Positions 1 to 64,000 of a stretch of 64,000 nt of DNA are shown one piece after another. Source of the stretch: Fulvivirga marina (lineage in GTDB: Bacteria; Bacteroidota; Bacteroidia; Cytophagales; Cyclobacteriaceae); the NCBI RefSeq assembly GCF_016775155.1, contig NZ_JAEUGD010000053.1, forward strand, positions 186,001 to 250,000, given 5' to 3'. Within the stretch, counting starts at the first letter, position 1, and each line of letters opens with the position of its first letter. The notes beneath the pieces were generated by a model that was not told where the DNA came from, made no database searches, and was given only the letters and a program-made list of their open reading frames with translations. The translations under genes and the position numbers were made by a program.

Positions 1-165
1 AGGTTACAGATGTTGGGAATTAGCTTGAAAGTATTATTAATTGCGTGCATTCAAAGTAGTATTAGAAGGTATAAAAGAAATGATAATGATACTGTTGTGA
101 TAACTTTATCCAAAATAATTGAGATCGTCAAAAATATTAATTCAAATGGATTTGGAAATTCATAG
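1..165 (+). CDS. C-terminal end of an unidentified protein (partial)
   Basis: Frame 1 is open from the first base of the window to a TAG at 163-165 and gives about 54 residues: a hydrophobic stretch (LKVLLIACI) followed by a basic and then an Asn/Ile-rich tail. The start lies outside the window. The reading frame ends 43 bases before the AAA ATPase on the same strand, so it may be the preceding gene of the same transcription unit. No family is recognised. It could also be a chance open frame, since 165 bases without a stop is not strong evidence. Confidence 0.4.
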   Translation, partial: RLQMLGISLKVLLIACIQSSIRRYKRNDNDTVVITLSKIIEIVKNINSNGFGNS

Positions 166-208
166 TCGTATATTTGGAAATCACTAAAGAGCAATAAATT
201 TCTTAATA

Positions 209-1186
209 ATGGCTGCGGCAGATCAAATAAAAAGTTTAATTAAATCATTTGGAGATGGTGATGAAGACCGCTTTTTTGCTTCTGCTATGCAAATTGCTGC
301 TTCTGAAGCACGAAAAGGTCATACAACATTTGCTCAGGAATTGAAGTCACTGATTGAAAAGGCGCGAAAAAATCGTTCTCTTTCTTTTCTTGATCGAAGC
401 AAGACAATTCCAATCAATCAATCAAAACGAGATCTTCATGAATTGATTGAAATCTTTCAGCCGAAAATCAAGCTAAAGGATATGGTTCTTGCTTCATCAG
501 TAAAAGAAGCTTTGTTGAAATTGGTTAATGAGCAGCAGAAATTGGAGATACTTCGGCAACATAATCTTATGCCAAGAAGGAAACTTTTACTGCAAGGTCC
601 TCCTGGGTGTGGAAAAACAATGACTGCACAAGCAATTGCAGGAGAATTGGGGATTCCTGTTTTTATTGTTCGGTTGGATGGTTTAATTTCCAAATTTATG
701 GGTGAATCAATTGCGAAGTTACGATTGATATTTGATGCAATGCCTGATCATAGAGGTGTATATTTGTTTGATGAATTTGATTCAATTGGTTCGCATAGAA
801 ACCAGGGACAAGATGTTGGCGAAATTAAACGTGTCTTAAATAGCTTCTTGATTAACATTGAAAAAGATCAAAGTAATAGCATCATTATTGCTGCCACAAA
901 TATGGTGGAGGCTTTGGATCAGGCTTTATTCAGAAGATTTGATGATATCATTAACTATCCCTTACCAAGCAAAAGTGAAATCATTGACACCATAAAGAAG
1001 AATCTTTTCGGATTCAAATTTGATGAGCGAATTAATTACCAAGTGCTAGCTAAAGAAGCGGAGGGTCTGAATTATTCTGATATTGTTAGAGCCTGTGAGG
1101 AAACTATTAAGGAGATGATTCTTCAAGGAGATAATAAGCTTAAAAAATCAGAATTAGTTTATGCCATTAAAAAACGTAATTCATAA
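209..1186 (+). CDS. ietA: AAA+ ATPase, IetA-like subunit of an IetAS defence system
   Basis: 325-residue AAA+ ATPase. The Walker A motif GPPGCGKT begins at residue 130, the Walker B motif YLFDEFDSIG has D188/E189, and an arginine-finger-like ALFRRFDD segment follows, so a single complete AAA module is present with a helical N-terminal region of about 90 residues. The stop codon overlaps the start of the subtilase gene (TAATG), which indicates translational coupling. An AAA ATPase paired with a large S8 protease is the known composition of IetAS, first described as a plasmid stability/incompatibility locus in Agrobacterium and later shown to give phage resistance. The assignment to IetA rests on this pairing and domain content; ATPase activity is safe, defence function is inferred. 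Confidence 0.8.
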   Translation: MAAADQIKSLIKSFGDGDEDRFFASAMQIAASEARKGHTTFAQELKSLIEKARKNRSLSFLDRSKTIPINQSKRDLHELIEIFQPKIKLKDMVLASSVKEALLKLVNEQQKLEILRQHNLMPRRKLLLQGPPGCGKTMTAQAIAGELGIPVFIVRLDGLISKFMGESIAKLRLIFDAMPDHRGVYLFDEFDSIGSHRNQGQDVGEIKRVLNSFLINIEKDQSNSIIIAATNMVEALDQALFRRFDDIINYPLPSKSEIIDTIKKNLFGFKFDERINYQVLAKEAEGLNYSDIVRACEETIKEMILQGDNKLKKSELVYAIKKRNS

Positions 1187-3729
1187 TGGCAGATAATTTC
1201 GATAAGCCTCACATAGGGAGAATCGAAGAATATGCTTCCGGTCAACAATATAAGTATCCTACTAAAATACAAGTAGATTTCCCGATTAGTCAGCGTAATC
1301 GTGCAGAACATGGGAATAGAATACTAAGAAGGCTTCAAGCGGTGCGTCGGCGTTTACAATTAGTCAAGCATACCGAACTTCCGGGAAATATTATTCGAGA
1401 TGATGCGATTTATGTGACTTTTATCTCAGAATGGGGTTATCCATTGAAATTTGACCAGCTACATCAAAATACAGATCGACCGTCTTATCAAATAATTAAT
1501 ATTAAACAGGAAGAACATCCTGATCAGGAGAATCAATATCGCTATAGTGTTGCTCTAATGTTAACAAAGGGGGGTGTCAGTCATTTTATCAAGAAAGCTG
1601 AACAGTACTTGACTGAAAACACTAAAGACCGTGAGGGGAATATAACCGACACTCCAAAATCTAATCCTCTTATTGCAAACATTGCAAATATCAAATTAGC
1701 AACACTTGAAGCTTTTTGGTCTGATGATCCTGAGATCCCTTTTCCTAATGAAAGTGAAATAGTCTGGTGGGAAGTTTGGTTTAGGAAGACTAATAATGAC
1801 AATGAAAGAATTACTAAAGTTGTAAACAATCTCGAGCAGCTAGATGCACTGATTGGTCGGTCGCAATTAGATTTTCCTGAACATTTTGTGCGATTGGTAA
1901 AGGCTTCTGCTAGTCAGCTTTCAGAATCTTTGATGCTGCTTGATAACCTTGCCGAGTTACGACATCCTCAGGAATTATCTGATTTTATTACTCAAGATGG
2001 TGTTTTAATTTTGGATAAAGAACAATGGTTAAGAGATCTTTCAGGAAGAACGGAAAATCGTTTCAATGAAAACTCTGTTCTTGTTTGTTTACTGGATAGT
2101 GGGGTAACTAACCAACATACTCTGATTAACCCATCATTACCTGATGAAAGGTTATATACATGGATAGAAGATTGGGGGAAGTATGATAGTGAACGGGGTG
2201 GTGGACATGGTACTGGAATGGCTGGTCTGGCACTATATGGAGATTTAACTCAGGTTTTCGCGAATAGTGACATTATTCAACTATACCATGGGCTTGAATC
2301 TTTTAAGATTTATAATCCGCAATCTCCTAATGACCCAGAAATATATGGTGCAATCTATGAATATGCCTGTGTTACTCCAATAGTAGACAGACCAAACCAC
2401 TCCAGAGTTTTTTGCTTGTCAGTAACTAATAAGGATTTCGGATTCAAAGGTAGGCCTTCATCAAGTTCTGCTTCTATTGATAAGATTGCATTTGGGAATA
2501 TTCTTAACCCCAAAGAGCCACAGTTAATCTTAGTAAGTGGGGGTAACGTGAAAATTGAAAACTCAGAAGAATTTCCAAATAAGAACTTTTATGAGTCTGT
2601 GCAGGATCCGGCGCAAGCATACAACGCTCTAACTGTTGGAAGTTATACACGTAAAGACCGAATTGATACCCAAAAATGGCCCGGATGGAACCCTTTGGCA
2701 GTTAATGGTGAAATGGCGCCTTCCAATTCAACTTCTGGAACTTGGGAGACACAGTGGCCAAATAAGCCAGACATTGTGATGGAGGGAGGGAATTTGGCAT
2801 ATAAGGAAAATGAAGTTGATTATAACGATACACTTCAATTATTAACTACACATAAGGATCACCGAATAAATATCTTTCAAACATTTGGAGATACAAGTGC
2901 ATCAGTTGCCCTAGCATCAAAAATGGCTGCCGAATTAAAAACCGAATATCCTGATTATTGGCCGGAAACAATTAGAGGATTAATGGTTCATTCTGCAACG
3001 TGGACAGATGCTATGTTACAAAATTATAATTTGAATCTGGAAACAGATAGAAGAGCTCTTTTGAGGTCTGTGGGTTATGGTGTTCCTATATTGGAACGTG
3101 CTAAGAATAGTGCAAATAACTCGCTTACTCTTGTCTCACAGCGTTCCATTCAACCTTATAGGTTAGAAAAATCCCAGCCACGATACAATGAATATCATTT
3201 GTATGAACTCCCTTGGCCAGTAGATGTTCTGAGAGACGAAATTGGAGATAGTGATGTGACAATAAAAGTCACTTTATCTTACTATATAGAACCTAATCCA
3301 GGTAATCGTCAATATGCTTCTAATTTCCGGTATCATTCTCATGAACTGGACTTTAGACTTATTAAACCTTTAGAGTCACTTAATGAATTTAAAAGGAGAA
3401 TATCGGCTGCATCTTCTGGGACAGATGAAAATGATGATGATACAGTTGATACATCTTCAGAATTATGGACTTTGAGGGAGCGTATAAGGAGTAAAGGGTC
3501 AATAAAAAAGGACTTCATAACAACTTCCGGAGTGGAATTGTCAAGAAGAAACATTTTGGCAGTTTATCCTAAAAATGGCTGGTATAGGACAAGGAAACAA
3601 CTAGGAAGAGTAGCCTCGATAGTTCGGTATAGTCTTATTATCACAATAGAAACCTCCGAACTGGAAGTTGACCTCTATTCACCGGTATTTAATATGGTTC
3701 AAGCAGTTGTGCCAATTGGTTCAGTGTGA
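1186..3729 (+). CDS. ietS: Subtilisin-like S8 serine protease, IetS-like subunit
   Basis: 847-residue protein with a complete S8 catalytic triad: Asp in CLLDSGV (residue 304), His in GGGHGTGMAG (residue 341) and Ser in GDTSASVA (residue 571). About 290 residues precede the protease domain and about 250 follow it. There is no signal peptide, so it should act in the cytoplasm, unlike the secreted subtilase at 59.2-60.7 kb. The start ATG shares its A with the stop of the ATPase gene, so the two proteins are probably made in fixed ratio and work together, the ATPase controlling protease activity or substrate choice. The substrate is unknown. IetAS assignment is by gene pair and architecture. Confidence 0.82.
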   Translation: MADNFDKPHIGRIEEYASGQQYKYPTKIQVDFPISQRNRAEHGNRILRRLQAVRRRLQLVKHTELPGNIIRDDAIYVTFISEWGYPLKFDQLHQNTDRPSYQIINIKQEEHPDQENQYRYSVALMLTKGGVSHFIKKAEQYLTENTKDREGNITDTPKSNPLIANIANIKLATLEAFWSDDPEIPFPNESEIVWWEVWFRKTNNDNERITKVVNNLEQLDALIGRSQLDFPEHFVRLVKASASQLSESLMLLDNLAELRHPQELSDFITQDGVLILDKEQWLRDLSGRTENRFNENSVLVCLLDSGVTNQHTLINPSLPDERLYTWIEDWGKYDSERGGGHGTGMAGLALYGDLTQVFANSDIIQLYHGLESFKIYNPQSPNDPEIYGAIYEYACVTPIVDRPNHSRVFCLSVTNKDFGFKGRPSSSSASIDKIAFGNILNPKEPQLILVSGGNVKIENSEEFPNKNFYESVQDPAQAYNALTVGSYTRKDRIDTQKWPGWNPLAVNGEMAPSNSTSGTWETQWPNKPDIVMEGGNLAYKENEVDYNDTLQLLTTHKDHRINIFQTFGDTSASVALASKMAAELKTEYPDYWPETIRGLMVHSATWTDAMLQNYNLNLETDRRALLRSVGYGVPILERAKNSANNSLTLVSQRSIQPYRLEKSQPRYNEYHLYELPWPVDVLRDEIGDSDVTIKVTLSYYIEPNPGNRQYASNFRYHSHELDFRLIKPLESLNEFKRRISAASSGTDENDDDTVDTSSELWTLRERIRSKGSIKKDFITTSGVELSRRNILAVYPKNGWYRTRKQLGRVASIVRYSLIITIETSELEVDLYSPVFNMVQAVVPIGSV

Positions 3730-3844
3730 TAATAATTGCTGTATATTTATATAATTTGTGATCCTTAGTTTTCGATTTGAGCAGATTCCAGTTGGTGCGA
3801 CGGTTTCTCCAGTTAGATAGTTATTATACTCATCAAAATTGTCA

Positions 3845-3868
3845 GGAGCTGCCAAATCCGACAGCTCC
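3845..3868 (-). terminator. Hairpin after the unit-1 small ORF
   Basis: A 7-bp perfect stem (GGAGCTG/CAGCTCC) with a 10-base loop lies 10 bases past the stop of the small ORF, followed on the minus strand by a short T-rich stretch (CAATTTTG). It may end the transcript, but the T-tract is weak. The equivalent hairpin of unit 2 is at 4648-4671 and has one mismatch. Confidence 0.45.
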
Positions 3869-3877
3869 AAACTAAAC

Positions 3878-4141
3878 TTAATTCTTTACCAACCCCTCAA
3901 GCCCTTCCCATAAAATCTTAAGATTGAAAAGAGCCAATTTTTCAGTGGTATCAAGGGGCAAGTCTGTATGATACAAGGCAAAGTCATGCACCATTTTTAG
4001 AGAATCGATTAGTTCCTCTATTCCCATGAATTTGATGTTAGCCATGAATTCAACTTCTGATGAATTCAGAGGCTTGAAATCTACTGGATGATTGGCAGGA
4101 TTTTCATTAAAATAAACTGATTGACCATTTGAGTGTAGCAT
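3878..4141 (-). CDS. Small conserved protein of unknown function, unit 1
   Basis: 87-residue ORF starting at the ATG at 4141-4139 (MLHSNG...). From the VDFKPLN segment on it is identical to the unit-2 copy over nearly 70 residues, ending EGLEGLVKN. That core is acidic and predicted mainly helical, with no signal peptide or membrane segment. The start was chosen because it is the one conserved between copies; an upstream in-frame ATG at 4168 would add nine residues that are not shared. Codons 1-4 coincide with the third copy of the variable RNA tag (4128-4140), so the start can be sequestered by pairing with the leader. No family is recognised. The preserved core argues that it is expressed. 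Confidence 0.6.
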   Translation of the reverse strand: MLHSNGQSVYFNENPANHPVDFKPLNSSEVEFMANIKFMGIEELIDSLKMVHDFALYHTDLPLDTTEKLALFNLKILWEGLEGLVKN

Positions 4142-4165
4142 AATAAAATGGGTTAATAAATTGAA

Positions 4166-4309
4166 CAAAAAGAGGGCAGGTCACTGCTACACTCATCAAA
4201 GCGGTGCTTCGATAGGTCTCGGGACTTCCACCCGCATGCCTGCCCAGGATCTTTGGTTTAAACCGAATTTGTGGTATTTGCACCATGTTATAATTTGATG
4301 AATGTAGCA
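4166..4309 (-). ncRNA. Structured leader RNA or small RNA with pseudoknot, unit 1
   Basis: On the minus strand the 5' segment at 4309-4294 pairs with 4200-4185 over 16 positions, with one U-G wobble. A second helix, GGGCAGG (4245-4239) with CCTGCCC (4180-4174), interleaves with the first, giving a pseudoknot topology. A small CGGG/CCCG hairpin lies inside. The second strand of the long helix can alternatively pair over 10 bases with 4131-4140, which covers the start codon of the small ORF. A short T-run (4171-4167) follows. The wobble pair only makes sense for a minus-strand transcript. Homologous helices in unit 2 have different sequence but equal pairing, which is strong evidence for a real RNA fold. 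Confidence 0.7.
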
Positions 4310-4312
4310 CTA

Positions 4313-4320
4313 CAAATATA
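4313..4320 (-). promoter_or_regulatory. Promoter -7 element for the unit-1 RNA
   Basis: TATATTTG on the minus strand matches the Bacteroidota -7 consensus TAnnTTTG exactly and lies 3 bases upstream of the first helix strand of the RNA, so the transcript would begin at or near the 5' end of that helix. No clear TTG is seen at the -33 position. The sequence around it (CAGCTTTTAATTCA) is conserved in unit 2. Confidence 0.55.
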
Positions 4321-4517
4321 CGGAAGTGAATTAAAAGCTGTATGCTTTTTTATGCTTGCGAGTCTTTGCGGTATGGTTCCCTGGATCGAGGGGATTCCTG
4401 ATATTTTCAATCAAAGCAGTAATAAGGTGTTCTTTAGTTTAAGAAAATTCAGGAATGACGAGGTTGGGGCAGGCCGGATGGTGATGTTTTAGAAACTACT
4501 CACCGGAGAACACCCGA

Positions 4518-4566
4518 CGTCATTCCAAAATTTTCGCAGAGCGGCGGAGAAAATATTTGGAATCCC
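4518..4566. repeat. Palindromic intergenic repeat, copy 1
   Basis: An imperfect inverted repeat: CATTCCAAAATTTTC and GAAAATATTTGGAATC flank a GCAGAGCGGCGGA centre. The same arrangement recurs at 5321-5370 and 9965-10013 and in diverged form at 6107-6146. It behaves like a REP/MITE-type non-coding repeat; no associated transposase is seen in this window. Confidence 0.7.
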
Positions 4567-4647
4567 CAATTTAGGAGAGCTGGCTATAGCATGACTGGTG
4601 CGGAGGCTTCTCCAGTTACATGGGCATAATGCTCATCAAAATTGTCA

Positions 4648-4671
4648 GGAGTTGCCAATCCCGACAGCTCC
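4648..4671 (-). terminator. Hairpin after the unit-2 small ORF
   Basis: Counterpart of the 3845-3868 hairpin, beginning 12 bases past the stop of the unit-2 ORF. The stem is GGAGCTG/CAACTCC with one mismatch. The flanking CAATTTTGATGAG is the same in both units. A role as terminator or 3' stabiliser is inferred from position only. Confidence 0.35.
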
Positions 4672-4682
4672 ATCCCAAAATT

Positions 4683-4949
4683 TTAATCCTTCACCAATCC
4701 CTCAAGCCCTTCCCATAAAATCTTAAGGTTAAAAAGAGCCAATTTTTCAGTGGTATCAAGGGGTAAGTCTGTATGATACAGAGCAAAGTCATGAACCATT
4801 TTTAAAGAATCGATTAATTCTTCTATTCCCATGAATTTGATGTTAGCCATGAATTCAACTTCTGATGAATTCAGAGGCTTGAAGTCTACCGGATGATTGC
4901 TTGAGTTTTCGCCTCTAAAATAGGCTGTCGGACCATTTGAAGTTCGCAT
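4683..4949 (-). CDS. Small conserved protein of unknown function, unit 2
   Basis: 88-residue ORF from the ATG at 4949-4947 (MRTSNG...), paralogue of the unit-1 protein. The long C-terminal core is identical, while the segment after the start codon differs (RTSNGPTAYFRGE against LHSNGQSVYFNEN). The difference in codons 2-4 is dictated by the RNA tag (AGTTCGC instead of GTGTAGC on the plus strand), so the protein tip varies in step with the leader RNA. An in-frame ATG at 5036 would extend the ORF through the structured RNA and is not shared by the other copy, so the shorter start is preferred. Confidence 0.6.
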   Translation of the reverse strand: MRTSNGPTAYFRGENSSNHPVDFKPLNSSEVEFMANIKFMGIEELIDSLKMVHDFALYHTDLPLDTTEKLALFNLKILWEGLEGLVKD

Positions 4950-4968
4950 AATATAATGGTTTGAGTGA

Positions 4969-5114
4969 ATAAAAAGAGGAGAGGTCACTGCGAACTTCAT
5001 CAAAGCGGTGCTTTGAATAGGTCTCGGGACTTCCACCCGTATGCCTCTCCAGGATTTTTGGTTTAAACCGAATTTGTGGGGTTAGCACCATGTTATAATT
5101 TGATAAAGTTCGCG
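4969..5114 (-). ncRNA. Structured leader RNA or small RNA with pseudoknot, unit 2
   Basis: Same architecture as the unit-1 RNA with different helix sequences. The 5' strand 5114-5099 pairs with 5004-4989 (15 of 16 positions including one U-G wobble). The interleaved second helix is GGAGAGG (5050-5044) with CCTCTCC (4984-4978), where unit 1 has GGGCAGG/CCTGCCC. The tag over the ORF start (4936-4948) complements 4989-4998 perfectly over 10 bases. Loop and linker sequences, such as GGTGGAAGTCCCGAGACC, are conserved between units. A T-run at 4975-4971 follows the second helix. Confidence 0.7.
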
Positions 5115-5117
5115 CTG

Positions 5118-5125
5118 TAAATATA
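5118..5125 (-). promoter_or_regulatory. Promoter -7 element for the unit-2 RNA
   Basis: TATATTTA on the minus strand, one mismatch from the TAnnTTTG consensus, at the same distance from the RNA 5' helix as in unit 1. The G-to-A change at the last position may make it weaker than the unit-1 promoter. Confidence 0.45.
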
Positions 5126-5320
5126 CGGAAATGAATTAAAAGCTGTATGCTTTTTATGCTTGCGAGTCTTTGCGGTATGGTGCCCCGGATCGAGGAGATT
5201 CCTGATATTTTCAATCAATGTGGTAATGAAATCACTTTTGGCAAAGAAAATTCAGGAATGACGAGGTTGGGTCAGGTCTGAGGTGCTGTTTTAGAAAACT
5301 GCTTACCAGAGAATAACCCA

Positions 5321-5370
5321 CGTCATTCCAAAATTTTCGCAGAGTAGCGGAGAAAATATTTGGAATCCCC
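5321..5370. repeat. Palindromic intergenic repeat, copy 2
   Basis: Near-identical to 4518-4566 (CGTCATTCC ... GGAATCCCC with inner AAATTTTC/GAAAATATTT arms and a GCAGAGTAGCGGA centre). It is part of the unit-2 duplication. An associated flank, GATTCCTGATATTTTCAATC to AATTCAGGAATGACGAGG, lies just before it at about 5198-5267 and at the same place in unit 1. Confidence 0.7.
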
Positions 5371-5508
5371 TGCTTAAGAGCACCTAATAGAGCTGGTTCC
5401 CCTTGTCCACGTATTTGGTACATCGATAACAGGAAGTTTCTTTCTTCAAAATTGCGTGGCATTAAGACATTTTCGAACTAATTTCTAAAATAATCAGTAT
5501 CTTAGAAT

Positions 5509-5742
5509 ATGGTGACAGATAAACATAGGGATAAATTAATTGAGAAGATCAAGTCAATTGATGACAGAAATATAATTGACGAAATTTATAGACTTCTTAA
5601 GGTTGATTTTGATGATACCATTTACGAAACCAATAATGAACAAAAGGCTCGAATAGCTAAAGGTGTTCAGCAAATTGAAAATGGAGAAAGCGTTAGATCA
5701 GAAGACGTTTTCAAAAAAATGCGTAAATGGCAAAACAAGTAA
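5509..5742 (+). CDS. Antitoxin of a ParDE-like type II toxin-antitoxin pair
   Basis: 77-residue acidic, helical protein that precedes and overlaps (16 bases) a RelE/ParE-type toxin gene. The C-terminal half (GVQQIENGESVRSEDVFKKMRKW) resembles the toxin-binding tail of antitoxins in this superfamily, where a GES.. segment followed by a basic helix is common. No clear ribbon-helix-helix motif is visible at the N-terminus, so DNA binding is not certain. The role as antitoxin is inferred from size, order and overlap. Confidence 0.75.
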   Translation: MVTDKHRDKLIEKIKSIDDRNIIDEIYRLLKVDFDDTIYETNNEQKARIAKGVQQIENGESVRSEDVFKKMRKWQNK

Positions 5743-6020
5743 TCTGGTCATCTCAAGCCGAACAAGAATTTGCTAATATTTTAGAGTACTGGACTAACAA
5801 GAATAGATCAACAACATTTAGTAATAAGTTAATTGATTTATTTGAGGAGGCCACTGAGTTAATTTCCATTTATCCAGAAATTGGACAATTGACAGATATA
5901 GAGAATGTGCGACATAAACTAGTACGTGATTATTTAATATTTTATCGTATTGACAGTGACGCTATCAATATATTGACAGTTTGGAACCCGAGACAAAACC
6001 CAAATAAATTAAAGCTTTAG
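5727..6020 (+). CDS. RelE/ParE superfamily toxin
   Basis: 97 residues, the usual length for the family. It shows the family landmarks: N-terminal VIWSSQAEQEF helix, YWTNKN, the IYPEIGQL segment, VRHKLVRDYLIFYRI strand pair and the C-terminal ILTVWNPRQNP strand, in which RQNP is typical of ParE-like proteins. Members either poison DNA gyrase (ParE) or cut mRNA on the ribosome (RelE); the sequence alone does not decide which. The start overlaps the antitoxin gene by 16 bases, so the pair is one operon. Confidence 0.85.
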   Translation: MAKQVIWSSQAEQEFANILEYWTNKNRSTTFSNKLIDLFEEATELISIYPEIGQLTDIENVRHKLVRDYLIFYRIDSDAINILTVWNPRQNPNKLKL

Positions 6021-6325
6021 TGGGGATGCCCGTTCATTAATCTGGTAATTGCTGGTAAAGCGCCCCGGATCAAGAAACTTCCTGACTACTTACTCAGGAA
6101 GAGGCGCGTCATTCCAGAACGCAATGTAGCAGAGATCTGGAATCCCTAATTTCAGATCGTTGCATTATTCCCCAAGTTCAAGGGTAGGGAGCGGTCCTTA
6201 TACCACTCGGGAATACCTCCATCATAATTGAAACTCTCTTATTTAGGGTAGCTGTGGTAGTGCAGGTGCTATGGCTATGGTCTGTCCTTTCAAAATTAAT
6301 GTTGAATCTATTTCTGAAATTATTA
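6021..6325. other. Intergenic stretch with a diverged palindromic repeat
   Basis: No gene is supported. 6107-6146 is a diverged member of the local palindromic repeat family (CGTCATTCCAGA ... TCTGGAATCCC), preceded by CTTCCTGA/TCAGGAAG arms at 6078-6101. The remainder is unstructured as far as I can see. Confidence 0.55.
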
Positions 6326-6369
6326 TTTGATATATCAAGTAATTTGATATTTTTGTTTGATATATCAAA
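6326..6369. promoter_or_regulatory. Double palindromic operator in front of marR
   Basis: Two perfect palindromes, TTGATATATCAA (6327-6338) and TTTGATATATCAAA (6356-6369), are separated by a half-site-like TTTGATAT (6343-6350). They end five bases before the marR start codon. MarR dimers bind palindromes of this kind, so autoregulation of the marR-S41-lactamase operon is likely. Confidence 0.75.
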
Positions 6370-6374
6370 TAAAT

Positions 6375-6818
6375 ATGAAATTCAAGACTCCAACCTCAAC
6401 GGTTCTTTATTCTATTGAAGAAACCATTAAAGCCTACCGCAGATTAAGCCAGAAAAACATCTCTGAGGTCATCCCGGATATTACTGTTGACCAGGCTTTA
6501 ATATTGATTGTTATCAATCAGAATGATAAAACTCAGTCTGAAATAGCGGATTTGGTATTTAAGGATTATGCATCGATGACAAGAATAGTCAACCTGATGG
6601 TTTCAAAAGACTACCTGGATAAAACGGTTGATGCTGAGGATAAGCGAAAAACGAAACTGACAATTACTGAAAAAGGAAAGCGGGTTATCAAAAAGCTAAA
6701 ACCCATGATCACCAAAAACAGAGAAACGGCGCTGGCAGGTGTATCAGAAGAAGAAATGCTTCAGCTATTTAACATACTACAGAAAATAACTAAAAACTGT
6801 CAATCAAACACTCATTAA
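6375..6818 (+). CDS. MarR-family transcriptional regulator
   Basis: 147-residue winged-helix regulator: dimerisation helix with IEETIKAYRRL, helix-turn-helix around KTQSEIADLVFKDYASMTRIV, wing with DAEDKRKTKLTITEKGK, and a C-terminal dimer helix. The ATG at 6375 is preferred. An in-frame TTG at 6357 lies inside the operator palindrome and would add six residues outside the family alignment. It is the first gene of an operon: its stop is followed immediately (no spacer) by the S41 peptidase gene. It probably represses its own operon through the 6326-6369 sites; the ligand is unknown. Confidence 0.88.
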   Translation: MKFKTPTSTVLYSIEETIKAYRRLSQKNISEVIPDITVDQALILIVINQNDKTQSEIADLVFKDYASMTRIVNLMVSKDYLDKTVDAEDKRKTKLTITEKGKRVIKKLKPMITKNRETALAGVSEEEMLQLFNILQKITKNCQSNTH

Positions 6819-7835
6819 ATGAAACAACTAACTTTTTTATTTGTCCTAATAGCAACAACAACATTGGCTCAGGAAAAGACCTATTATAGCCAAGTAATGG
6901 ATACAGTGGTAGATAAAACCATAAATTACTATATCCTCCCTGATGTAGCGAAACAGCTTAAAAATGAATTGTCGGGTATAGCAAATAATGCCTTTGATGG
7001 TCTTTCCAAAGAGCAGTTTGCCGATACAGTTACCTCAATACTTAGGGTGCAAGGTGATGATAAGCACTTTACGCTTTTGTACAGGCCAAACTTTTTAAAG
7101 CAAGCGACCTCCAAAGAAGAGCAGCAAGCGAAATTTAATGAGATCAACAGGCGATGGAATTATGGGTTTGAATCGGTTAGAAGGCTTCCCGGCAATGTGG
7201 GCTATATCAGCTATTCCGGTTTTGCGGAGTCCAATTCTTCTAATGAAACGTTAGCTGCTGCTATGAATTTTGTGGCCAATACCAACTCTTTGATCCTTGA
7301 CCTTAGGGATAACCGTGGTGGTGACGAAACGATGCTGCTCCTTTTTTGCAGTTATTTCTTTGATAAGGAAATTACACTGAGTAAAAAATATAGCCGGTAT
7401 GACAACAAAACGATTATTAACAAAACCCAGTCTGACGTGACGGGGCAAAAATACACTGGAAAGCCTGTTTATATTTTAACCAGTAAAAGCTCCTTTTCTG
7501 CTGCAGAAGCGATCAGCTATCACCTGAAACATAATGGAATAGCCACAATAATTGGAGAAACCACGGCAGGGGCTGCCAATCCGGTAGACATGTTTATCAT
7601 CAATGACGAATTCCTGTTTTTTGTTCCGGTTGGTGAGATCACCGATTTAACAACACAAAAAAATTGGGAGCACACCGGGGTTAAACCCCACTTTAACATA
7701 TCAGCCGACAAAGCTTTAGAGAAGGCTCAAGTTGTAGCGCTAGAGCATATTTTGAAAGAAAAAATAGTGACAGAGCTATCTGAAGAAGAATTAGCCAAAG
7801 AGATAGACGGTCTGAAAGAAAAATTAGAATTGTAA
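6819..7835 (+). CDS. Secreted S41-family peptidase
   Basis: 338 residues with a signal peptide (LFVLIATTTLAQ). The S41/tail-specific protease core is recognisable: GNVGYISYSGF, LILDLRDNRGGD, then the nucleophile region TSKSSFSAAEA, and IIGETTAGAANP. The short form lacks an evident PDZ domain, as in many Bacteroidota S41 proteins. It probably cleaves peptides or proteins in the periplasm. The gene starts directly after the marR stop and lies 19 bases before the lactamase-like gene, so all three are likely one transcript. Confidence 0.85.
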   Translation: MKQLTFLFVLIATTTLAQEKTYYSQVMDTVVDKTINYYILPDVAKQLKNELSGIANNAFDGLSKEQFADTVTSILRVQGDDKHFTLLYRPNFLKQATSKEEQQAKFNEINRRWNYGFESVRRLPGNVGYISYSGFAESNSSNETLAAAMNFVANTNSLILDLRDNRGGDETMLLLFCSYFFDKEITLSKKYSRYDNKTIINKTQSDVTGQKYTGKPVYILTSKSSFSAAEAISYHLKHNGIATIIGETTAGAANPVDMFIINDEFLFFVPVGEITDLTTQKNWEHTGVKPHFNISADKALEKAQVVALEHILKEKIVTELSEEELAKEIDGLKEKLEL

Positions 7836-7854
7836 AACCCCATTCAATCAAAAA

Positions 7855-9282
7855 ATGAAAAACGTACTTGTATTACTTGTTATCATCATTGCCTTTTCTT
7901 GTAAGCCTGAAAATGAGACACTCAGGGAAGATCCTAACGTAACCAAAATCGCTAATTATTTAGACTCGTTGGAGGGTTTTAGCGGTAATGTGTTAATTGC
8001 CAAAGATGATAGCATTTTGTTTGAAAAAGCTTACGGATACGCTCATTTAGGTCATCAGGTCAAAAATAATGTGGATACAAGATTTTCTTATGCATCTATT
8101 GGTAAGTCTTTTACTGCGGTGGCCATATTGCAATTGGCGCAAGCCGGGAAATTATCGTTGAGTGACCCGATCGGTAAGTTTTTTCCTGATTACCCTAATG
8201 CGTTGGCGAGAGATTCTGTCACCATAGAACTGTTGCTGACTCATAGAAGTGGGTTGCCTAACTACTTCAATTCGGAAAAATTTCTAAATGCATCAAAGGA
8301 TCAATTCAGAACCCTGGAAAGTCTGTCGCCTTTATATGAAAATGAGCCTATGGAGTCGAAGCCAAATGAGCAGTTTGCCTATAGAAATACAAACTATGTT
8401 TTGTTAGGTCGAATCATAGAGGAGGTTTCGAAAATGCCGTATAAACAGTTTGTTGAAGAGAATATCTTTTCAGTAGCCCAAATGAAACATACGGGTAATT
8501 ATGATACGGACCACAATATTGATAATGCTGCGGAAAATTATACGCTATCAGGCGTATACCCCAACAAGCTTCAAAAGACTGTTCTTATGAGTGCCGTTAA
8601 AGGCAGCCCTGCCGGAGGTGGTTATTCTACTTTAGGCGACCTGTTTAGATTTGCCACAGCGTTTAAAAATAATCAGTTGCTAAACGAAGAGTATACTACT
8701 ATGATGAAGGCGGAGCCCTCAAAAGGTTGGTATGGCTACGGAATGCAGTTTGCCGGAGCAGCAGGCTCAGGTATTTATGGGCATAGTGGGGGGCATTTTG
8801 GAGTAGGCGCTGAGTGGCGCATTTTTGGAAAACAAAATTATACTGTTATCCTCCTGACCAATCAGGACCTTGATCAGGGATTTCTGGATGCCCGATTTTT
8901 TATAGAAAAGACCATTTCCGGCTCTACCCCCAAGCTGGATAGCTATTTCTTTACCAAAGAAGTGGTGAATGCCTGTTTAGATAGTGGTATCGAGCATGCC
9001 GAAAAGCTTATTGCGGATTCTGAAATTGAATTGTCAGAAATAGACCTTAATGCAAAAGGGTATGAAATGATTAAAAGAGGCCTATACAAAGAGGCAATAG
9101 ACATTTTCAAACTCGAAGTTTTGGCATTTCCGAACTCTTATGATGCTTACGATTCTTTTGGTGAAGCGTATATGATGAACGGTGATACCGAAGAGGCCAT
9201 TGCCATGTATAAGAAAAGCTTAGCGTTAAACCCTAAGAATGACAATGCGAAGGAAAAAATAAAGGAATTGCAGGAGAGTTAA
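7855..9282 (+). CDS. Lipoprotein serine hydrolase (beta-lactamase/class C fold) with TPR tail
   Basis: 475 residues. A lipoprotein signal (IIIAFSC) is followed by a beta-lactamase-related domain with the SxxK pair in YASIGKSF (S81, K84), Tyr in YRNTNY (Y176) and the HSGGH box in place of KTG. Residues about 400-475 form TPR-like helices (EAYMMNGDTEEAIAMYKKSL). This family includes penicillin-binding proteins, esterases and D-aminopeptidases, so antibiotic resistance cannot be assumed. Last gene of the MarR-controlled operon. The neighbouring protease suggests a shared role in handling extracytoplasmic peptides or peptide-like compounds. Confidence 0.85.
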   Translation: MKNVLVLLVIIIAFSCKPENETLREDPNVTKIANYLDSLEGFSGNVLIAKDDSILFEKAYGYAHLGHQVKNNVDTRFSYASIGKSFTAVAILQLAQAGKLSLSDPIGKFFPDYPNALARDSVTIELLLTHRSGLPNYFNSEKFLNASKDQFRTLESLSPLYENEPMESKPNEQFAYRNTNYVLLGRIIEEVSKMPYKQFVEENIFSVAQMKHTGNYDTDHNIDNAAENYTLSGVYPNKLQKTVLMSAVKGSPAGGGYSTLGDLFRFATAFKNNQLLNEEYTTMMKAEPSKGWYGYGMQFAGAAGSGIYGHSGGHFGVGAEWRIFGKQNYTVILLTNQDLDQGFLDARFFIEKTISGSTPKLDSYFFTKEVVNACLDSGIEHAEKLIADSEIELSEIDLNAKGYEMIKRGLYKEAIDIFKLEVLAFPNSYDAYDSFGEAYMMNGDTEEAIAMYKKSLALNPKNDNAKEKIKELQES

Positions 9283-9295
9283 TCAGGGTAAATGA

Positions 9296-9372
9296 GATTC
9301 TGATATTTTTATCAATGCAGTAGGAATTTCATCAAAGAAAATATTCAGAATCCCCAACTTAGAGCATTAGCT
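9296..9372. repeat. Repeat fragment related to the unit flanks
   Basis: GATTCTGATATTTTTATCAATGC ... GAATCCCC resembles the flank GATTCCTGATATTTTCAATC found at about 4393 and 5198, here joined to the GGAATCCCC-like end. It is a degenerate member of the same intergenic repeat family. No coding potential is seen. Confidence 0.5.
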
Positions 9373-9449
9373 GAGCTGATGATGCTACCCCTTGTCGTTT
9401 GTTAAATAACGTTATATTAGAAGCGCAAAAGATATGTAGCAGATAAAAG

Positions 9450-9932
9450 ATGAAGAAAAAGATTATATACATAGACATGGATGATGTTATTTGTGATTTT
9501 ATCCAAGCTTATAATAAAGAGAGAGAAGAAAAGCCTCATATCAAATACCCTCAAAGCCAGGAGGGCTTCTTTTTAAACCTTCAACCCATACCTCAAAGCA
9601 TTGAAGTGATCAATAAATTGAGGTCATTAGATTTTTTTGATGTTTATATATTAACCGCACCCTCGGTAAAAAATCCGTTATGCTACACCGAAAAGCGACT
9701 ATGGATTGAAAGAAATTTTGACCTTGAAATGGCTGAGAAGTTGATTATTTCTCCGAATAAAGGTCTTAATAAAGGGGATTACCTTATCGATGACAATATC
9801 CACGGCAAAGGGCAGGAACATTTTGAAGGTGAGATAATTCATTTTGGAAATGAGAAAGTTAAAAGCTGGAGTGACGTTTGGAGTTTTTTCAGTGCCAGGT
9901 ATGGTATAGGTGAAACGTTGGCGGGGCAGTAG
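9450..9932 (+). CDS. 5'(3')-deoxyribonucleotidase, NT5C type
   Basis: 160-residue HAD-superfamily phosphatase. The nucleophile motif is DMDDVICDF (residues about 8-16), followed by VYILTAPS (motif II, Ser/Thr), a Lys in EKLIISPNKG and the acidic motif DYLIDDN. This combination and length match the NT5C family, which removes phosphate from deoxyribonucleoside monophosphates. It stands alone between repeat sequences. The exact substrate cannot be read from the sequence. Confidence 0.85.
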   Translation: MKKKIIYIDMDDVICDFIQAYNKEREEKPHIKYPQSQEGFFLNLQPIPQSIEVINKLRSLDFFDVYILTAPSVKNPLCYTEKRLWIERNFDLEMAEKLIISPNKGLNKGDYLIDDNIHGKGQEHFEGEIIHFGNEKVKSWSDVWSFFSARYGIGETLAGQ

Positions 9933-9964
9933 TCTTTTGGTGAGAGTTAACCTGAAAATAACTA

Positions 9965-10013
9965 CGTCATTCCGGAATTTTCGCAGAGCAACGGAGAAAA
10001 TATTCGGAACCCC
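9965..10013. repeat. Palindromic intergenic repeat, copy 3
   Basis: CGTCATTCCGGAATTTTCGCAGAGCAACGGAGAAAATATTCGG followed by AACCCCC, i.e. the same element as at 4518-4566 and 5321-5370, here with matched changes in the arms (TTCCGGAA against the TTCGGAA side). It lies 32 bases after the nucleotidase stop. Confidence 0.7.
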
Positions 10014-10233
10014 CAACTTAAGAGTACTACCTAAACGGATGATTATATGATATATACCTGCGTACTAATTCTCCCTTGAGGGAGATGCCGCAGGCAGAGG
10101 GTGTTTCTATCTGTAATTGTGAGATTCGTGATACTTTCTTTAAATACAGCAATGAAACCACTTTTGATTAAGGAAATTCAGGAATGGTACATTGATTGGT
10201 TTGTCTCTTAGTCAATTTAAATGTTGGCATTAA
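10014..10233. other. Intergenic stretch with repeat remnants
   Basis: Contains TCTCCCTTGAGGGAGATGCCGCAGGCAGAGGG (10070-10101), a CTCCC/GGGAG hairpin of a kind common between Bacteroidota genes. At about 10124-10195 there is another degenerate copy of the GATTC.TGATA ... AAATTCAGGAATG flank. No gene is supported. Confidence 0.45.
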
Positions 10234-11028
10234 TTATTCCCGAACTTTCTCTTCCAGGTAATTCGCCATTCCAGTAGCTAAAAATTCTATTAAGGGCATA
10301 TCCGATTTACTAGTTTCGCATTCTACAATTCGACTGATATATTCAAACCTATCCTCGTCTGAGGTTATTTTAACAAAAATAGGTGGACAATCATTTTTCA
10401 TTAAAATTGTTCCCATGATAATTCTGCAAACCCTACCGTTTCCGTCAGCAAAAGGATGTATTTCATTAAGAAATTTATTATGAAAATATACCAGGGCAGT
10501 AATTAAATGACTGTCATCTTTAGAATTATCAATAGCTTCAAATTTTGTTCTGAATATTTCTAGATATGAAGCCATCACAATATCCAAATTGTAATGAGGA
10601 ACATATTCTTTATTAGGGAAAAATGGTTCTCTGTAGCCAATAGTTGGTACGTTACGAAAATTACCGACCAAATGCGGTTTAAAATCCACTTCCCATGACA
10701 ATTCACTATTCATTAGATCTCTATGGATTGCCTTAATTGAATCTTCCGTCAATTCAAATTCTTCATACCTGTTGATAACGGACAATAAAACTTCTTTATG
10801 GTTGGATACATCTAATAAACTCTTCATTTTTCCCTTCTTGACCAATTGGTCATTCAAGAATTTTATAGTATCACCGTATTGTAATTTTTCATCTTCTATT
10901 CTGGCAGAATAAAATGAATAATCATTAACAAGATTGTTTTTGAAATCATCAGACCAATCAGGTCTTGGAAATTTATCTTGAAATAATTTTAGGGCTGAGT
11001 TAAACCGTTTGAGACATTCGGAGAGCAT
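10234..11028 (-). CDS. Fic-family protein (probable AMP transferase)
   Basis: 264 residues. The Fic active-site motif HPFADGNGR with catalytic His is complete, and a downstream hydrophobic helix follows. Near the N-terminus the segment YSARIEDEKL fits the inhibitory helix (S/T)xxxE, as in class II Fic proteins, so autoinhibition within the same chain is expected. Fic proteins transfer AMP (or rarely other groups) to hydroxyl side chains of target proteins, often gyrase/topoisomerase or chaperones. A 70-residue partner gene ends 5 bases upstream on the same strand. The target is unknown. Confidence 0.88.
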   Translation of the reverse strand: MLSECLKRFNSALKLFQDKFPRPDWSDDFKNNLVNDYSFYSARIEDEKLQYGDTIKFLNDQLVKKGKMKSLLDVSNHKEVLLSVINRYEEFELTEDSIKAIHRDLMNSELSWEVDFKPHLVGNFRNVPTIGYREPFFPNKEYVPHYNLDIVMASYLEIFRTKFEAIDNSKDDSHLITALVYFHNKFLNEIHPFADGNGRVCRIIMGTILMKNDCPPIFVKITSDEDRFEYISRIVECETSKSDMPLIEFLATGMANYLEEKVRE

Positions 11029-11033
11029 TAATA

Positions 11034-11246
11034 TTATTCGTTATATGTTAGGAATACATAACGAATCCACTCTTTGATGTCGTGAGGATAGACAAAAAGA
11101 GAATTGTTTTCTTTAACTAAAGTTTTTCCAAAGAAGAACTTATCAAAATCTGATTTAAATGAATTAGGAATCTTATCAACAGGAACCAAATCTTTGGAAA
11201 AAGACAGTTCCTTTAATATCGATATATCTGTTCTACTTATTAACAC
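11034..11246 (-). CDS. Small protein encoded upstream of fic
   Basis: 70 residues (MLISRTDISILKEL...), no recognised family, no signal peptide. It is separated from the Fic gene by only 5 bases on the same strand, so the two are co-transcribed. Size and position recall the antitoxins that accompany class I Fic toxins, but it lacks the (S/T)xxxE(G/N) inhibitory motif, which is already inside the Fic protein here. It may be a binding partner, regulator or DNA-binding protein; nothing in the sequence decides. Confidence 0.6.
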   Translation of the reverse strand: MLISRTDISILKELSFSKDLVPVDKIPNSFKSDFDKFFFGKTLVKENNSLFVYPHDIKEWIRYVFLTYNE

Positions 11247-11433
11247 TATTCCTAATCCTTAATTATCACAAAAGTAATGATAAGTTATGAATTCTAAATA
11301 AGAATAAAAACTTATCCTGATCGTGAAAAATAGCTTGTTTTGTATTAAACAAAATTTAACAGGCTTTCAATAACGCTAGTTATATATGAAAAGTTTGTGG
11401 GAATGGCACTGAATTTTTTTGAAACAAACAACC

Positions 11434-12612
11434 CTACGGCACCGCCTTCCTCGGAATGGCAGCAGGCAACCTGCTCAGCATCTCGTTATTTAGCAATTGT
11501 GTAGTATCCGTAAATGAGCTTACGTTGATCACGTTATTCTTTTGCCTGCCCACCAGTACTACCTCATCACCGATCTTTACATCCGGAATGTGGGAGATAT
11601 TGACCATAAACAGGTTCATGTTGATCAGGCCTACAATGGGGGCTTTTTTGCCTTTGATCAGTACCTGTCCGCGATTAGATAAAGCCCTGGGGTATCCGTT
11701 GGAGTAGCCAAGAGGGAGTACGGCAATTCTGATATCCTGCACAGCTTGAAAAGCAGTGCCGTAACCTACAAATTCACCTGCTTTTACTGTTCTAAGATCC
11801 ATGACGTCTGTTTTCCAGGTAATGATCCTTCTGAGACCATTCTCAGTCGTTTTATTTGTTTGTTGCAAATGCAGGTATCTGATGTCAGGGCTTGGCCAGA
11901 ACCCATATTGGGCCACACCGACCCTGACCATGTCAAAGCGGGTTTCTTCAAAAGCCAGAGCAGCTGCTGAGCTGGCTATATGCCTGAGATGAGGCATATA
12001 ATCCATGGCTTTACACTCTTCAAGAAAGGCTTTGTAGCGCTCGATCTGAGTGTCTATTTTAAATTTATTAGCTAACGTTTCTGCGCCTCCTAAATGCGTG
12101 CAAAGTCCTTCAAACTGTATGAACTCCTGATTATCTTTTAAGAATTTTAATGCATTAGAAAAGTCTTCCGCATTAAGCCCTGTCCGGTTGGCCCCGGTTT
12201 CTACTTCCAGGTGAACGATAGCCTTTTTGTTGAGGTCTTTAACCGCCTCTATTACGCTTTCGAGGCGTTCATAATTGAATACATAAAATTCAATCCCATG
12301 CTCAATGGCCCATGGGATGTCTTCTTTATACAGGATACCCATGATCATGATCCGTGTATCTTTGGAGCAAACCTCCAGTACCTCTTCAGCTTCAAACGAT
12401 GAAGCTACGGAGAAGTGGTTGATGCCACATTTTTCTGCCATAGGTACAAACTCATGAATACCATGGCCATAGGCATTGGCTTTTACTACTGAGGAGATGA
12501 TAACATTTTTGCCAACCTTCTTCCTGATAAAATTAAAGTTGGTTTTTAAAGCCGATTGGCTCAGGTTGATACGTGATGAATGTCTTACCATTGTTTTTTT
12601 AATTCGCTCCAT
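11434..12612 (-). CDS. alr: Alanine racemase
   Basis: Up to 392 residues. The PLP-lysine motif VVKANAYGHG, the VRVGVAQYG region and the catalytic-tyrosine segment VGYGTAF are present, as in alanine racemases that interconvert L- and D-alanine for peptidoglycan. The start at 12612 overlaps the preceding gene by 28 bases; an alternative ATG at 12591 (MVRHSSR) overlaps by 7 and fits the family start better. It is the last gene of a minus-strand operon with an ATP-grasp enzyme and a papain-like protein, which is not the usual context (murF, ddl). Its D-amino acid may feed a dedicated pathway; a second racemase elsewhere cannot be excluded. Confidence 0.88.
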   Translation of the reverse strand: MERIKKTMVRHSSRINLSQSALKTNFNFIRKKVGKNVIISSVVKANAYGHGIHEFVPMAEKCGINHFSVASSFEAEEVLEVCSKDTRIMIMGILYKEDIPWAIEHGIEFYVFNYERLESVIEAVKDLNKKAIVHLEVETGANRTGLNAEDFSNALKFLKDNQEFIQFEGLCTHLGGAETLANKFKIDTQIERYKAFLEECKAMDYMPHLRHIASSAAALAFEETRFDMVRVGVAQYGFWPSPDIRYLHLQQTNKTTENGLRRIITWKTDVMDLRTVKAGEFVGYGTAFQAVQDIRIAVLPLGYSNGYPRALSNRGQVLIKGKKAPIVGLINMNLFMVNISHIPDVKIGDEVVLVGRQKNNVINVSSFTDTTQLLNNEMLSRLPAAIPRKAVP

Positions 12613-14570
12613 ATATAAGATTTTCCCCAGCTCCCCCGCGCAAGTTTTTCTACTTTTTCAATTTCTTCGTTGGGTACACTGTCGAGGTGAGCCATGGTCT
12701 CAAGGCTGTTGAAGTGGAAAGCATAAACACGGGCTGCAAACTGTTGGAAGGGTAGCGAAGACACACCGTGCTTTTCTCCATGTCCGTAAACAGAGGGTTT
12801 AATGCCCTGACCCCAGTCCTGACGCCCTTCGTTATTAGGGTTGAGAAAGTATGCCCGCATGACACCGTCATCATCTTTGCCCACATGCAGTAAAGATACC
12901 GCGTGGAAGCCGATCATGGCACCAGCCCTTGAAGTAACAAAAATTCCCAGCGGATTAGGGTAGACAATCTCCCTGCCTCCATTATACTCCGGGTGAAGGG
13001 CAGCATAAAAGAGCCTGACGAAGCCTTTGAAATCCTGAATAGCGTTTGTCAGATAACTATAAGCAGAAGCAAAGCCGATTTGTATCCAATGCCCGTAAAG
13101 TGCAGGGTTTACCCATTTGTGAGGGTCCTCACCTCTGCCAGAAGCCAATCGCATCATTTCATTATAGATCTTGTCGAGATGAGGAACCAGCACTGCCGAT
13201 ACCGCGTCAAGGTTATAGTCGAGCTTATCTACCAGGCCTTTGGTCAGTTTGTTAGATTCAAGGTCTATATTTTCAAACCTTAAAATGAGGTTGTTTTGAG
13301 CCGCCACCGTGATGATCATATTAATAAGCTTGGCCGGTGAATGCTGGCTCCACATGCTTATGCCTCTTGCTGACTGACAGGTAGAGTTATTACCCTGCCC
13401 AATCCCCAGAGGTTGCCCCAGAACCCTCAAAGTTGCCGCTAGCAGGTATTGTTTGGCGGTCACCGTTTTTCGTGGCTTGGTTTGGCATTTTAATATTCTT
13501 TTTTCAACCTGTGAGTTAATGCTGATCATACGCAGGTTGTTCAGACTTGCCTTGACAGCATTTCTGGAAAGCAGACTTTTTTCCAGAACACGTGCCAGAC
13601 CATAAATGCATTGGAAGCTATCAATACTGACTACTTCGCCAATCAGTTTGATGACCAGCTCTTTGTGTTTACTCCATTCTGCCTGCCCTCTTTTGTTTAA
13701 CAAAAGAGCTTTAGGAATCAGGTCTGGCTGTACTTCTGTCAAGTGTAGCAGCATAGCGCTGGTAAACGGTGTTACCAGTCCCGTTGCCCTCATGGGGGCG
13801 GCCAGTTTTTCGGCTTCTTCAAGCAATTCCAAATCATTCAACTGCTTTAGAGCTTCGGCGTAGCCTTCTGGATCAGCATGCTGTCTGGAAAGTGACGTAG
13901 GCGAGTTTACAGCATGAACATAGTAGAGCAATTGTTTATCAGCCTCATCCTCGGGGTTAAGCTCCATTTTACAGCTAACCATATGGATGATCTCCCGGGC
14001 TTTACGTGTTACCACTGGTCGCTGCTCGCAGATCAACTGTATTTCCTCAGACAGTTTATCTTTGATGCCTTGCAAGCCGGTTTCCTTTACTAGAAAGCTG
14101 AACAGGTTATAAACCCGCTTGACCTCCTGCGGATTCATAATGGTCCGCGTTTCTTCGGTTAGCTCCTGAAAGGCAAATTCCAGGTTGTGAACCAATACCT
14201 CTTCGAGATATGCGCCTGCATCCTCCTTGGATATTTCAGGCTCAGTATCAGCTTTACTGTGAGCAAGCATGCGCAGCTCACTCATTATTTCGTAAGTAGC
14301 CGTTGGGCTACCTGCTGTAAGGGTGCCCTTTACCAGTACTGGAGCGAGCTTTTCCGGGTCGTGCCATGCAGTATCTGCGAAAAAGCCGGCAGACTCTATT
14401 TCCAGACTTTTATTATACAGATGCTTTAGCCCCTCCCGGGTCTTGCTCAGTATATCTATCTGGCTGATGAGCTTTTGAGCTTTCTCTTTTTTTGTAAGCT
14501 CACTGGCTGATTTAAATTCTTCAAAACACTCATTAAAATTATCGTATCCTCTTTTCAGCGTTGTGGTCAT
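12585..14570 (-). CDS. Large protein with possible papain-like Cys-His-Asn site, unknown function
   Basis: 661 residues, no signal peptide. Residues 1-370 are mostly predicted helix, without a recognised domain. The C-terminal part has three spaced motifs in papain order: Cys398 in NNSTCQSARG, His556 in GFHAVSLLHVG and Asn577 in YFLNPNNEG. This pattern suits a cysteine protease, amidase, transglutaminase or acyltransferase of the papain-like fold. No specific family is recognised. The gene follows the ATP-grasp gene by 18 bases and overlaps alr, so the three products probably act together, for example in making or trimming a small peptide or amide. The catalytic assignment is an inference from motif order only. 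Confidence 0.6.
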   Translation of the reverse strand: MTTTLKRGYDNFNECFEEFKSASELTKKEKAQKLISQIDILSKTREGLKHLYNKSLEIESAGFFADTAWHDPEKLAPVLVKGTLTAGSPTATYEIMSELRMLAHSKADTEPEISKEDAGAYLEEVLVHNLEFAFQELTEETRTIMNPQEVKRVYNLFSFLVKETGLQGIKDKLSEEIQLICEQRPVVTRKAREIIHMVSCKMELNPEDEADKQLLYYVHAVNSPTSLSRQHADPEGYAEALKQLNDLELLEEAEKLAAPMRATGLVTPFTSAMLLHLTEVQPDLIPKALLLNKRGQAEWSKHKELVIKLIGEVVSIDSFQCIYGLARVLEKSLLSRNAVKASLNNLRMISINSQVEKRILKCQTKPRKTVTAKQYLLAATLRVLGQPLGIGQGNNSTCQSARGISMWSQHSPAKLINMIITVAAQNNLILRFENIDLESNKLTKGLVDKLDYNLDAVSAVLVPHLDKIYNEMMRLASGRGEDPHKWVNPALYGHWIQIGFASAYSYLTNAIQDFKGFVRLFYAALHPEYNGGREIVYPNPLGIFVTSRAGAMIGFHAVSLLHVGKDDDGVMRAYFLNPNNEGRQDWGQGIKPSVYGHGEKHGVSSLPFQQFAARVYAFHFNSLETMAHLDSVPNEEIEKVEKLARGSWGKSYIWSELKKQW

Positions 14571-14588
14571 ATATTAATAAAAGCTCCT

Positions 14589-15809
14589 TTAAACGTAGAA
14601 ATCTACGTTTTCATAATGTTGTAATAATTCAGTCATCCTGTCCGGGTCCTCGCCTTTAAAATTAACTGTGCCGAAATGGTTTCCAAAACCTTCGCGTGAG
14701 TTGATCTTTTGTGTTGATAATGGAGGCACCAGCGTATGGTTCAGAAAATAGGGTTCCTCATTCAGTTCATCCGGTATTTCAAGCTTTTCGATTATATTTT
14801 TGTGAGGGTAGATCATCACATTTCCAAAGTGGTTTTTGGGTTCAAATTCTTGAGATGGAAATAGCGCATTCACTTCTTCATCTGTTAAAGAAGGGTCATG
14901 ACACATAACAAATGCTGCTAATGCATCAAACTCATAGGCTTTGGAAGCTAATTCCAGGATGTGTCCGCCAGGGATTCTACAAGCCACTTCTCCGAAGCCC
15001 AGTTCATCATTTTCTGTTAAGAACCATTCAGGGTGTATCATGCCATATTCAATGCCAAATATATCAACGAGTTGCTGCACTTTCTCGTGGATCAATGGAC
15101 GTTTGGAGGCAAGGTAATGTCCTTCTGGCACAAAATTGGAGTAGCCTAATTTTACATATTCCGTGATATTGAGGAATCTGACCTTTCCTCCATGTACAAA
15201 AGCTTCACACGAAAACTCTCTTCCTGACAGGTGGCTTTCGGCCAGGCAAGGGAAGTCGCTGTCTTCCACTTTCTCATCAATGTCTTTAAATGAGCGCAAA
15301 AGGCGGTGGCCTACGGTACCTGCTGAAGCAAACGGTTTGATGTGAACCCAGCTATCAGCTTCATTGGCTACCTGCAAGTTGGCCTCATTAAGCCTTTTCA
15401 TAAATTGCTTAACCTGCTCGCGGTTATATACTTCTTCAAACAGCCCTACTCGAAGACCTCCAATGAGTGCTTTACGCTTCATCATAGCCTTGTTTCGGAA
15501 TAAAAAAGCACGGTTAAGCACGCGTGGATCATCGCGATAAATGGAGTTAAGGGCTCCTGCCCATTCTACTGTTTCTTCAAACAGAGGAACAGCAACATCT
15601 ACATTATAAGGTTTGAGTTTTTCAGCAAGGTCAAGCGAGTTGGAAGTGTCACTCCACTCGTCAAACGTGTAGGCCACGAAAGGAATGTTGTTTTCCTTTG
15701 CGTAGGGCTCAAAATCGCTAAAAGATACTACTACAAATGGTTTGTTGAGTTTTTGCATGCTTTCAATGACGGGTAAACTCCAACCCATTAGAGCAAAACA
15801 TTGCGCCAT
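14589..15809 (-). CDS. ATP-grasp carboxylate-amine ligase family protein
   Basis: 406 residues, no signal peptide. An N-terminal preATP-grasp Rossmann-like part (VVVSFSDFEP) precedes the ATP-grasp core: HIKPFASAGTVGHR (ATP-lysine and glycine-rich loop), CLAESHLSGREFSCEAF and the metal-binding EVACRIPGGH. This resembles the amino-acid ligase group (dipeptide synthetases of the BacD type) more than D-Ala-D-Ala ligase. It should activate a carboxylate as acyl phosphate and join it to an amine. First gene of the operon that continues with the papain-like protein and alanine racemase. The substrates are unknown; a D-alanine-containing product is a reasonable guess. Confidence 0.75.
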   Translation of the reverse strand: MAQCFALMGWSLPVIESMQKLNKPFVVVSFSDFEPYAKENNIPFVAYTFDEWSDTSNSLDLAEKLKPYNVDVAVPLFEETVEWAGALNSIYRDDPRVLNRAFLFRNKAMMKRKALIGGLRVGLFEEVYNREQVKQFMKRLNEANLQVANEADSWVHIKPFASAGTVGHRLLRSFKDIDEKVEDSDFPCLAESHLSGREFSCEAFVHGGKVRFLNITEYVKLGYSNFVPEGHYLASKRPLIHEKVQQLVDIFGIEYGMIHPEWFLTENDELGFGEVACRIPGGHILELASKAYEFDALAAFVMCHDPSLTDEEVNALFPSQEFEPKNHFGNVMIYPHKNIIEKLEIPDELNEEPYFLNHTLVPPLSTQKINSREGFGNHFGTVNFKGEDPDRMTELLQHYENVDFYV

Positions 15810-16166
15810 AATTACTTGGGGTTTATTTTACAAATGTTGAACACCGTTACGGTGCTGTGAATTAGATATTTATTCAGATGAGAGCTATATATTTAGCTCT
15901 CCATTGGACGTTTGGCGTCTGCCAATTGTATCATGTTAACGTTAATCTAGCGGTTTTGTTTATGAAATTCCACAGTTTTTGGAGATAAGCGTGAGAGTCG
16001 GTGAGTAGTTTTCTGTGTAATAGTGGTTGGTATGTGGTTTCGGGTTGACGCGGAGTCCTTATAAATCAGGAGATTGATTCGTTGCACCTCTTGGCAAAGG
16101 TGGTGCTAATCAAAGTTTCCCGCTGAAAACAATTCAAATCTTTTACCTTTACATGCTCAACAAAAC
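15810..16166. other. Divergent intergenic region between the ligase operon and the Crp-like gene
   Basis: No ORF is supported. Two hairpins stand next to each other: GAGAGCTA/TAGCTCTC (15880-15901) and ATTGGACG ... CGTCTGCCAAT (15903-15926). A palindrome ACCGTTACGGT lies at about 15843-15853. TACCTTTA at 16144-16151 resembles a -7 element for the Crp-like gene. The palindromes could be operators for the minus-strand operon. Confidence 0.4.
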
Positions 16167-16733
16167 ATGGAAGAAAAACTTAACCTCCTTCGCATACACA
16201 TCGAGAAAATGGCTAAGCTTACTGATGATGAGTGGGCGTATGTGTCTTCTCACTTCAAGTACAGAGCTTTCAAAAAGCATCAATACCTTGTTCAGATTGG
16301 GCAGCCTGTGCCCTCGGAGTTTTGGATCGTCAAAGGTCTGGTGAAGTCATTTGCAGTGGATAGCGATGGCAAAGAGCATATCCTTCAGTTTGGCATGGAA
16401 GACTATTGGGTGAGTGATTATAATGCTTATCAAAATAAAGTTAGTGCCACGCTACATGTCGATTGTATTGAGAACTCTGAGTTTTTCAGTATTAGTATTG
16501 ATGATAAGGAAAAACTGTGTCGTGAGATCAAAGCAATGGCTAACTTTTCTCGCCTGAAAACTACTCACGGTTTTATTGCCCTACAACAGAGGGTAATGTC
16601 GCACCTGATCAGCAGTGCAGAGGAGCGCTATAATAGCCTTCTTTCCAATCAGCCGGGATTGGTACAGCGTGTGCCGAAAAAGCTGTTAGCTTCCTACCTG
16701 GGGGTTAGCCGGGAAACTTTGAGCCGGTTCTGA
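16167..16733 (+). CDS. Crp/Fnr-family transcriptional regulator
   Basis: 188 residues: a cyclic-nucleotide-binding-type beta barrel (FKKHQYLVQIGQPVPSEFWIVKGLVKSF) and a C-terminal helix-turn-helix (KLLASYLGVSRETLSRF) that ends right after the recognition helix. No Fnr-type cysteine cluster is apparent. Bacteroidota have many such proteins with unknown effectors. The gene is divergent from the ATP-grasp operon and could control it, or the DJ-1-type gene that follows 113 bases downstream. Confidence 0.85.
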   Translation: MEEKLNLLRIHIEKMAKLTDDEWAYVSSHFKYRAFKKHQYLVQIGQPVPSEFWIVKGLVKSFAVDSDGKEHILQFGMEDYWVSDYNAYQNKVSATLHVDCIENSEFFSISIDDKEKLCREIKAMANFSRLKTTHGFIALQQRVMSHLISSAEERYNSLLSNQPGLVQRVPKKLLASYLGVSRETLSRF

Positions 16734-16846
16734 TACTACTCCGTTGGAGTGATATTCATCACATCATAATAGTGACTTACTTCCTTGTGGAACATTCCTT
16801 CCTTGCAGACTTTTGCCTTGAACTAAATCTATAAAACCAAAAGAAA

Positions 16847-17611
16847 ATGAAGAGAGTATTAAATGCAATTTTATTGGTGTTGGCAGCCGTTGTATTAGGG
16901 CATGCACAAAAAGTATCTGGAGATATAAAAGGTACACCAAGGGTATTGATGGTACTTAGTAGTCATGGAGAACTTGGAAATACCGGCAAGGAAACTGGTT
17001 TTTATCTGAGTGAGGCCACCCATGCTTATGAAGTATTTAAAGATAGGGGGTTTGTTATTGATGTGGTAAGTCCTGAAGGTGGAAAGGCACCCGTAGATGG
17101 TTTTGATCTGAAAGATTCTGTCAATAAAAAATTCTGGAACGATAAGGAGTTTAGACACAAAGTAGAAAATACGCTTACTCCAGATGAGGTTAAGGCTGGT
17201 GACTATGATGCTATTTATTATGCTGGCGGTCATGGAACCATGTGGGATTTTCCTGAAAATGAGAAATTAGCTCAAATAGCTGCTGACATTTATGAAAACA
17301 ATGGTGTGGTGAGTGCAGTGTGTCATGGTCCGATAGCTTTAGTCAATATTAAGCTTTCTAATGGTGAGTATCTTGTTCATGGAAAAACTGTTAGTGTATT
17401 TACTAATGAAGAAGAAAGTGCTATACAGCTTACAGAGGTGGTTCCTTATTTGTTGGAGGAGAAAATGAAGGAGCGAGGTGTGACTGTTGAGAAAGCCGGT
17501 ATGTGGCAGGAAAAAGTGTCTGTTGACAACAGGTTGGTGACCGGTCAGAACCCAGCATCTGCTCATAAAGTAGCTGCTGAGGTAGTACAGTTGGTGAACA
17601 GTGTGCGGTAA
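16847..17611 (+). CDS. Secreted DJ-1/PfpI-family protein (Hsp31/glyoxalase III type)
   Basis: 254 residues with a signal peptide (VLAAVVLGHA|Q). The class I glutamine amidotransferase-like core carries the nucleophile elbow VSAVCHGPIAL, with Cys and His, and the upstream AIYYAGGHGTMWDF. These match the Hsp31/YhbO group, whose members act as methylglyoxal-converting enzymes or chaperones. A signal peptide is less usual and suggests a periplasmic location. It is single-gene, downstream of the Crp-like regulator. Confidence 0.85.
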   Translation: MKRVLNAILLVLAAVVLGHAQKVSGDIKGTPRVLMVLSSHGELGNTGKETGFYLSEATHAYEVFKDRGFVIDVVSPEGGKAPVDGFDLKDSVNKKFWNDKEFRHKVENTLTPDEVKAGDYDAIYYAGGHGTMWDFPENEKLAQIAADIYENNGVVSAVCHGPIALVNIKLSNGEYLVHGKTVSVFTNEEESAIQLTEVVPYLLEEKMKERGVTVEKAGMWQEKVSVDNRLVTGQNPASAHKVAAEVVQLVNSVR

Positions 17612-17988
17612 CTGGTAATCCGTGAGCCGGGTTTGGTGTCGTTTCCGGTAAACTAGGAGTCTCTGATGTTTGGTAGTCAGTAACTTAGTGGATAGGTATT
17701 CGGCAAAAAACAAGTGCAGTTCACTGCGATAAGAGAGGAGCATCCTGTACTTCTAAAACGGGGAGATTGCTTCGTTGTGCCTCATAGCAAAGCCGACGTT
17801 AGTCAAAAAAATCAAACTGTAAACTGTTGATATTCAGTTATTAAAGTAATTTAAAGAATAAAAAATAATCTTTTGTTAAGTTTTGATCTATTAAAACATA
17901 AAATTACTTTAATATAAATTACGATCTATTCCTTTAAATTCGCTTTAGTTATTGAAAAATTTTTAACCAATTAAAACCAACTAAAACG
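17612..17988. other. Intergenic region, AT-rich upstream of the small lipoprotein
   Basis: No gene is supported. From about 17800 the sequence is strongly AT-rich and could hold the promoter of the lipoprotein gene, but I cannot identify a clear TAnnTTTG element. No repeat of the local families is seen. Confidence 0.4.
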
Positions 17989-18516
17989 ATGAAGAAATTA
18001 TCTGTTTACCTGGTATGTGCTTTTGCATTTTACTTTACTGCATGTGAGGATACCAACGATGCCAACCCTCAACCAGAGGTGAAAACCGAAAATGAGGAGG
18101 TATCCAAGGGAGATGCCAGTAGCAGGGTGGCCCAAAATTCTGCTGTACCTCAGGAAGTGGTAGATCTTGCAAAAAATGTATACGGCAGCAATACATTACC
18201 AGCTTTAACTGTAGCGTTTACCTATTCCAGAGGTGACTCTAATATTAATCTTGAAGATGGGTGGTCATTTTATGTATATGATACTCCTGAAAGCGGATGT
18301 GTTTTAGGAAATGGTGACGGACGCTATTATCCAGGTTATCTGATCACCGAAGAGGGCTTTGCTTTTGTTGAAGCAGAGGACATGTGTGGCTATGGAACTT
18401 ATAATGTAGATAATAGACAAGGTGGCTGGTTTGACTATGTGTGTGGTCCTTCTGGTTTCAGTTTTGACTACAATGGTGAGCCTGTTTTTGTACTGGTGAG
18501 ATTATGGTGTGAGTAA
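17989..18516 (+). CDS. Small lipoprotein of unknown function
   Basis: 175 residues. A lipoprotein signal with lipobox FTAC is followed by an acidic, low-complexity linker (about residues 20-50) and a compact C-terminal domain with five cysteines (ESGCVLG, EDMCGYG, YVCGPSG and the last residues LWCE among them) and many aromatic/glycine residues. No family is recognised. It stands alone, with its own terminator just downstream. Export to the outer membrane or cell surface is likely; the cysteines could form disulfides. Confidence 0.7.
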   Translation: MKKLSVYLVCAFAFYFTACEDTNDANPQPEVKTENEEVSKGDASSRVAQNSAVPQEVVDLAKNVYGSNTLPALTVAFTYSRGDSNINLEDGWSFYVYDTPESGCVLGNGDGRYYPGYLITEEGFAFVEAEDMCGYGTYNVDNRQGGWFDYVCGPSGFSFDYNGEPVFVLVRLWCE

Positions 18517-18540
18517 AACCTAAGCTACTCAGTGGCAAAT

Positions 18541-18577
18541 AGTGCCCATGACTGACCCGTCATGGGCACTATTTTTT
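18541..18577 (+). terminator. Rho-independent terminator after the lipoprotein gene
   Basis: A 12-bp perfect stem, AGTGCCCATGAC/GTCATGGGCACT, with loop TGACCC, followed by ATTTTTTAG. It begins 24 bases after the stop codon. Confidence 0.9.
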
Positions 18578-18608
18578 AGTTATTTTTGGCCTAAAATATA
18601 GAGATTCA

Positions 18609-19376
18609 ATGATAACCGATATAGATCATAATTTTGGGCTTCATGCATGCACCATACCCGCGAGTTCAGAGGCTATGAAGGTAAACCGTATGAACTGTTT
18701 GAGCTATGTGGATAGCGGGCTGTCATGTGATACATTTAACATTATCCATCTTTTCGATGGAAACAAATTTGTAGAAAAAGAGCTTTTGGACGCTGTTGAC
18801 TATTTCAGGCAACAGAACCTTGACTTTTGCCTGTGGGTAAGTAAGAAGAATTTAACTACGGAGGTAAAAGCCTGCTTTGAAAAACTGGGGCTGAGTGTTC
18901 AGGGCGAAGAAGTTGGTATGGCTCTGGACCTTGAAAACTATGAGCCCGTTACAAAGGGCGAACACAACAATATATTAGAAGTAAATAGAGAGGAGTATTT
19001 GAGCCAGTATGCAGGGGTAATAGCCAGAAACTGGACTCCCGCTGATGAGAATGTGATGAAATATTACGAAACAACAGCTGCTCAGTATCTTGATAAGAGT
19101 AGAGGGATCGTTTTTTTTCTTTACCAGCAAGATGGACTGCCGGTGGCAGGAGTGGAGTTGTTCCCTACTGATGATAAGACGATAGGTCTATATGGTCTGG
19201 CTACTCTGGAAGCTTATAGAGGGAAGGGTATTGGCTTTGCTTTAATGACTAACGCACTTAATATGGCTAAATCATCGGGCTTCAAGCAAGTGATATTGCA
19301 AGCTTCCGAAGATGGTATAGGCATATATAAAAGACTTGGCTTTCAGGAATTGACTAATTATTTTGAATATTCATAA
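18609..19376 (+). CDS. GNAT-family N-acetyltransferase
   Basis: 255 residues. The C-terminal half is a GNAT domain with the acetyl-CoA loop EAYRGKGIGFAL and the later FKQVILQAS and IYKRLGFQEL strands. The N-terminal ~120 residues form a diverged region, so the protein has the two-part arrangement common among Bacteroidota acetyltransferases. The substrate is unknown. Ten bases separate it from the esterase gene, suggesting one transcript. Confidence 0.82.
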   Translation: MITDIDHNFGLHACTIPASSEAMKVNRMNCLSYVDSGLSCDTFNIIHLFDGNKFVEKELLDAVDYFRQQNLDFCLWVSKKNLTTEVKACFEKLGLSVQGEEVGMALDLENYEPVTKGEHNNILEVNREEYLSQYAGVIARNWTPADENVMKYYETTAAQYLDKSRGIVFFLYQQDGLPVAGVELFPTDDKTIGLYGLATLEAYRGKGIGFALMTNALNMAKSSGFKQVILQASEDGIGIYKRLGFQELTNYFEYS

Positions 19377-19386
19377 TCTGTGGTAA

Positions 19387-20202
19387 ATGAAAAAAGTGCT
19401 ATTTCTGGTATTAGCCCTAACAGGGCATTTGGCTTTGGCTCGTGATGTAGATACGCTTGTGGTCATGAGCAACTCAATGCATAAGGAGGTGAAGAACGTT
19501 GTTATTACACCGGCCGACTATAGTCAAACAGAAAAGCCTTACCCTGTGGTGTATATACTCCATGGCGCTACAGATGATTACCGATTTTGGCCCGAGTATG
19601 TTCCTGAAGTGCATGAGTTTGCCGATAGGTACCGGATGATCCTCGTATTTCCGGACGGGGCTAAAACGAGTTGGTATTTTGATAGTCCCATAGACAGTAC
19701 GTTTAAATACGAAACCTATGTATCAAAGGAGTTGGTGAACAGCGTAGACCAAAACTATAATACCATAGAAAATAGAACCGGACGGGCTATAACAGGCTTG
19801 AGTATGGGCGGGCATGGTGCTTTTTATTTGGCTTTTAGGCATCCTGATATTTGGGGTGCGGCTGGCAGTACCAGTGGAGGAATGGATTTCAGGCCCTTTC
19901 CTGATCGATGGGATATTGCCAAAAGACTCGGATCCTTTGATCAGTATCCTGAAAACTGGGAAAGAAATACCGTTATCAATATGGTGCCACTCATTGATAA
20001 GAGTAGTTTGACATTGATCTTTGATTGTGGGACGGATGACTTTTTCTATGAGGGAAATAAGGCTCTGCACGAAAAGCTTCTGAATAGAAATATCCCTCAT
20101 ACTTATATAGAAAATCCGGGAGGCCACGCATTAGACTACTGGCTGAAGTCCATCAAATACCACATGATCTTCTTTGAGGATTATTTTGCTGAATCTAAAT
20201 AA
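19387..20202 (+). CDS. Secreted esterase of the esterase D/S-formylglutathione hydrolase type
   Basis: 271 residues with a signal peptide (FLVLALTGHLALA). Alpha/beta-hydrolase landmarks: oxyanion segment VVYILHGATDD, nucleophile elbow TGLSMGGHG, acid in FDCGTDDFF and the catalytic His in GGHALDYW. These match the putative esterase (PF00756) family, which includes feruloyl esterases, mycolyltransferases and siderophore-ester hydrolases; the sequence does not choose between them. It sits between two acetyltransferase genes. Confidence 0.85.
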   Translation: MKKVLFLVLALTGHLALARDVDTLVVMSNSMHKEVKNVVITPADYSQTEKPYPVVYILHGATDDYRFWPEYVPEVHEFADRYRMILVFPDGAKTSWYFDSPIDSTFKYETYVSKELVNSVDQNYNTIENRTGRAITGLSMGGHGAFYLAFRHPDIWGAAGSTSGGMDFRPFPDRWDIAKRLGSFDQYPENWERNTVINMVPLIDKSSLTLIFDCGTDDFFYEGNKALHEKLLNRNIPHTYIENPGGHALDYWLKSIKYHMIFFEDYFAESK

Positions 20203-20212
20203 GTTATCTGAA

Positions 20213-20665
20213 ATGCACCATACTAACATTAGACCCTACAAAGACACTGATAAAGAGGAACTGATCAAACTGATGAGACTCAACACACCGCAGTATTTTG
20301 ATCCTTCGGAGGAAAGTGAATTTGCCAGTTATCTGGAGAATGAGCTGGAAAGTTACTATGTAGTGGAAGAAAATGGTGAAATAGTTGGCTGTGGAGGTAT
20401 CAATTATTTTCCTGATGAACATACAGCTCGGATTTCATGGGATATGATTCACCCTGAATCGCAAGGTAAGGGAATCGGTAAAAAGCTTGCCCTGTTTAGA
20501 ATTGATGAGATTAAAAGGAATGAGAATATAAAGAAGATCGTGGTACGGACCACTCAACTGGTTTATCCGTTCTATCAAAAGGCAGGGTTTGCATTGGAGA
20601 AAACGGAGAAGGATTTTTGGGCTCCAGGCTATGACCTTTACCAAATGAAAATAGAACTGAATTAA
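20213..20665 (+). CDS. GNAT-family N-acetyltransferase
   Basis: 150 residues with the GNAT acetyl-CoA motif HPESQGKGIGKKL and the later YPFYQKAGFAL segment. The ATG at 20213 is chosen because it lies 10 bases after the esterase stop and begins with the typical MHHTNIRPY strand; the longer in-frame start at 20174 would overlap the esterase gene. Substrate unknown. Confidence 0.85.
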   Translation: MHHTNIRPYKDTDKEELIKLMRLNTPQYFDPSEESEFASYLENELESYYVVEENGEIVGCGGINYFPDEHTARISWDMIHPESQGKGIGKKLALFRIDEIKRNENIKKIVVRTTQLVYPFYQKAGFALEKTEKDFWAPGYDLYQMKIELN

Positions 20666-21069
20666 CCAAACGCTTAAAAATTTTGACCATGGCATAGATG
20701 CTAATTTGTTGAGGTCGAGGCTTGAAAGTAAAGACATACCTTGCTTTCTCTTTGATGACAATAGGGTGTAACTAAATCCACTATACAATATCCCTCTGGG
20801 GCACTAAGCTTAAAATAAGAGAGAGTGATGTGCAAAAAGCACTACAAATTATTGGGGGGGTAGAGGCGAACTCATTTACTGATATGGATGATCAACAGGT
20901 ACGATGCCCCAACTGCGACTTCACCGAGTTCTATTCAGGTTTCAAATGCAAGAGAGGTTTGAAGGGCATTTTGATAGCTATAATTTCTCTACTACTTTTT
21001 GTATTCCCATTTTACTATAAGGCGGTATATAATGCAGGCCATGAGGTGCTGATTTTCAAACAAAAATGA
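20661..21069 (+). pseudogene. Broken DUF2007 / membrane-anchored zinc-ribbon-like gene
   Basis: The first frame (from 20661) reads TLKNFDHGIDANLLRSRLES, then KDIPCFLFDDNRV, typical of DUF2007 domains that begin with an A..LKSRLES.GIPCFL.D pattern. A TAA follows at once, and the same frame continues LNPLYNIPL. A -1 shift near 20800 then restores WGTKLKIRESDVQKALQII and a C-terminal part with CPNC and one membrane segment, ending at 21069. No good start codon is visible. One stop and one frameshift therefore split a single ancestral gene; the tail alone (from GTG at 20830) could still be translated. Confidence 0.7.
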
Positions 21070-21207
21070 AGTGGTGAAAGGGTGCAGGCCTGATCTATTG
21101 CCTTGACCATACCACTAGCCAAGGCCGTTTTATAGAGAATATTTATCGAGATCTTTAGACTATCTCCATCAATCTTTTTAGATTGATCCCCTAAACGCAA
21201 GGCCATT

Positions 21208-21954
21208 ATGGATGTACTTGGTATTGATATCGGAGGCTCCGGAATAAAAGGGGCAATCGTAGACACAAAGCAGGGAAAGCTTATTTCTGAGCGGTTTCGC
21301 GTTGATACACCTCAGCCAGCCACCCCTGAAGCCATTGCTGAAGTGATCAGACAGATCAGAGATCACTTCAACTGGCAGGATGACATTGGGTGTGCTTTCC
21401 CCTCAGTAGTAATTGAAGGAAGAGCCAAGTACAGTTCTAATTTGGATCCGGCTTGGAAAGGTGTGCAGATTGATGACTTGTTTAGCGAGTATTGCGAAGA
21501 TCTCAGGTTTGAAATTATCAATGATGCTGATGCTGCCGGTATAGCAGAAATGCGATTTGGAGCTGGCAGGCATAAGTCTGGATTGGTTGTGATCATAACC
21601 GTAGGTACAGGTCTTGGTAGTGGTGTGTTTTATGATGGGCAACTTATCCCCAATACTGAGCTGGGAAGAATGTTGGGAAATGATGGTAAACCCGTGGAGC
21701 AGTATGCTGCTGACTCAGCCAGAAAGAGAGAAGAGCTGGAGTTTGATGAGTGGGGTAAACGGTTTGATTTCTTTTTAAAGTATGTGGACCGGATACTTTC
21801 ACCTGATTACCTGATTATTGGAGGTGGAGCAAGCAAGAAGATCCATAAGTTTAGAAAACAACTCAAGATAAAAGTATCATACGCCGTATCCGAAAAACTC
21901 AACAATGCGGGTATCATTGGTGCTGCTGTCAATGCCGCTGAGCATCATAAATAA
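21208..21954 (+). CDS. ppgK: Polyphosphate glucokinase-like ROK-family kinase
   Basis: 248 residues. ASKHA/ROK landmarks: phosphate-binding [12 protein letters not shown] at the N-terminus, catalytic Asp in IINDADAAG, the second phosphate loop [10 protein letters not shown] and the adenosine-region [10 protein letters not shown]. Short length and the ROK zinc motif being absent agree with polyphosphate glucokinase (PpgK), which phosphorylates glucose with polyphosphate or ATP. The phosphate donor cannot be read from the sequence. Single gene. Confidence 0.8.
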
Positions 21955-22010
21955 TGTTTTCCTCGTTCTTTTTGGTAGCTTTAGTGAGTTATTAATAAAA
22001 ACATCATACC

Positions 22011-22355
22011 ATGCCTCATTTTGTAATTGACTGTTCAGAAAGTGTCATCATGCGGAAAACACCTGAAGAGATTATGAAAGCTGTATTTGAAACGGCAGAG
22101 TCGACGAAGCTATTCAAAACAGTAGATATAAAAGTCAGGATCAACCCTTTTAAGTATTACAATACAGCTAATACCCAGGACGATTTTTTGCACATATTTG
22201 CTAATATCATGGAGGGACGTAATATAGAACAGAAGAGTGATCTTTCGAAAAGAATTGTGGGTAAGTTGAAGGAGATGTTTCCTGAGGTGCCTGTTATCTC
22301 TATGAATATTCGAGACTTTGAAAAGGCGAGTTATTGCAATAAATCGATGGTTTGA
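22011..22355 (+). CDS. 5-carboxymethyl-2-hydroxymuconate isomerase family protein
   Basis: 114 residues beginning MPHFVIDCSES; after loss of Met the N-terminal Pro is the catalytic base of the tautomerase superfamily. Length and the FKTVDIKVRI and HIFANIMEGR segments fit the CHMI family (HpaF), which acts in homoprotocatechuate breakdown. No other genes of that pathway are nearby, so the physiological substrate may differ. Confidence 0.85.
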   Translation: MPHFVIDCSESVIMRKTPEEIMKAVFETAESTKLFKTVDIKVRINPFKYYNTANTQDDFLHIFANIMEGRNIEQKSDLSKRIVGKLKEMFPEVPVISMNIRDFEKASYCNKSMV

Positions 22356-22405
22356 ATAGGGCTTATTACAGACCAGGAAAATGACACTTGTGCTAACATG
22401 ATAAT

Positions 22406-22759
22406 ATGAATATAGAAGAATATAGAAACCGCTGCTTAGCCAAACCCGGAGTAACAGAGTCATTTCCATTTCCTTCTATCCCTGATTGTTTGGTTTTCAA
22501 GGTATGTGGTAAAATGTTTACGGCAACTGATGTAAATACCTTCGCCAGCATTTCTGTAAAGTGTGATCCTGAAAAAGTAGATGAACTGAGGGCGACATAT
22601 CCTGCTGTGGCAGAACCTTCATATATGAGTAAGCGACATTGGAACCTTATTATGATGGATGGCACTATACCAGACCATTTGCTATTTCAGTGGATAGATG
22701 ATTCTTACCAACTGGTAGTGGCAAAACTAACGGCAAAGGCGCGTAATTCCCTGGTTTAA
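22406..22759 (+). CDS. MmcQ/YjbR family protein
   Basis: 117 residues with the family signature: N-terminal YRNRCLAKPGVTESFPF, VFKVCGKMFT, SVKCDP and the C-terminal KRHWNLIMMDG ... DSYQLVVAKL. YjbR proteins have a double-wing DNA-binding-like fold; the function is poorly known. It starts 50 bases after the CHMI gene and precedes another small gene by 15 bases, likely the same transcript. Confidence 0.85.
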   Translation: MNIEEYRNRCLAKPGVTESFPFPSIPDCLVFKVCGKMFTATDVNTFASISVKCDPEKVDELRATYPAVAEPSYMSKRHWNLIMMDGTIPDHLLFQWIDDSYQLVVAKLTAKARNSLV

Positions 22760-22774
22760 TCTGTTGATTCAGTC

Positions 22775-23158
22775 ATGAGTATTATTGATGACCGGCTTCC
22801 GATATGGGTTGCACTCTCTGAGTTCTATCTGGATACGGAGCTTCAGGAGCAGGATTATCATTTTATTTACAAGCAGATGAAGGACTCTGGAAAGTCTATA
22901 AAGGAGCTAAAAGAAATAGATAAGTATGAGGTATTTCCTGCCTTGCAGTCCAACCTGAACAGTGTAATAGGAGAGTGGGCAGGTTTTGATGAGCAGTGGC
23001 TGGAAAAAGTATGTACCGATAATTACAGAAAACGGAAAAATCCCATATTCAGGTTAGTAGTAAGCATACGAAACAAGCAGTATTACTGGATGAGGAGGGA
23101 ACACTGGAAGGTTATCGAGTCGATGTTTTTGGAGGGATCACCAGTTGATCAGTCGTAG
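22775..23158 (+). CDS. Small conserved protein, DUF7079-like
   Basis: 127 residues (LPIWVALSEFYLDTEL...), helical, with conserved-looking EVFPAL.SNL and NPIFRLV segments that recall the DUF7079 family found in many bacteria, often near immunity-type or housekeeping genes. No catalytic motif is seen. It follows the YjbR gene by 15 bases. Confidence 0.65.
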   Translation: MSIIDDRLPIWVALSEFYLDTELQEQDYHFIYKQMKDSGKSIKELKEIDKYEVFPALQSNLNSVIGEWAGFDEQWLEKVCTDNYRKRKNPIFRLVVSIRNKQYYWMRREHWKVIESMFLEGSPVDQS

Positions 23159-23222
23159 TATTTATCATACTTTTCCTATTTTTAGTTTATTCTTATTAAA
23201 TATCAATTTAATCTATACTGTC

Positions 23223-23537
23223 ATGAAAGTCGATAAGTTTACAAAAGTAGTATTAACAGTGATAGCTGTTAACCTGTCCATCCTGACTCTTAAGGAGTTG
23301 AGTGTAATCCCAGAGGCCCGGGCCGATGAGTTAAAAGAACCAGTGGAATTGGTAGAAACACAAAAATATGGTTTGGTGCCTGTCAATGAAGATGGTTCCA
23401 TCACAGTCAGGTTAGGTGATCGGGTTGATGTTAACCTGGTAGATATCAATACGTCTGATAAACTGAATATACACCTTAAGTCTTCTGATTCGTACTCTTT
23501 GAGAAATGCGGGACCATTGGAAGTGAGAACAGACTGA
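23223..23537 (+). CDS. Small membrane-anchored protein of unknown function
   Basis: 104 residues from the ATG at 23223. One N-terminal membrane segment or signal anchor (VVLTVIAVNLSIL) is followed by a short charged linker with a V.VNEDGSI.VRLGDRVDVN stretch. A longer in-frame ORF from 23145 would overlap the previous gene and is less likely. No family is recognised. It sits 20 bases before endonuclease V. Confidence 0.6.
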   Translation: MKVDKFTKVVLTVIAVNLSILTLKELSVIPEARADELKEPVELVETQKYGLVPVNEDGSITVRLGDRVDVNLVDINTSDKLNIHLKSSDSYSLRNAGPLEVRTD

Positions 23538-23557
23538 TCCTGAAAGAGCAGAACCGG

Positions 23558-24061
23558 ATGATCTTAGCTTTTGATACTTATTACAGGGGAGATAGTGCCA
23601 AAACCGTTGCAGTTGCTTTTGAGCATTGGGGTGCCCAGGAACCTTCCAAAATATATCATGAATTTATCAAGGGAGTGAAGGAATATGAGCCTGGGCAATT
23701 TTATAAGCGAGAGCTTCCCTGTATCTTAAGTTTATTTCAAAAGATTGATATAAAGCAGTTAGAAGCCATAGTAGTGGATGGATATGTAGTGCTTAATGAT
23801 TCCGGTAAACCAGGGTTGGGAGGTCACTTGTACGAAAGGCTGGATGGTGAATTCCCGGTTATAGGAGTGGCAAAGTCCAATTTCGCAAAGCTACAAACCA
23901 ACAAAATGGAGGTTTGCAGAGGGAAAAGTCTTAATCCGCTATATATCACCAGCAAAGGAATAGCACTAATAAAAGCGGCAGACCATATAAGAGGCATGCA
24001 CGGAGATTTTCGAATGCCTGCTTTACTGAAAGTACTGGATCAGGAAACCAGAAAGGAATAA
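23558..24061 (+). CDS. Endonuclease V family protein
   Basis: 167 residues, shorter than E. coli Nfi (about 220). The family blocks are present: FDTYYRGD (first metal Asp), the YxPGxFYxRELP block (EPGQFYKRELP), VVDGYVVL (second acidic site), PGLGGHLYE and GVAKSNF. Endonuclease V nicks DNA or RNA near deaminated purines (inosine). The N-terminus lacks the usual leading helix. No repair genes adjoin it. Confidence 0.82.
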   Translation: MILAFDTYYRGDSAKTVAVAFEHWGAQEPSKIYHEFIKGVKEYEPGQFYKRELPCILSLFQKIDIKQLEAIVVDGYVVLNDSGKPGLGGHLYERLDGEFPVIGVAKSNFAKLQTNKMEVCRGKSLNPLYITSKGIALIKAADHIRGMHGDFRMPALLKVLDQETRKE

Positions 24062-24083
24062 AAGGTAGTCTTCTTGCTGGTAA

Positions 24084-24800
24084 TTAATTGCCATTATAGG
24101 ACTTTCCCAGAAGATGTATTCTGAATGGTCCGGCGACACCTTTCAGGCTTATTTCTGCTGTAGGCTGACCTGTAGGAGGGTCGTTTAGCATCTCAAACGC
24201 AGAGGCTGAGATAATGAGGCTATTGTTCAACTCTTTAGTAGCAGCTTCCAGTCTGGCAGCAATATTTACTGGGTAGCCCATCACAATCAGGTGGTCTTTT
24301 CCGTTCAGGTGGATGGTGCCGGTAGCCACTCTGCCAGCGTGAAGACCTATTCCTACATCTATACGGTGGTTGAGTTTTTTTATAAATACATTTTCATTAA
24401 GCCCTTCAAGACTTTCCAGAATTGCTTTCCCTGCCTTTATGGCTGATGCTACAGCACTTTTTACGGGACGGTCAAAGCCAAAAGCGGCATAAAACCCATC
24501 ACCGGAGGTCTCTATAATCTGTCCGTGGTTGGAGCGAATGATCGTTTGAAAGGTAGAGAATAATTTTCTTATAATATAGATCACGTCATGTGCCATGTGT
24601 TTCTCTACAAGTGGAGTGAAATTGCGGATGTCCAGAAAGAACAATGCCATTTCCCGTTCTTCTTCCTTGTCCTGAGTCCACAGGTCTCTTTGGTAGGTGT
24701 CTTGTGCTGATGACCTATGACTCTTTTTTAATCTTCTTTTAAAGTCAAGCTGTAACGATTGTGAGATGCTGGGGGTAAATAAACTTAGTTGTTTCATCAC
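24084..24800 (-). CDS. Class III adenylate/guanylate cyclase domain protein
   Basis: 238 residues. Single cyclase homology domain: FLDIRNFTPLVEKH (first metal Asp), ETSGDGFYAAFGF (second metal Asp) and NIAARLEAATKELN (transition-state Asn/Arg). There is no sensor domain apart from a short basic N-terminus, so activity or localisation would be set by partners. The product cAMP could act on Crp-like regulators such as the one at 16.2 kb; this link is speculative. Confidence 0.85.
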   Translation of the reverse strand: MMKQLSLFTPSISQSLQLDFKRRLKKSHRSSAQDTYQRDLWTQDKEEEREMALFFLDIRNFTPLVEKHMAHDVIYIIRKLFSTFQTIIRSNHGQIIETSGDGFYAAFGFDRPVKSAVASAIKAGKAILESLEGLNENVFIKKLNHRIDVGIGLHAGRVATGTIHLNGKDHLIVMGYPVNIAARLEAATKELNNSLIISASAFEMLNDPPTGQPTAEISLKGVAGPFRIHLLGKSYNGN

Positions 24801-25056
24801 TTGGTTAGTTTAGTTTTAGAGCGCTGATTTCCTGTTTTTATAAAAGTATGGAGCATTGGTGACAGCCCTATGTCAGCAGAATAATGGATGGTTTAATCTT
24901 TTTGAAGGTTTTGCATGGAAAGCACGTTTTAAACCAATAGACTCAGGTAGGCAGGTAAATCACTAGCACTAGCTATACCGGAATACACATTTCACGGCTA
25001 GTTTTGTCTCTTATTTAAAATCATTTTAAATAACACCTGAACCTGACCAAGACGAC

Positions 25057-25692
25057 ATGACTACGGCAGTGATAGCTGACACTCAGCCTTTATATAGAGA
25101 TGGATTAAAACTACTTTTACGGAATAGGAGAAACGTAAAAGTAGTTTCAGAAGCTGAAAACAGTGAGGAACTAAGCAAAGCTGTAACTCAGTATCAGCCG
25201 CAACTGGTTATGCTGGATTATGATCTTCCCGGGCATTTTAGTGTTGACGACATAGGTATGATCCGTAAAAACTCTCCAGAGAGTAGAATTATTATCGTTT
25301 CTTCAGATCCTTGTAAAAGCAACATTAACCGTGTTTTGGAGTCAGGTGTAGAGAGTTACATTACCAAGGAGTGCAATAAGGAGCAAGTACTGCGAGCGAT
25401 CGAGACTGTAGCACGAGGTGAGAAGTTTTTTTGCCATAAGGTGCTCGAAGTTTTGCTGGAAAAGAGAGTGAACCCAGTAGCCGCTTTGGCTGGCATTGCC
25501 CCAGAGCTTACGGAAAGGGAAATGGAGGTGACTAGGTATATAGGGACGGGAAAGAAGCCATTCGAAATAGCTGATGAATTTTCCATCAGCATACATACAG
25601 TGCGTACCCACCTGAAAAACATCATGAAAAAGCTCAATCTCAAATCTACCAGTGATCTGGTTTTGTATGCGATCAATAACCGGATAGTATGA
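25057..25692 (+). CDS. NarL/FixJ-type response regulator
   Basis: 211 residues. Receiver domain with VIADTQPLYRDGL, phosphoacceptor Asp in LVMLDYDLPG and the conserved Lys in YITKECN; LuxR-type helix-turn-helix with LTEREMEVTRYIGTGKKPFEIA and SIHTVRTHLKNIMKKL. No histidine kinase is adjacent, so the cognate kinase lies elsewhere. It precedes the siderophore operon by 400 bases but points in the same direction without an obvious link. Confidence 0.88.
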   Translation: MTTAVIADTQPLYRDGLKLLLRNRRNVKVVSEAENSEELSKAVTQYQPQLVMLDYDLPGHFSVDDIGMIRKNSPESRIIIVSSDPCKSNINRVLESGVESYITKECNKEQVLRAIETVARGEKFFCHKVLEVLLEKRVNPVAALAGIAPELTEREMEVTRYIGTGKKPFEIADEFSISIHTVRTHLKNIMKKLNLKSTSDLVLYAINNRIV

Positions 25693-25961
25693 GTTGGTGG
25701 TGCGTTCTCTGTAGGGGACAGACCTGAGGAGTAGCTATGGTTTTCCTCCTCCTGATGTTCTGTCGCCCAACAGAAGTATCCTTCTACCCTTCCTTTATGG
25801 TCTGTCCCTGACAGAACAGTTACCCTATTATGGATTGAAGAAATAGCATTGACGAGTCAAACCGGTTTTTCTCATCTACTCAATGTTAGGTATATGAATA
25901 CCAAATATTTAGTATCCCTACCTACTCAATAAAATACCCATAAAATACGCCATTTGCGGGA
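25693..25961. repeat. Intergenic stretch with three small CTGT/ACAG hairpin repeats
   Basis: Short hairpins with related sequence: CTCTGTAGGGGACAGA (25707-25722), TTCTGTCGCCCAACAGAA (25758-25775) and, inverted, TCTGTCCCTGACAGA (25801-25815). Two more occur after the siderophore operon at 32612-32634 and 32669-32686. No gene is supported here. Confidence 0.6.
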
Positions 25962-25992
25962 TTGACCGCCCTTTGAATTGCCAATACATTTG
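25962..25992 (+). promoter_or_regulatory. Promoter of the siderophore operon
   Basis: TTG at 25962-25964 and TACATTTG at 25985-25992, spaced by 20 bases, match the Bacteroidota -33/-7 consensus. Transcription would start near 25998, about 95 bases before the first gene. Confidence 0.75.
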
Positions 25993-26009
25993 CAGCATGA
26001 GTTTCTTAT

Positions 26010-26024
26010 TTAGAATTATTCTAA
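26010..26024. promoter_or_regulatory. Palindromic operator, probable iron-regulator site
   Basis: TTAGAATTATTCTAA is a perfect 7-1-7 palindrome placed just after the expected transcription start. A repressor bound here would block the promoter. Because the operon makes a siderophore, Fur or a DtxR/IdeR-like regulator is the likely ligand; the sequence is not a textbook Fur box. Confidence 0.6.
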
Positions 26025-26092
26025 TTAAGAAAAGCATAAATGCTTTATCCTTAGAACATTAGCTAAAACCAACTATAAATCAATGTCTTGCC

Positions 26093-27631
26093 ATGAATTT
26101 TGAAAAAAACAATACTACCCTGTTGGACCAGGTCATAAGAAGTACGAGTAATAAGTACTTCTTTAATGACCTGCCGGAAAATAAATTTTTGTATCAAAAA
26201 AGTATTCATGAAGCGGCCAATGCCGTGGTGAACCACCTGGAATCACGCGATACGCCGTTTACCGGTGTTTCCGTGGAGGCTATTGCAGAAAAATTTGAAA
26301 AGATATTTCTCGATAACGAATCAAGTCTCACACTGAATGAAACCCTTGAAGAACTTAAGGAGCTATACCTCAACGACGCGGTTAACTTCCATCATAACAA
26401 ATATGTAGCGCATCTCAATTGCCCTGTGCTTACACCGGCACTTGCAGCGGAGGTAATCATTAGTGCCATTAATACGTCCATGGATACCTGGGATCAAAGC
26501 ATCGGGGGTACATTTATTGAACTCAAGCTTATCAACTGGACGCTGGATCATATGGGGTACCCGGCCGATGCTGATGGTATCTTTACCAGTGGCGGTACCC
26601 AGTCTAATCTGATGGGACTTTTGCTGGCCAGAGATCAGTTCATTAAGACCAACTATTCTATTGACCCGAAAATGCAGGGATTGCCTGCTGAAGCGTCAAA
26701 ATTCAGAATATTTTGCTCCGATGTAAGCCATTTTAGCCTGAAGAAAAATGCCAGCCTTCTGGGGTTGGGGCAGAATGCTATCGTTCCGGTTGCAGTTGAT
26801 AATCATTTCCGGATGGACATGTCAGCCCTGGAGCAGGCGATTGAGATTGAAAAGGCCAAGGGTAATATTCCTATTGCAGTAGTAGGTACGGCAGGTACCA
26901 CCGATATGGGTGCTATTGATCCATTAACCGAAATCGCAGCAATGGCTCAACAGTATGGTTTGTGGTTTCATGTTGACGCGGCTTATGGAGGAGGGCTGCT
27001 GCTGAGTGACAAACACAAGCACAAGCTGAAAGGCCTGGAATTGTCTGATTCTGCTACCATAGATTATCACAAGACCTACTTCCAGCCTGTAAGCTCCAGT
27101 GCGTTTTTCATGAGGCATAAAAAGTACATCGATCATATCAAGTACCACGCTGACTACCTGAACTCCAAGGAGCAGGAAGATGAAGGCATCCCGAATATGG
27201 TAAAAAAGTCTATTCAAACCACCCGTCGTTTTGATGCGCTAAAACTCTGGCTGACACTGCGTGTGATGGGACGAAGACGCCTGGGGCAGTACATAGACGA
27301 TATTATTCAGCTGGCGCAGGATACGGCTATGCTACTCAGAACTTCGGGAGACTTTGAAGTGCTCAACCAGCCGGGGATCAGTGCTATACTTTTCCGTTAC
27401 CAGCCTTTTCAGAAGGGGCAGGCTCTCAGTGAAGAGCAGTTGTCCAGGCTCAACGCTTACATCCGAAAGGCCATGTTCAATGAAGGAGAGGCGGTGATAG
27501 CCAGTACTAAGGTCAATGGCTCGGTCTATCTGAAGTTTACGCTACTTAACCCACTTACCTCTGTGCAGGATATGGAGGAGATCATACACATTATTAAAAA
27601 ACACGGACAGGAATTTTTTAGAAATAACTAA
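26093..27631 (+). CDS. PLP-dependent decarboxylase of siderophore synthesis
   Basis: 512 residues, group II decarboxylase. The PLP region includes VGTAGTTDMGAIDP, WFHVDAAYGGG and the Schiff-base lysine in DYHKTYFQP. Related enzymes decarboxylate L-lysine (DesA) or L-2,4-diaminobutyrate. As the first gene of a hydroxamate siderophore operon it should supply the diamine, cadaverine or putrescine-like, that the next enzyme hydroxylates. Two bases separate it from the monooxygenase gene. Which amino acid is used cannot be read from the sequence. Confidence 0.85.
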   Translation: MNFEKNNTTLLDQVIRSTSNKYFFNDLPENKFLYQKSIHEAANAVVNHLESRDTPFTGVSVEAIAEKFEKIFLDNESSLTLNETLEELKELYLNDAVNFHHNKYVAHLNCPVLTPALAAEVIISAINTSMDTWDQSIGGTFIELKLINWTLDHMGYPADADGIFTSGGTQSNLMGLLLARDQFIKTNYSIDPKMQGLPAEASKFRIFCSDVSHFSLKKNASLLGLGQNAIVPVAVDNHFRMDMSALEQAIEIEKAKGNIPIAVVGTAGTTDMGAIDPLTEIAAMAQQYGLWFHVDAAYGGGLLLSDKHKHKLKGLELSDSATIDYHKTYFQPVSSSAFFMRHKKYIDHIKYHADYLNSKEQEDEGIPNMVKKSIQTTRRFDALKLWLTLRVMGRRRLGQYIDDIIQLAQDTAMLLRTSGDFEVLNQPGISAILFRYQPFQKGQALSEEQLSRLNAYIRKAMFNEGEAVIASTKVNGSVYLKFTLLNPLTSVQDMEEIIHIIKKHGQEFFRNN

Positions 27632-27633
27632 TC

Positions 27634-28974
27634 ATGACAACAACAAAAACATACGATTTTGCCGCTATTGGTGTAGGGCCTTTTAATCTGGGGTTGGCTT
27701 GCCTTACAGAGCCTATTGCAGATCTGGACGGAATATTTCTTGATAAGAGAGACTCTTTCAACTGGCACCCGGGGATGTTGCTGGAGAGTACCACTTTACA
27801 GATCCCTTTTATGGCTGATCTGGTGACTCTGGCTGACCCTACAAACCCTTATAGCTTTCTTAACTATATTAAAGAGCAGGGTAGGATATACTCGTTTTAC
27901 ATCAGGGAAAACTTTCTCTTGCTCAGGAATGAATACAATCAGTATTGCCAATGGGTAATAGAGAAGCTTTCGAACATTGTGTTTAATACCGATGTTCAGC
28001 AGATCACTTATGATGAGCAAGGGAAGTGCTACAAGGTACAAACCCTATGTACCCAAACAGGGGAGTTTAAAACCTTTAATGCAAGAAAACTTGTTTTGGG
28101 CACGGGCACTGTGCCTTATATTCCTTCATGTTGCAGTGATCTGATGGGTAAGGCCATTCATTCGGCATCTTATTTAACCCATAAAAAGAAGTTACAGAGC
28201 AAAAAGTCCATTACCATTCTTGGAAGCGGACAAAGCGCAGCCGAGATTTTCTATGATCTGCTTCAGGAGATTGATATTCATGGGTATGAACTGAATTGGG
28301 TTACCCGGTCTCCGCGCTTCTTCCCGTTGGAGTATAGCAAGCTTACCCTCGAAATGACCTCCCCTGACTATGTAGACTATTTTCATGGATTACCGGCGGG
28401 GCATAGAGACAAACTGGTAAAGGATCAGCAAAACCTGTATAAAGGAATTAACATTGATCTGATTGGTGATATCTATGATCTGCTTTATACCAAGCGCCTC
28501 ACACATGACATCAAAGTTGGTTTGAGAACAAATTCAGAACTTAAGCGGGCCTCTTTTGAGGAATCAACCGGTAGTTTTGAGCTTGAAATCCACCAGCATG
28601 AGATCAACAAATACTATCGTCATAATACAGAAGGTCTGGTGCTGGCTACCGGATATACCTACCGCACACCAACGTTTATTGAAGGTATCCGCGACCGGAT
28701 AAATTGGGATGCCAAAGGAAGGTATGATGTGCACCGTGATTATAGCATTGATAAGCATAATAATGAGATATATGTGCAAAACGCAGAGTTGCATACACAT
28801 GGTTTTGTAACCCCTGACCTGGGTATGGCCTGCTATCGCAATTCACACATTATCAAATCGCTGACAGGCAAAGACCACTATCCTATAGAGCAACGTATCG
28901 CTTTTCAGCAGTTTGGTGTCGGAGAAGAGGAGGAGTTGAGAATCGCTGAACCAGAACTAGCAAATCAGCCATGA
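27634..28974 (+). CDS. Lysine/ornithine/diamine N-monooxygenase
   Basis: 446 residues, flavoprotein N-hydroxylase of the IucD/DesB type. FAD motif GVGPFNLGLACL near the N-terminus, substrate-pocket WHPGMLLESTTLQIPFM, NADPH motif ILGSGQSAAEIF and the C-terminal LATGYTYRTP. It hydroxylates the primary amine of the diamine made by the preceding decarboxylase to give the hydroxamate precursor. Overlaps the MFS gene by 4 bases (ATGA). Confidence 0.9.
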   Translation: MTTTKTYDFAAIGVGPFNLGLACLTEPIADLDGIFLDKRDSFNWHPGMLLESTTLQIPFMADLVTLADPTNPYSFLNYIKEQGRIYSFYIRENFLLLRNEYNQYCQWVIEKLSNIVFNTDVQQITYDEQGKCYKVQTLCTQTGEFKTFNARKLVLGTGTVPYIPSCCSDLMGKAIHSASYLTHKKKLQSKKSITILGSGQSAAEIFYDLLQEIDIHGYELNWVTRSPRFFPLEYSKLTLEMTSPDYVDYFHGLPAGHRDKLVKDQQNLYKGINIDLIGDIYDLLYTKRLTHDIKVGLRTNSELKRASFEESTGSFELEIHQHEINKYYRHNTEGLVLATGYTYRTPTFIEGIRDRINWDAKGRYDVHRDYSIDKHNNEIYVQNAELHTHGFVTPDLGMACYRNSHIIKSLTGKDHYPIEQRIAFQQFGVGEEEELRIAEPELANQP

Positions 28975-30146
28975 TGAATCTCAGGTTCTTTCTTATATCC
29001 ATGACTTTACTGGCTGTAATCAGCGATGCCATGCTCATGCCATTTTATCCTCAGTTTTTTGAGGAAACATTTGGTATGAGTAACCCGCAGCATGTGGGTT
29101 ATTATATAGCCGCTACTTGTTTTACAGTGATGTTTGCCTTTCCGTTTTGGGCTTATGTAGCCAAACGTATACCGGAGCTTAACCTTCTGGTTTGGACACA
29201 ATTGATGGCAGGGCTGCTTTGCATTTACTGTTTCTGTACGCGCAGCCTTACAGAGTTCTGGATAGTTTCTTTGTCGATGATTGTATTCAAAGGGAGTTAT
29301 CTGCTTATCTACCCCTATGTAATGAGTCTGGAAAAGAAAGGTAATTATTCAGGCACTATTGGGCTTCTATCTGTGATCGTCCATTTCGGAAGTATCCTGG
29401 GAGCTATTCTAGGGGGGTATGTGGTGGACCTTTACAATCCTCGCAACCTGTTCCTGATCATGGCCATAGGTGATTTTGTGCAGATGGCTGTGAGTTTCTT
29501 TCTGATCAAAAGCAAAAAGTTTGATACCCGTCGTACTCATGAAGAGGAGTCAGTAGCAGATTCAACATTTGTTCCTCACGGATTTATCTTCAAGTTGGGG
29601 ATGATCACGCTAGTTTTTTACTTCAGTGCCTTTCTCATCCGGCCGTTTTTTTCGCTCTACTGGGAGTCCATATCGGCGTATGATTCGGAAATGGTTTCAG
29701 GCTTCGTATACGCTATTCCGGGAGTAGTGGCACTTTTTGCACTTTGGCTTAGTAGGAGAGAAAAACAGGCGGATAATGGCTATAAAGGAATAGTTTCAGC
29801 CATGCTGTTAGGGCTTGTCGGGCTGTTTCTGCAATCTGCACCAGGTGATTTGGTCGTGTTCTTAGGAAGGTTCGTTTATGGATGGGCCATGTACCACGCG
29901 GTGGTGAAATATGATGTGCTATTATTTGAGCTAAGCACGCCAAAATCATATGCCACTGACTACAGCAAAATACACTTTTTTCAGAACCTGGGGGTTTTGA
30001 TCGCATCGTTCTCTGCGGGCATACTGGTGGATCTTTATGGTTTGCAGATGCCATTTTTTGTGGCAGCGGCCGGCTTTGTGGTTACTCTACTGGCATATTA
30101 CTTCAGCTTTAGATCAAAAATATCCCTGGTGCAAACGTCCACCTGA
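28971..30146 (+). CDS. MFS transporter, probable siderophore exporter
   Basis: 391 residues with about 11-12 membrane segments and the MFS-type gap between halves around residues 180-200 (hydrophilic KSKKFDTRRTHEEES). Lying inside the biosynthetic operon, with a 4-base overlap with the monooxygenase gene, it most likely exports the finished siderophore; import would need a TonB receptor, and none is in this window. Substrate by context only. Confidence 0.85.
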   Translation: MMNLRFFLISMTLLAVISDAMLMPFYPQFFEETFGMSNPQHVGYYIAATCFTVMFAFPFWAYVAKRIPELNLLVWTQLMAGLLCIYCFCTRSLTEFWIVSLSMIVFKGSYLLIYPYVMSLEKKGNYSGTIGLLSVIVHFGSILGAILGGYVVDLYNPRNLFLIMAIGDFVQMAVSFFLIKSKKFDTRRTHEEESVADSTFVPHGFIFKLGMITLVFYFSAFLIRPFFSLYWESISAYDSEMVSGFVYAIPGVVALFALWLSRREKQADNGYKGIVSAMLLGLVGLFLQSAPGDLVVFLGRFVYGWAMYHAVVKYDVLLFELSTPKSYATDYSKIHFFQNLGVLIASFSAGILVDLYGLQMPFFVAAAGFVVTLLAYYFSFRSKISLVQTST

Positions 30147-30162
30147 TATTAAAATAGAAACA

Positions 30163-30762
30163 ATGAAAACAGTACAAGAAAGACCCGATGTGGCCAGTGA
30201 CAGGGAGATCATCTTCTCCCGTGAAATGGGGAGCATTGGATTAGTGACACTTTCCCCTTTGAATCTGGAAGAAGATTCTCCTCTGATCCATGACTGGGTT
30301 AACCGTGACTATGCAAAATACTGGATGATGCAAGATACCAGCCTTGAAGATGTGAGAAAGGAGTATCAAAGGTTGCTGGGCTATTCAGATATTTTTATTG
30401 GGACCGTCAATGGGAAGCCTTCATTTCTGATGGAGAAGTACAAAGCTGCCGATGAGATCATCGGGAAGTATTATAATATAGCGCCAGGAGACTATGGTAT
30501 GCATATACTGGTGGCTCCGGCAGAGCAGCCTATACAGAATTTTACCTGGTATGTATTCAGGTTTATCATGACATTCTTATTCAGTGATGACAGGGTAGAA
30601 CGTGTTGTTGTTGAACCTGATATCCGGAATAAAAAGATCCATGGACTAAACAGGCGGGCTGGGTTTGAGTATGAGAGTACAATCAAACTGCCCCATAAAA
30701 CTGCTTGTCTGGCATTCTGCAATCGCGAGCAGTTCAGGCAGGCCATTAAAAACCAACCTTAA
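30163..30762 (+). CDS. Siderophore acyltransferase (IucB/DesC-like GNAT)
   Basis: 199 residues from the ATG at 30163. The acyl-CoA-binding fold of the Acetyltransf_8 type is recognised by HDWVNRDYAKYWMM, the GMHILVAP motif and RVVVEPDIRNKKIHGLNRRAGF. It acylates the N-hydroxy-diamine (acetyl- or succinyl-CoA) to complete the hydroxamate group. A longer reading frame from 30037 overlaps the MFS gene and its extra N-terminus does not fit the family. Confidence 0.88.
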   Translation: MKTVQERPDVASDREIIFSREMGSIGLVTLSPLNLEEDSPLIHDWVNRDYAKYWMMQDTSLEDVRKEYQRLLGYSDIFIGTVNGKPSFLMEKYKAADEIIGKYYNIAPGDYGMHILVAPAEQPIQNFTWYVFRFIMTFLFSDDRVERVVVEPDIRNKKIHGLNRRAGFEYESTIKLPHKTACLAFCNREQFRQAIKNQP

Positions 30763-30781
30763 ATTTTAAAATTACACCAAA

Positions 30782-32602
30782 ATGAAAAATATAGATTTCT
30801 CACCTGAATTGGCTGTTAGCCATCTGAATGGAGAGGTGTGGGAGAAAGTGAACAGGCTACACATTAAAAAGGCGATATGTGAATTTGCCCATGAGCTTTT
30901 AATCTCCCCTGAATTGCAATATAAAGAGGGAGAAACAGGACACTATGTACTGCGGACCGATCACGGTGCTGTGGAGTACAGATTTGAAGCGAGAAAATTA
31001 CATTTGGACCATTGGTCTATTGATGAAGAGTCCATTCGGAAGTTTGATAACGGAGATGAGGTCTCTCTTGATTCACTAAAATTTGTGACGGAATTTAGAG
31101 AGAGCCTTGGTATTCCGGTTGAAATGCTGCCAACCTATATGGAAGAAATTACCAGTACCCTGTATGGAGCAGCCTTTATGCATACCAAAGAACAATTGAA
31201 TGCTGTTGAATTGGTGGAGGCGGGCTATCAGGATATAGAACATGCCATGATGGCCGGGCACCCCTGCTTTGTAGCAAATAACGGACGTATCGGTTTTGAC
31301 GCCTCTGACTATAGGGCTTTTGCTCCTGAAGCCTGTGCCCCGGTGAAACTGATATGGGTTGCAGGGCACAAAAGCAGGGCGACTTATGCGGGAATAGAAA
31401 AGTTGCCTTATGAAACACTGATGGCCCAGGAACTTGGCAGGGAAACGGTTGATAAATTCAATGCCATCCTCGATGAGAAGGGGCTGGATAAGTCGGAATA
31501 CTATTTTATCCCCGTTCATCCCTGGCAATGGTTTAACAAGCTTGCTCATATCTTCGCAACAGATATCGCAGACGGGAAATTAGTATGCCTGGGATATGCC
31601 TCTGATGAATACCTGGCGCAGCAGTCTATAAGAACGTTTTACAACATCTCTGATCCAGAGAAACACTATACAAAGACAGCGCTTTCCATCCTCAATATGG
31701 GTTTTATGCGCGGCTTGTCACCATATTATATGAGCAGTACGCCGGCCATTATGGAATGGATTACCGAGTTGCTGGGAGATGATGCTTATCTCCGGCAAAA
31801 AGGCTTTACAATGCTGGGAGAGGTAGCTTCAATAGGTTATCGAAATCACTACTATGAAGAGCTGGGCAGAAGCCTGGCCTATAACAAAATGCTATCGGCC
31901 CTCTGGCGAGAGAGCCCTGCCACTGTACTTCAGCCAGGTCAGAAGTTGATGACCATGGCGGCACTGCTTCATATAGATGTCAATGGAAATGCCCTGGTGC
32001 CTGAATTGATCAGAGCTAGTGGTTTGGAGGCAGATGCCTGGCTGGCTCAATACATAGACTGCTACATGAGTCCTCTATTACATTGCTTCTATGCATATGA
32101 CATGGTGTTTATGCCTCATGGAGAAAATCTCATATTGATCCTCGAGAATAATGTACCTGTGAAGGTTATTATGAAGGACATTACGGAAGAGGTTGCTATC
32201 CTGAGCCCAGATGTAGCCTTGCCGGAAAAAGTAAAAAGACTATACGCCTCTACCCCTGATGATATCAGGTTGCTGTCTATTTTTACAGATGTATTTGACT
32301 GCTTCTTCAGATTTCTATCAGCTATCCTTGTAGAGCAGGCACAATATGACGAGGAAAGGTTTTGGAAGTTAGTGGCACAGTGTATCCAAAACTACCAGGA
32401 CGCACACCCTGATTTAAGCGATAAGTTTGAGCAGTATGATCTGTTTGCGCCTGAATTTACACGCTCTTGTCTAAACCGTTTACAGTTGAGGAATAACCAG
32501 CAAATGGTAGATCTCGCTAACCCAAGCAACAACTTGCAGTTTTTTGGTACACTTAAAAACCCAGTGGCAGCTTATCAACCGGTGAGGACTGAAGTGGTGT
32601 GA
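30782..32602 (+). CDS. IucA/IucC-family siderophore synthetase (NIS)
   Basis: 606 residues. The NIS synthetase landmarks are present: VPVHPWQW-like FIPVHPWQW, KTALSILNMGFMRGLSP, the HGENLILILENN ATP/metal loop and VIMKDITEEV. It condenses the hydroxamate units using ATP. With only one such enzyme, a decarboxylase and no citrate-specific partner, a DesD/BibC-type oligomerisation or macrocyclisation (ferrioxamine- or bisucaberin-like product) is more likely than aerobactin. The gene is followed by hairpin repeats and a terminator. Confidence 0.9.
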   Translation: MKNIDFSPELAVSHLNGEVWEKVNRLHIKKAICEFAHELLISPELQYKEGETGHYVLRTDHGAVEYRFEARKLHLDHWSIDEESIRKFDNGDEVSLDSLKFVTEFRESLGIPVEMLPTYMEEITSTLYGAAFMHTKEQLNAVELVEAGYQDIEHAMMAGHPCFVANNGRIGFDASDYRAFAPEACAPVKLIWVAGHKSRATYAGIEKLPYETLMAQELGRETVDKFNAILDEKGLDKSEYYFIPVHPWQWFNKLAHIFATDIADGKLVCLGYASDEYLAQQSIRTFYNISDPEKHYTKTALSILNMGFMRGLSPYYMSSTPAIMEWITELLGDDAYLRQKGFTMLGEVASIGYRNHYYEELGRSLAYNKMLSALWRESPATVLQPGQKLMTMAALLHIDVNGNALVPELIRASGLEADAWLAQYIDCYMSPLLHCFYAYDMVFMPHGENLILILENNVPVKVIMKDITEEVAILSPDVALPEKVKRLYASTPDDIRLLSIFTDVFDCFFRFLSAILVEQAQYDEERFWKLVAQCIQNYQDAHPDLSDKFEQYDLFAPEFTRSCLNRLQLRNNQQMVDLANPSNNLQFFGTLKNPVAAYQPVRTEVV

Positions 32603-32730
32603 TTGACATGAGTATTCTGTCGGGAACAGAATACGGGTTGGCGTATCATGAGGCCAAAGGGGCTGGAGTTCTGTAAAGGGGACAGAGCATGGCCCCATGA
32701 ACGCCAATCAAATTTTAATATGATCCAAGA
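32603..32730. repeat. Two CTGT/ACAG hairpin repeats after the siderophore operon
   Basis: GTATTCTGTCGGGAACAGAATAC (32612-32634) is a perfect 9-bp hairpin with a 5-base loop. TTCTGTAAAGGGGACAGA lies at 32669-32686. Both belong to the repeat group seen upstream of the operon at 25.7-25.8 kb. The stretch has an open frame that runs into the next gene but crosses the terminator, so I do not call it coding. Confidence 0.55.
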
Positions 32731-32770
32731 GAGCAGGTCCATGTCCATTGACCTGCTCATATTTTATTAT
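32731..32770 (+). terminator. Rho-independent terminator of the siderophore operon
   Basis: A 9-bp perfect stem GAGCAGGTC/GACCTGCTC (32731-32739 and 32750-32758) followed by ATATTTTATTAT. It separates the siderophore operon from the membrane acyltransferase gene. Confidence 0.85.
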
Positions 32771-32791
32771 CCAACCTTAACAACTATTGAA

Positions 32792-33889
32792 ATGCAAACA
32801 AATACAAAAAGAATACTTGCCATTGACTTTGCTCGCGGGCTCAGTGTTGTGCTGATGATACTCGTTCATACCATGTTGGTTTATGGAGACTCTGCTACCA
32901 GGCATGAGTCTGCTTTGGGGCAGGTGGTGAATATATTAGGACAGGGAGCGCCGATGTTTTTAGTGTCTATGGGACTTTCATTTGTTTTCTCCAGAAAGCA
33001 AAGCTTCAAAGGGTCACTTAAGCGGGGCTTACTGATTCTCCTTGCCGGTTACAGTATGAACTTTTTAAAGTTTATCGTACCTACATTGTTCTTTGGCGGG
33101 CTTCCGGTGCCTTTTGTTGAAGCCTATGGGATGACTTATGGAGAGCCTTCCAACATGGTTTTTTTCTTTTTGCTCGGCGACATCCTTCAGCTAGCCGGTC
33201 TGACCCTGATTTTGATGGCATTTATTGTACGCTTTTCCAAAAGTAAGTATGTTCCGTTAGTGCTTGCTCTGTTTATAGTGCTTGTTTCCAGTGAACTAAG
33301 AGGCTACAGGCCGGGCATTGTTGGTGTAGACTATATCTGCGACTTGCTCTGGGGAGCGACGTATCAGGTATATTTTCCCGTATTTCCATGGAGCGCATTC
33401 ATACTGATAGGTCTGTTTTTTGGATTGTGGTTTAGGGAGAAAGGTTCCGATCAGGGATTCCTTTTTAAATCTATGCTTGTGGTAGGGATAGGGTTGTTGG
33501 TGGCAGGTGTTTTACTAAGCTTTTATGATTTTGATTATCACTTCGGTGATTATTACCATCTTGGACCCGGAGGATCTTTGGGGTTGATGGGACTCAATTT
33601 AATAGTGCTTTGGGCAGTGAACCTTCTGACTAGTAGTGTAAAACCCAATCACGCTTTTGGGTTTTTATATTACTGTAGCCGGAATGTAACTTCCTTGTAT
33701 ATCACCCAATGGGTATTAATTAACTGGGGAATGTCCGTCTTTGGCTTTTGGGAGCATCAGGAATTGGATGTGTTGTTACTGATGTTACTGTTTCTGGTAC
33801 TTTCCTTAGGTGTGGTGTATATAAAAAGCAACTATGGGGTACTTTTTAGGCTTCAAAAGAGTGCCAGGAGGGTAAGTGAAAGCACATGA
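32792..33889 (+). CDS. Multi-spanning membrane acyltransferase, HGSNAT/DUF1624 type
   Basis: 365 residues from the ATG at 32792, with about ten membrane segments. The N-terminal RILAIDFARGLSVVLMILVHTM motif and the following small-residue segment are characteristic of the heparan-alpha-glucosaminide N-acetyltransferase/DUF1624 group. Such proteins move acyl groups across the membrane onto sugars or other acceptors; the substrate is unknown. The 5' extension of the ORF contains the siderophore terminator and is excluded. It lies next to but outside the siderophore transcription unit. Confidence 0.8.
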   Translation: MQTNTKRILAIDFARGLSVVLMILVHTMLVYGDSATRHESALGQVVNILGQGAPMFLVSMGLSFVFSRKQSFKGSLKRGLLILLAGYSMNFLKFIVPTLFFGGLPVPFVEAYGMTYGEPSNMVFFFLLGDILQLAGLTLILMAFIVRFSKSKYVPLVLALFIVLVSSELRGYRPGIVGVDYICDLLWGATYQVYFPVFPWSAFILIGLFFGLWFREKGSDQGFLFKSMLVVGIGLLVAGVLLSFYDFDYHFGDYYHLGPGGSLGLMGLNLIVLWAVNLLTSSVKPNHAFGFLYYCSRNVTSLYITQWVLINWGMSVFGFWEHQELDVLLLMLLFLVLSLGVVYIKSNYGVLFRLQKSARRVSEST

Positions 33890-33962
33890 TCTGAAAAGGT
33901 GGCCTGAAATTAATATTGGATACTAGTAATTTAGGGGAGGAAATTCAGTTTTCAGTAAAAAG

Positions 33963-34031
33963 AAAATAGCGGGATCAGGCCGTAGGCCTGATCTATGTTT
34001 TATAACCTAAATCTAACGTCCGCTATTTTTC
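33963..34031 (+). terminator. Nested hairpins with T-run after the membrane acyltransferase
   Basis: The inner hairpin GATCAGGCC/GGCCTGATC (33973-33993) has a 3-base loop and is enclosed by outer arms AAAATAGCGG (33963-33972) and CCGCTATTTT (34021-34030), the latter doubling as a T-run. Probably a terminator; the 10-bp outer stem with a large internal part is unusual. Confidence 0.65.
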
Positions 34032-34368
34032 TAACGACCACTTATGTTGGTTGGAACACGGGTATATAATCAAGTAACTTCAACGTTAATGAAGGTTACC
34101 TCAGTTATTATTAAACCAACCTACGAAAAAATCTGCTAAAATCCACGTTTCAGGTATGGTAAGTGGATATGGTATTTGGAATAAATCTAAACACTACAGT
34201 GTTAATCGCTATATATGAGCTTTTTATCACTAGTAGTCATTTATATCAATAAACTTGTTATTGGCAGAATGAGAGGATTATTGAAACCATTGTCAATGAT
34301 GGGAGAGGTATTTTTCAGTTTTGTCATGTTGATAAGACAATTTATCTTTAGTGGTTTAATGCTAATTG
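34032..34368. other. Intergenic stretch before the PPTase gene
   Basis: No supported gene. An open frame of 71 codons (34215-34430) overlaps the PPTase gene and has no family character. I see GTTGGTTGGAACACGG-type unique sequence but no clear promoter consensus. Confidence 0.4.
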
Positions 34369-35013
34369 ATGCAAATGATCCACCTGCTTTATTCCAGTTT
34401 CAACGAAAAGTTCGCTGCAGAAAAGTATAACAGCTATCTTAACTTGTTGCCTCGTGCCATGGTACAACGTATTGGCAGGTACCGCCGCTGGCAGGATGCA
34501 CATGCTGGCTTGATTGGGAAGCTGCTTTTAATAGAAGGGTTAAAGAAGTATGGAGGGAATCATCTTTTGCTTAATGATATCAAATATTCTGAATATGACA
34601 GGCCGTATTTGGATGAGGTAGAATTCAATATTTCACATTCAGGAAACTATGTGCTTTGCGCTATTAGCAACGATAAGCTGAGAATAGGAGTGGATGTAGA
34701 GGAGGTGAAGCCAATTGACTTTGATGATTTCGATCGCCAGTTTACCGAAGCAGAATGGCAGGTAATAAAGTCAGAACCCGATCCTTTGAAAGGGTTCTTC
34801 AAAATGTGGACGAAGAAAGAGGCCATAGTAAAAGCTGATGGCAAGGGGTTGAGCATACCCTTAAATGAGATCATTATCAATGGCCACACGGCAACTGTTG
34901 GGGATGACCTATGGTATCTGGAAAATGTTGATTTGGATCGGCATCATATAGTACATCTGGCTTGTGACCGTAATGTACCAGAAGGGATTGATCTTGAACA
35001 ACTCAGTTTCTAA
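34369..35013 (+). CDS. 4'-phosphopantetheinyl transferase, Sfp type
   Basis: About 214 residues. Family motifs: FNISHSGNYVL, the Mg-binding GVDVEEV and FKMWTKKEAIVKADGKGL. It loads the phosphopantetheine arm from CoA onto acyl or peptidyl carrier proteins. The start could be ATG 34369 or ATG 34375. No carrier protein, PKS or NRPS lies in the window, and the neighbouring siderophore route needs none, so it probably serves carriers elsewhere (for example primary ACP or a distant megasynthase). Confidence 0.87.
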   Translation: MQMIHLLYSSFNEKFAAEKYNSYLNLLPRAMVQRIGRYRRWQDAHAGLIGKLLLIEGLKKYGGNHLLLNDIKYSEYDRPYLDEVEFNISHSGNYVLCAISNDKLRIGVDVEEVKPIDFDDFDRQFTEAEWQVIKSEPDPLKGFFKMWTKKEAIVKADGKGLSIPLNEIIINGHTATVGDDLWYLENVDLDRHHIVHLACDRNVPEGIDLEQLSF

Positions 35014-35015
35014 GG

Positions 35016-35714
35016 CTAAAAACTGATCGATCTTTCCATTTCCAAGTATTGCATGACAGTAGTTGCTATGGTGAAGAAAAAATATATGGCTCCTACGATA
35101 TAAACTATAATTTGCTTGGTTTTATTTTTAACTACATAGCCTAGGGCTGTTATAGTTGCAGCTGTAATAATCTGTGTAAAAAGGGAGGCGAAAATATAGT
35201 ATGTTTGAATGTCGCTCCCTGTTAATTTTATCAGGAATGGAATTCCCAGCCAGATAATTTTAGAAGCTAAAAACCACCCTACTACAATCAGCAGGATATT
35301 ATCTGCTGTGTTGTTATGTTCGGTGAGCGCAACATTATCTGTATTTTCTTGAAGCTGTTTTGGAGCAGGACCATACTCATTTTCCTGAGGATGCCCTTCC
35401 GTTAACAATAAAATTAAAAGCCATATGCCTCCAACAATTGGAATCAGACTGATCAGGACCATCCAGCCATTTTTGCCCACATCGTGTAGTCTGCGAACTG
35501 CTACAGCGAGTCCTGGAACAAATAGAGCCAGGGCGTAGAAAAGGTAAATAGGTCCGTAACCGATGCCATCAAACGCCAGACCGGTTAGGTGATCTAGTAG
35601 TATGGCTACAGCGACAAAAAGAAGGTTGAATAAAGTGAAAAACCAATACTCCTTACGCCTTGCACGTCCTTGAAAATCAGCATATTTTTGTAGAGCAACC
35701 AAATACCAGTTCAT
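35016..35714 (-). CDS. DUF805 membrane protein
   Basis: 232 residues. The first ~110 form the DUF805 domain (FQGRARRKEYWFFTLFN and VRRLHDVGKNGWMVLISLIPIVGGIWLLILLL), with about four membrane segments. A linker and a second part with about three more membrane segments follow, so this is longer than the usual single-domain form. Function unknown; located in the cytoplasmic membrane. Confidence 0.85.
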   Translation of the reverse strand: MNWYLVALQKYADFQGRARRKEYWFFTLFNLLFVAVAILLDHLTGLAFDGIGYGPIYLFYALALFVPGLAVAVRRLHDVGKNGWMVLISLIPIVGGIWLLILLLTEGHPQENEYGPAPKQLQENTDNVALTEHNNTADNILLIVVGWFLASKIIWLGIPFLIKLTGSDIQTYYIFASLFTQIITAATITALGYVVKNKTKQIIVYIVGAIYFFFTIATTVMQYLEMERSISF

Positions 35715-35828
35715 ATTGAATTAGTTAATTATGGCCACTGGGGGATGACCCGTTGAAGATTGAAAGATGGCAAATCTAGGAATTTTTATGAATTAATCAA
35801 CTGGCGTCAAATGAATTACAGTTTAAAT

Positions 35829-36620
35829 TCAACCAACCTTAATGGGATTAGGATCTGATATGATTTCTGCAATCTTGTCCCAAAGTTTAACCCGGTGCTT
35901 AAGTGCTTGTCTGGCGGTTTCCAAAGTTTCATCCCAATTGCCCTGATCATCTTTACAAAGTGCAGTGATCATTTGCAGTGACAGTGGCCCGTGTTCGTCT
36001 CCATCTAGCTCGATATGCCTGTTGAGATAATAGATGAGTTTGTTATATGATTTGCTCTCATCCTCTTTTTGGGCATGGTTTACAATTTCTATAAACATAT
36101 CAGGAATAAGATCTTCCCTGCCAAAAGTAAAAGCAGAAGCAATTAAATGAGGTTTCCCTGTTGCAATAATATTGAAGGTAAAGGCCATAAAATCGGCTAC
36201 AACCTTGTCGAGATTCGTTTTTTCAGTGGCCTGTTTTACAGTTGCTCCTTCGTTGATCAATTGAATAAATGAGTTGATTTGAGAAGTATTAGCCTCAACC
36301 TGATCCATGGCATCCAAGTACATTTCAAAATGACTTTTAGGCTCTCCATCTTCATTGATGTCGCTCTCTTCGCCTAGTACAATTTCATTAACAAACCTTG
36401 TAATGGCAGTGTTTGCAGCTGGTGTCCATGGAATGTGGGTGCAGGTTAGTTTTACTTGCAGTGCCTTTAGCAGAGACATGAAATCCCACACGGCAAAGAC
36501 ATGATATTCCATGAAAATCTGTATATCCCGGATAGATGATAGACGGGTATATAATTTATGATTTGTTAGACTTTCTCTTAAATCATGAAGTCCTTTTTCT
36601 ATCAGATCAGTTCCTTGCAT
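35829..36620 (-). CDS. DUF3050 family protein (heme-oxygenase-like fold)
   Basis: 263 residues. The DUF3050 character is clear from FMEYHVFAVWDFMSLLKAL and EIVLGEESD followed by HFEMYLDAM, then IELDGDEHGPLS near the C-terminus, with His/Glu residues in positions that could hold a metal as in heme-oxygenase-like diiron oxidases. Function unknown. Single gene between DUF805 and korB. Confidence 0.8.
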   Translation of the reverse strand: MQGTDLIEKGLHDLRESLTNHKLYTRLSSIRDIQIFMEYHVFAVWDFMSLLKALQVKLTCTHIPWTPAANTAITRFVNEIVLGEESDINEDGEPKSHFEMYLDAMDQVEANTSQINSFIQLINEGATVKQATEKTNLDKVVADFMAFTFNIIATGKPHLIASAFTFGREDLIPDMFIEIVNHAQKEDESKSYNKLIYYLNRHIELDGDEHGPLSLQMITALCKDDQGNWDETLETARQALKHRVKLWDKIAEIISDPNPIKVG

Positions 36621-36723
36621 AAGGCGTGTATAATTTACTATTTATGTAAAAGCCTGCAAAGGTATCGTCTGTAATGTTATTTTCCTTTTTTTAACTTAAC
36701 CAATTGATTATCAAATTTGATTT

Positions 36724-37761
36724 TTATTTGATCTCCCATACATTTTCCCCACTGAGCAGTTTATCAAGATCGCTATTGCCTTTTTTCTTGTGCTCCTCTA
36801 TTTGCTCGGTAAGCAGGTCTTCATAAGTAGGTCTTTCACTTTGATAAAAAACACCAAATGGCCTTGGTAATGGTCCTTGGTTCATGTCATATTCAAAGAA
36901 ACTGGAAAGGATCGAGGCCTTGATCTTATCCTGAGGGTTGTGTATCCAACACTCATCAGCTGAATTTTCTTCTAGGGAAACAACTATAGGTTTGAAGCCA
37001 TCAAGTTTAATGCCTTTTGTTTCCTTGGCAAAGGTCAATGGTTTCCCCTCTTCCAAGAATAAGGTATGCTCATCTTTGGAGGCCTTATTGGTGAAAAGAT
37101 CAAAAGCTCCGTCATTGAATACATTGCAGTTTTGATATATGTCTATAAAGCTGGCGCCTTTATGCTGGTGGGCAGCCAGTAATATATCTCTCAGGTGTTT
37201 CGGATCACGATCCATGGAACGGGCTACAAATGTGCCTTCTGCCCCCAAAGCCAAAGCAATGGGATTGAAAGGATGATCAACAGAACCGTAAGGTGTTGAT
37301 TTAGTAACTTTTCCTTTCGGCGAAGTAGGGGAGTACTGACCTTTTGTAAGCCCATATATCTCATTGTTGAATAGCAGTACATTAACATTGAAATTTCTCC
37401 TGAGCAAATGGATAAAGTGATTACCTCCAATAGATAAGGCGTCTCCGTCTCCGGTGATGATCCAGACATCAAGGTCGGGCCGCGCAGCTTTAAGGCCACT
37501 AGCTATGGCGGTGGCCCTGCCGTGTATGCTGTGCATGCCGTAGGTATTCATGTAGTATGGGTACCTCGAAGCACAGCCTATACCTGAAATAAATACAGTT
37601 TTTTCTCTAGGAATCCCAAGAGTTGGCAACACAGTTTGAACTTGTTTGAGAATAGAGTAATCACCACATCCGGGGCACCAGCGTACGTCCTGATCTGTGG
37701 CATAGTCTTTTGCGGTTAGCGGGTTGCCATTTCCGCCAGTATTAAGCACTTGTACTGACAT
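36724..37761 (-). CDS. korB: 2-oxoacid:ferredoxin oxidoreductase, beta subunit
   Basis: 345 residues. Thiamine-diphosphate subunit: WCPGCGDYSIL with the Fe-S cysteines, GIGCASRYPYYM, the TPP motif GDGDALSIGGNH ... NNEIYGLTKGQ. Together with the alpha subunit it oxidatively decarboxylates 2-oxoglutarate (or a related 2-oxoacid) to the acyl-CoA, reducing ferredoxin, as part of the TCA cycle in many Bacteroidota. Its start overlaps the korA gene by 20 bases. Confidence 0.9.
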   Translation of the reverse strand: MSVQVLNTGGNGNPLTAKDYATDQDVRWCPGCGDYSILKQVQTVLPTLGIPREKTVFISGIGCASRYPYYMNTYGMHSIHGRATAIASGLKAARPDLDVWIITGDGDALSIGGNHFIHLLRRNFNVNVLLFNNEIYGLTKGQYSPTSPKGKVTKSTPYGSVDHPFNPIALALGAEGTFVARSMDRDPKHLRDILLAAHQHKGASFIDIYQNCNVFNDGAFDLFTNKASKDEHTLFLEEGKPLTFAKETKGIKLDGFKPIVVSLEENSADECWIHNPQDKIKASILSSFFEYDMNQGPLPRPFGVFYQSERPTYEDLLTEQIEEHKKKGNSDLDKLLSGENVWEIK

Positions 37762-39613
37762 GATCTTGATGTTTTAATATGGCTTGCTTTATTTCTTCAA
37801 CACTAAAAGGAATACCTTTTGTTTTATTAACCGAAATGGTATCTATCAGGTAACGCTCACGGATCAGCTTGGAGAGCTGTCCTCGGTTCATTTCTGGTAT
37901 CATTACCCGGTTAAAGCTTTTCAGCAAACTTCCCAGGTTTTTGGGAAGCGGGCTAATATACCTTAAATGAATGTGTGCTACCGAAACTCCTTCGGCTATC
38001 AAATCTTTCACTGCTCGTTCAATAGAACCGAAAGTTGACCCCCAACCCAATACCAGTAGATCTGCGCCTTCATCACCCCTATGAATGATCTGGTCTGGTA
38101 AATCAAAGGCAATGTCATTGATTTTTTTCTCTCGGATCCTGATCATTTCCTGATGATTTTCCGGGTTGTAGGATACATTACCTGTTCGTAATTCTTTTTC
38201 TAACCCACCTAGCCGATGCTCAAATCCTTTGGAGCCAGGTACGGCCCAAGGTCTTACTTCATGCTCATCGCGCTCATAAGGGAGAAATTTATCATTGAGG
38301 AAATCGTTTTTGTCAGGTCTCCGAGCGGTGATTGTTTTCAGATCTTTGGAAGAAGGAAATTTCCAGGGTTCTGCTCCATTGGCAATGTATCCGTCGGATA
38401 GTACCGTTACGGGTGTCATATGCTCTATAGCTATCTTACAGGCTTCATAAATGGTGTCGAAGCAGTCTTTTGGAGATGAAGCTGCCAGCACGGGCATAGG
38501 AGCCTCTCCATTTCTGCCGTATAGAACCTGTAATAAATCTGCCTGCTCAGTTTTGGTAGGCAAGCCTGTAGAGGGTCCCCCACGTTGTACACTGACAATG
38601 ACCAAAGGTAGCTCCAGCATAACAGCCAATCCCATAGCTTCGGCTTTAAGTGCTACTCCGGGGCCAGAAGATCCGGTTATGGCAAGTGAACCGCCGAAAG
38701 AAGCTCCAATAGCTGCACATATCGCAGCTATTTCATCCTCTGCCTGGAAAGTTTTTACCCCAAAGCTTTTGTGTTTTGAAAGCTCGTGCAAAATATCCGA
38801 AGCCGGAGTAATGGGGTAGCTGGCATACATGAGGTCAAAATTGTTGTGGCTTGCTGCTGCTACCATGCCCAGAGCGGTGGCCTGGTTGCCACTGATATTT
38901 CTGTATTTACCTTTTTGCAAAGGAGCTGGCTTAACCTCATAGCGGGAGGTAAAAGTTTCGCTGGTCTCACCATAGTTGTAGCCAGTTTTTAAAGCTTTGA
39001 TATTGGCATCCGCTAATTCTGATTTGGACTTGAATTTCTCACTGATGAACTTTATAGTATTGTCCGGGCTTTGGCTAAACATCCAGTAGATGAAGCCAAG
39101 TACAAACATGTTTTTGCAGCGGTCTATTTCCTTTACAGTGAGTCCCGAATCTTTCAGAGCTTCTTTGGTGAGCTTTGAAATGTCAACAGAGTGGACTTCG
39201 TAGTTGTCAAGTGAATTATTGGTAAGCGGATTTTCTTCGTCAATGTATTTGGCTAGTTTAAGGTTTTTACTGTCAAATCCACTGGAGTTTGCGATGATTA
39301 CACCTCCTTGTCTGAGATTTTGGAGGTTAACTTTTAATGCAGCAGCATTCATAACTACGAGCACATCATACTGGTCTCCCGGAGTAAATACTTCTACACT
39401 GCCAAATTTGAGCTGAAATCCTGAAACGCCCGCTTCAGTGCCAATGGGGGCTCTGATCTCTGCCGGAAAATTTGGAAATGTACTGATGTCATTGCCAAAT
39501 AACTCTACTGTTTCTGTGAACTGCCCTCCGGTAAACTGAATACCGTCACCAGAATCGCCTGCGAAAAGAATAACTACTTCTTCTTTTGACCGGTTTATAT
39601 TAATTTCTTTCAT
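37742..39613 (-). CDS. korA: 2-oxoacid:ferredoxin oxidoreductase, alpha subunit (gamma-alpha fusion)
   Basis: 623 residues. The N-terminal ~190 residues are the gamma domain (LFAGDSGDGIQFTGG), fused to the alpha domain with YASYPITPASDILHELSKHK, FQAEDEIAAI and GSSGPGVALKAEAMGLA. This fusion is the common arrangement of the two-subunit KorAB. It forms the complex with the KorB product; the genes overlap, so they are one operon. 2-oxoglutarate is the usual substrate for this type; pyruvate or branched-chain acids are possible. Confidence 0.9.
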   Translation of the reverse strand: MKEININRSKEEVVILFAGDSGDGIQFTGGQFTETVELFGNDISTFPNFPAEIRAPIGTEAGVSGFQLKFGSVEVFTPGDQYDVLVVMNAAALKVNLQNLRQGGVIIANSSGFDSKNLKLAKYIDEENPLTNNSLDNYEVHSVDISKLTKEALKDSGLTVKEIDRCKNMFVLGFIYWMFSQSPDNTIKFISEKFKSKSELADANIKALKTGYNYGETSETFTSRYEVKPAPLQKGKYRNISGNQATALGMVAAASHNNFDLMYASYPITPASDILHELSKHKSFGVKTFQAEDEIAAICAAIGASFGGSLAITGSSGPGVALKAEAMGLAVMLELPLVIVSVQRGGPSTGLPTKTEQADLLQVLYGRNGEAPMPVLAASSPKDCFDTIYEACKIAIEHMTPVTVLSDGYIANGAEPWKFPSSKDLKTITARRPDKNDFLNDKFLPYERDEHEVRPWAVPGSKGFEHRLGGLEKELRTGNVSYNPENHQEMIRIREKKINDIAFDLPDQIIHRGDEGADLLVLGWGSTFGSIERAVKDLIAEGVSVAHIHLRYISPLPKNLGSLLKSFNRVMIPEMNRGQLSKLIRERYLIDTISVNKTKGIPFSVEEIKQAILKHQDHVSTSA

Positions 39614-39718
39614 GACGTTAGGGGTTATGTCATCACGAGTATTAATTTACAAAAAGAAAAGCAGAGGAACAGGGGAAATTTGTCATAAATAATGGGTGAT
39701 CTTTATCATAGCTGATTA

Positions 39719-40090
39719 TCAGGGATAAAATTTTGCGCCAAAAATAATAATGCCAGCAATAGCTGCGGCTATGGCAATAAGCAACACAGCCCCGGCAGCA
39801 ATATCTTTGGCTTTACCAACTTTTGGATGCAGTTCAGGGTGGAGAATGTCTATTAATTTTTCAAGGCTGGTATTAAAAGCTTCAGCCATGAGTACCAGCC
39901 CGATCATGATGATAATAACCAGCCATTCGGTCGTAGTTACTTGCAGATAAAACCCCAAGGTTATAGCCACCATGGCTGCCAACAAGTGATAGCGGAAATT
40001 ATTCTCCTCTTTAACCAGAAATTTAATCCCCTGAAAAGCATACTTGAAGCTTTTCAGGTTCTTTTTGATGCTATTTGTGAGTCCTCTCAT
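39719..40090 (-). CDS. dgkA: Diacylglycerol kinase
   Basis: 123 residues with three membrane segments and the DgkA signature AEAFNTSLEKLIDILHPELH, followed by KVGKAKDIAAGAVLL. It phosphorylates diacylglycerol (or undecaprenol) in the cytoplasmic membrane. The gene overlaps the DUF1361 gene by 20 bases and is the last of a four-gene chain with xrtN and the VIT protein. Confidence 0.9.
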   Translation of the reverse strand: MRGLTNSIKKNLKSFKYAFQGIKFLVKEENNFRYHLLAAMVAITLGFYLQVTTTEWLVIIIMIGLVLMAEAFNTSLEKLIDILHPELHPKVGKAKDIAAGAVLLIAIAAAIAGIIIFGAKFYP

Positions 40091-40751
40091 AGGATGTGAT
40101 GCTTTTGAGCATGTAGTAAGCTATGAATAATAGTGCTGAAAAACCAATGGTCATTTTGATGGCCTGTGGATTACTCAATTGAATAAACACATCATGTATT
40201 AAGTTAAAAGGGTTAATGAAGAGATCCCAACTATTCCACCTTTGAACCCTGCCCAGATAAATACCAAAACCAGTTAGTATAAGACTTGTTATGATAATCA
40301 GCCACGTTTTAATAAAGCTAAAATAACGCTCCAATACTTTGTGTACCACATGAAGAGAGTATAATCCCACAATTAGTCCGGTAAATGCACATGAGAAAAG
40401 TAGTAAGGTATCAGACCAGATTGAAGGGTTAAACCTTGTGTTAAGGTGTACGAGATCAGTGATAATATATGGTGAGTTAGGGAAAAACAGCAGCCATAAG
40501 CAAAACATACCTATTGATTTCCATTTTCTAAGTTGTTTTACTTGTAGCCTGTATGTCCAGATCTTGGCAAAAAATAAAGGTACCCAGGCCAGGAAGAGAT
40601 TCCAGGCCAGGAAGAAATAGGTGATATTGGACGATCGTATGTAACTGGCCACGATAAGCAAGATGCAAAATATAGAAAGCTGGGTTAGCGCCATTAAAGG
40701 ATGATTTATTGACGATAGTTTGTTTATTATGGTTTTCATAGGTGAATTCAT
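40071..40751 (-). CDS. DUF1361 membrane protein
   Basis: 226 residues with about seven membrane segments; YFFLAWNLFLAWVPLFFA and WLLFFPNSPYIITDLVHL are typical of DUF1361. Function unknown. It overlaps xrtN by 4 bases and dgkA by 20, so translation is coupled. Its repeated position inside this operon suggests a membrane role connected with the XrtN system or with lipid handling. Confidence 0.85.
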   Translation of the reverse strand: MNSPMKTIINKLSSINHPLMALTQLSIFCILLIVASYIRSSNITYFFLAWNLFLAWVPLFFAKIWTYRLQVKQLRKWKSIGMFCLWLLFFPNSPYIITDLVHLNTRFNPSIWSDTLLLFSCAFTGLIVGLYSLHVVHKVLERYFSFIKTWLIIITSLILTGFGIYLGRVQRWNSWDLFINPFNLIHDVFIQLSNPQAIKMTIGFSALLFIAYYMLKSITSYERTHK

Positions 40752-42076
40752 TTTTTCGTTAAACTTGATTTTGATTGAATTGTGTTTTGAAGAAAATTTG
40801 AACAGCTGGATTCCAATTCTTCCATTGTAGCACAGGTAATGTTGATCATACTATATTGGTGATGCTTAGTGAGCGTATTCCACCTCCATTCCCATTGGTT
40901 GCTGGTTATGGAGCTGTCGCTCTGGAACCACCAGGCAGAATATAGTTTGTCACCACCTTTGATTAGTTCAGCAAGGTGAACTTTACGATTGCCTATATTT
41001 TTGTAATTTATCTTCTTGAAGGAATAGCCGCTGCCCTGCCAGCAAATCAAAGGGTTGTGATCTGCTTTGTATGGTGCTACAGGAGGCTTAATGTAAATCA
41101 GGGCCTTATCATTGCTAAACTTAGCTACATGGTTATCCAATATGGTATAGGTATAGCCAGGTAGATGTATAAGGGAGTTTTGATTTTGCTGCTCACCTTG
41201 CCGGTTTTGCCATAAGGAACTCAGATAGAGTATAAGTATCAAAGAAAATTTAGCGGTAGCATACCTGTATTTTTTTTGCTGGTTATTACTTTGGTTTTCA
41301 TGTTTGCGCTTTTTCCACCACAGGGAGATCCAGTAAAAGGGGAGCAGCACACACAATATGAAGATGAGTAAGCCGAAAATATCATGGAGCCAGCTTTCCG
41401 GCATTATTTTAAATATTATTAAAGTAGTGGCCCTACCAATATTAGAAAGGAAGTTTAACACCAGCAATAAGATCATAAATAAGGCTATAGACCGGAAACT
41501 CAGCTTGTGATATGTCCTCTCTAAACCAGCCAGAATGATCAGACCAAAAAGGAAGGAGTAGCCAAGCATATATAACCCCATGCAAGCTTTATCAACCAAA
41601 AATTCAGTACCATTAAAAGTGATAAGATTTCCGGAGAGCTCTATGTCCATGCCCACCGCCTGAAGCATTACTGCTATTATTTTTGAAATTTGCATGCGCA
41701 AGGGAAATGATATCAGGCTTGAGAAATATTTAAAAAGCGGAGATAATAGCAGCAAATGGAAAAGACTAATTAAGCTAAGTTTGCCGGCATACATTTCAAT
41801 AGTCAGCAGTATGAAAAATATCATGCTACAGTAAGCACCAAATGTGCTTTTTAAAATAATGGACAAAAGAACTATTCCCAGGGTTGGCCAAAAGAAGCGG
41901 TGAGTTCTTGTGTTTGTGGGTGCCCTGAACGTAATCGGTAGAGTTAAAATGCCAATCCAGGTAAATGTGTCTATGATTAAGTATCCCGGGTTGACTATAA
42001 TAAACAGACCAACAGCCAGCAAACTAAACAGGATGACTTTGGCGTAGGGATTATTTAAGGCTTCAATTCTTACCAT
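40748..42076 (-). CDS. xrtN: Exosortase N
   Basis: 442 residues, multi-spanning membrane protein. Exosortase catalytic residues are visible: Cys in VDKACMGLY, Arg in SNIGRATTL and His in ESWLHDIFG, each near a membrane segment; a periplasmic C-terminal extension of about 170 residues follows. Exosortases cut C-terminal PEP-CTERM-like signals and hand the protein to the cell envelope. The gene overlaps the VIT-domain gene by 7 bases, the arrangement known for XrtN systems in Bacteroidota, whose partner is the adjacent VIT protein. Confidence 0.88.
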   Translation of the reverse strand: MVRIEALNNPYAKVILFSLLAVGLFIIVNPGYLIIDTFTWIGILTLPITFRAPTNTRTHRFFWPTLGIVLLSIILKSTFGAYCSMIFFILLTIEMYAGKLSLISLFHLLLLSPLFKYFSSLISFPLRMQISKIIAVMLQAVGMDIELSGNLITFNGTEFLVDKACMGLYMLGYSFLFGLIILAGLERTYHKLSFRSIALFMILLLVLNFLSNIGRATTLIIFKIMPESWLHDIFGLLIFILCVLLPFYWISLWWKKRKHENQSNNQQKKYRYATAKFSLILILYLSSLWQNRQGEQQNQNSLIHLPGYTYTILDNHVAKFSNDKALIYIKPPVAPYKADHNPLICWQGSGYSFKKINYKNIGNRKVHLAELIKGGDKLYSAWWFQSDSSITSNQWEWRWNTLTKHHQYSMINITCATMEELESSCSNFLQNTIQSKSSLTKK

Positions 42077-44610
42077 TTGGATGAGATCAAATTAACTTTC
42101 TTAAACCATACAAAGGTCAGGAAGAAAATCAAGGTTATAATAATAGCCCATTCATGAGGTTCAGGAACTGCTCCAGATGACTTAATGCTTGCATTTTCAA
42201 GCGAGTCTTTATTTTCATCGATGTTGAATCTTTCGTAGTCTTTCAGCGTCTCTAAAACTATAAGGCTTGAAATAGGAGTTACAATATTCGCTGTAGAGGC
42301 TGTATTAATTAATTCCTCTTCTAAGAAATCGTTTCTAAAGTAATTGCGACCTATGCCTTGCATCACTTTATTGTATGCGAAAAGCCTTAGCAGGTGATCT
42401 GGTGCCTCTGAGCTGACTTTTACATCGCTTTCAGATCGGATCTGTACTTGCGCCGTAGGGATAGATACAACATCATTCTTTTGGCTGTAAGCAGAGAACG
42501 TTGAAGTTTCAATGGTCTGCTGCAATTCAGAGAGAGTGCCTCCATAATAATCCAGTATCTGGAACTCATCAAGAGATTTAATGTAACTACTGGCTTGTTT
42601 TGACAGATCAAAGACCTTAATCCTTTTGTCAGTTTTAGTGAATGATTCAAAAAGATGTTGCTTGAATGCTGAGTCATTGAGGTCACTCAAATTAGGAGTA
42701 AGAATATTACCTTTAGTAATAACAAGGGCATTACCAATATCCTTTATTTTATGAAAGGGGAATAGTGAAAAGTTAGGTTTAGCAAGTTTTGTAAGATCAG
42801 AAGAGGTGTTAATTCTCACTAATTGACCATTAGCGTTACAAGCATACAGGTTGGTCCCTTTTGTCATGTTGAATATTTCTTCTAATTCGGTATCTGTCCA
42901 TTGTTTGTTAAGGTCAATATAAATAGAACCTGCTTTGAATGGCTTTGTGTTAGCTTCAAGAGGTTCTATGCGATATGACTTACCATTGAACAAAAAAGGC
43001 TTATCTGCTAGAGCTTCAGCTGTCAGAGAAATGGTCCAGTGAGGTTTATACCTGCCTTGCCAGGAAAGGAGTCCATTGTCCTCCTCAAAATCCAACGAGG
43101 CGGACTCAATAGATGAAAGAGCGTCTTCGCCAAGTATATTAATGGAGGCGTTAGATTTACTGAAATCAGGGCCTTTAAACGTGATGGACTCATAATGTAA
43201 AAGTCCATTTTCAAATTTAAGAGGTGATGTAATTCCAATTTTGAATTGCCTCTCCTCATCAGGGGTACATGGAAATACCCGTACCCTGATTTTATTTCCT
43301 TCCATCCAGTAAACGACTGATGGATCCCGCATTTCTCTACCAACGATAGTGTTGTAGGCATTCTCTGCCTTAGATTTTGTGGTAAGTCTTGCTTTGGCCT
43401 CTTCTCCTTCTATCCACAACGAAAGGGAAGATACGACGCTCTGTTCAGGTATTTGAAAAGTATAAATTGCCTCCTCCTGGCTAAACCACCGTGAACGGTT
43501 CCTGAATTGATCATTGTGAATGCGTAAAATAAGTTCTGAATAGGCAAGGCGATAGGCAGGAAAAAACTGAACGTTGGTGATAACATCACTGGTCTGGAGG
43601 TTAAGCCCAGACCAAAATCGGTCTGTACTCTGGTGACGAGAATCATAGGCATAGTCCAATATCTTTAACCTGATGTCCTCTGATAATTTTGGTTTGCCGT
43701 TGAAAAATGTTGCTATTGTTACCAGAGGGTCATGAGTGCTCTGTCCTTCAAATCTCAATGATCCACCATCCCAAAAGAAGTTTGTTCCATCATAACATTC
43801 CTGATAGATCATACCACTTTTTAAATATCTCTCCGTTACAAAATTGAGATCCATTTGCTGTGCTATTGAAACCCAGGCGGGCATCTCTCGCTGTTCATTC
43901 TCATAAGTAGGTTTGTGTATGTCACGATGACTTTTTTGTGTTAGGCTGTCTATTGCAGCCCATTCCAGAGAAAAAGTCAGACAAATTCCAATAATAATGA
44001 CTATGGAGGAGAGAATAGAAAACTTTGCCAAACGGGAATCGGAGAGGTTGTATATTAAAATGAGCATGCATATGACAAAGCTCAGAGGAACGAAAACATG
44101 TAGAGAAATACCAAAAAATAAGGAAGCGATTACACCAATACCATATAAGGGGGTAATAATCAAAGTTTGGTAAATATTGAATATTAGTGACGCTGTAAAA
44201 ATAAATAATAGGACATTTTTGAGAAGCTGACTCTTGGTTGGTTTTAGTACATGGAGCAGGAGAGCCAAGGTTTCAATGCAAAGAAAGCAAGTGAGCCATG
44301 CTGAAGATTCATTAAACACATACATGGTTCTATTTAGACTATAGGCACTTAAGTTGAACAGAAGCAGGAGAATAATGTGATAGTTGCGAACAACGCAGCC
44401 AAAGGGGGTAAAGAACTTACCTTTAAGGTTAGTCATTAGGTAGATCAGGTATAAAGCGGCTATGGCATATTGAATAAAGAATGCACCTGAAAATATATCT
44501 TCTGTTTTTATCCCTATCGTGCTTACAAAGATTATAGATGATGTAAGAAATAAGATTATACCTGCTCGTAAACCTTTATCTTCTTTTAAAGTTTGAATAG
44601 CTTCTCTCAT
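42070..44610 (-). CDS. XrtN-system VIT-domain protein with C-terminal sorting signal
   Basis: 846 residues from the ATG at 44610. About seven or eight N-terminal membrane segments (to about residue 235), an extracytoplasmic part with a VIT-like domain at roughly 360-470 (KAENAYNTIVGREMRDPS), a long tail and at the end VPEPHEW followed by a membrane segment IIITLIFFLTFVW and a basic KK tail. That tripartite end is an exosortase-recognised signal, so this protein is the likely substrate of the XrtN encoded next to it. A longer start at 44685 adds 25 residues lacking membrane character and is not preferred. Confidence 0.82.
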   Translation of the reverse strand: MREAIQTLKEDKGLRAGIILFLTSSIIFVSTIGIKTEDIFSGAFFIQYAIAALYLIYLMTNLKGKFFTPFGCVVRNYHIILLLLFNLSAYSLNRTMYVFNESSAWLTCFLCIETLALLLHVLKPTKSQLLKNVLLFIFTASLIFNIYQTLIITPLYGIGVIASLFFGISLHVFVPLSFVICMLILIYNLSDSRLAKFSILSSIVIIIGICLTFSLEWAAIDSLTQKSHRDIHKPTYENEQREMPAWVSIAQQMDLNFVTERYLKSGMIYQECYDGTNFFWDGGSLRFEGQSTHDPLVTIATFFNGKPKLSEDIRLKILDYAYDSRHQSTDRFWSGLNLQTSDVITNVQFFPAYRLAYSELILRIHNDQFRNRSRWFSQEEAIYTFQIPEQSVVSSLSLWIEGEEAKARLTTKSKAENAYNTIVGREMRDPSVVYWMEGNKIRVRVFPCTPDEERQFKIGITSPLKFENGLLHYESITFKGPDFSKSNASINILGEDALSSIESASLDFEEDNGLLSWQGRYKPHWTISLTAEALADKPFLFNGKSYRIEPLEANTKPFKAGSIYIDLNKQWTDTELEEIFNMTKGTNLYACNANGQLVRINTSSDLTKLAKPNFSLFPFHKIKDIGNALVITKGNILTPNLSDLNDSAFKQHLFESFTKTDKRIKVFDLSKQASSYIKSLDEFQILDYYGGTLSELQQTIETSTFSAYSQKNDVVSIPTAQVQIRSESDVKVSSEAPDHLLRLFAYNKVMQGIGRNYFRNDFLEEELINTASTANIVTPISSLIVLETLKDYERFNIDENKDSLENASIKSSGAVPEPHEWAIIITLIFFLTFVWFKKVNLISSKW

Positions 44611-44793
44611 ATGCGTTATTTTAAAAGTACTTTGTTTTTCAAAGTAATTGCTTCTTAAAAATGTCAGATCGCAGAAACCTGACATGGATTCAAAAAGAAC
44701 TTTGAATTACAAAGTAAATGAACGGGAACAATAACAAAAAGGTTTTTTTCTTTTTTATTGAAGGGTCTACATGTGAAAATTGAAAAAGCGTGT

Positions 44794-46359
44794 TTATTTT
44801 ACATCCACACTATAAAACGTCCCTCTGTTCTCCTTCTGCTCCATGGAGTGTTTTACGATAAGGTAAGCAACATTGATCATATTGCGTAATTCGCATAGCT
44901 GTGGAGACAGGGTGGTTGTTTTGTAGAGCTTTTCAGTTTCTTCATAGATTACATGGAGCCTGTTGAGGGCACGTTCTAAACGTTCATTGGAACGTACTAT
45001 GCCTACATAGTTGCTCATGATATTCTTTACTTCCGTGCGGTTATGGTTGATCAGCACCCATTCGCGAGGTTTTGTAGTGCCTTCGGCCTGCCATTCTGGG
45101 ATATTGTCCTGGAAATTGATATTGTCAATTTTGTCAGCAACATCTTCAAAACAACGGTGAGCAAATACCAGGGCTTCGAGCAGAGAGTTAGAGGCTAATC
45201 GGTTGGCACCGTGTAGTCCGGTGCAGGCTACTTCTCCGCAACAATAAAGATTTTCAATATTTGTATTGCCATGTGCATTCGTTTTTACACCGCCACAAAG
45301 GTAGTGCGCCGCTGGGGCAACGGGTATCATATCTTTGGCCACATCGATGCCTGATTCAAGGCACTTTTGGTAGATGTTAGGGAAATGCTTTTTAAACTCT
45401 TGAATATCCAGGTGGCGGCAATCCAGGTAAGCACATTCTTCCCCTCGGGTTTTCATTTCTGTATCAATGGCCCTTGCTACTATATCTCTTGAGGCTAAAG
45501 AACCGCGTTCATCGTACTTTTCCATGAAGGATTCTCCCTCTTTGGTTTTAAGTACAGCGCCAAATCCTCTCACAGCTTCTGATATTAAGAAGGCGGTATC
45601 GCCAGCGTGCCCATATAATGCGGTGGGGTGAAACTGTATAAACTGCATATGTTCCATAGTAGCTTTTGCACGATATGCCATGGCTATTCCATCTCCTGTG
45701 GCTACTTCCGGGTTGGTGGTGATCTTGTAGGTTTGACCTATGCCACCAGAGGCTAGTACAGTAGTTTTTGCTACATACGTCTCTATTTTATGTGTTTTTA
45801 GATCCATCACATAGGCTCCAAAACACTTGATATCGGTACTCTTTTTCGTAACCTCTATGCCTAAATGGTGTTGGGTGATCAGGTCTACAGCAAAACGATA
45901 CTCTAAAATCTCAACATTTTTAAAGGATCGCGCTTTATCCAGTAGTGTGCTTTGGATTTTAAAGCCCGTTACATCCTTGTAATGTAATATGCGGCGGGCC
46001 GAGTGGGCACCTTCCATACCCAGGTGGTAGTTACCATCTGCATCACGGTCAAACTCAGTACCCAGGTCAATGATTTCCTGTAGGCGAGCCGGACCTTCTT
46101 CCACTACCAGATCTACTGTGGCCTTATTACACAATCCATCACCAGCTTTTAGGGTATCTTCCTTGTGTTTTTCGAAGTTGTCGTTTAGAAAGTCCATTAC
46201 CACTGCTATGCCACCTTGAGCATATCGGGTATTACTTTCGCTCACAATTGACTTGGTAACGATAGTGATCTTCTTTTCCGGGAAACGACTGGCTGTTTTT
46301 ACAGCGAAGCTAAGTCCGGCAAGGCCGGAACCAATAATTAAAAAATCGGTTTTGTGCAT
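44794..46359 (-). CDS. nadB: L-aspartate oxidase
   Basis: 521 residues. FAD-binding GSGLAGLSFAVK at the N-terminus, RYAQGGIAVV, HPTALYGHAG and the C-terminal CGEVACTGLHGANRLASNS. NadB oxidises L-aspartate to iminoaspartate, which NadA condenses with dihydroxyacetone phosphate to quinolinate on the way to NAD. The nadA gene ends 4 bases upstream on the same strand. Confidence 0.93.
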   Translation of the reverse strand: MHKTDFLIIGSGLAGLSFAVKTASRFPEKKITIVTKSIVSESNTRYAQGGIAVVMDFLNDNFEKHKEDTLKAGDGLCNKATVDLVVEEGPARLQEIIDLGTEFDRDADGNYHLGMEGAHSARRILHYKDVTGFKIQSTLLDKARSFKNVEILEYRFAVDLITQHHLGIEVTKKSTDIKCFGAYVMDLKTHKIETYVAKTTVLASGGIGQTYKITTNPEVATGDGIAMAYRAKATMEHMQFIQFHPTALYGHAGDTAFLISEAVRGFGAVLKTKEGESFMEKYDERGSLASRDIVARAIDTEMKTRGEECAYLDCRHLDIQEFKKHFPNIYQKCLESGIDVAKDMIPVAPAAHYLCGGVKTNAHGNTNIENLYCCGEVACTGLHGANRLASNSLLEALVFAHRCFEDVADKIDNINFQDNIPEWQAEGTTKPREWVLINHNRTEVKNIMSNYVGIVRSNERLERALNRLHVIYEETEKLYKTTTLSPQLCELRNMINVAYLIVKHSMEQKENRGTFYSVDVK

Positions 46360-46363
46360 TTTG

Positions 46364-47368
46364 TTAAGATAACTCCAGCATTCTTTCTATTGGGCGTAAA
46401 GCTTTAATACGAATATCCTCAGGCAGAATGATCTCTGGCTGTTCATACTCCATACATAAGTAAAGCTTCTGAAGTGTATTCATTTTCATGTAGCCACATT
46501 CGCTACATGCACACTTGTTTTCTTCATAGGCTGGTGCAGCAATGATCTTTTTATGTGGAATCTCCTTGCTCATTTGGTGCAAGATACCTGCTTCAGTAGC
46601 TACGATGAACTCTTCTGCCGGATCATTTTTAACATAATCTATCAATTTGGCTGTAGATCCGATAAATGTAGCTACTTTCAGGATGTGACTTTCAGACTCG
46701 GGGTGAGCAATTATTTTAGCATTTGGATGCTTTTGATGTGCTGCCAGAAGCTTGTCGATACTAAATGCTTCGTGTACCATGCAAGCACCACTCCATAGTA
46801 ACATATCGCGACCAGTCTCTTTGATCAGGTATTTGCCAAGGTTAACATCTGGAGCGAAAATAATAGGTTGATCTTTTGGGATTGAGTTAATGATTTTAAC
46901 TGCATTAGAACTGGTGCAAACAATATCACTGAGGGCTTTAATCTCAGCTGAGCAGTTTACATAGGTTACTACTACATGGTCTGGGTGTTGTTTTACAAAG
47001 GCTCCGAACTCTTCGGGTGTACATGAGTCTGCCAAAGAACAACCTGCTTTGAGATCGGGGAGAAGAACTTTCTTCTCAGGGCTAAGCACTTTTGCGGTTT
47101 CGGCCATGAAGTGAACTCCCGCAAATACTATAATGTCAGCGTCAGTTTCTGCAGCTTGTTGAGCTAACCCCAAACTGTCTCCAACAAAGTCAGCGATATC
47201 CTGTATTTCAGGAAACTGATAATAGTGCGCCAGGATTACCGCATTTTTCTCCTCCCGAAGCCTGTTGATCTCATTAACAAAATCTGTATCCGGCTTTACA
47301 GGCAGGTCAAGAAATCCTTTATTCTCCAATTGCTTTTTCGCAGTCTCTTGTTGCTCTAATGTTATCAT
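46364..47368 (-). CDS. nadA: Quinolinate synthase
   Basis: 334 residues. The NadA characters [36 protein letters not shown], the Fe-S cysteines (GCSLADSC and [12 protein letters not shown] among them) and HPES are present. It forms quinolinate using a 4Fe-4S cluster. nadA and nadB are adjacent on the minus strand, an operon for de novo NAD synthesis; nadC is not in the window. Confidence 0.93.
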
Positions 47369-47696
47369 AACAATGAAAAAATTAAAATGGGTCTATTTTC
47401 TTTGTTCAGGTTGAAGCTCAAACAATATTATTCGTACAATCATCAGTAAAAACTTTAAAGAATTTTATGATCTCGTTCATGAATTCTATTGTTGGTATAT
47501 GCAGGTTAAATGAACGTATTGTGAGCCTGTTTGGTCTGGTTTTATGGTTATCACATAAAATTTGGGTAAAGATAGGAGATTAAATGAAACAGCGTATTTA
47601 ACATGCAAAGAATTTGTGATTCTACTTAGGCTGGAGTGTGCCAGGAGTGTCAAATTAAAAATAAAGTAGTGATAGCAGGTTATGGGTATGGTTACT
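47369..47696. other. Intergenic region upstream of nadA
   Basis: No gene is supported. It contains the nadA upstream region on the minus strand. A TATTGTTTG sequence near 47430 approaches a -7 element but has one base too many. No NAD-repressor site is evident. Confidence 0.35.
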
Positions 47697-47744
47697 AAAA
47701 GTAAAAGGCGGCTTACCTCTTTCGGTAAGCCGCCTTTTACTTTT
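47697..47744. terminator. Strong terminator after rny, symmetric on both strands
   Basis: A 21-bp perfect inverted repeat, AAAAGTAAAAGGCGGCTTACC and its complement, with loop TCTTTC. A/T tracts on both sides make it active in either direction. It lies 15 bases past the rny stop and ends the minus-strand rny transcript. Confidence 0.92.
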
Positions 47745-47759
47745 CTCTGAGGTCAGCAT

Positions 47760-49325
47760 TTATTTTGCGTAGGAGACAGATCGCATTTCCCTGATCACTG
47801 TCACTTTGATCTGACCGGGGTATTGCATGTCTTTTTCTATTTTTTGTGAGATGTCAAATGATAGTTGACCTGCTCTTTCATCACTAACATTTTCTGCATC
47901 TACCATTACACGCAATTCTCTACCAGCCTGTATTGCATAGCATTTGTGGACGCCATCAAAGCTAAGGGCTAGTTGTTCTAGTTCTTTAAGTCGTTTGATG
48001 TAGCTTTCCATTACCTCACGACGAGCCCCCGGCCTTGCACCGGAGATAGCATCACAAGCCTGAATGATAGGAGAGATCATGGAAGTCATTTCAATTTCGT
48101 CATGGTGAGCACCAATAGCATTACAGACTACGGGGTGCTCCTTGTATTTTTGGGCTAGCTCCATACCGATGATGGCGTGAGGCTTTTCTGGCTCATCAGG
48201 CCACACTTTACCTATATCGTGTAACAAGCCCGCGCGTTTGGCTTGCTTGGGACTAAGGCCTAGCTCTGATGCCATTGTAGCGCATAAATTGGCTACTTCA
48301 CGGGAGTGCTGAAGCAGGTTCTGTCCGTAAGAGGATCTAAACCTCATTCGTCCTACCATTTTGATCAGTTCAGGGTGTAAGCCATGGATTCCAAGATCTA
48401 TTACGGTTCTTTCACCTATTTCAATGATCTCTTCTTCAATATTCTTTTTTGTCTTAGCTACAATCTCTTCGATCCTTGCAGGGTGTATTCTGCCGTCAAC
48501 CACAAGGCGGTGTAAAGAAAGTCGTGCAATTTCTCTGCGCACCGGATCAAAGCCAGATATAATGATGGCCTCTGGTGTGTCGTCTACAATGATCTCTACT
48601 CCGGTTGCGGCTTCAAGTGCTCTAATGTTTCTGCCCTCTCTACCAATGATCTTGCCTTTGATATCATCACTTTCGATGTTAAATACAGAAACACAGTTTT
48701 CAATGGCGTGTTCGGTAGCAGTTCTCTGAATAGTTTCGAGAACGATCTTTTTTGCATCTTTGGTAGCAGAAAGCTTGGCTTCTTCCAGAATATCCTTAAT
48801 AAAAGATGATGCACGAGTTTGTGCTTCATCTTTTAGAGATTCTACCAATTGTTCGCGGGCTTCTTCTGCTGTAAGATTCGATATTTTTTCAAGAATGGAT
48901 ACTTTCTGCTGATTGAACTTGTTAAGCTCAGCTTTTTTCTTGTTTACTACTTCAAGCTGGGTAGAGAGGTTTTCTTTTAGTTCATCCAGTTCGGTCTCTT
49001 TTCTCTTTACTTGCTCAAATTCTTTTGAAAGGTGTTGCTCCCTTTGCTTCAGCTTATTCTCATTGGAGATAATCTGGTTTTTCTTTCGGGAGGCATCTTC
49101 TTCGAACTCTGCTTTGAGTTTTAGGAATTTCTCTTTAGCCTCCAATATTTTGTCCTTTTTGATGTTTTCGGCTGAAAGCTCAGCTTCTCGGATAATACTT
49201 TTAGCTTTTTCTTCGAGCTCCTTTTCTTTTCCTTCGTTGACCTTGCTCATTAAGGCCCGTCCTATTACGATACCAATACCAAGGCCTATAACACCTGCTA
49301 GTATTAAATAGATTGAATCTGCCAT
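47760..49325 (-). CDS. rny: Ribonuclease Y
   Basis: 521 residues. One N-terminal membrane anchor ([16 protein letters not shown]), a long coiled coil (about 30-190), a KH domain ([18 protein letters not shown]) and an HD domain with [11 protein letters not shown]. RNase Y is the membrane-bound endoribonuclease that starts mRNA decay in many bacteria. Upstream on the same strand are zapA and pheT, with a probable 6S-like RNA in between. Confidence 0.93.
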
Positions 49326-49359
49326 TACTCTTTTTAGTTTAAAAGATTTAAATGAGCTG

Positions 49360-49515
49360 TTAGGCAGGTTTTGTGGAATAGGCTTTATTGTATTTCTGAA
49401 ATACCTTTGCCCAATATATTACTAACTCCCCACGTAGGGGATAATGATCCCTTAATTCCTGAGCTAACACTCATGATTAAAAGATGCAGCAAAAGGTGAT
49501 CAGAACCGGGGTTTT
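49360..49515 (-). ncRNA. ssrS: Probable 6S-type RNA between zapA and rny
   Basis: The 193-base gap between zapA and rny has strong pairing on the minus strand: ACCTTTTGC (49496-49488) with GCAAAGGT (49410-49403), one bulged base. An AGGCA/TGCCT closing helix lies outside and a CCCCTACGTGGGG hairpin (49439-49427) lies inside. A 6S RNA of the Flavobacteria type is known at this zapA-rny position in Bacteroidota, from memory. Ends are approximate. Long-stem architecture with a central open region fits 6S RNA, which binds RNA polymerase. Confidence 0.55.
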
Positions 49516-49518
49516 GCC

Positions 49519-49803
49519 TTATAAGGCTTGATTGATAATGCTATTTAAATGATTGATTTTTTCAAGCACACTTTCATCTGTGTCATATTGCTTTTCATCC
49601 AACTCCATTTTATCAACTAAGCAATCAAAAGCTACCATAGCTAGAAGATCTTGTTTATCGTCTATCCCAAATCTTTCTCTGTAAGATTTTATCCTTTCAT
49701 TAATCTGCCTGCCTGCACTTCTCACCCTTGCTTCGTCCTCAGCCTTCACCTTCATAGGGTATTCTCTGTCAGCAATTTTTATTCTTATAGAAAGTTCGTC
49801 CAT
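49519..49803 (-). CDS. zapA: Cell division protein ZapA
   Basis: 94 residues. ZapA pattern: SIRIKIADREYPMKV, then the VRSAGRQINERIKSYRERFG helix and DLLAMVAFDCLVDKM coiled-coil region. ZapA bundles FtsZ filaments at midcell. The gene lies 11 bases after the small coiled-coil gene and before the presumed 6S RNA. Confidence 0.9.
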   Translation of the reverse strand: MDELSIRIKIADREYPMKVKAEDEARVRSAGRQINERIKSYRERFGIDDKQDLLAMVAFDCLVDKMELDEKQYDTDESVLEKINHLNSIINQAL

Positions 49804-49814
49804 ATGGAGCGGTA

Positions 49815-50111
49815 TTATTTACTTAAGTGCGCTATACACTTATCAATCTCCTTTATATAATCGTCAATTTTCCTCTTCAGTTCAGAAGTATTGCCTTCTC
49901 CTGTATCTATTTCGTTTACAATCTTACTAATTTTAATCTTATTTTGAAAGCTACTGATTTGCTCCTCCTTGCTCTTCACTAAACTTCTAAGTTCGTCGTT
50001 TTCACTTTTTAGCTGAGAGACCTCCATTTTGAGGGTTTTGTGCTCCCCAACCAGAAGATTTATTTTGCGCTCCAACGACAACAAGTTAGCTTTTAGCTGT
50101 TCTTTGTTCAT
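49815..50111 (-). CDS. Small coiled-coil protein between pheT and zapA
   Basis: 98 residues, nearly all heptad-rich coiled coil (residues about 3-65), acidic, with a short helical tail. The place between pheT (2-base gap) and zapA (11-base gap) is typical of Bacteroidota, where such a ZapB-like protein is often annotated as hypothetical. A role in division together with ZapA is inferred from context. Confidence 0.75.
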   Translation of the reverse strand: MNKEQLKANLLSLERKINLLVGEHKTLKMEVSQLKSENDELRSLVKSKEEQISSFQNKIKISKIVNEIDTGEGNTSELKRKIDDYIKEIDKCIAHLSK

Positions 50112-50113
50112 AG

Positions 50114-52531
50114 TTACTTCCTGATTATTGCACCAAGGTCGCTTTCAAAAGAAGACATTAATTTAGTCATTGTTTTGTCGATAACCTTATCGGTTAAGGT
50201 CTTTTCTTTATCCTGAAGGATGAAGCTTATGGCATAAGCTTTCTTATCTTTATCAATATTCTCTCCTTCATAAACGTCAAACACATTGATAGAACGTAAA
50301 AAGCGTTGCCCATTGTTTTGAGCAATTTTTCGGATTTCTTCGAAGTTTACTTTTTTGTCAATAACCAATGAAAGGTCTCTCCTCACTTCAGGGAATTTAG
50401 ACACTTCTTCATATACTATATTATTATTTGTCTTCTTCAAAAGCAAGTCCCAATCGATATCTGCATAAAATATTTCTTGCTTAAGCCCTGTTTTCTTCGT
50501 TAAAGCTGCATTTACTTTTCCCATTTTCACGAGTTCTTTGTCGGTGAGAAGCATTTTCAGACCATAATCAAAGGGGAAATCGTGAGTGACATCATTTTTT
50601 AATTCTTTGCTAAGTAACCTGCTGACCACAAGGTTTACAATATGTGAAAGGTCATGAAAAGCTACTTTTCTCGTTTTGTTGATCCAGTTTTCATTTTCAA
50701 TGTGTCCTGTCATATAAATGGCAAGCCTATTGTTTTCTATATAGTCACCTTCCTTAATTGAGTAAGTTTTTCCAAATTCAAAAAGGCGCAGGTTGGTTTG
50801 CCTTCTATTGATGTTATGCAAAGCAACCTCAAGGCCTGAATACAACATGCTTTGCCTCATTACACCCAAGTCTTCGCTCAGTTTGTTGAGTATAACTACG
50901 CTATGCTTCTCATCCAGGTCAGCAGCTTGCTCCGCATATGACGGTTTGGTGAGCGAATTAGTCATAACTTCGTAAAAGCCGTTGCTCACCAATAGTTCTG
51001 TAATTGACTTTTGAGTTTTGTTCCTGTCTTTAGCAGGAAAGTCTGCGAGATAATCACTCTTTACAAATTCAGGTAGCTCTACGTTATTGAAACCATAAAT
51101 TCTCAATATTTCTTCGATAACGTCAGCCTCTCTTTGTACGTCAACACGATATGGTGGAACTGAAGCTATGAATGACTCATCTGACTCCTTTTGAATTTTT
51201 ATATCGAGTAGGTTAAGAACCTCAAATACCCTGTCTTTTTCAATATGTTTTCCGATGAGCCTGTCAATATTTTTGAACTTAACAGGGACTTCGAAGTTTT
51301 TGATTTTTTCTGGGTAAAGGTCTATAATTTCTGAACTGATCGACCCTCCAGCTAATTCTTTTATCAGTGTAGCAGCTCTTTTTAGTGCATAAACTGTTAT
51401 TTCCGGGTCGGTACCTCTTTCGTACCGGAATGAAGCATCAGTTTTGAGTTGGTGATGTTGTGCTGTTTTTCGTACGTAATCTGGTGAGAAGTAGGCGCTT
51501 TCGAGGAATACGTTCCTGGTGCTATCCTTAACTCCTGATTTTGTGCCTCCAAACACACCTGCGATACACATGCCTTCACTTTCTCCATTGCAGATCATTA
51601 GGTCAGTACTAAGTAGCTTTCTTTCCTTTTCGTCGAGTGTAGTGAAAGTGGTTTCCTGAGGTAATGTTTTTACTATTACTTTTTTACCCTTAACCTCATC
51701 CGCATCAAAAGCATGAAGAGGTTGACCTATTTCATGAAGCACAAAATTCGTGGCATCAACTACATTGTTAATAGGGGTAATACCAATTGCTTCTAATCTT
51801 TGCTTTAACCAGGAGGGAGACTCTTCTACCTGCACTCCACTAATGGTTATACCTGAGTAGCGAGGGCAGGCTTCAGTATTTTCGACGATGACCTCAATGG
51901 TATTGTCGGTGTTGTCAATTTTGAAATCATCCACCTTTGGCCAAAGAACTGCCGTGTTTAAGGCAGCTTTTAAGTCTCTGGCGACTCCAATATGAGAAGC
52001 TGCATCGGCCCTGTTGGGAGTCAAGCCTATTTCTATAACAATATCGTCAGTAAGATTGAAGTACTTCGCAGCAGGTGTTCCATTTGGAAGATCTGTATCA
52101 AGTACCATGATACCATCGTGGCTTTTTCCAAGTCCAATTTCATCTTCAGCGCAAATCATACCTTCGGATACTTCTCCTCTGATTTTAGCTTTTTTTATTT
52201 TAAAAGACTCATGCCCTTCAGGGTAAAGTGTAGCGCCAACCGTAGCCACAACTACTTTCTGACCTTGTGCTACATTTGGAGCTCCACAAACAATTGGAGA
52301 AGGGTTGTCGCCGCCTATATCAACAGTAGTAACGGATAGCTTATCGGCATTGGGATGCTTTGTGCAGGTTAGTACTTCGCCAATAACCAAGCCCTTTAAG
52401 CCACCTTTTACCTGTTCGAAATTTTCCAGCCCCTCCACTTCTAATCCGGTGTCTGTTAATAGTTTGCTGATTTCCTCAGGTGACTGATTTATGTTTACAT
52501 AATCTTTAAGCCAGTTTAAAGATATCTTCAT
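50114..52531 (-). CDS. pheT: Phenylalanyl-tRNA synthetase beta subunit
   Basis: 805 residues, full length. EMAP-type tRNA-binding domain (residues about 40-150, KVVVATVGATLYPEG), B3/4 editing domain, B5 domain with YRVDVQREADVIEEILRIYG, and the C-terminal anticodon-binding FDX-ACB domain. It pairs with PheS, which is not in the window, to charge tRNA-Phe. First gene of the pheT-coiled-coil-zapA transcript. Confidence 0.95.
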   Translation of the reverse strand: MKISLNWLKDYVNINQSPEEISKLLTDTGLEVEGLENFEQVKGGLKGLVIGEVLTCTKHPNADKLSVTTVDIGGDNPSPIVCGAPNVAQGQKVVVATVGATLYPEGHESFKIKKAKIRGEVSEGMICAEDEIGLGKSHDGIMVLDTDLPNGTPAAKYFNLTDDIVIEIGLTPNRADAASHIGVARDLKAALNTAVLWPKVDDFKIDNTDNTIEVIVENTEACPRYSGITISGVQVEESPSWLKQRLEAIGITPINNVVDATNFVLHEIGQPLHAFDADEVKGKKVIVKTLPQETTFTTLDEKERKLLSTDLMICNGESEGMCIAGVFGGTKSGVKDSTRNVFLESAYFSPDYVRKTAQHHQLKTDASFRYERGTDPEITVYALKRAATLIKELAGGSISSEIIDLYPEKIKNFEVPVKFKNIDRLIGKHIEKDRVFEVLNLLDIKIQKESDESFIASVPPYRVDVQREADVIEEILRIYGFNNVELPEFVKSDYLADFPAKDRNKTQKSITELLVSNGFYEVMTNSLTKPSYAEQAADLDEKHSVVILNKLSEDLGVMRQSMLYSGLEVALHNINRRQTNLRLFEFGKTYSIKEGDYIENNRLAIYMTGHIENENWINKTRKVAFHDLSHIVNLVVSRLLSKELKNDVTHDFPFDYGLKMLLTDKELVKMGKVNAALTKKTGLKQEIFYADIDWDLLLKKTNNNIVYEEVSKFPEVRRDLSLVIDKKVNFEEIRKIAQNNGQRFLRSINVFDVYEGENIDKDKKAYAISFILQDKEKTLTDKVIDKTMTKLMSSFESDLGAIIRK

Positions 52532-52606
52532 ATGTATTTCTTTATTTTTTATCCTACATGCAGCGAGTTACTCCCTGTTACTCTTAGCTTTTTCTTACTG
52601 AAAGGG

Positions 52607-52614
52607 CAAAATTA
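52607..52614 (-). promoter_or_regulatory. Possible -7 element for pheT
   Basis: TAATTTTG on the minus strand matches TAnnTTTG, 76 bases before the pheT start codon. No TTG is found at the -33 spacing, so confidence is moderate. Confidence 0.4.
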
Positions 52615-52732
52615 AACATTTCCTGCTTTTAAGGATGGTGAAAGCCAACTTTTTGCAATGTGCTGTTTATGAACCTCTGAAGTGTCTGTTAGATTGTGTT
52701 ATACCATACTTTACCATATCAGTATCATTGAG

Positions 52733-53338
52733 CTAGTGGTCATAATTCTTTTCACCAGCCAAAATAGCTACATCCAGAAGGTTTTCCCGAGGAGGTAATG
52801 GACAGCTATATTCACTGCTGTATGCGCAGTAAGGGTTATATGCCATGTTAAAGTCAAGCAAAATACTGTTGCCGCTATCATGTGATATGTCCAGGTATCT
52901 TCCAGCTCCATAGGTCTCATCGGCACTGGTGGCGTCTCCGAAAGCCAAGAAAAGCAGGTTTTCCTGGACATTTTCCAAAATGAGTAGTTTTTGTTGCTGA
53001 CCATCAAGGGTGAATGTGGCATAGCCGTATTCCAAATACTCTTGCTGCTGATTGTCGCTAGTTGCTAGTTTGCGGATTTTTTTATCTTCTATAGGGTCAA
53101 ATCGTGCTTTTATTTTGTACCTAAGGTCAGGCTCAAAGTATGTTAATCCCTTGTATTCAACACTATTTTGACTAAATGGAGATTCACTGTTGTTTCGCAT
53201 GAAACTATCCTGCTCTTCTCTCTCTTGCAGGATTTTTTTATGGTATTCTTCGGGAGACTCTTCACCTTGTAAGGTGTAAATGATAATTGTCAGAATAATA
53301 ATAAAAGCGCTGCCGTAAATGATCTTATTTCTGCTCAT
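52733..53338 (-). CDS. DUF1684 family protein
   Basis: 201 residues with an N-terminal membrane anchor or signal (IIYGSAFIIILTIIIYTL). The DUF1684 landmarks are GLTYFEPDLRYKIKA, TSADETYGAGRYLDI and the C-terminal DFNMAYNPYCAYSSEYSCPLPP. Function unknown; the family is common in Bacteroidota and Actinobacteria. It begins 3 bases after the radC stop, so the two may be co-transcribed. Confidence 0.87.
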   Translation of the reverse strand: MSRNKIIYGSAFIIILTIIIYTLQGEESPEEYHKKILQEREEQDSFMRNNSESPFSQNSVEYKGLTYFEPDLRYKIKARFDPIEDKKIRKLATSDNQQQEYLEYGYATFTLDGQQQKLLILENVQENLLFLAFGDATSADETYGAGRYLDISHDSGNSILLDFNMAYNPYCAYSSEYSCPLPPRENLLDVAILAGEKNYDH

Positions 53339-53341
53339 AAT

Positions 53342-54043
53342 CTAAAGCATATTTTCGTCTGCAAAGCTAAAGTAGCTATTATCAGTGAAAATGAGATGAT
53401 CCAGAACTGGGATTTCTAGTAAATCTCCGGCAGTTTTCATTTTTCTTGTAAGGTTTATGTCTGCCTTACTAGGTTTTAGATTTCCGGAAGGATGATTGTG
53501 AATCAATATGATGGAACAGGCAAGCTCCTCCAGTGCAGATTTGAATATGATTTTTGGGTCGGCCACTGTTCCTGCTACTCCACCACTGCTTATGAGTTGC
53601 TTTTTAATTACAGTATTGCTTCTGTTGAGCAAAAGGGTCCAGAATTCTTCGTGCTTCATATCTAGCAGTTCCGCCTTGATAACCTCGTATACGTCTTCTG
53701 AGCAGGTTATCTTAGGCTTTTTGATGCTTTGGGAGTCTTTCCTTCGACGGCCAAGCTCCATGGCGCTGACTATACTAATGGCTTTGGCTTCACCAATACC
53801 TTTGAACTTCATCAATTCCTTAACGGATAGCTTGGCAAGGTTGTTTAAGTCATTTCCTATGTGATTGAGTATTGCCTTGGCTACGTCGACAGCACTCATG
53901 GAAGGGGTGCCTGAGCCTATGAGAATTCCTATGAGTTCTGCATCTGACAGTGCGGATTTACTTTTTAAAAGCAGTTTTTCTCTGGGACGGTCTTCTTCTG
54001 CCCAGCTTTTTATGTTTAAATATTCTTTGGTCTTGCTCATCAC
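53342..54043 (-). CDS. radC: RadC-family JAB/MPN-domain protein
   Basis: 233 residues. N-terminal helix-hairpin-helix (ELMKFKGIGEAKAISIVSAMEL) and C-terminal JAB/MPN domain with the metal motif HNHPSGN followed by PSKADINLT. The original DNA-repair link of RadC is doubtful; the fold is that of a metalloprotease-like domain whose role is unsettled. Full length for the family. Confidence 0.92.
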   Translation of the reverse strand: MMSKTKEYLNIKSWAEEDRPREKLLLKSKSALSDAELIGILIGSGTPSMSAVDVAKAILNHIGNDLNNLAKLSVKELMKFKGIGEAKAISIVSAMELGRRRKDSQSIKKPKITCSEDVYEVIKAELLDMKHEEFWTLLLNRSNTVIKKQLISSGGVAGTVADPKIIFKSALEELACSIILIHNHPSGNLKPSKADINLTRKMKTAGDLLEIPVLDHLIFTDNSYFSFADENML

Positions 54044-54204
54044 TGGAAATTAATAAAAGCGAAGAAGAATTATTTTTAAGTCAAGGGCTACAAAATAGTT
54101 CTTCAAGCTAAAATTAATGGAGAAATACCCTGGCATAATGGGGATGGCAAGGGGCTGATTTATCAGGCTTTGAGATGCTGAGGATGCATCTTTTTAATTA
54201 CATA

Positions 54205-54238
54205 TAATAAAAAAGCCTTACTCTTAAAAGTAAGGCCT
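54205..54238 (-). terminator. Terminator of rpsT
   Basis: On the minus strand the stem GCCTTAC ... GTAAGGC with an AAAGG lead is followed by TTTTTTATT, 22 bases after the rpsT stop. Confidence 0.85.
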
Positions 54239-54258
54239 TTAAGATTTTAAAGTCTTAT

Positions 54259-54510
54259 TTATAGGCTGTTTACCAACTTAGTCAATTTAGACTTGTTATT
54301 GGCAGCTTTATTTCTGTGTATAATGTTCTTCTTTGCTAGTTTATCTAGCATCGACGTTACTGTTTTCAGTAATTCCTGCGCCTCTGCTTTATCAGTAGTA
54401 TTTCTCAGTCTCTTTACAAAAGTTCTTGTTGTTTTGTGCTGATACTTGTTTCTTAATCTTTTGGCATTATTAGATCTTATTCTCTTTAACGCTGATTTGT
54501 GATTTGCCAT
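54259..54510 (-). CDS. rpsT: 30S ribosomal protein S20
   Basis: 83 residues, very basic, with the S20 N-terminus MANHKSALKRIRSNNAKRLRN and C-terminal HRNKAANNKSKLTKLV. It binds 16S rRNA in the body of the small subunit. Monocistronic, with its own promoter and terminator. Confidence 0.96.
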   Translation of the reverse strand: MANHKSALKRIRSNNAKRLRNKYQHKTTRTFVKRLRNTTDKAEAQELLKTVTSMLDKLAKKNIIHRNKAANNKSKLTKLVNSL

Positions 54511-54547
54511 ATCTGATATTTATTCGACTTCTCTTTAATTTGGTCTG

Positions 54548-54577
54548 CAAAGGTAATGCTAAATCTTATATTTGCAA
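54548..54577 (-). promoter_or_regulatory. rpsT promoter
   Basis: On the minus strand TTG at 54577-54575, a 19-base spacer and TACCTTTG at 54555-54548 form a textbook Bacteroidota promoter, starting transcription about 30 bases before the rpsT start codon. Confidence 0.85.
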
Positions 54578-54644
54578 AACCTAAATTATGAATATTTTCT
54601 TCCGCAAATGTATTTAACTTTAATCAAATACTAATTACTTCATT

Positions 54645-55619
54645 TTGAAAAAAATTGTTCTGTCCATTCTGGGACTTGTTTTAGTCTTTTCTACGGCTGC
54701 GTCTATTTGGGGGTTTTATGCACATCAGCAGATTAACAGGATAGCTGTTTTTACTCTGCCTATTGAAATGATTGGTTTTTATAAGCATCATATTCAGTAC
54801 ATTACGGAAAATGCTGTTAATCCGGACAAGCGAAGATATGCGGTGGAAGGTGAGGCGCCACGTCATTTTATTGATATAGATGTATACGGTGACAGTGCTA
54901 TATACAAAATGCCAAGATATTGGAAAGATGCTGTTGAGAAATATACAGAGGATACTCTTGTTGTTTATGGAGTAGTGCCATGGCATGTTAATCAGATGAG
55001 GTATAGACTTACAGATGCGATGAGGATTGGCGATGTCAAAGCCATTTTGGTGCTTTCATCTGATTTGGGGCATTATATTGCCGATGCCAATGTCCCCTTA
55101 CATACTACAAAGAACTATAATGGACAATTGACAGGACAGCACGGTATCCATGGGTTATGGGAGTCGAGATTACCGGAGTTGTTTTCTGCTAAATATGACT
55201 TCTTTGTGGGTAAAGCCAGGTATATTGATAACCCTCAATTGGAAATATGGCAGGGGGCAGTGCGGGCGCATGAAGCACTGGATTCTGTGCTATACTTCGA
55301 AAAGGAGCTGACTCGAATCATAGAAAGCGATAAAAAATATGCTTTTGAGACCAGGGGTAGGAATACGGTGCAGGTATACTCTCGTGATTTTTCAAAAAAG
55401 TATCATGAAATGCTCAATGGCATGGTAGAGCGGCAAATGCGGAGGGCCATAGAAATGGTAGGTAGTTTTTGGTATACCTGCTGGATAGATGCAGGGCAGC
55501 CTGACCTGGATAAGTTCAGAAGTTTTCAGTTTAGTGATGAAGAGCTTAAGAAACGAAAAATTGAGCTTGAGGAATGGAAAAAGAAGAAGATTGAGTCAAG
55601 ACAGCACGAAAATAATTAA
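54645..55619 (+). CDS. Secreted zinc-dependent phospholipase C/S1-P1-like protein
   Basis: 324 residues with a signal peptide (ILGLVLVFSTAASIWG). Histidine and aspartate residues in WGFYAHQQINRIA, APRHFIDIDVY, LSSDLGHYIADANVPLHTT and GIHGLWESRL follow the pattern of metal ligands in the zinc-dependent phospholipase C/P1 nuclease fold. The start appears to be TTG at 54645, in a good position before the signal peptide; no ATG precedes it. Activity on phospholipids or nucleic acids is not determined. Confidence 0.8.
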   Translation: MKKIVLSILGLVLVFSTAASIWGFYAHQQINRIAVFTLPIEMIGFYKHHIQYITENAVNPDKRRYAVEGEAPRHFIDIDVYGDSAIYKMPRYWKDAVEKYTEDTLVVYGVVPWHVNQMRYRLTDAMRIGDVKAILVLSSDLGHYIADANVPLHTTKNYNGQLTGQHGIHGLWESRLPELFSAKYDFFVGKARYIDNPQLEIWQGAVRAHEALDSVLYFEKELTRIIESDKKYAFETRGRNTVQVYSRDFSKKYHEMLNGMVERQMRRAIEMVGSFWYTCWIDAGQPDLDKFRSFQFSDEELKKRKIELEEWKKKKIESRQHENN

Positions 55620-55653
55620 CTCCCGTAGGTATATTAATGTACCTACGGGAGTT
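55618..55653. terminator. Convergent terminator hairpin
   Basis: A 14-bp perfect stem AACTCCCGTAGGTA/TACCTACGGGAGTT with an 8-base loop, sitting between the ends of two converging genes. No long T-run on either strand, but position and stability suit termination. Confidence 0.7.
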
Positions 55654-55660
55654 AATTGCT

Positions 55661-56689
55661 TCATTTTTCTTCTAAAGGATAATAAACTTCAGTGATCCAT
55701 TGGGCTGTGTCACTGACCTTTTCTGGATCAGTTATATAAACTTCGTAAGGGTATCCGGCTATTTTCAGGTCCTTATTTTTTATATACTTACTTACCTTTT
55801 CATGGGCGAGGTGCAATTTGTCATAGTTTCCTTTATGTGTTGCTTTGACCGCTTTGCCTCCTGGTGTCTCTCCAATTGTTATGGACTCGTGTTCTATGAT
55901 TGTGCCCTTCGGTACAGGAAGACCACAGATTATCACCATATTGTTTTCATCAAATGATTTGTAAACTGCCAGTGGAGCACCCGACATTTTAAGGCTGGAG
56001 GTTTCTGCCTCCTGCATAAGTTGTTCATACAAAGTTCCCATAGTTGAGCTTATGGCCTCCATATTAGATGGGGCCAAGGAGGCTTCCAGGCCTATATACG
56101 TTACGGGTTTCACATCTACAACTGAAACCATTATGTCTTCAGTCTCTGTTGGTTTTGATTCTATATAGGTTTTAAGGCTGGATAATCCTTGTTCATAATC
56201 AGGACCCAACATGGTTTCCAAATCAAAGAATATTCCAAAAACCGGAGCTATGCCATGCAATTCTTCCTCGTAAGTCCAGGTTACCTTTGAGGTACCATCT
56301 CCAACATCTTCAATAATAAGACGGGCATTAGGTTCTCCTGGGTAGTCGCCAAATGCCATCCTGCTATTTACCATTTTATTTTCTTCATTCTCAACAATCC
56401 ACATTGAGCCGCTGCCAACTTCTTTGTGTTCACTTACCCAACTCATTTTGGTGCCAATGCCTGTTTCAGGCCCATCATAATTATACTTCGTATTCGGGTC
56501 TTTGGTGAACCATGGAGACCATTTGTTGAAATTTTTATAACTATTAAGTTCATTATATATCGCTGCGGGGCTTTCATTGATTACTATTGAACGTTCTAAA
56601 TAATATTTGTCTGGCCCAGACAAGTATAATATTATACCGATCAGAATAAGTATACCCATTAGTACGCCTATAACTTTTAATGCTTTCAT
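55661..56689 (-). CDS. SRPBCC domain fused to a GyrI-like effector-binding domain
   Basis: 342 residues. N-terminal membrane anchor (VIGVLMGILILIGIILYL), an SRPBCC/polyketide-cyclase-like domain (residues about 30-190, with YLERSIVINESPAAIYNEL) and a C-terminal GyrI/AraC effector-binding-like domain (GAPLAVY..., WITEVYYPLEE). This fusion is frequent in Bacteroidota. Small-molecule or lipid binding is probable; no function is known. Converges on the phospholipase-like gene. Confidence 0.82.
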   Translation of the reverse strand: MKALKVIGVLMGILILIGIILYLSGPDKYYLERSIVINESPAAIYNELNSYKNFNKWSPWFTKDPNTKYNYDGPETGIGTKMSWVSEHKEVGSGSMWIVENEENKMVNSRMAFGDYPGEPNARLIIEDVGDGTSKVTWTYEEELHGIAPVFGIFFDLETMLGPDYEQGLSSLKTYIESKPTETEDIMVSVVDVKPVTYIGLEASLAPSNMEAISSTMGTLYEQLMQEAETSSLKMSGAPLAVYKSFDENNMVIICGLPVPKGTIIEHESITIGETPGGKAVKATHKGNYDKLHLAHEKVSKYIKNKDLKIAGYPYEVYITDPEKVSDTAQWITEVYYPLEEK

Positions 56690-56818
56690 AGTTGTGTTGG
56701 TTTAGTATGTTATAGAAGTAATTTAGGAAAAAGGTCAGAAAAATAAACCATGTTGGGTTCTACTTTCAGATGAATTGGTTTTTTAGTAAATTGATATACC
56801 ATCAAAACTCAACCTGTT

Positions 56819-57274
56819 ATGGAATCCAAATCATCAGCAAAGCTCCATATTTCTGAGAAGTATGGGCTGTTAATTGCGTTAGGGCTGATTGTTTTCTTTT
56901 TCGTTATGAGGCTCTTTGGCTTGTTGTATGTGGTTGAATTACGAGTAATGAATATCGCTATAATGGTTGCCGGTATTCTTACGGCAATCAAAACACTTAA
57001 GAGAAAATCGCCTGAAGAATTCACCTATTTTAAGGGTATGGGTACAGGTGTACTGACTGGTATAATCGGTTCTATTTTATTCGGGCTGTTCGTATTTTTT
57101 TATGTATCCTTTGTTGATACCGATCTAATGTTAAACATTGTAGAAAACGAGCCTATGGGGAGGTTTATGAATCCATACATAGTTTCGGTGATAATCGTAG
57201 TGGAAGGGATCGCCTCTGCGTTGTTGGTTTCTTTTGTTACTATGAATTATATGGATCCAACCAAGCTTGAGTGA
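56819..57274 (+). CDS. DUF4199 membrane protein
   Basis: 151 residues with about four membrane segments (YGLLIALGLIVFFFVM, GILTAIKTLKRK, GTGVLTGIIGSILFGLFVFFYVSF, YIVSVIIVVEGIASALLVSF). The FKGMGTG segment is typical of DUF4199, a family nearly limited to Bacteroidota. Function unknown. It precedes the ABC-F gene by 65 bases. Confidence 0.8.
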   Translation: MESKSSAKLHISEKYGLLIALGLIVFFFVMRLFGLLYVVELRVMNIAIMVAGILTAIKTLKRKSPEEFTYFKGMGTGVLTGIIGSILFGLFVFFYVSFVDTDLMLNIVENEPMGRFMNPYIVSVIIVVEGIASALLVSFVTMNYMDPTKLE

Positions 57275-57339
57275 GAAGATGAAATAAACTTTAGTTGCTC
57301 ATTCCAAATAGCAGGGCAATTTACATTAGCTTTGCATCT

Positions 57340-59214
57340 ATGAATTATTTATCAGTAGACAAACTTTCGAAATCCTATGGAGCGAGAGTACTTTTTAAGA
57401 ACATTTCATTTGGTATAGATCAAGGACAAAAGGTTGCCTTGGTAGGGGTGAATGGTAGTGGAAAATCTACGCTGTTAAAAATATTGGCAGGGTTAGATGC
57501 TCCGGATACGGGAGAGGTTGTTTTGGCGAACGACATTAAGCTAACTTACTTAGGACAGCAGCCTGATTTTGAGTTTACTCAAACAGTTCTTGAAGCGGTT
57601 CTTGATAGTACAGATGAGTTGCCTCTATTGGTGAAGCAATATGAAGAATGTCTTCTGAAGAGTGAGACTAACCCCGATGCAGCTGATAAGATTACTTCGC
57701 TTATCTCAAGAATGGATGAGTTGGATGCCTGGAACTATGAAGGGCAGGTGAAGGAAATATTGGGGAAACTTGGTATATCTGATTACCAACAGAAAGTTGG
57801 GCAGCTATCCGGAGGGCAGAAGAAGCGGGTTGGTCTGGCCAAAACGCTGATTGAAAAACCGGACCTGGTTATTCTGGATGAGCCTACAAACCACCTTGAC
57901 CTTGATGCTATTGAGTGGTTGGAAGAGTACCTTTCTCAAAGTCAGATGGCGATCATTATGGTGACGCATGACAGGTACTTTCTGGAAAGTGTAACTAATG
58001 AAATCATAGAGCTGGATCAAAATCAGATTTTCAAGTATTCTGGTAATTATTCTTATTTTCTTGAAAAAAAATCAGAAAGAGAAGAACTGCAACTTAGTGA
58101 AAAAGAGAAAGCTAAAAACCTATATAACAAGGAACTGGAATGGATTAGGAGACAGCCAAAGGCTAGAGGCACCAAGGCTAAGTACAGAATAGATGCCTTT
58201 AAGGATGTTAAAGAAAAGGCGCACCAAAACTTTGAAAATCAAAAACTGGAGCTTGATGTGAAGACAAGGAGGCAGGGAGGCAAGGTACTGGAGATGGAAG
58301 CTATATCCAAAGGCTTTGGAGAAAAGCAGCTTTTTGAAAATTTCAGTTATACCTTTAAGAAAGGAGAGAGACTTGGTATAGTAGGTAAAAATGGTACAGG
58401 TAAATCTACATTTCTTAATATACTAACAGGGCAGACAAAACCGGATGCAGGTGAAGTCTCAAAAGGAGAGACAACGGTTATGGGGTACTACCAGCAAAAG
58501 GAACCGGAATTTAAGCCTGGTATGAAGGTTATTGAGGTAGTACAGGAAATAGCTGAAGTGATTACCTTATCTGATGGTAAAACAGTAAGTGCTTCCAAGT
58601 TCTTGACATTGTTTAACTTTTCGCCGCCTGCTCAGCATGATTATGTAGATAATCTTAGTGGTGGAGAGAAAAGAAGATTGCAGTTACTTTGTGTATTGGT
58701 CAAAAATCCAAACTTCCTGATTCTGGATGAGCCAACCAATGATCTTGATCTGATTACCTTGAGAACACTTGAGGATTTTTTGAGCCAGTTTCAAGGGTGT
58801 CTGGTAATCGTTTCTCACGATAGGTATTTCATGGATCGCCTGGTAGAGCACCTGTTTGTATTTGATGAGGGAAGGGAGATAAAAGATTTTACGGGCAACT
58901 ATACTGTTTATAGAGAGTGGCTAAAGGAGCAAGAGGTTTCAAAACCGGAATCTAAAAAAGAAGAGTCCCCAAAAAATGAGAAGGTGAAAGATGATAGCAA
59001 GCGCAAAATGACGTATAAGGAAAAGCGTGAGTTTGAATCTCTTGAAGGAGAACTAGAAGAGTTATCAGGTAAGAAAAAGGAGTTGTTGGGCATGATAAAC
59101 TCTGGAGAGCAAGACCATACTAAGCTTATGGAATGGGGTGAAGAGCTAAAGAAAATTGAGGAAGCCATTGATGCAAAAGAGCTACGATGGCTAGAACTAT
59201 CAGAAATGGAGTAA
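57340..59214 (+). CDS. ABC-F family ATPase, Uup type
   Basis: 624 residues from the ATG at 57340. Two ABC domains without membrane parts: Walker A GVNGSGKST and GKNGTGKST, signatures LSGGQKKR and LSGGEKRR, Walker B LVILDEPTNHLD and FLILDEPTNDLD. A basic linker and a C-terminal coiled coil (EKREFESLEGELEELSGKK) identify the Uup subgroup, which binds DNA or ribosomes. An upstream in-frame ATG-like start at 57295 is not favoured; TAGCTTTG at 57327-57334 fits a -7 element directly before the chosen start. Confidence 0.92.
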   Translation: MNYLSVDKLSKSYGARVLFKNISFGIDQGQKVALVGVNGSGKSTLLKILAGLDAPDTGEVVLANDIKLTYLGQQPDFEFTQTVLEAVLDSTDELPLLVKQYEECLLKSETNPDAADKITSLISRMDELDAWNYEGQVKEILGKLGISDYQQKVGQLSGGQKKRVGLAKTLIEKPDLVILDEPTNHLDLDAIEWLEEYLSQSQMAIIMVTHDRYFLESVTNEIIELDQNQIFKYSGNYSYFLEKKSEREELQLSEKEKAKNLYNKELEWIRRQPKARGTKAKYRIDAFKDVKEKAHQNFENQKLELDVKTRRQGGKVLEMEAISKGFGEKQLFENFSYTFKKGERLGIVGKNGTGKSTFLNILTGQTKPDAGEVSKGETTVMGYYQQKEPEFKPGMKVIEVVQEIAEVITLSDGKTVSASKFLTLFNFSPPAQHDYVDNLSGGEKRRLQLLCVLVKNPNFLILDEPTNDLDLITLRTLEDFLSQFQGCLVIVSHDRYFMDRLVEHLFVFDEGREIKDFTGNYTVYREWLKEQEVSKPESKKEESPKNEKVKDDSKRKMTYKEKREFESLEGELEELSGKKKELLGMINSGEQDHTKLMEWGEELKKIEEAIDAKELRWLELSEME

Positions 59215-60684
59215 CTATAACCACTTTATTTCAATTACCTTCTCAGGTGAGGCCACTGTTGAGAATTTAGCATTGTCTGCTTTCTGTACTACTAGCTTGT
59301 TTCTTTTGGGGTTAGCTATTTCTTGTGATATAACCTGTGTTCTATCCTTTTTATGAAATATAACCGTATTCATACCAGTAATATCAAGTTCAATAGAGTT
59401 TGATGAGGTGGATACTTCTTCATGAGACTGTATTACTTTCTGTTGATTGAGGATGTGTAGTATTTTTCTTGCATCAGGCACGCCATACCCCAGATAATTG
59501 TTAGGGTAGGGATACAAATGAGAAGCTCTTTTGATGGTTTCTATAACTTCTTTGTTGTTCAAACCTGGGTATTTTTGGATGACTAAGGCTATTAATCCGG
59601 TAATCACAGGAGCGGAGAAGGAGGTGCCACGACCGGAGAAACAGGCGATTTCCGGTTTTACATATGGTAAACCCTCAGGGCCAACTGAACTGTACCTTTG
59701 CCTTTTCCAATGTAGAAAGCCAGTGGCTCCCACGGCAAGAATGCCTTCAGCATCAGCAGGGATAGAGATTACACCAAAGTCATTTCCCCCATCATTACCA
59801 GCTGCGATCACCAAAATCATATTCTTTTCCCTTGCTGCGATGGTTGCAGCTTGTGTAATAGCAGATGATCCATCAATGTCTTCTGGGAGGTAGTTTTCCT
59901 TCGGATTGTCATATCCTGTGGAGTAACCTAATGATGAGTTGATTAGTCTTACGCCCTGATCATGCATCCATTCTAAAGCTGCGATCCAATAGTCCTCTTC
60001 TCCTCTGTATTCTTTATCCCCTTGATCAGTTCTGGCAAGGTAATACGTTGATTTAGTAGCTAATCCGTAATATTTATTAGATGCTTTGCCGTGCCCGCCT
60101 ATCAGTTTCCAAACTTTGGTGCCATGATCATCATCATACTTTCTTGTACCAATGAAAGGGTTTTGAACATTTTCTTCAATAAAATTATGATATGAAGAAG
60201 AACTAAAGTTCTTGGATAGGCCAGATAGGGTCTCTTCTTTATCGGCATCTAGAAAGCCTCCATCTATTATCCCAATTTTTACGCCTTGCCCATGTAATCC
60301 CAGTTTAATTAATGTATCTGCGTTGAGTTGCTGCAGGGCGTAAACCTGGTCTGCTTCAGTGCCGGAAAAGTGGGAGTGAACTTTTAGCTGGGTGTTGACA
60401 GCCTGAATTTTGTCTACAAAGTCGAGGCTTTGGAGTAAGGGTATTTGATGGTTTTCTGTTATTATGCTTACCGCGTTTAGCCATTTTGACTGGTGAATGA
60501 TATGGAAATCAAGGGAATAGAGGCTGTCGAGATAATTTTTATTGAGGGGATGGTCATAAAAATCTGTTTCGGAAGGAGCTATTGTGGTCATTTTGTCTTT
60601 AAAATATATCCAGTATTTTTGTTGAGCCCCTGCTTCGAGCACCAAAAGCAGTATAAGAATTATGTGAAGGTGGAATTTCCTCAT
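59215..60684 (-). CDS. Secreted subtilisin-like S8 protease
   Basis: 489 residues with a signal peptide (IILILLLVLEAGAQQ). Catalytic triad of S8 peptidases: Asp in GIIDGGF, His in DDHGTKVWKLIGGHG and Ser in GRGTSFSAPV. The mature protease fills residues about 130-410; a short C-terminal part lacks a clear type 9 secretion signal. Likely exported to the periplasm or surface. It ends immediately next to the ABC-F gene on the opposite strand. Confidence 0.9.
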   Translation of the reverse strand: MRKFHLHIILILLLVLEAGAQQKYWIYFKDKMTTIAPSETDFYDHPLNKNYLDSLYSLDFHIIHQSKWLNAVSIITENHQIPLLQSLDFVDKIQAVNTQLKVHSHFSGTEADQVYALQQLNADTLIKLGLHGQGVKIGIIDGGFLDADKEETLSGLSKNFSSSSYHNFIEENVQNPFIGTRKYDDDHGTKVWKLIGGHGKASNKYYGLATKSTYYLARTDQGDKEYRGEEDYWIAALEWMHDQGVRLINSSLGYSTGYDNPKENYLPEDIDGSSAITQAATIAAREKNMILVIAAGNDGGNDFGVISIPADAEGILAVGATGFLHWKRQRYSSVGPEGLPYVKPEIACFSGRGTSFSAPVITGLIALVIQKYPGLNNKEVIETIKRASHLYPYPNNYLGYGVPDARKILHILNQQKVIQSHEEVSTSSNSIELDITGMNTVIFHKKDRTQVISQEIANPKRNKLVVQKADNAKFSTVASPEKVIEIKWL

Positions 60685-60863
60685 TAAAATAAAACTACGT
60701 TTTTTTAGGTTTAAAGTAAAGGTTCAATAAACCATTGTTGTTAAGAGGAAATCTCGAAATGAAATGTGAAATTCAGGTATCTCTAATACTTACTCAGGTA
60801 GGGTGAGAAAATCAGGGTGAAAAATGAAGTAAATTCCACGTAACAATTAAAAACAGACTACCC

Positions 60864-62153
60864 ATGAAATATACTCCTTTAGGAAAAGAGCTTTATATAG
60901 AAAATAGGAAAAGGTTGGTGAATGAAATGAGGACGAATGCTATTGCAATTTTTAACTCTAATGATATCATGCCTACCAATGCTGATGGGACCATGCCGTT
61001 TAGGCAAAATAATGACCTGTATTATTTGTCAGGTATCGATCAGGAAGAGAGTATATTAATTTTATGCCCGGATTTTCACGACAAAAGGCTTCGTGAAATC
61101 CTTTTTCTGAAGGAAACCAATGAAAATATAGCCATTTGGGAGGGACACAAATACACTAAGGAGGAGGCTGCAGAAACCTCTGGGGTAGAGAGAATATTTT
61201 GGCTGTCTCAATTTGAAGGGGTGTTTAATACACTAATGGCTGAAGTAGAACATGTATACTTGAATACCAATGAGCACATAAGAGCTGATGCAGCTGTTGA
61301 AACAAGGGATGCACGCTTCGGGAATTGGTGTCGGGGTAAATACCCTTTACACAAATATGAACGGTCTGCTCCTATTATGCACAAACTAAGGGCAATAAAG
61401 TCTGAGAAGGAGATTGAAGCGATGCAAGTGGCATGTGATATCACTGAAAAAGGATTCAGGCGTGTGCTCCAGTTTGTAAAGCCTGGAGTAATGGAGTATG
61501 AAGTAGAAGCTGAATATATCCATGAGTTTGTGAGGAACCGTTCACGTGGATTTGCTTATATCCCCATTGTTGCTTCTGGTTTTAATGCTTGCGTGCTACA
61601 CTATATTGAGAATAGTAAAGAGTGCAAGGCTGGGGATGTTCTTTTGATGGATGTGGGTGCTGAGTATGCTAACTATAATGCTGATATGACCCGTGCCATT
61701 CCTGTAAGCGGTAAGTTTACCAAACGACAAAAGGACGTTTACAATGCTGTGCTTCGTGTAAAAAGAGAAGCCATGAAAATGCTTAAGCCCGGAAATGTTA
61801 TTCCGGAATACCAGAAAGAGGTAGGCAAGATTATGGAAAGTGAATTGCTAGGACTTAAGCTTTTGGATAAAGCTGATATCAAAAAGCAAAGTCCTGATAA
61901 CCCGGCGTACAAGAAGTATTTTATGCATGGTACTTCACACCATATAGGGCTAGATGTGCATGATGTTGGTAACATTTATAGAGAAATGCAGCCGGGGATG
62001 GTTTTTACAGTTGAGCCAGGTATATACATTAGGGAAGAAAACCTTGGTATAAGACTTGAAAATGATGTTGTCATTACTGAAGATGGACTAAATGATCTGA
62101 TGGGGAATATCCCAATTGAGGCTGAAGAGATTGAAGATCTGATGAATAGCTAA
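60864..62153 (+). CDS. pepP: Xaa-Pro aminopeptidase (aminopeptidase P)
   Basis: 429 residues. N-terminal creatinase/prolidase-like domain (to about residue 150) and M24 catalytic domain. Metal ligands: LLMDVGAEYANYNADMTR, HGTSHHIGLDVHD, TVEPGIYI and IRLENDVVIT. It removes N-terminal residues preceding proline. No signal peptide, so cytoplasmic. Single gene. Confidence 0.93.
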   Translation: MKYTPLGKELYIENRKRLVNEMRTNAIAIFNSNDIMPTNADGTMPFRQNNDLYYLSGIDQEESILILCPDFHDKRLREILFLKETNENIAIWEGHKYTKEEAAETSGVERIFWLSQFEGVFNTLMAEVEHVYLNTNEHIRADAAVETRDARFGNWCRGKYPLHKYERSAPIMHKLRAIKSEKEIEAMQVACDITEKGFRRVLQFVKPGVMEYEVEAEYIHEFVRNRSRGFAYIPIVASGFNACVLHYIENSKECKAGDVLLMDVGAEYANYNADMTRAIPVSGKFTKRQKDVYNAVLRVKREAMKMLKPGNVIPEYQKEVGKIMESELLGLKLLDKADIKKQSPDNPAYKKYFMHGTSHHIGLDVHDVGNIYREMQPGMVFTVEPGIYIREENLGIRLENDVVITEDGLNDLMGNIPIEAEEIEDLMNS

Positions 62154-62279
62154 ATGCATCTGATATTCAATTCTAAAATAGTACATTTGAATACATAAAT
62201 CTGACCGTTCAGGTAATAGAGAAGTGTAAATTGAGTATTTATGGCTAGATTTCGATTAGGTCATAAAACTCAATTTATC

Positions 62280-64000
62280 ATGTTAAAAAATCTTTTTAAG
62301 ATAGCCATCAGAAATATTCTGAAGGAAAAGGGCTATAGTATTATTAATATTCTCGGCCTGGCTATAGGCATCATGTGCAGTATGTTCCTTGGACTTTACA
62401 TCATGGATGAACTTAGTTATGACAGGTACCATGATAATGCTGACAACATCTACCGAGTAGTTTCTAATATCAAAGAGCCTGATAACTCATTCACATGGGC
62501 CATTGCCCAAATACCAATGGCTGATGAGTTAAGAGACAATTATCCTGACGTAGTAAATGCGGTGCGCTTTTTTGGTTTGGGGAGAAATCTGTACAAATAT
62601 GAGGACAAGTCGTTTTATGAAGAGGATATTTTCCTTGCTGATTCAACTGTATTTGAGATGTTCTCCTACCAGTTTATTGCGGGAGACTCTGAAACTGCAT
62701 TAGATGAACCTTATTCAATAGTAGTTACAGAAAGCATGGCCATTAAGTACTTTGGGACTATTGACTGCCTTAATTTGTTGCTGACAGATCAGGATAATGA
62801 TCAGTTAAAAGTTACAGGCGTAATTAAAGGTGTTCCTGCTAACTCACATTTCAGGTTTGATGCACTTATTTCGCGTAATTCTGAACCGGATTATCAGGGG
62901 AGTTGGGGTAATTTTGGCGTCTTTACCTATATACAACTGCCTGGAAGCTATCAACCTGCAAATTTTAAAGGCAGCTTAGATAAAGTAGTTAAAGATCATG
63001 TAGATCCCATATTTGAGCAGTTTAAAATTAGTATCAACTACGAGCTGCAAAGAATTACTGATATACACTTATATTCAAAAATTCAGGATGAGGCTGAGGA
63101 GGGGGGTGATATTTCTTATATCTATATTTTTGCCGCGGTAGCAGTTTTTATGCTGGTTATAGCCAGTATTAACTATATGAACCTTGCTACTGCACGGTCA
63201 ACACAGCGAGCTAAAGAGGTAGGGGTAAGAAAGGTCATGGGAGCAGGAAAAGGGCAGTTGGTTAGTCAGTTTATGATAGAGTCGTTGGTGATGAGTTTTG
63301 TGGCTCTGGTGATGAGCATGCTTCTGATTTATATTTTTCTTCCTGCTTTTAATAACCTTGCAAATAAACAAATTGAGATCACTTACCTCTTTCAAAGTCA
63401 GGTACTACTGATACTTGTTGGCGTGACATTCATTATAGGCATCATTGGAGGAAGTTATCCAGCCTTTTATCTGTCAAGATTTAATCCGGTTAATGTTTTA
63501 AAAGGCAAACTGTCGACAAAAGGAGGTAATGCCATACTAAGGAAAACACTTGTGGTACTGCAGTTCAGTATTTCCATATTTATGCTTATTTCAACACTTG
63601 TAGTCTTTGATCAGCTTAAGTTTTTAATGAACAAAGACCTGGGGTTTGATAAGGAACAGGTGTTAAGGTTTGAAATGCCTGATGATCAGATGCAGGCTGG
63701 GTATAACGGTTTTCGTCAAAAACTTCTAACTAACCCCAATATTATTAATGTAGCATCGTCATCGTCTACACCCGGAAATAATGTTAATAAGGTTATTTTT
63801 AATGTAGAAACAGAAGAAGGGGAGATGAATGAGCGTGGAATAGACTTTTTTGTGGCAGATTTTGATTTTATAGAAGCTATGCAGATGTCTATTGTAGAAG
63901 GTAGAAATTTTTCGAGAGATATACTGTCAGATACCTCTTTGGCGGTGCTTGTGAATGAGTCAATGGTTGATAGAATGGGGTGGACTGAACCTTTAGGTAA
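62280..64000 (+). CDS. MacB/FtsX-type ABC transporter permease (cut by the window end)
   Basis: Open frame from the ATG at 62280 through the end of the window, at least 573 residues. N-terminal MLKNLFKIAIRNILKEKG with the first membrane segment, a large MacB-PCD periplasmic part (residues about 45-260), and an FtsX domain starting IFAAVAVFMLVIASINYMNLATA followed by the RAKEVGVRKVMGAGKGQL segment. A second half begins near residue 415. This is the DUF/MacB permease family so common in Bacteroidota, usually with an ABC ATPase nearby, which is not seen here. TACATTTG at 62182-62189 may be its -7 element. Confidence 0.85.
   Translation, partial: MLKNLFKIAIRNILKEKGYSIINILGLAIGIMCSMFLGLYIMDELSYDRYHDNADNIYRVVSNIKEPDNSFTWAIAQIPMADELRDNYPDVVNAVRFFGLGRNLYKYEDKSFYEEDIFLADSTVFEMFSYQFIAGDSETALDEPYSIVVTESMAIKYFGTIDCLNLLLTDQDNDQLKVTGVIKGVPANSHFRFDALISRNSEPDYQGSWGNFGVFTYIQLPGSYQPANFKGSLDKVVKDHVDPIFEQFKISINYELQRITDIHLYSKIQDEAEEGGDISYIYIFAAVAVFMLVIASINYMNLATARSTQRAKEVGVRKVMGAGKGQLVSQFMIESLVMSFVALVMSMLLIYIFLPAFNNLANKQIEITYLFQSQVLLILVGVTFIIGIIGGSYPAFYLSRFNPVNVLKGKLSTKGGNAILRKTLVVLQFSISIFMLISTLVVFDQLKFLMNKDLGFDKEQVLRFEMPDDQMQAGYNGFRQKLLTNPNIINVASSSSTPGNNVNKVIFNVETEEGEMNERGIDFFVADFDFIEAMQMSIVEGRNFSRDILSDTSLAVLVNESMVDRMGWTEPLG

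Follow-up and report, generated by a model that had tools for sequence, protein, structure and literature searches.

A candidate c4-like antisense repressor module with a pseudoknotted leader on mobile units of Bacteroidota

Introduction

In phage P1, the antisense RNA c4 lies in a region ordered a1, b1, c4, a2, b2, icd, ant1, in which the a1 and b1 sites are annotated as putative. A second point of reference is the E. coli SymE/SymR pair, whose antitoxin SymR is transcribed from the strand opposite SymE. Antisense control of the c4 kind is listed for Proteobacteria and phages in a table of PMC2864571, and the part of PMC5320573 dealing with c4 places its recognition words a′ and b′ in loops and reports multi-copy relatives from Acinetobacter chromosomes. 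According to the abstract of PMC12390103, type I toxin–antitoxin systems had until then been found only in Proteobacteria, Firmicutes and Tenericutes. Our literature search found no description of RNA elements such as those reported below in Bacteroidota.

The sequence analysed here, referred to as the window, is a 64,000-nt stretch of Fulvivirga marina (assembly GCF_016775155.1, contig NZ_JAEUGD010000053.1, positions 186,001-250,000). It contains two minus-strand units, unit 1 (4308-3878) and unit 2 (5113-4683), each with a promoter element of the form TAnnTTTG and a pseudoknotted leader, followed by a small gene, ORF2, which belongs to no known family.

Experimental

A total of 79 distinct relatives of the RNA were extracted. 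Covariation was scored on a 46-sequence MAFFT alignment in whose fitting the structure was not used, with shuffles and slid partners as nulls. Model R1 was built from ORF2 units only (42 sequences, with L076, L082, L084 and L095 left out), whereas model R2 and the non-ORF2 comparison used 13 of the 16 non-ORF2 elements, L126, L129 and L165 being excluded because MAFFT had misplaced their 5′ ends. R1 retrieves copies ahead of non-ORF2 genes (L117-L120 and L129), and R2 picks up the two units of the window (E 5e-11 and 2e-8). The sequences behind the two models were not discovered independently of each other, since the members of R2 came via R1 or its P4 motif.

Results and discussion

Both units are laid out in the same way on the minus strand. 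In unit 1, the promoter −7 element TATATTTG (4313-4320) stands 4 nt upstream of a1 (4296-4308), which would be the 5′ end of the transcript and provides the 5′ strand of helix P1a. It is followed by the b1 site AUGGUGC (4280-4286), the partner of b′ in the P5 loop, by the 5′ strand of the pseudoknot helix (4239-4245), assigned from sequence and covariation, and by hairpin P4 (CGGG-UGGAAGU-CCCG, 4220-4234), assigned from covariation. Hairpin P5 (4197-4211, with b′ at 4203-4207) leads into the antisense segment a′ (4186-4198), whose partners are a1 and a2, and the 3′ strand of the pseudoknot helix (4174-4180) precedes a T-rich run. The a2 word (4130-4139), complementary to a′, consists of the G of the start codon and the next 9 nt of ORF2 (3878-4141, 87 aa). 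Unit 2 has the corresponding −7 element TATATTTA (5118-5125), again 4 nt upstream of a1 (5101-5113), followed by b1 (5085-5091), the pseudoknot 5′ strand (5044-5050, sequence and covariation), P4 (5025-5039, covariation), P5 (5001-5015, with b′ at 5007-5011), a′ (4990-5002), the pseudoknot 3′ strand (4978-4984) with its T-rich run, a2 at the start codon (4938-4947) and ORF2 (4683-4949, 88 aa), likewise of no known family. The window units adjoin an IetA/IetS-like pair and a ParE-like gene. Upstream of some units there are attC-like GTTAT..GC ends, reminiscent of integron cassettes.

The TAnnTTTG box, which has the form of the Bacteroidota −7 promoter consensus, is separated from a1 by exactly 4 nt in 75 of the 79 elements; the spacing is 5 nt in L060 and L076, and the box is absent in L080 and in the second copy of L043. 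The first-pass annotation of this DNA had attributed an own promoter to the RNA, and the promoter-like element upstream of the first helix, together with a fixed spacing that had been missed, bears this out as far as sequence can.

The same annotation had drawn two interleaved helices, and both are present. The first, within about one base of where it had been placed, joins 4308-4296 to 4198-4186 in unit 1 and 5113-5101 to 5002-4990 in unit 2, with 13 of the 13 examined bases paired in each. The second joins 4245-4239 to 4180-4174 and 5050-5044 to 4984-4978, and it crosses the first, therefore forming a pseudoknot. Pairing in the pseudoknot helix reaches 99.4% across 46 diverse copies, and six of its seven pairs show double changes. 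The six helices counted (P1a, the pseudoknot, P2, P4, P5 and a start-codon hairpin) are 90.7% paired in the 46 sequences and reach a covariation score of 0.291, compared with 0.143 for shuffled alignments (0 of 500 attained 0.291), and slid partners do not exceed 0.114. These helices are far above chance expectation, and the claim of a conserved pseudoknotted RNA is now backed by covariance models, homologues in other genomes and strong covariation. An earlier, smaller alignment without L076, L082, L084 and L095 gave 90.9% pairing, a score of 0.305 and 97.9% pairing between a′ and a2; some of these four sequences pair poorly.

Further pairings point the same way. P4 shows double changes among the non-ORF2 copies, and over the 79 elements the antisense strand forms a mean of 11.4 consecutive paired bases with its own 5′ region, compared with 7.6 with the 5′ regions of copies carrying other words. 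The b1:b′ match is 6.62 for cognate and 5.19 for permuted partners (sd 0.15, 200 permutations, 48 elements). Between the arms, the sequence of the core is strongly conserved (GGC-AUAC-GGGUGNAAGUCCC and RGUGAC).

The variable word is present a third time, at the start codon of the ORF (4139-4130 and 4947-4938). This copy had been overlooked, and it is the key to the function, which the first-pass annotation had left unnamed. Over 10 pairs, a′:a2 is 96.7% paired, with double changes at eight of them, and the joint covariation score of a′:a2 and b1:b′ is 0.555, against 0.200 when shuffled and at most 0.163 when slid (46 sequences in each case). In 50 distinct elements the mean duplex energies are −14.8 kcal/mol for a1:a′ and −14.5 kcal/mol for a2:a′, a1 being the stronger partner in 27; at position 9, a1 gives U-G in 25 of the 50 and a2 gives C-G in 32. 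Such near-balanced energies and the pattern at position 9 are as expected for two competing partners of a′. As exceptions, the a2 of L084 and L095 departs from a′ after position 6, and a1 or a2 is missing in the second copy of L043, L154 and L177. The 79 units carry 17 distinct a′ words.

We propose, with a probability of roughly 0.6, that each unit is a self-contained module encoding a c4-like antisense repressor of translation, carried on mobile units of Bacteroidota. A single promoter would start the RNA at or very near a1, and the RNA would fold into the pseudoknotted core (P1a, the pseudoknot, P4 and P5) before continuing into ORF2. The antisense word a′ in the core could then pair either with its own 5′ a1 or with a2 at the ORF2 start codon. 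A T-rich run follows the core, so that the RNA may also terminate or be cut at this point, which would free the core as a small RNA. Downstream translation would be blocked when a′ binds a2, whether in cis or, by the released RNA, in trans. Binding of a′ to a1 and of b′ to b1 would restrain the antisense strand in the young RNA, thus timing the onset of repression. The promoter-like element with its spacing, the covarying helices and the triple match of a1, a′ and a2 can be read directly from the sequences. The transcript itself, the release of the core, its action in trans and repression rather than activation are inferences. The RNA of a unit can probably silence its own downstream small gene, and ORF2 would then be a protein worth silencing, either toxin-like or switch-like.

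The RNA precedes unrelated genes, namely the phage regulators AntA (E 1.1e-21) and Rha (E 4.7e-25), many small ORFs and, in three genomes, SymE toxins (PF08845; E 3.4e-11, E 8.2e-7 and, at L165, a match over the cut-off), and distant copies keep the structure ahead of these other genes. The sequences thus show the module being used again in front of genes of the antirepressor type and of SymE genes. The SymE-type elements score weakly with R1 (E 3.9e-4 for L129) and R2 (E 0.024 for L129, 0.074 for L165 and 0.0033 for L178), and the a′:a2 complementarity of the two SymE units measured by script extends over 15 and 18 nt. We rejected SymE as a general partner: only 1 of the 13 SymE matches in 198 genomes had an element with a promoter-like box, the other 12 being without a convincing element. 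A SymE candidate at L158, with a short triple and no promoter, was taken as chance. Of 16 viral stretches, 12 carry the element (L125-L128, L130, L132-L135 and L139-L141, the last by eye); it was not found on inspection of L131, L136, L137 and L138, and blastn of a phage collection returned no named phage with the RNA.

ORF2 itself matched no toxin or antirepressor family. Searches gave no Pfam match, no NCBIfam match over the cut-off (Csn2 fell under it at E 0.027), no PADLOC match and nothing useful in PHROGs (best E 0.0066, function unknown); the best PDB line was a Mediator subunit at E 1.1, and the best Foldseek hit had an E of 1.0. Twelve pattern matches to ORF2 in viral contigs yielded none that was confirmed. 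The predicted model of the unit 2 protein has a low-confidence N-terminus followed by three helices.

These searches bear on one alternative, a type I toxin–antitoxin system proper, with ORF2 as the toxin and the leader RNA as the antitoxin, the unit being retained because its loss would be lethal. This alternative overlaps the repressor reading as one use of it. The like RNA ahead of SymE-family genes in three genomes and the IetA/IetS-like pair and ParE-like gene beside the window units would fit such a system, but ORF2 has no Pfam or NCBIfam match over the cut-off and no useful PHROGs or PADLOC match, and the antirepressor-type partners are not toxins. We consider this alternative somewhat unlikely. 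The SymE pairing, if functional, would also widen the range of type I toxin–antitoxin systems beyond the phyla named in the abstract of PMC12390103.

When same-type units of different genomes were compared, their flanks could not be aligned in 41 of 46 comparisons, nine short-flank loci (L011, L012, L013, L015, L016, L017, L019, L020 and L025) having been omitted. The a′ word differs in 219 of the 278 unit pairs whose ORF2 bodies are more than 80% identical. The sequences thus indicate that the units are mobile and that RNA specificity and protein payload are shuffled. Pairs of the same specificity are rare per genome: of 75 pairs of units within one genome, 3 have the same a′ 9-mer, with 9.7 expected (P 0.004), and none has b′ and a′ both in common, with 2.76 expected (P 0.045), both under a null that ignores orthology and shared ancestry.

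A wider reading, which we consider less likely than not, is that discrete RNA specificities circulate across Bacteroidota independently of payload as 'RNA immunity types' of chromosomes and mobile elements, the resident RNA silencing a same-type newcomer in trans. Each genome would hold at most one unit of a full type (b′ plus a′), the three exceptional pairs sharing a′ alone, because the resident RNA would silence an incoming unit of that type; a unit whose type is new to the genome would be expressed on arrival. If true, self/non-self recognition would reside in about 9-20 nt of RNA and would serve a new protein family as well as phages and toxins. Type exclusion, if real, would amount to RNA-coded incompatibility in a compact natural form and would provide Bacteroidota genetics with many orthogonal repressor pairs already tested by evolution.

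The pairing data are fitted as well by a purely cis switch, that is, by a two-state leader (a riboswitch or protein-sensing attenuator) in which a ligand or the ORF2 protein bound by the core selects between a′:a1, leaving the start codon free, and a′:a2, hiding it, the changes of word being ordinary drift of a stem. The near-equal energies of a′ with either partner suit this idea, and the conserved core between the arms resembles an aptamer or a protein site. However, the module stands ahead of AntA, Rha, SymE and ORF2, which share no evident common pathway, and this favours repression over a response to one ligand. Drift also leaves unexplained why equal words are scarce within a genome and why specificity is swapped between ORF2 bodies that are nearly identical. 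At the gathering threshold, Rfam 15 gave no match anywhere in the window, riboswitch families included. We therefore judge a cis-only leader unlikely and prefer the c4-like repressor.

It is highly improbable that the conservation is that of a coding gene, ORF1 (4286-4107 and 5091-4915), as the KIL, H, G and SP residues invariant in 14 aligned copies and the frame open in the first-read 15 copies had made convincing, for this failed on all 79, where the longest ATG frame overruns the ORF2 start in 58 but across all three frames, ends sooner in 18 and has no ATG in 3, and where base pairs covary and distant copies hold the structure ahead of other genes. A group II intron, suspected from the GGUGNAAGUCC hairpin, was dismissed as Rfam gave no match; L112, a weak R1 match in the same genome (E 1.2), looks like a piece of such an intron and was taken as chance. 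An HDV-type ribozyme, which has a similar order of helices, was also set aside: by eye, a counterpart of its small P1.1 helix is absent and the joining strand is long.

Comparison with known systems

With translational riboswitches and attenuators the units share one strand that has two competing partners, one of them over the start codon; they differ in having no Rfam family and unrelated partner genes. With SymE/SymR they share SymE-family genes (PF08845) behind a like RNA in three genomes, although in the units the antisense RNA forms the leader of the transcript that carries the gene, and ORF2 is no SymE.

The closest likeness is to c4 of P1/P7 (RF01695, with its partner a1/b1, RF03163), with which the units share the order a1-b1-(b′-a′)-a2-gene, the order of a′ and b′ within c4 having been read from the P1 sequence. 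The c4 RNA lies on the same strand and under the same promoter as the gene it controls, as the antisense RNA of the units would within a presumed single transcript. In both, a short word determines specificity, and antirepressor families are partners (AntA and Rha here, icd-ant in P1). The c4 core is cut out of its transcript by RNase P, and in the units too the core may be processed. The upstream complementarity to a1 and b1 is present and so, except in L084 and L095, is a downstream a2 where translation of the controlled gene begins. A second downstream target, b2, was not evident after a2 (5.06 for cognate and 4.98 for permuted pairs), long matches occurring only in units of the L061/L074 type. 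Neither RF01695 nor RF03163 matched in the window or, with the threshold relaxed, in the 18 loci retrieved, and R1 and R2 gave no match to the P1 region; as a positive control, both Rfam models match P1 (C4 at 68.8 bits). At relaxed thresholds Rfam returned nothing over the elements except a chance-level SNORA24 line (E 9), which agrees with the first-pass view that no known RNA family explains them.

The fold is also different. That of c4 is nested with three stems, whereas the units are pseudoknotted and their a′ occupies the basal part of the outer helix; furthermore, unlike in c4, a1 would start at the very first nucleotide and a2 covers the start codon. The first-pass suggestion of an undescribed system thus stands for fold and sequence, which match no Rfam family, but not for logic and order, which are already those of c4 RNA. 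The significance of the units is that this c4 logic appears in Bacteroidota under another fold and is linked there to phage switches, to SymE toxins and to an uncharacterised protein family. As judged from sequence, what is known here is the logic of c4, and what is distinct is the sequence and the fold.

Organization of the two leader RNA units

Two units lie in tandem on the minus strand of the window (unit 1, 4308-3878; unit 2, 5113-4683). In each, a promoter element of the TAnnTTTG type is followed by a ~170-nt leader and then by a short reading frame, ORF2 (87 amino acids in unit 1 and 88 in unit 2); by eye, a terminator-like hairpin lies 3' of the ORF. The two interleaved helices per unit proposed in the first-pass annotation are real and correctly placed. 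In transcript order, the leader contains a1 (the inferred RNA 5' end), b1, helix P2, the 5' strand of the pseudoknot helix PK, hairpin P4, the closing strand of P2, a second hairpin (P5) with b' in its loop, the internal antisense word a', RGUGAC and the 3' strand of PK. A T-rich run follows (6.67 T per 9 nt compared with 3.34 slightly downstream), and then a hairpin presenting the ORF2 start codon together with a2, the complement of a'.

Directly adjoining unit 1 is an AAA ATPase and subtilase pair (209-3729, plus strand) with matches to PADLOC models for IetA/IetS defence (E 2e-73 and 2e-37), and a toxin-antitoxin-like pair of a small ORF and a ParE_toxin family protein (5509-6020, plus strand; PF05016, E 6e-11) lies beside the units. 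Together with a Fic-like protein (10234-11028, minus strand; SoFic/PDC-S04 defence models), these genes look like a defence-rich region. Dispersed repeats (ACGTCATTCC...GGAATCCCC and GGATTCCTGATA...) are found between and beyond the units (4432-4577, 5235-5380, 9964-10033 and 6054-6154).

Relatives of the units

The genome itself yielded nine DNA matches and six protein matches to the unit, and five full RNAs with R1, an RNA model built from ORF2 units only (a sixth row had E 1.2). ORF2 relatives were present in four of 58 searched genomes, this one included, and a query with a 14-protein ORF2 alignment confirmed 81 loci in GTDB genomes, of which 80 were kept and named, from Fulvivirga, Reichenbachiella, Dyadobacter, Aquimarina, Roseivirga, Allomuricauda and other genera; the genomes drawn sample part of the phylum, and weak matches are lost to the stringent filters applied above 40 genomes. 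Among the viral contigs scanned, no ORF2 was confirmed. When the 80 named loci were scanned by pattern together with the window and with 26 loci of this and related genomes, 107 raw hits were obtained, representing 79 distinct elements; the 28 dropped hits were judged to be the same places seen twice, because identical cores never had differing flanks where these could be compared. By pattern the element was absent from 11 of the 80 named loci, yet a variant is visible in one of these, L045. The promoter box and a1 were separated by exactly 4 nt in 75 of the 79 elements, a count that excludes a false match in L076.

Covariation and two competing partners of a'

Pairing was assessed in an alignment of 46 sequences, thinned to 90% similarity, aligned with MAFFT and fitted to no structure. 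The helices P1a (92.9% of cells paired, double changes at 8/11 pairs), PK (99.4%, 6/7), P4 (98.9%, 1/4), P5 (80.1%, 4/5) and P2 (79.0%, 3/5) were all represented, as were the start-codon hairpin (85.7%, 4/5), a':a2 (96.7%, 8/10) and b1:b' (76.1%, 5/5). Shuffled sequences and slid partners scored far below the real pairing, both for the helices with the start-codon hairpin and for a':a2 with b1:b'.

At least eight of nine positions were paired by a1 in all 77 elements whose 5' end was placed and by a2 in 76 of them, although a2 was positioned here, and in the energies below, by its pairing with a', which biases it towards pairing and makes the 46-sequence alignment the fairer measure. Within each copy the words a1, a' and a2 fit one another: a' paired over 11.4 nt with the 5' region and over 10.1 nt with the downstream region of the copy it belongs to, compared with 7.6 and 7.0 nt, respectively, for copies with other words. 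Cognate b1:b' pairing reached 6.62 against 5.19 (sd 0.15) for permuted partners. The second downstream target of the phage c4 scheme, b2, was not found in general (5.06 compared with 4.98 for permuted partners). In the Dyadobacter types L061, L065, L070, L074, L078 and L105, the antisense and start regions match by eye over ~17-20 nt, which gives these types a b2-like second target (9 nt in L061 and L074).

Mean duplex energies over 50 distinct elements were -14.8 kcal/mol for a1:a' and -14.5 kcal/mol for a2:a', and position 9 was formed as U-G by a1 in 25/50 and as C-G by a2 in 32/50. These near-equal energies and the pattern at position 9 indicate a balance between two competing partners. 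Repression, action in trans and any effect of ORF2 are what we would infer from the sequences.

Exceptions at a2 come from two Dyadobacter units (L084:3754-3932 and L095:3840-4018). Their cores are intact, and their a2 words resemble each other and have no match to a' beyond position 6, as if the start of the payload had been exchanged.

Specificity and shuffling

The 79 units, from 38 genomes, form 75 within-genome pairs. Only three pairs shared the a' 9-mer (9.71 expected, P 0.004) and none shared the 24-nt b'+a' (2.76 expected, P 0.045), in a permutation that separates Dyadobacter from the rest and takes no account of orthology. Orthology is unlikely to explain this shortage of equal types, since the flanks of equal-type units in different genomes were unalignable in 41 of 46 comparisons; in the other five (L039/L097, L037/L042, L050/L069, L061/L105 and L065/L070) they were partly alignable. 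For the c4 RNAs of phages P1 and P7, PMC5320573, citing Citron and Schuster 1990, reports that a difference of just 4 nt abolishes cross-reaction.

RNA types and ORF2 bodies occur in shuffled combinations: a' differed in 219 of the 278 pairs whose ORF2 bodies were >80% identical, and RNAs 92-93% identical stood ahead of ORF2 bodies only 63-64% identical (L034/L047 and L015/L040). Upstream of the units at L031, L032, L036, L045 and L047 there are GTTAT..GC ends resembling those of integron attC sites.

The ORF2 protein

Nine residues were invariant among 44 aligned ORF2 sequences: M1 and eight others, all within the C-terminal half. The AlphaFold2 model (mean pLDDT 79) has three helices and a low-confidence N-terminus, and the best match of a fold search reached only E 1.0. 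Residues 2-4 vary with the RNA type, which they must follow because a2 is located there. At L023, an ORF2-like coding sequence without the RNA lies directly 3' of an apparent XRE-type HTH gene (by eye), which reads like the ORF2 domain under different control.

The same RNA ahead of other genes

R1 matched in 9/395 class genomes and 4/395 phylum genomes, this genome included in both, and its distant matches lay ahead of non-ORF2 genes (L117-L120 in the class and L129 in the phylum). Pattern scans of viral contigs gave, on inspection, the element in 12 of 16 stretches. Pfam matches among the genes downstream were AntA at L139 and Rha at L120, far above the cut-off, and ORF6N (L117), BRO (L132) and a RadC-like family (L119), below it; SymE was the partner at L129, L165 and L178, the last barely over the cut-off and with a1, a' and a2 read by eye. 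For the remaining partners examined, all small proteins, there was no useful match. Every one of these copies carries a1, a' and a2 words of its own, with L154 and L177 showing the core without a clear a2. A near-threshold Rfam RT-17 RNA (L139:5798-5879, minus strand; 38.5 bits compared with a cut-off of 40.4) lies on the same contig as the AntA-linked element.

In 13 non-ORF2 elements, 93.6% of cells were paired (score 0.548 compared with 0.159 for shuffled), and P4 shows changes on both sides. R2, the model built from these 13, recovered both window units (E 5e-11 and 2e-8) and L126, and matched at E 0.01 in 11/395 class genomes. The SymE-type copies scored weakly with R2 (E 0.024 and 0.074), making their kinship less sure.

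Comparison with the c4 antisense RNA

Searches of open PMC papers turned up no recognizable description of the leader RNA, although the supplementary lists of PMC8040213 might contain the motif unnamed. The terms 'c4 antisense RNA' and 'Bacteroidetes' occurred together, within open PMC papers, in PMC2864571 only, whose table gives c4 for Proteobacteria and phages. Rfam C4 and c4-a1b1 both match the P1 region and neither matches the leader elements of the window or the fetched loci; conversely, neither R1 nor R2 matches P1. In the P1 record a1 and b1 (both putative), c4, a2, b2, icd and ant1 follow one another in the same orientation. This order of parts is common to the leader units, which differ in generally lacking b2. 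Thus the leader RNA would work like c4, yet it may be either a distant c4 relative or a convergent solution, as it falls outside c4 by both model and fold.
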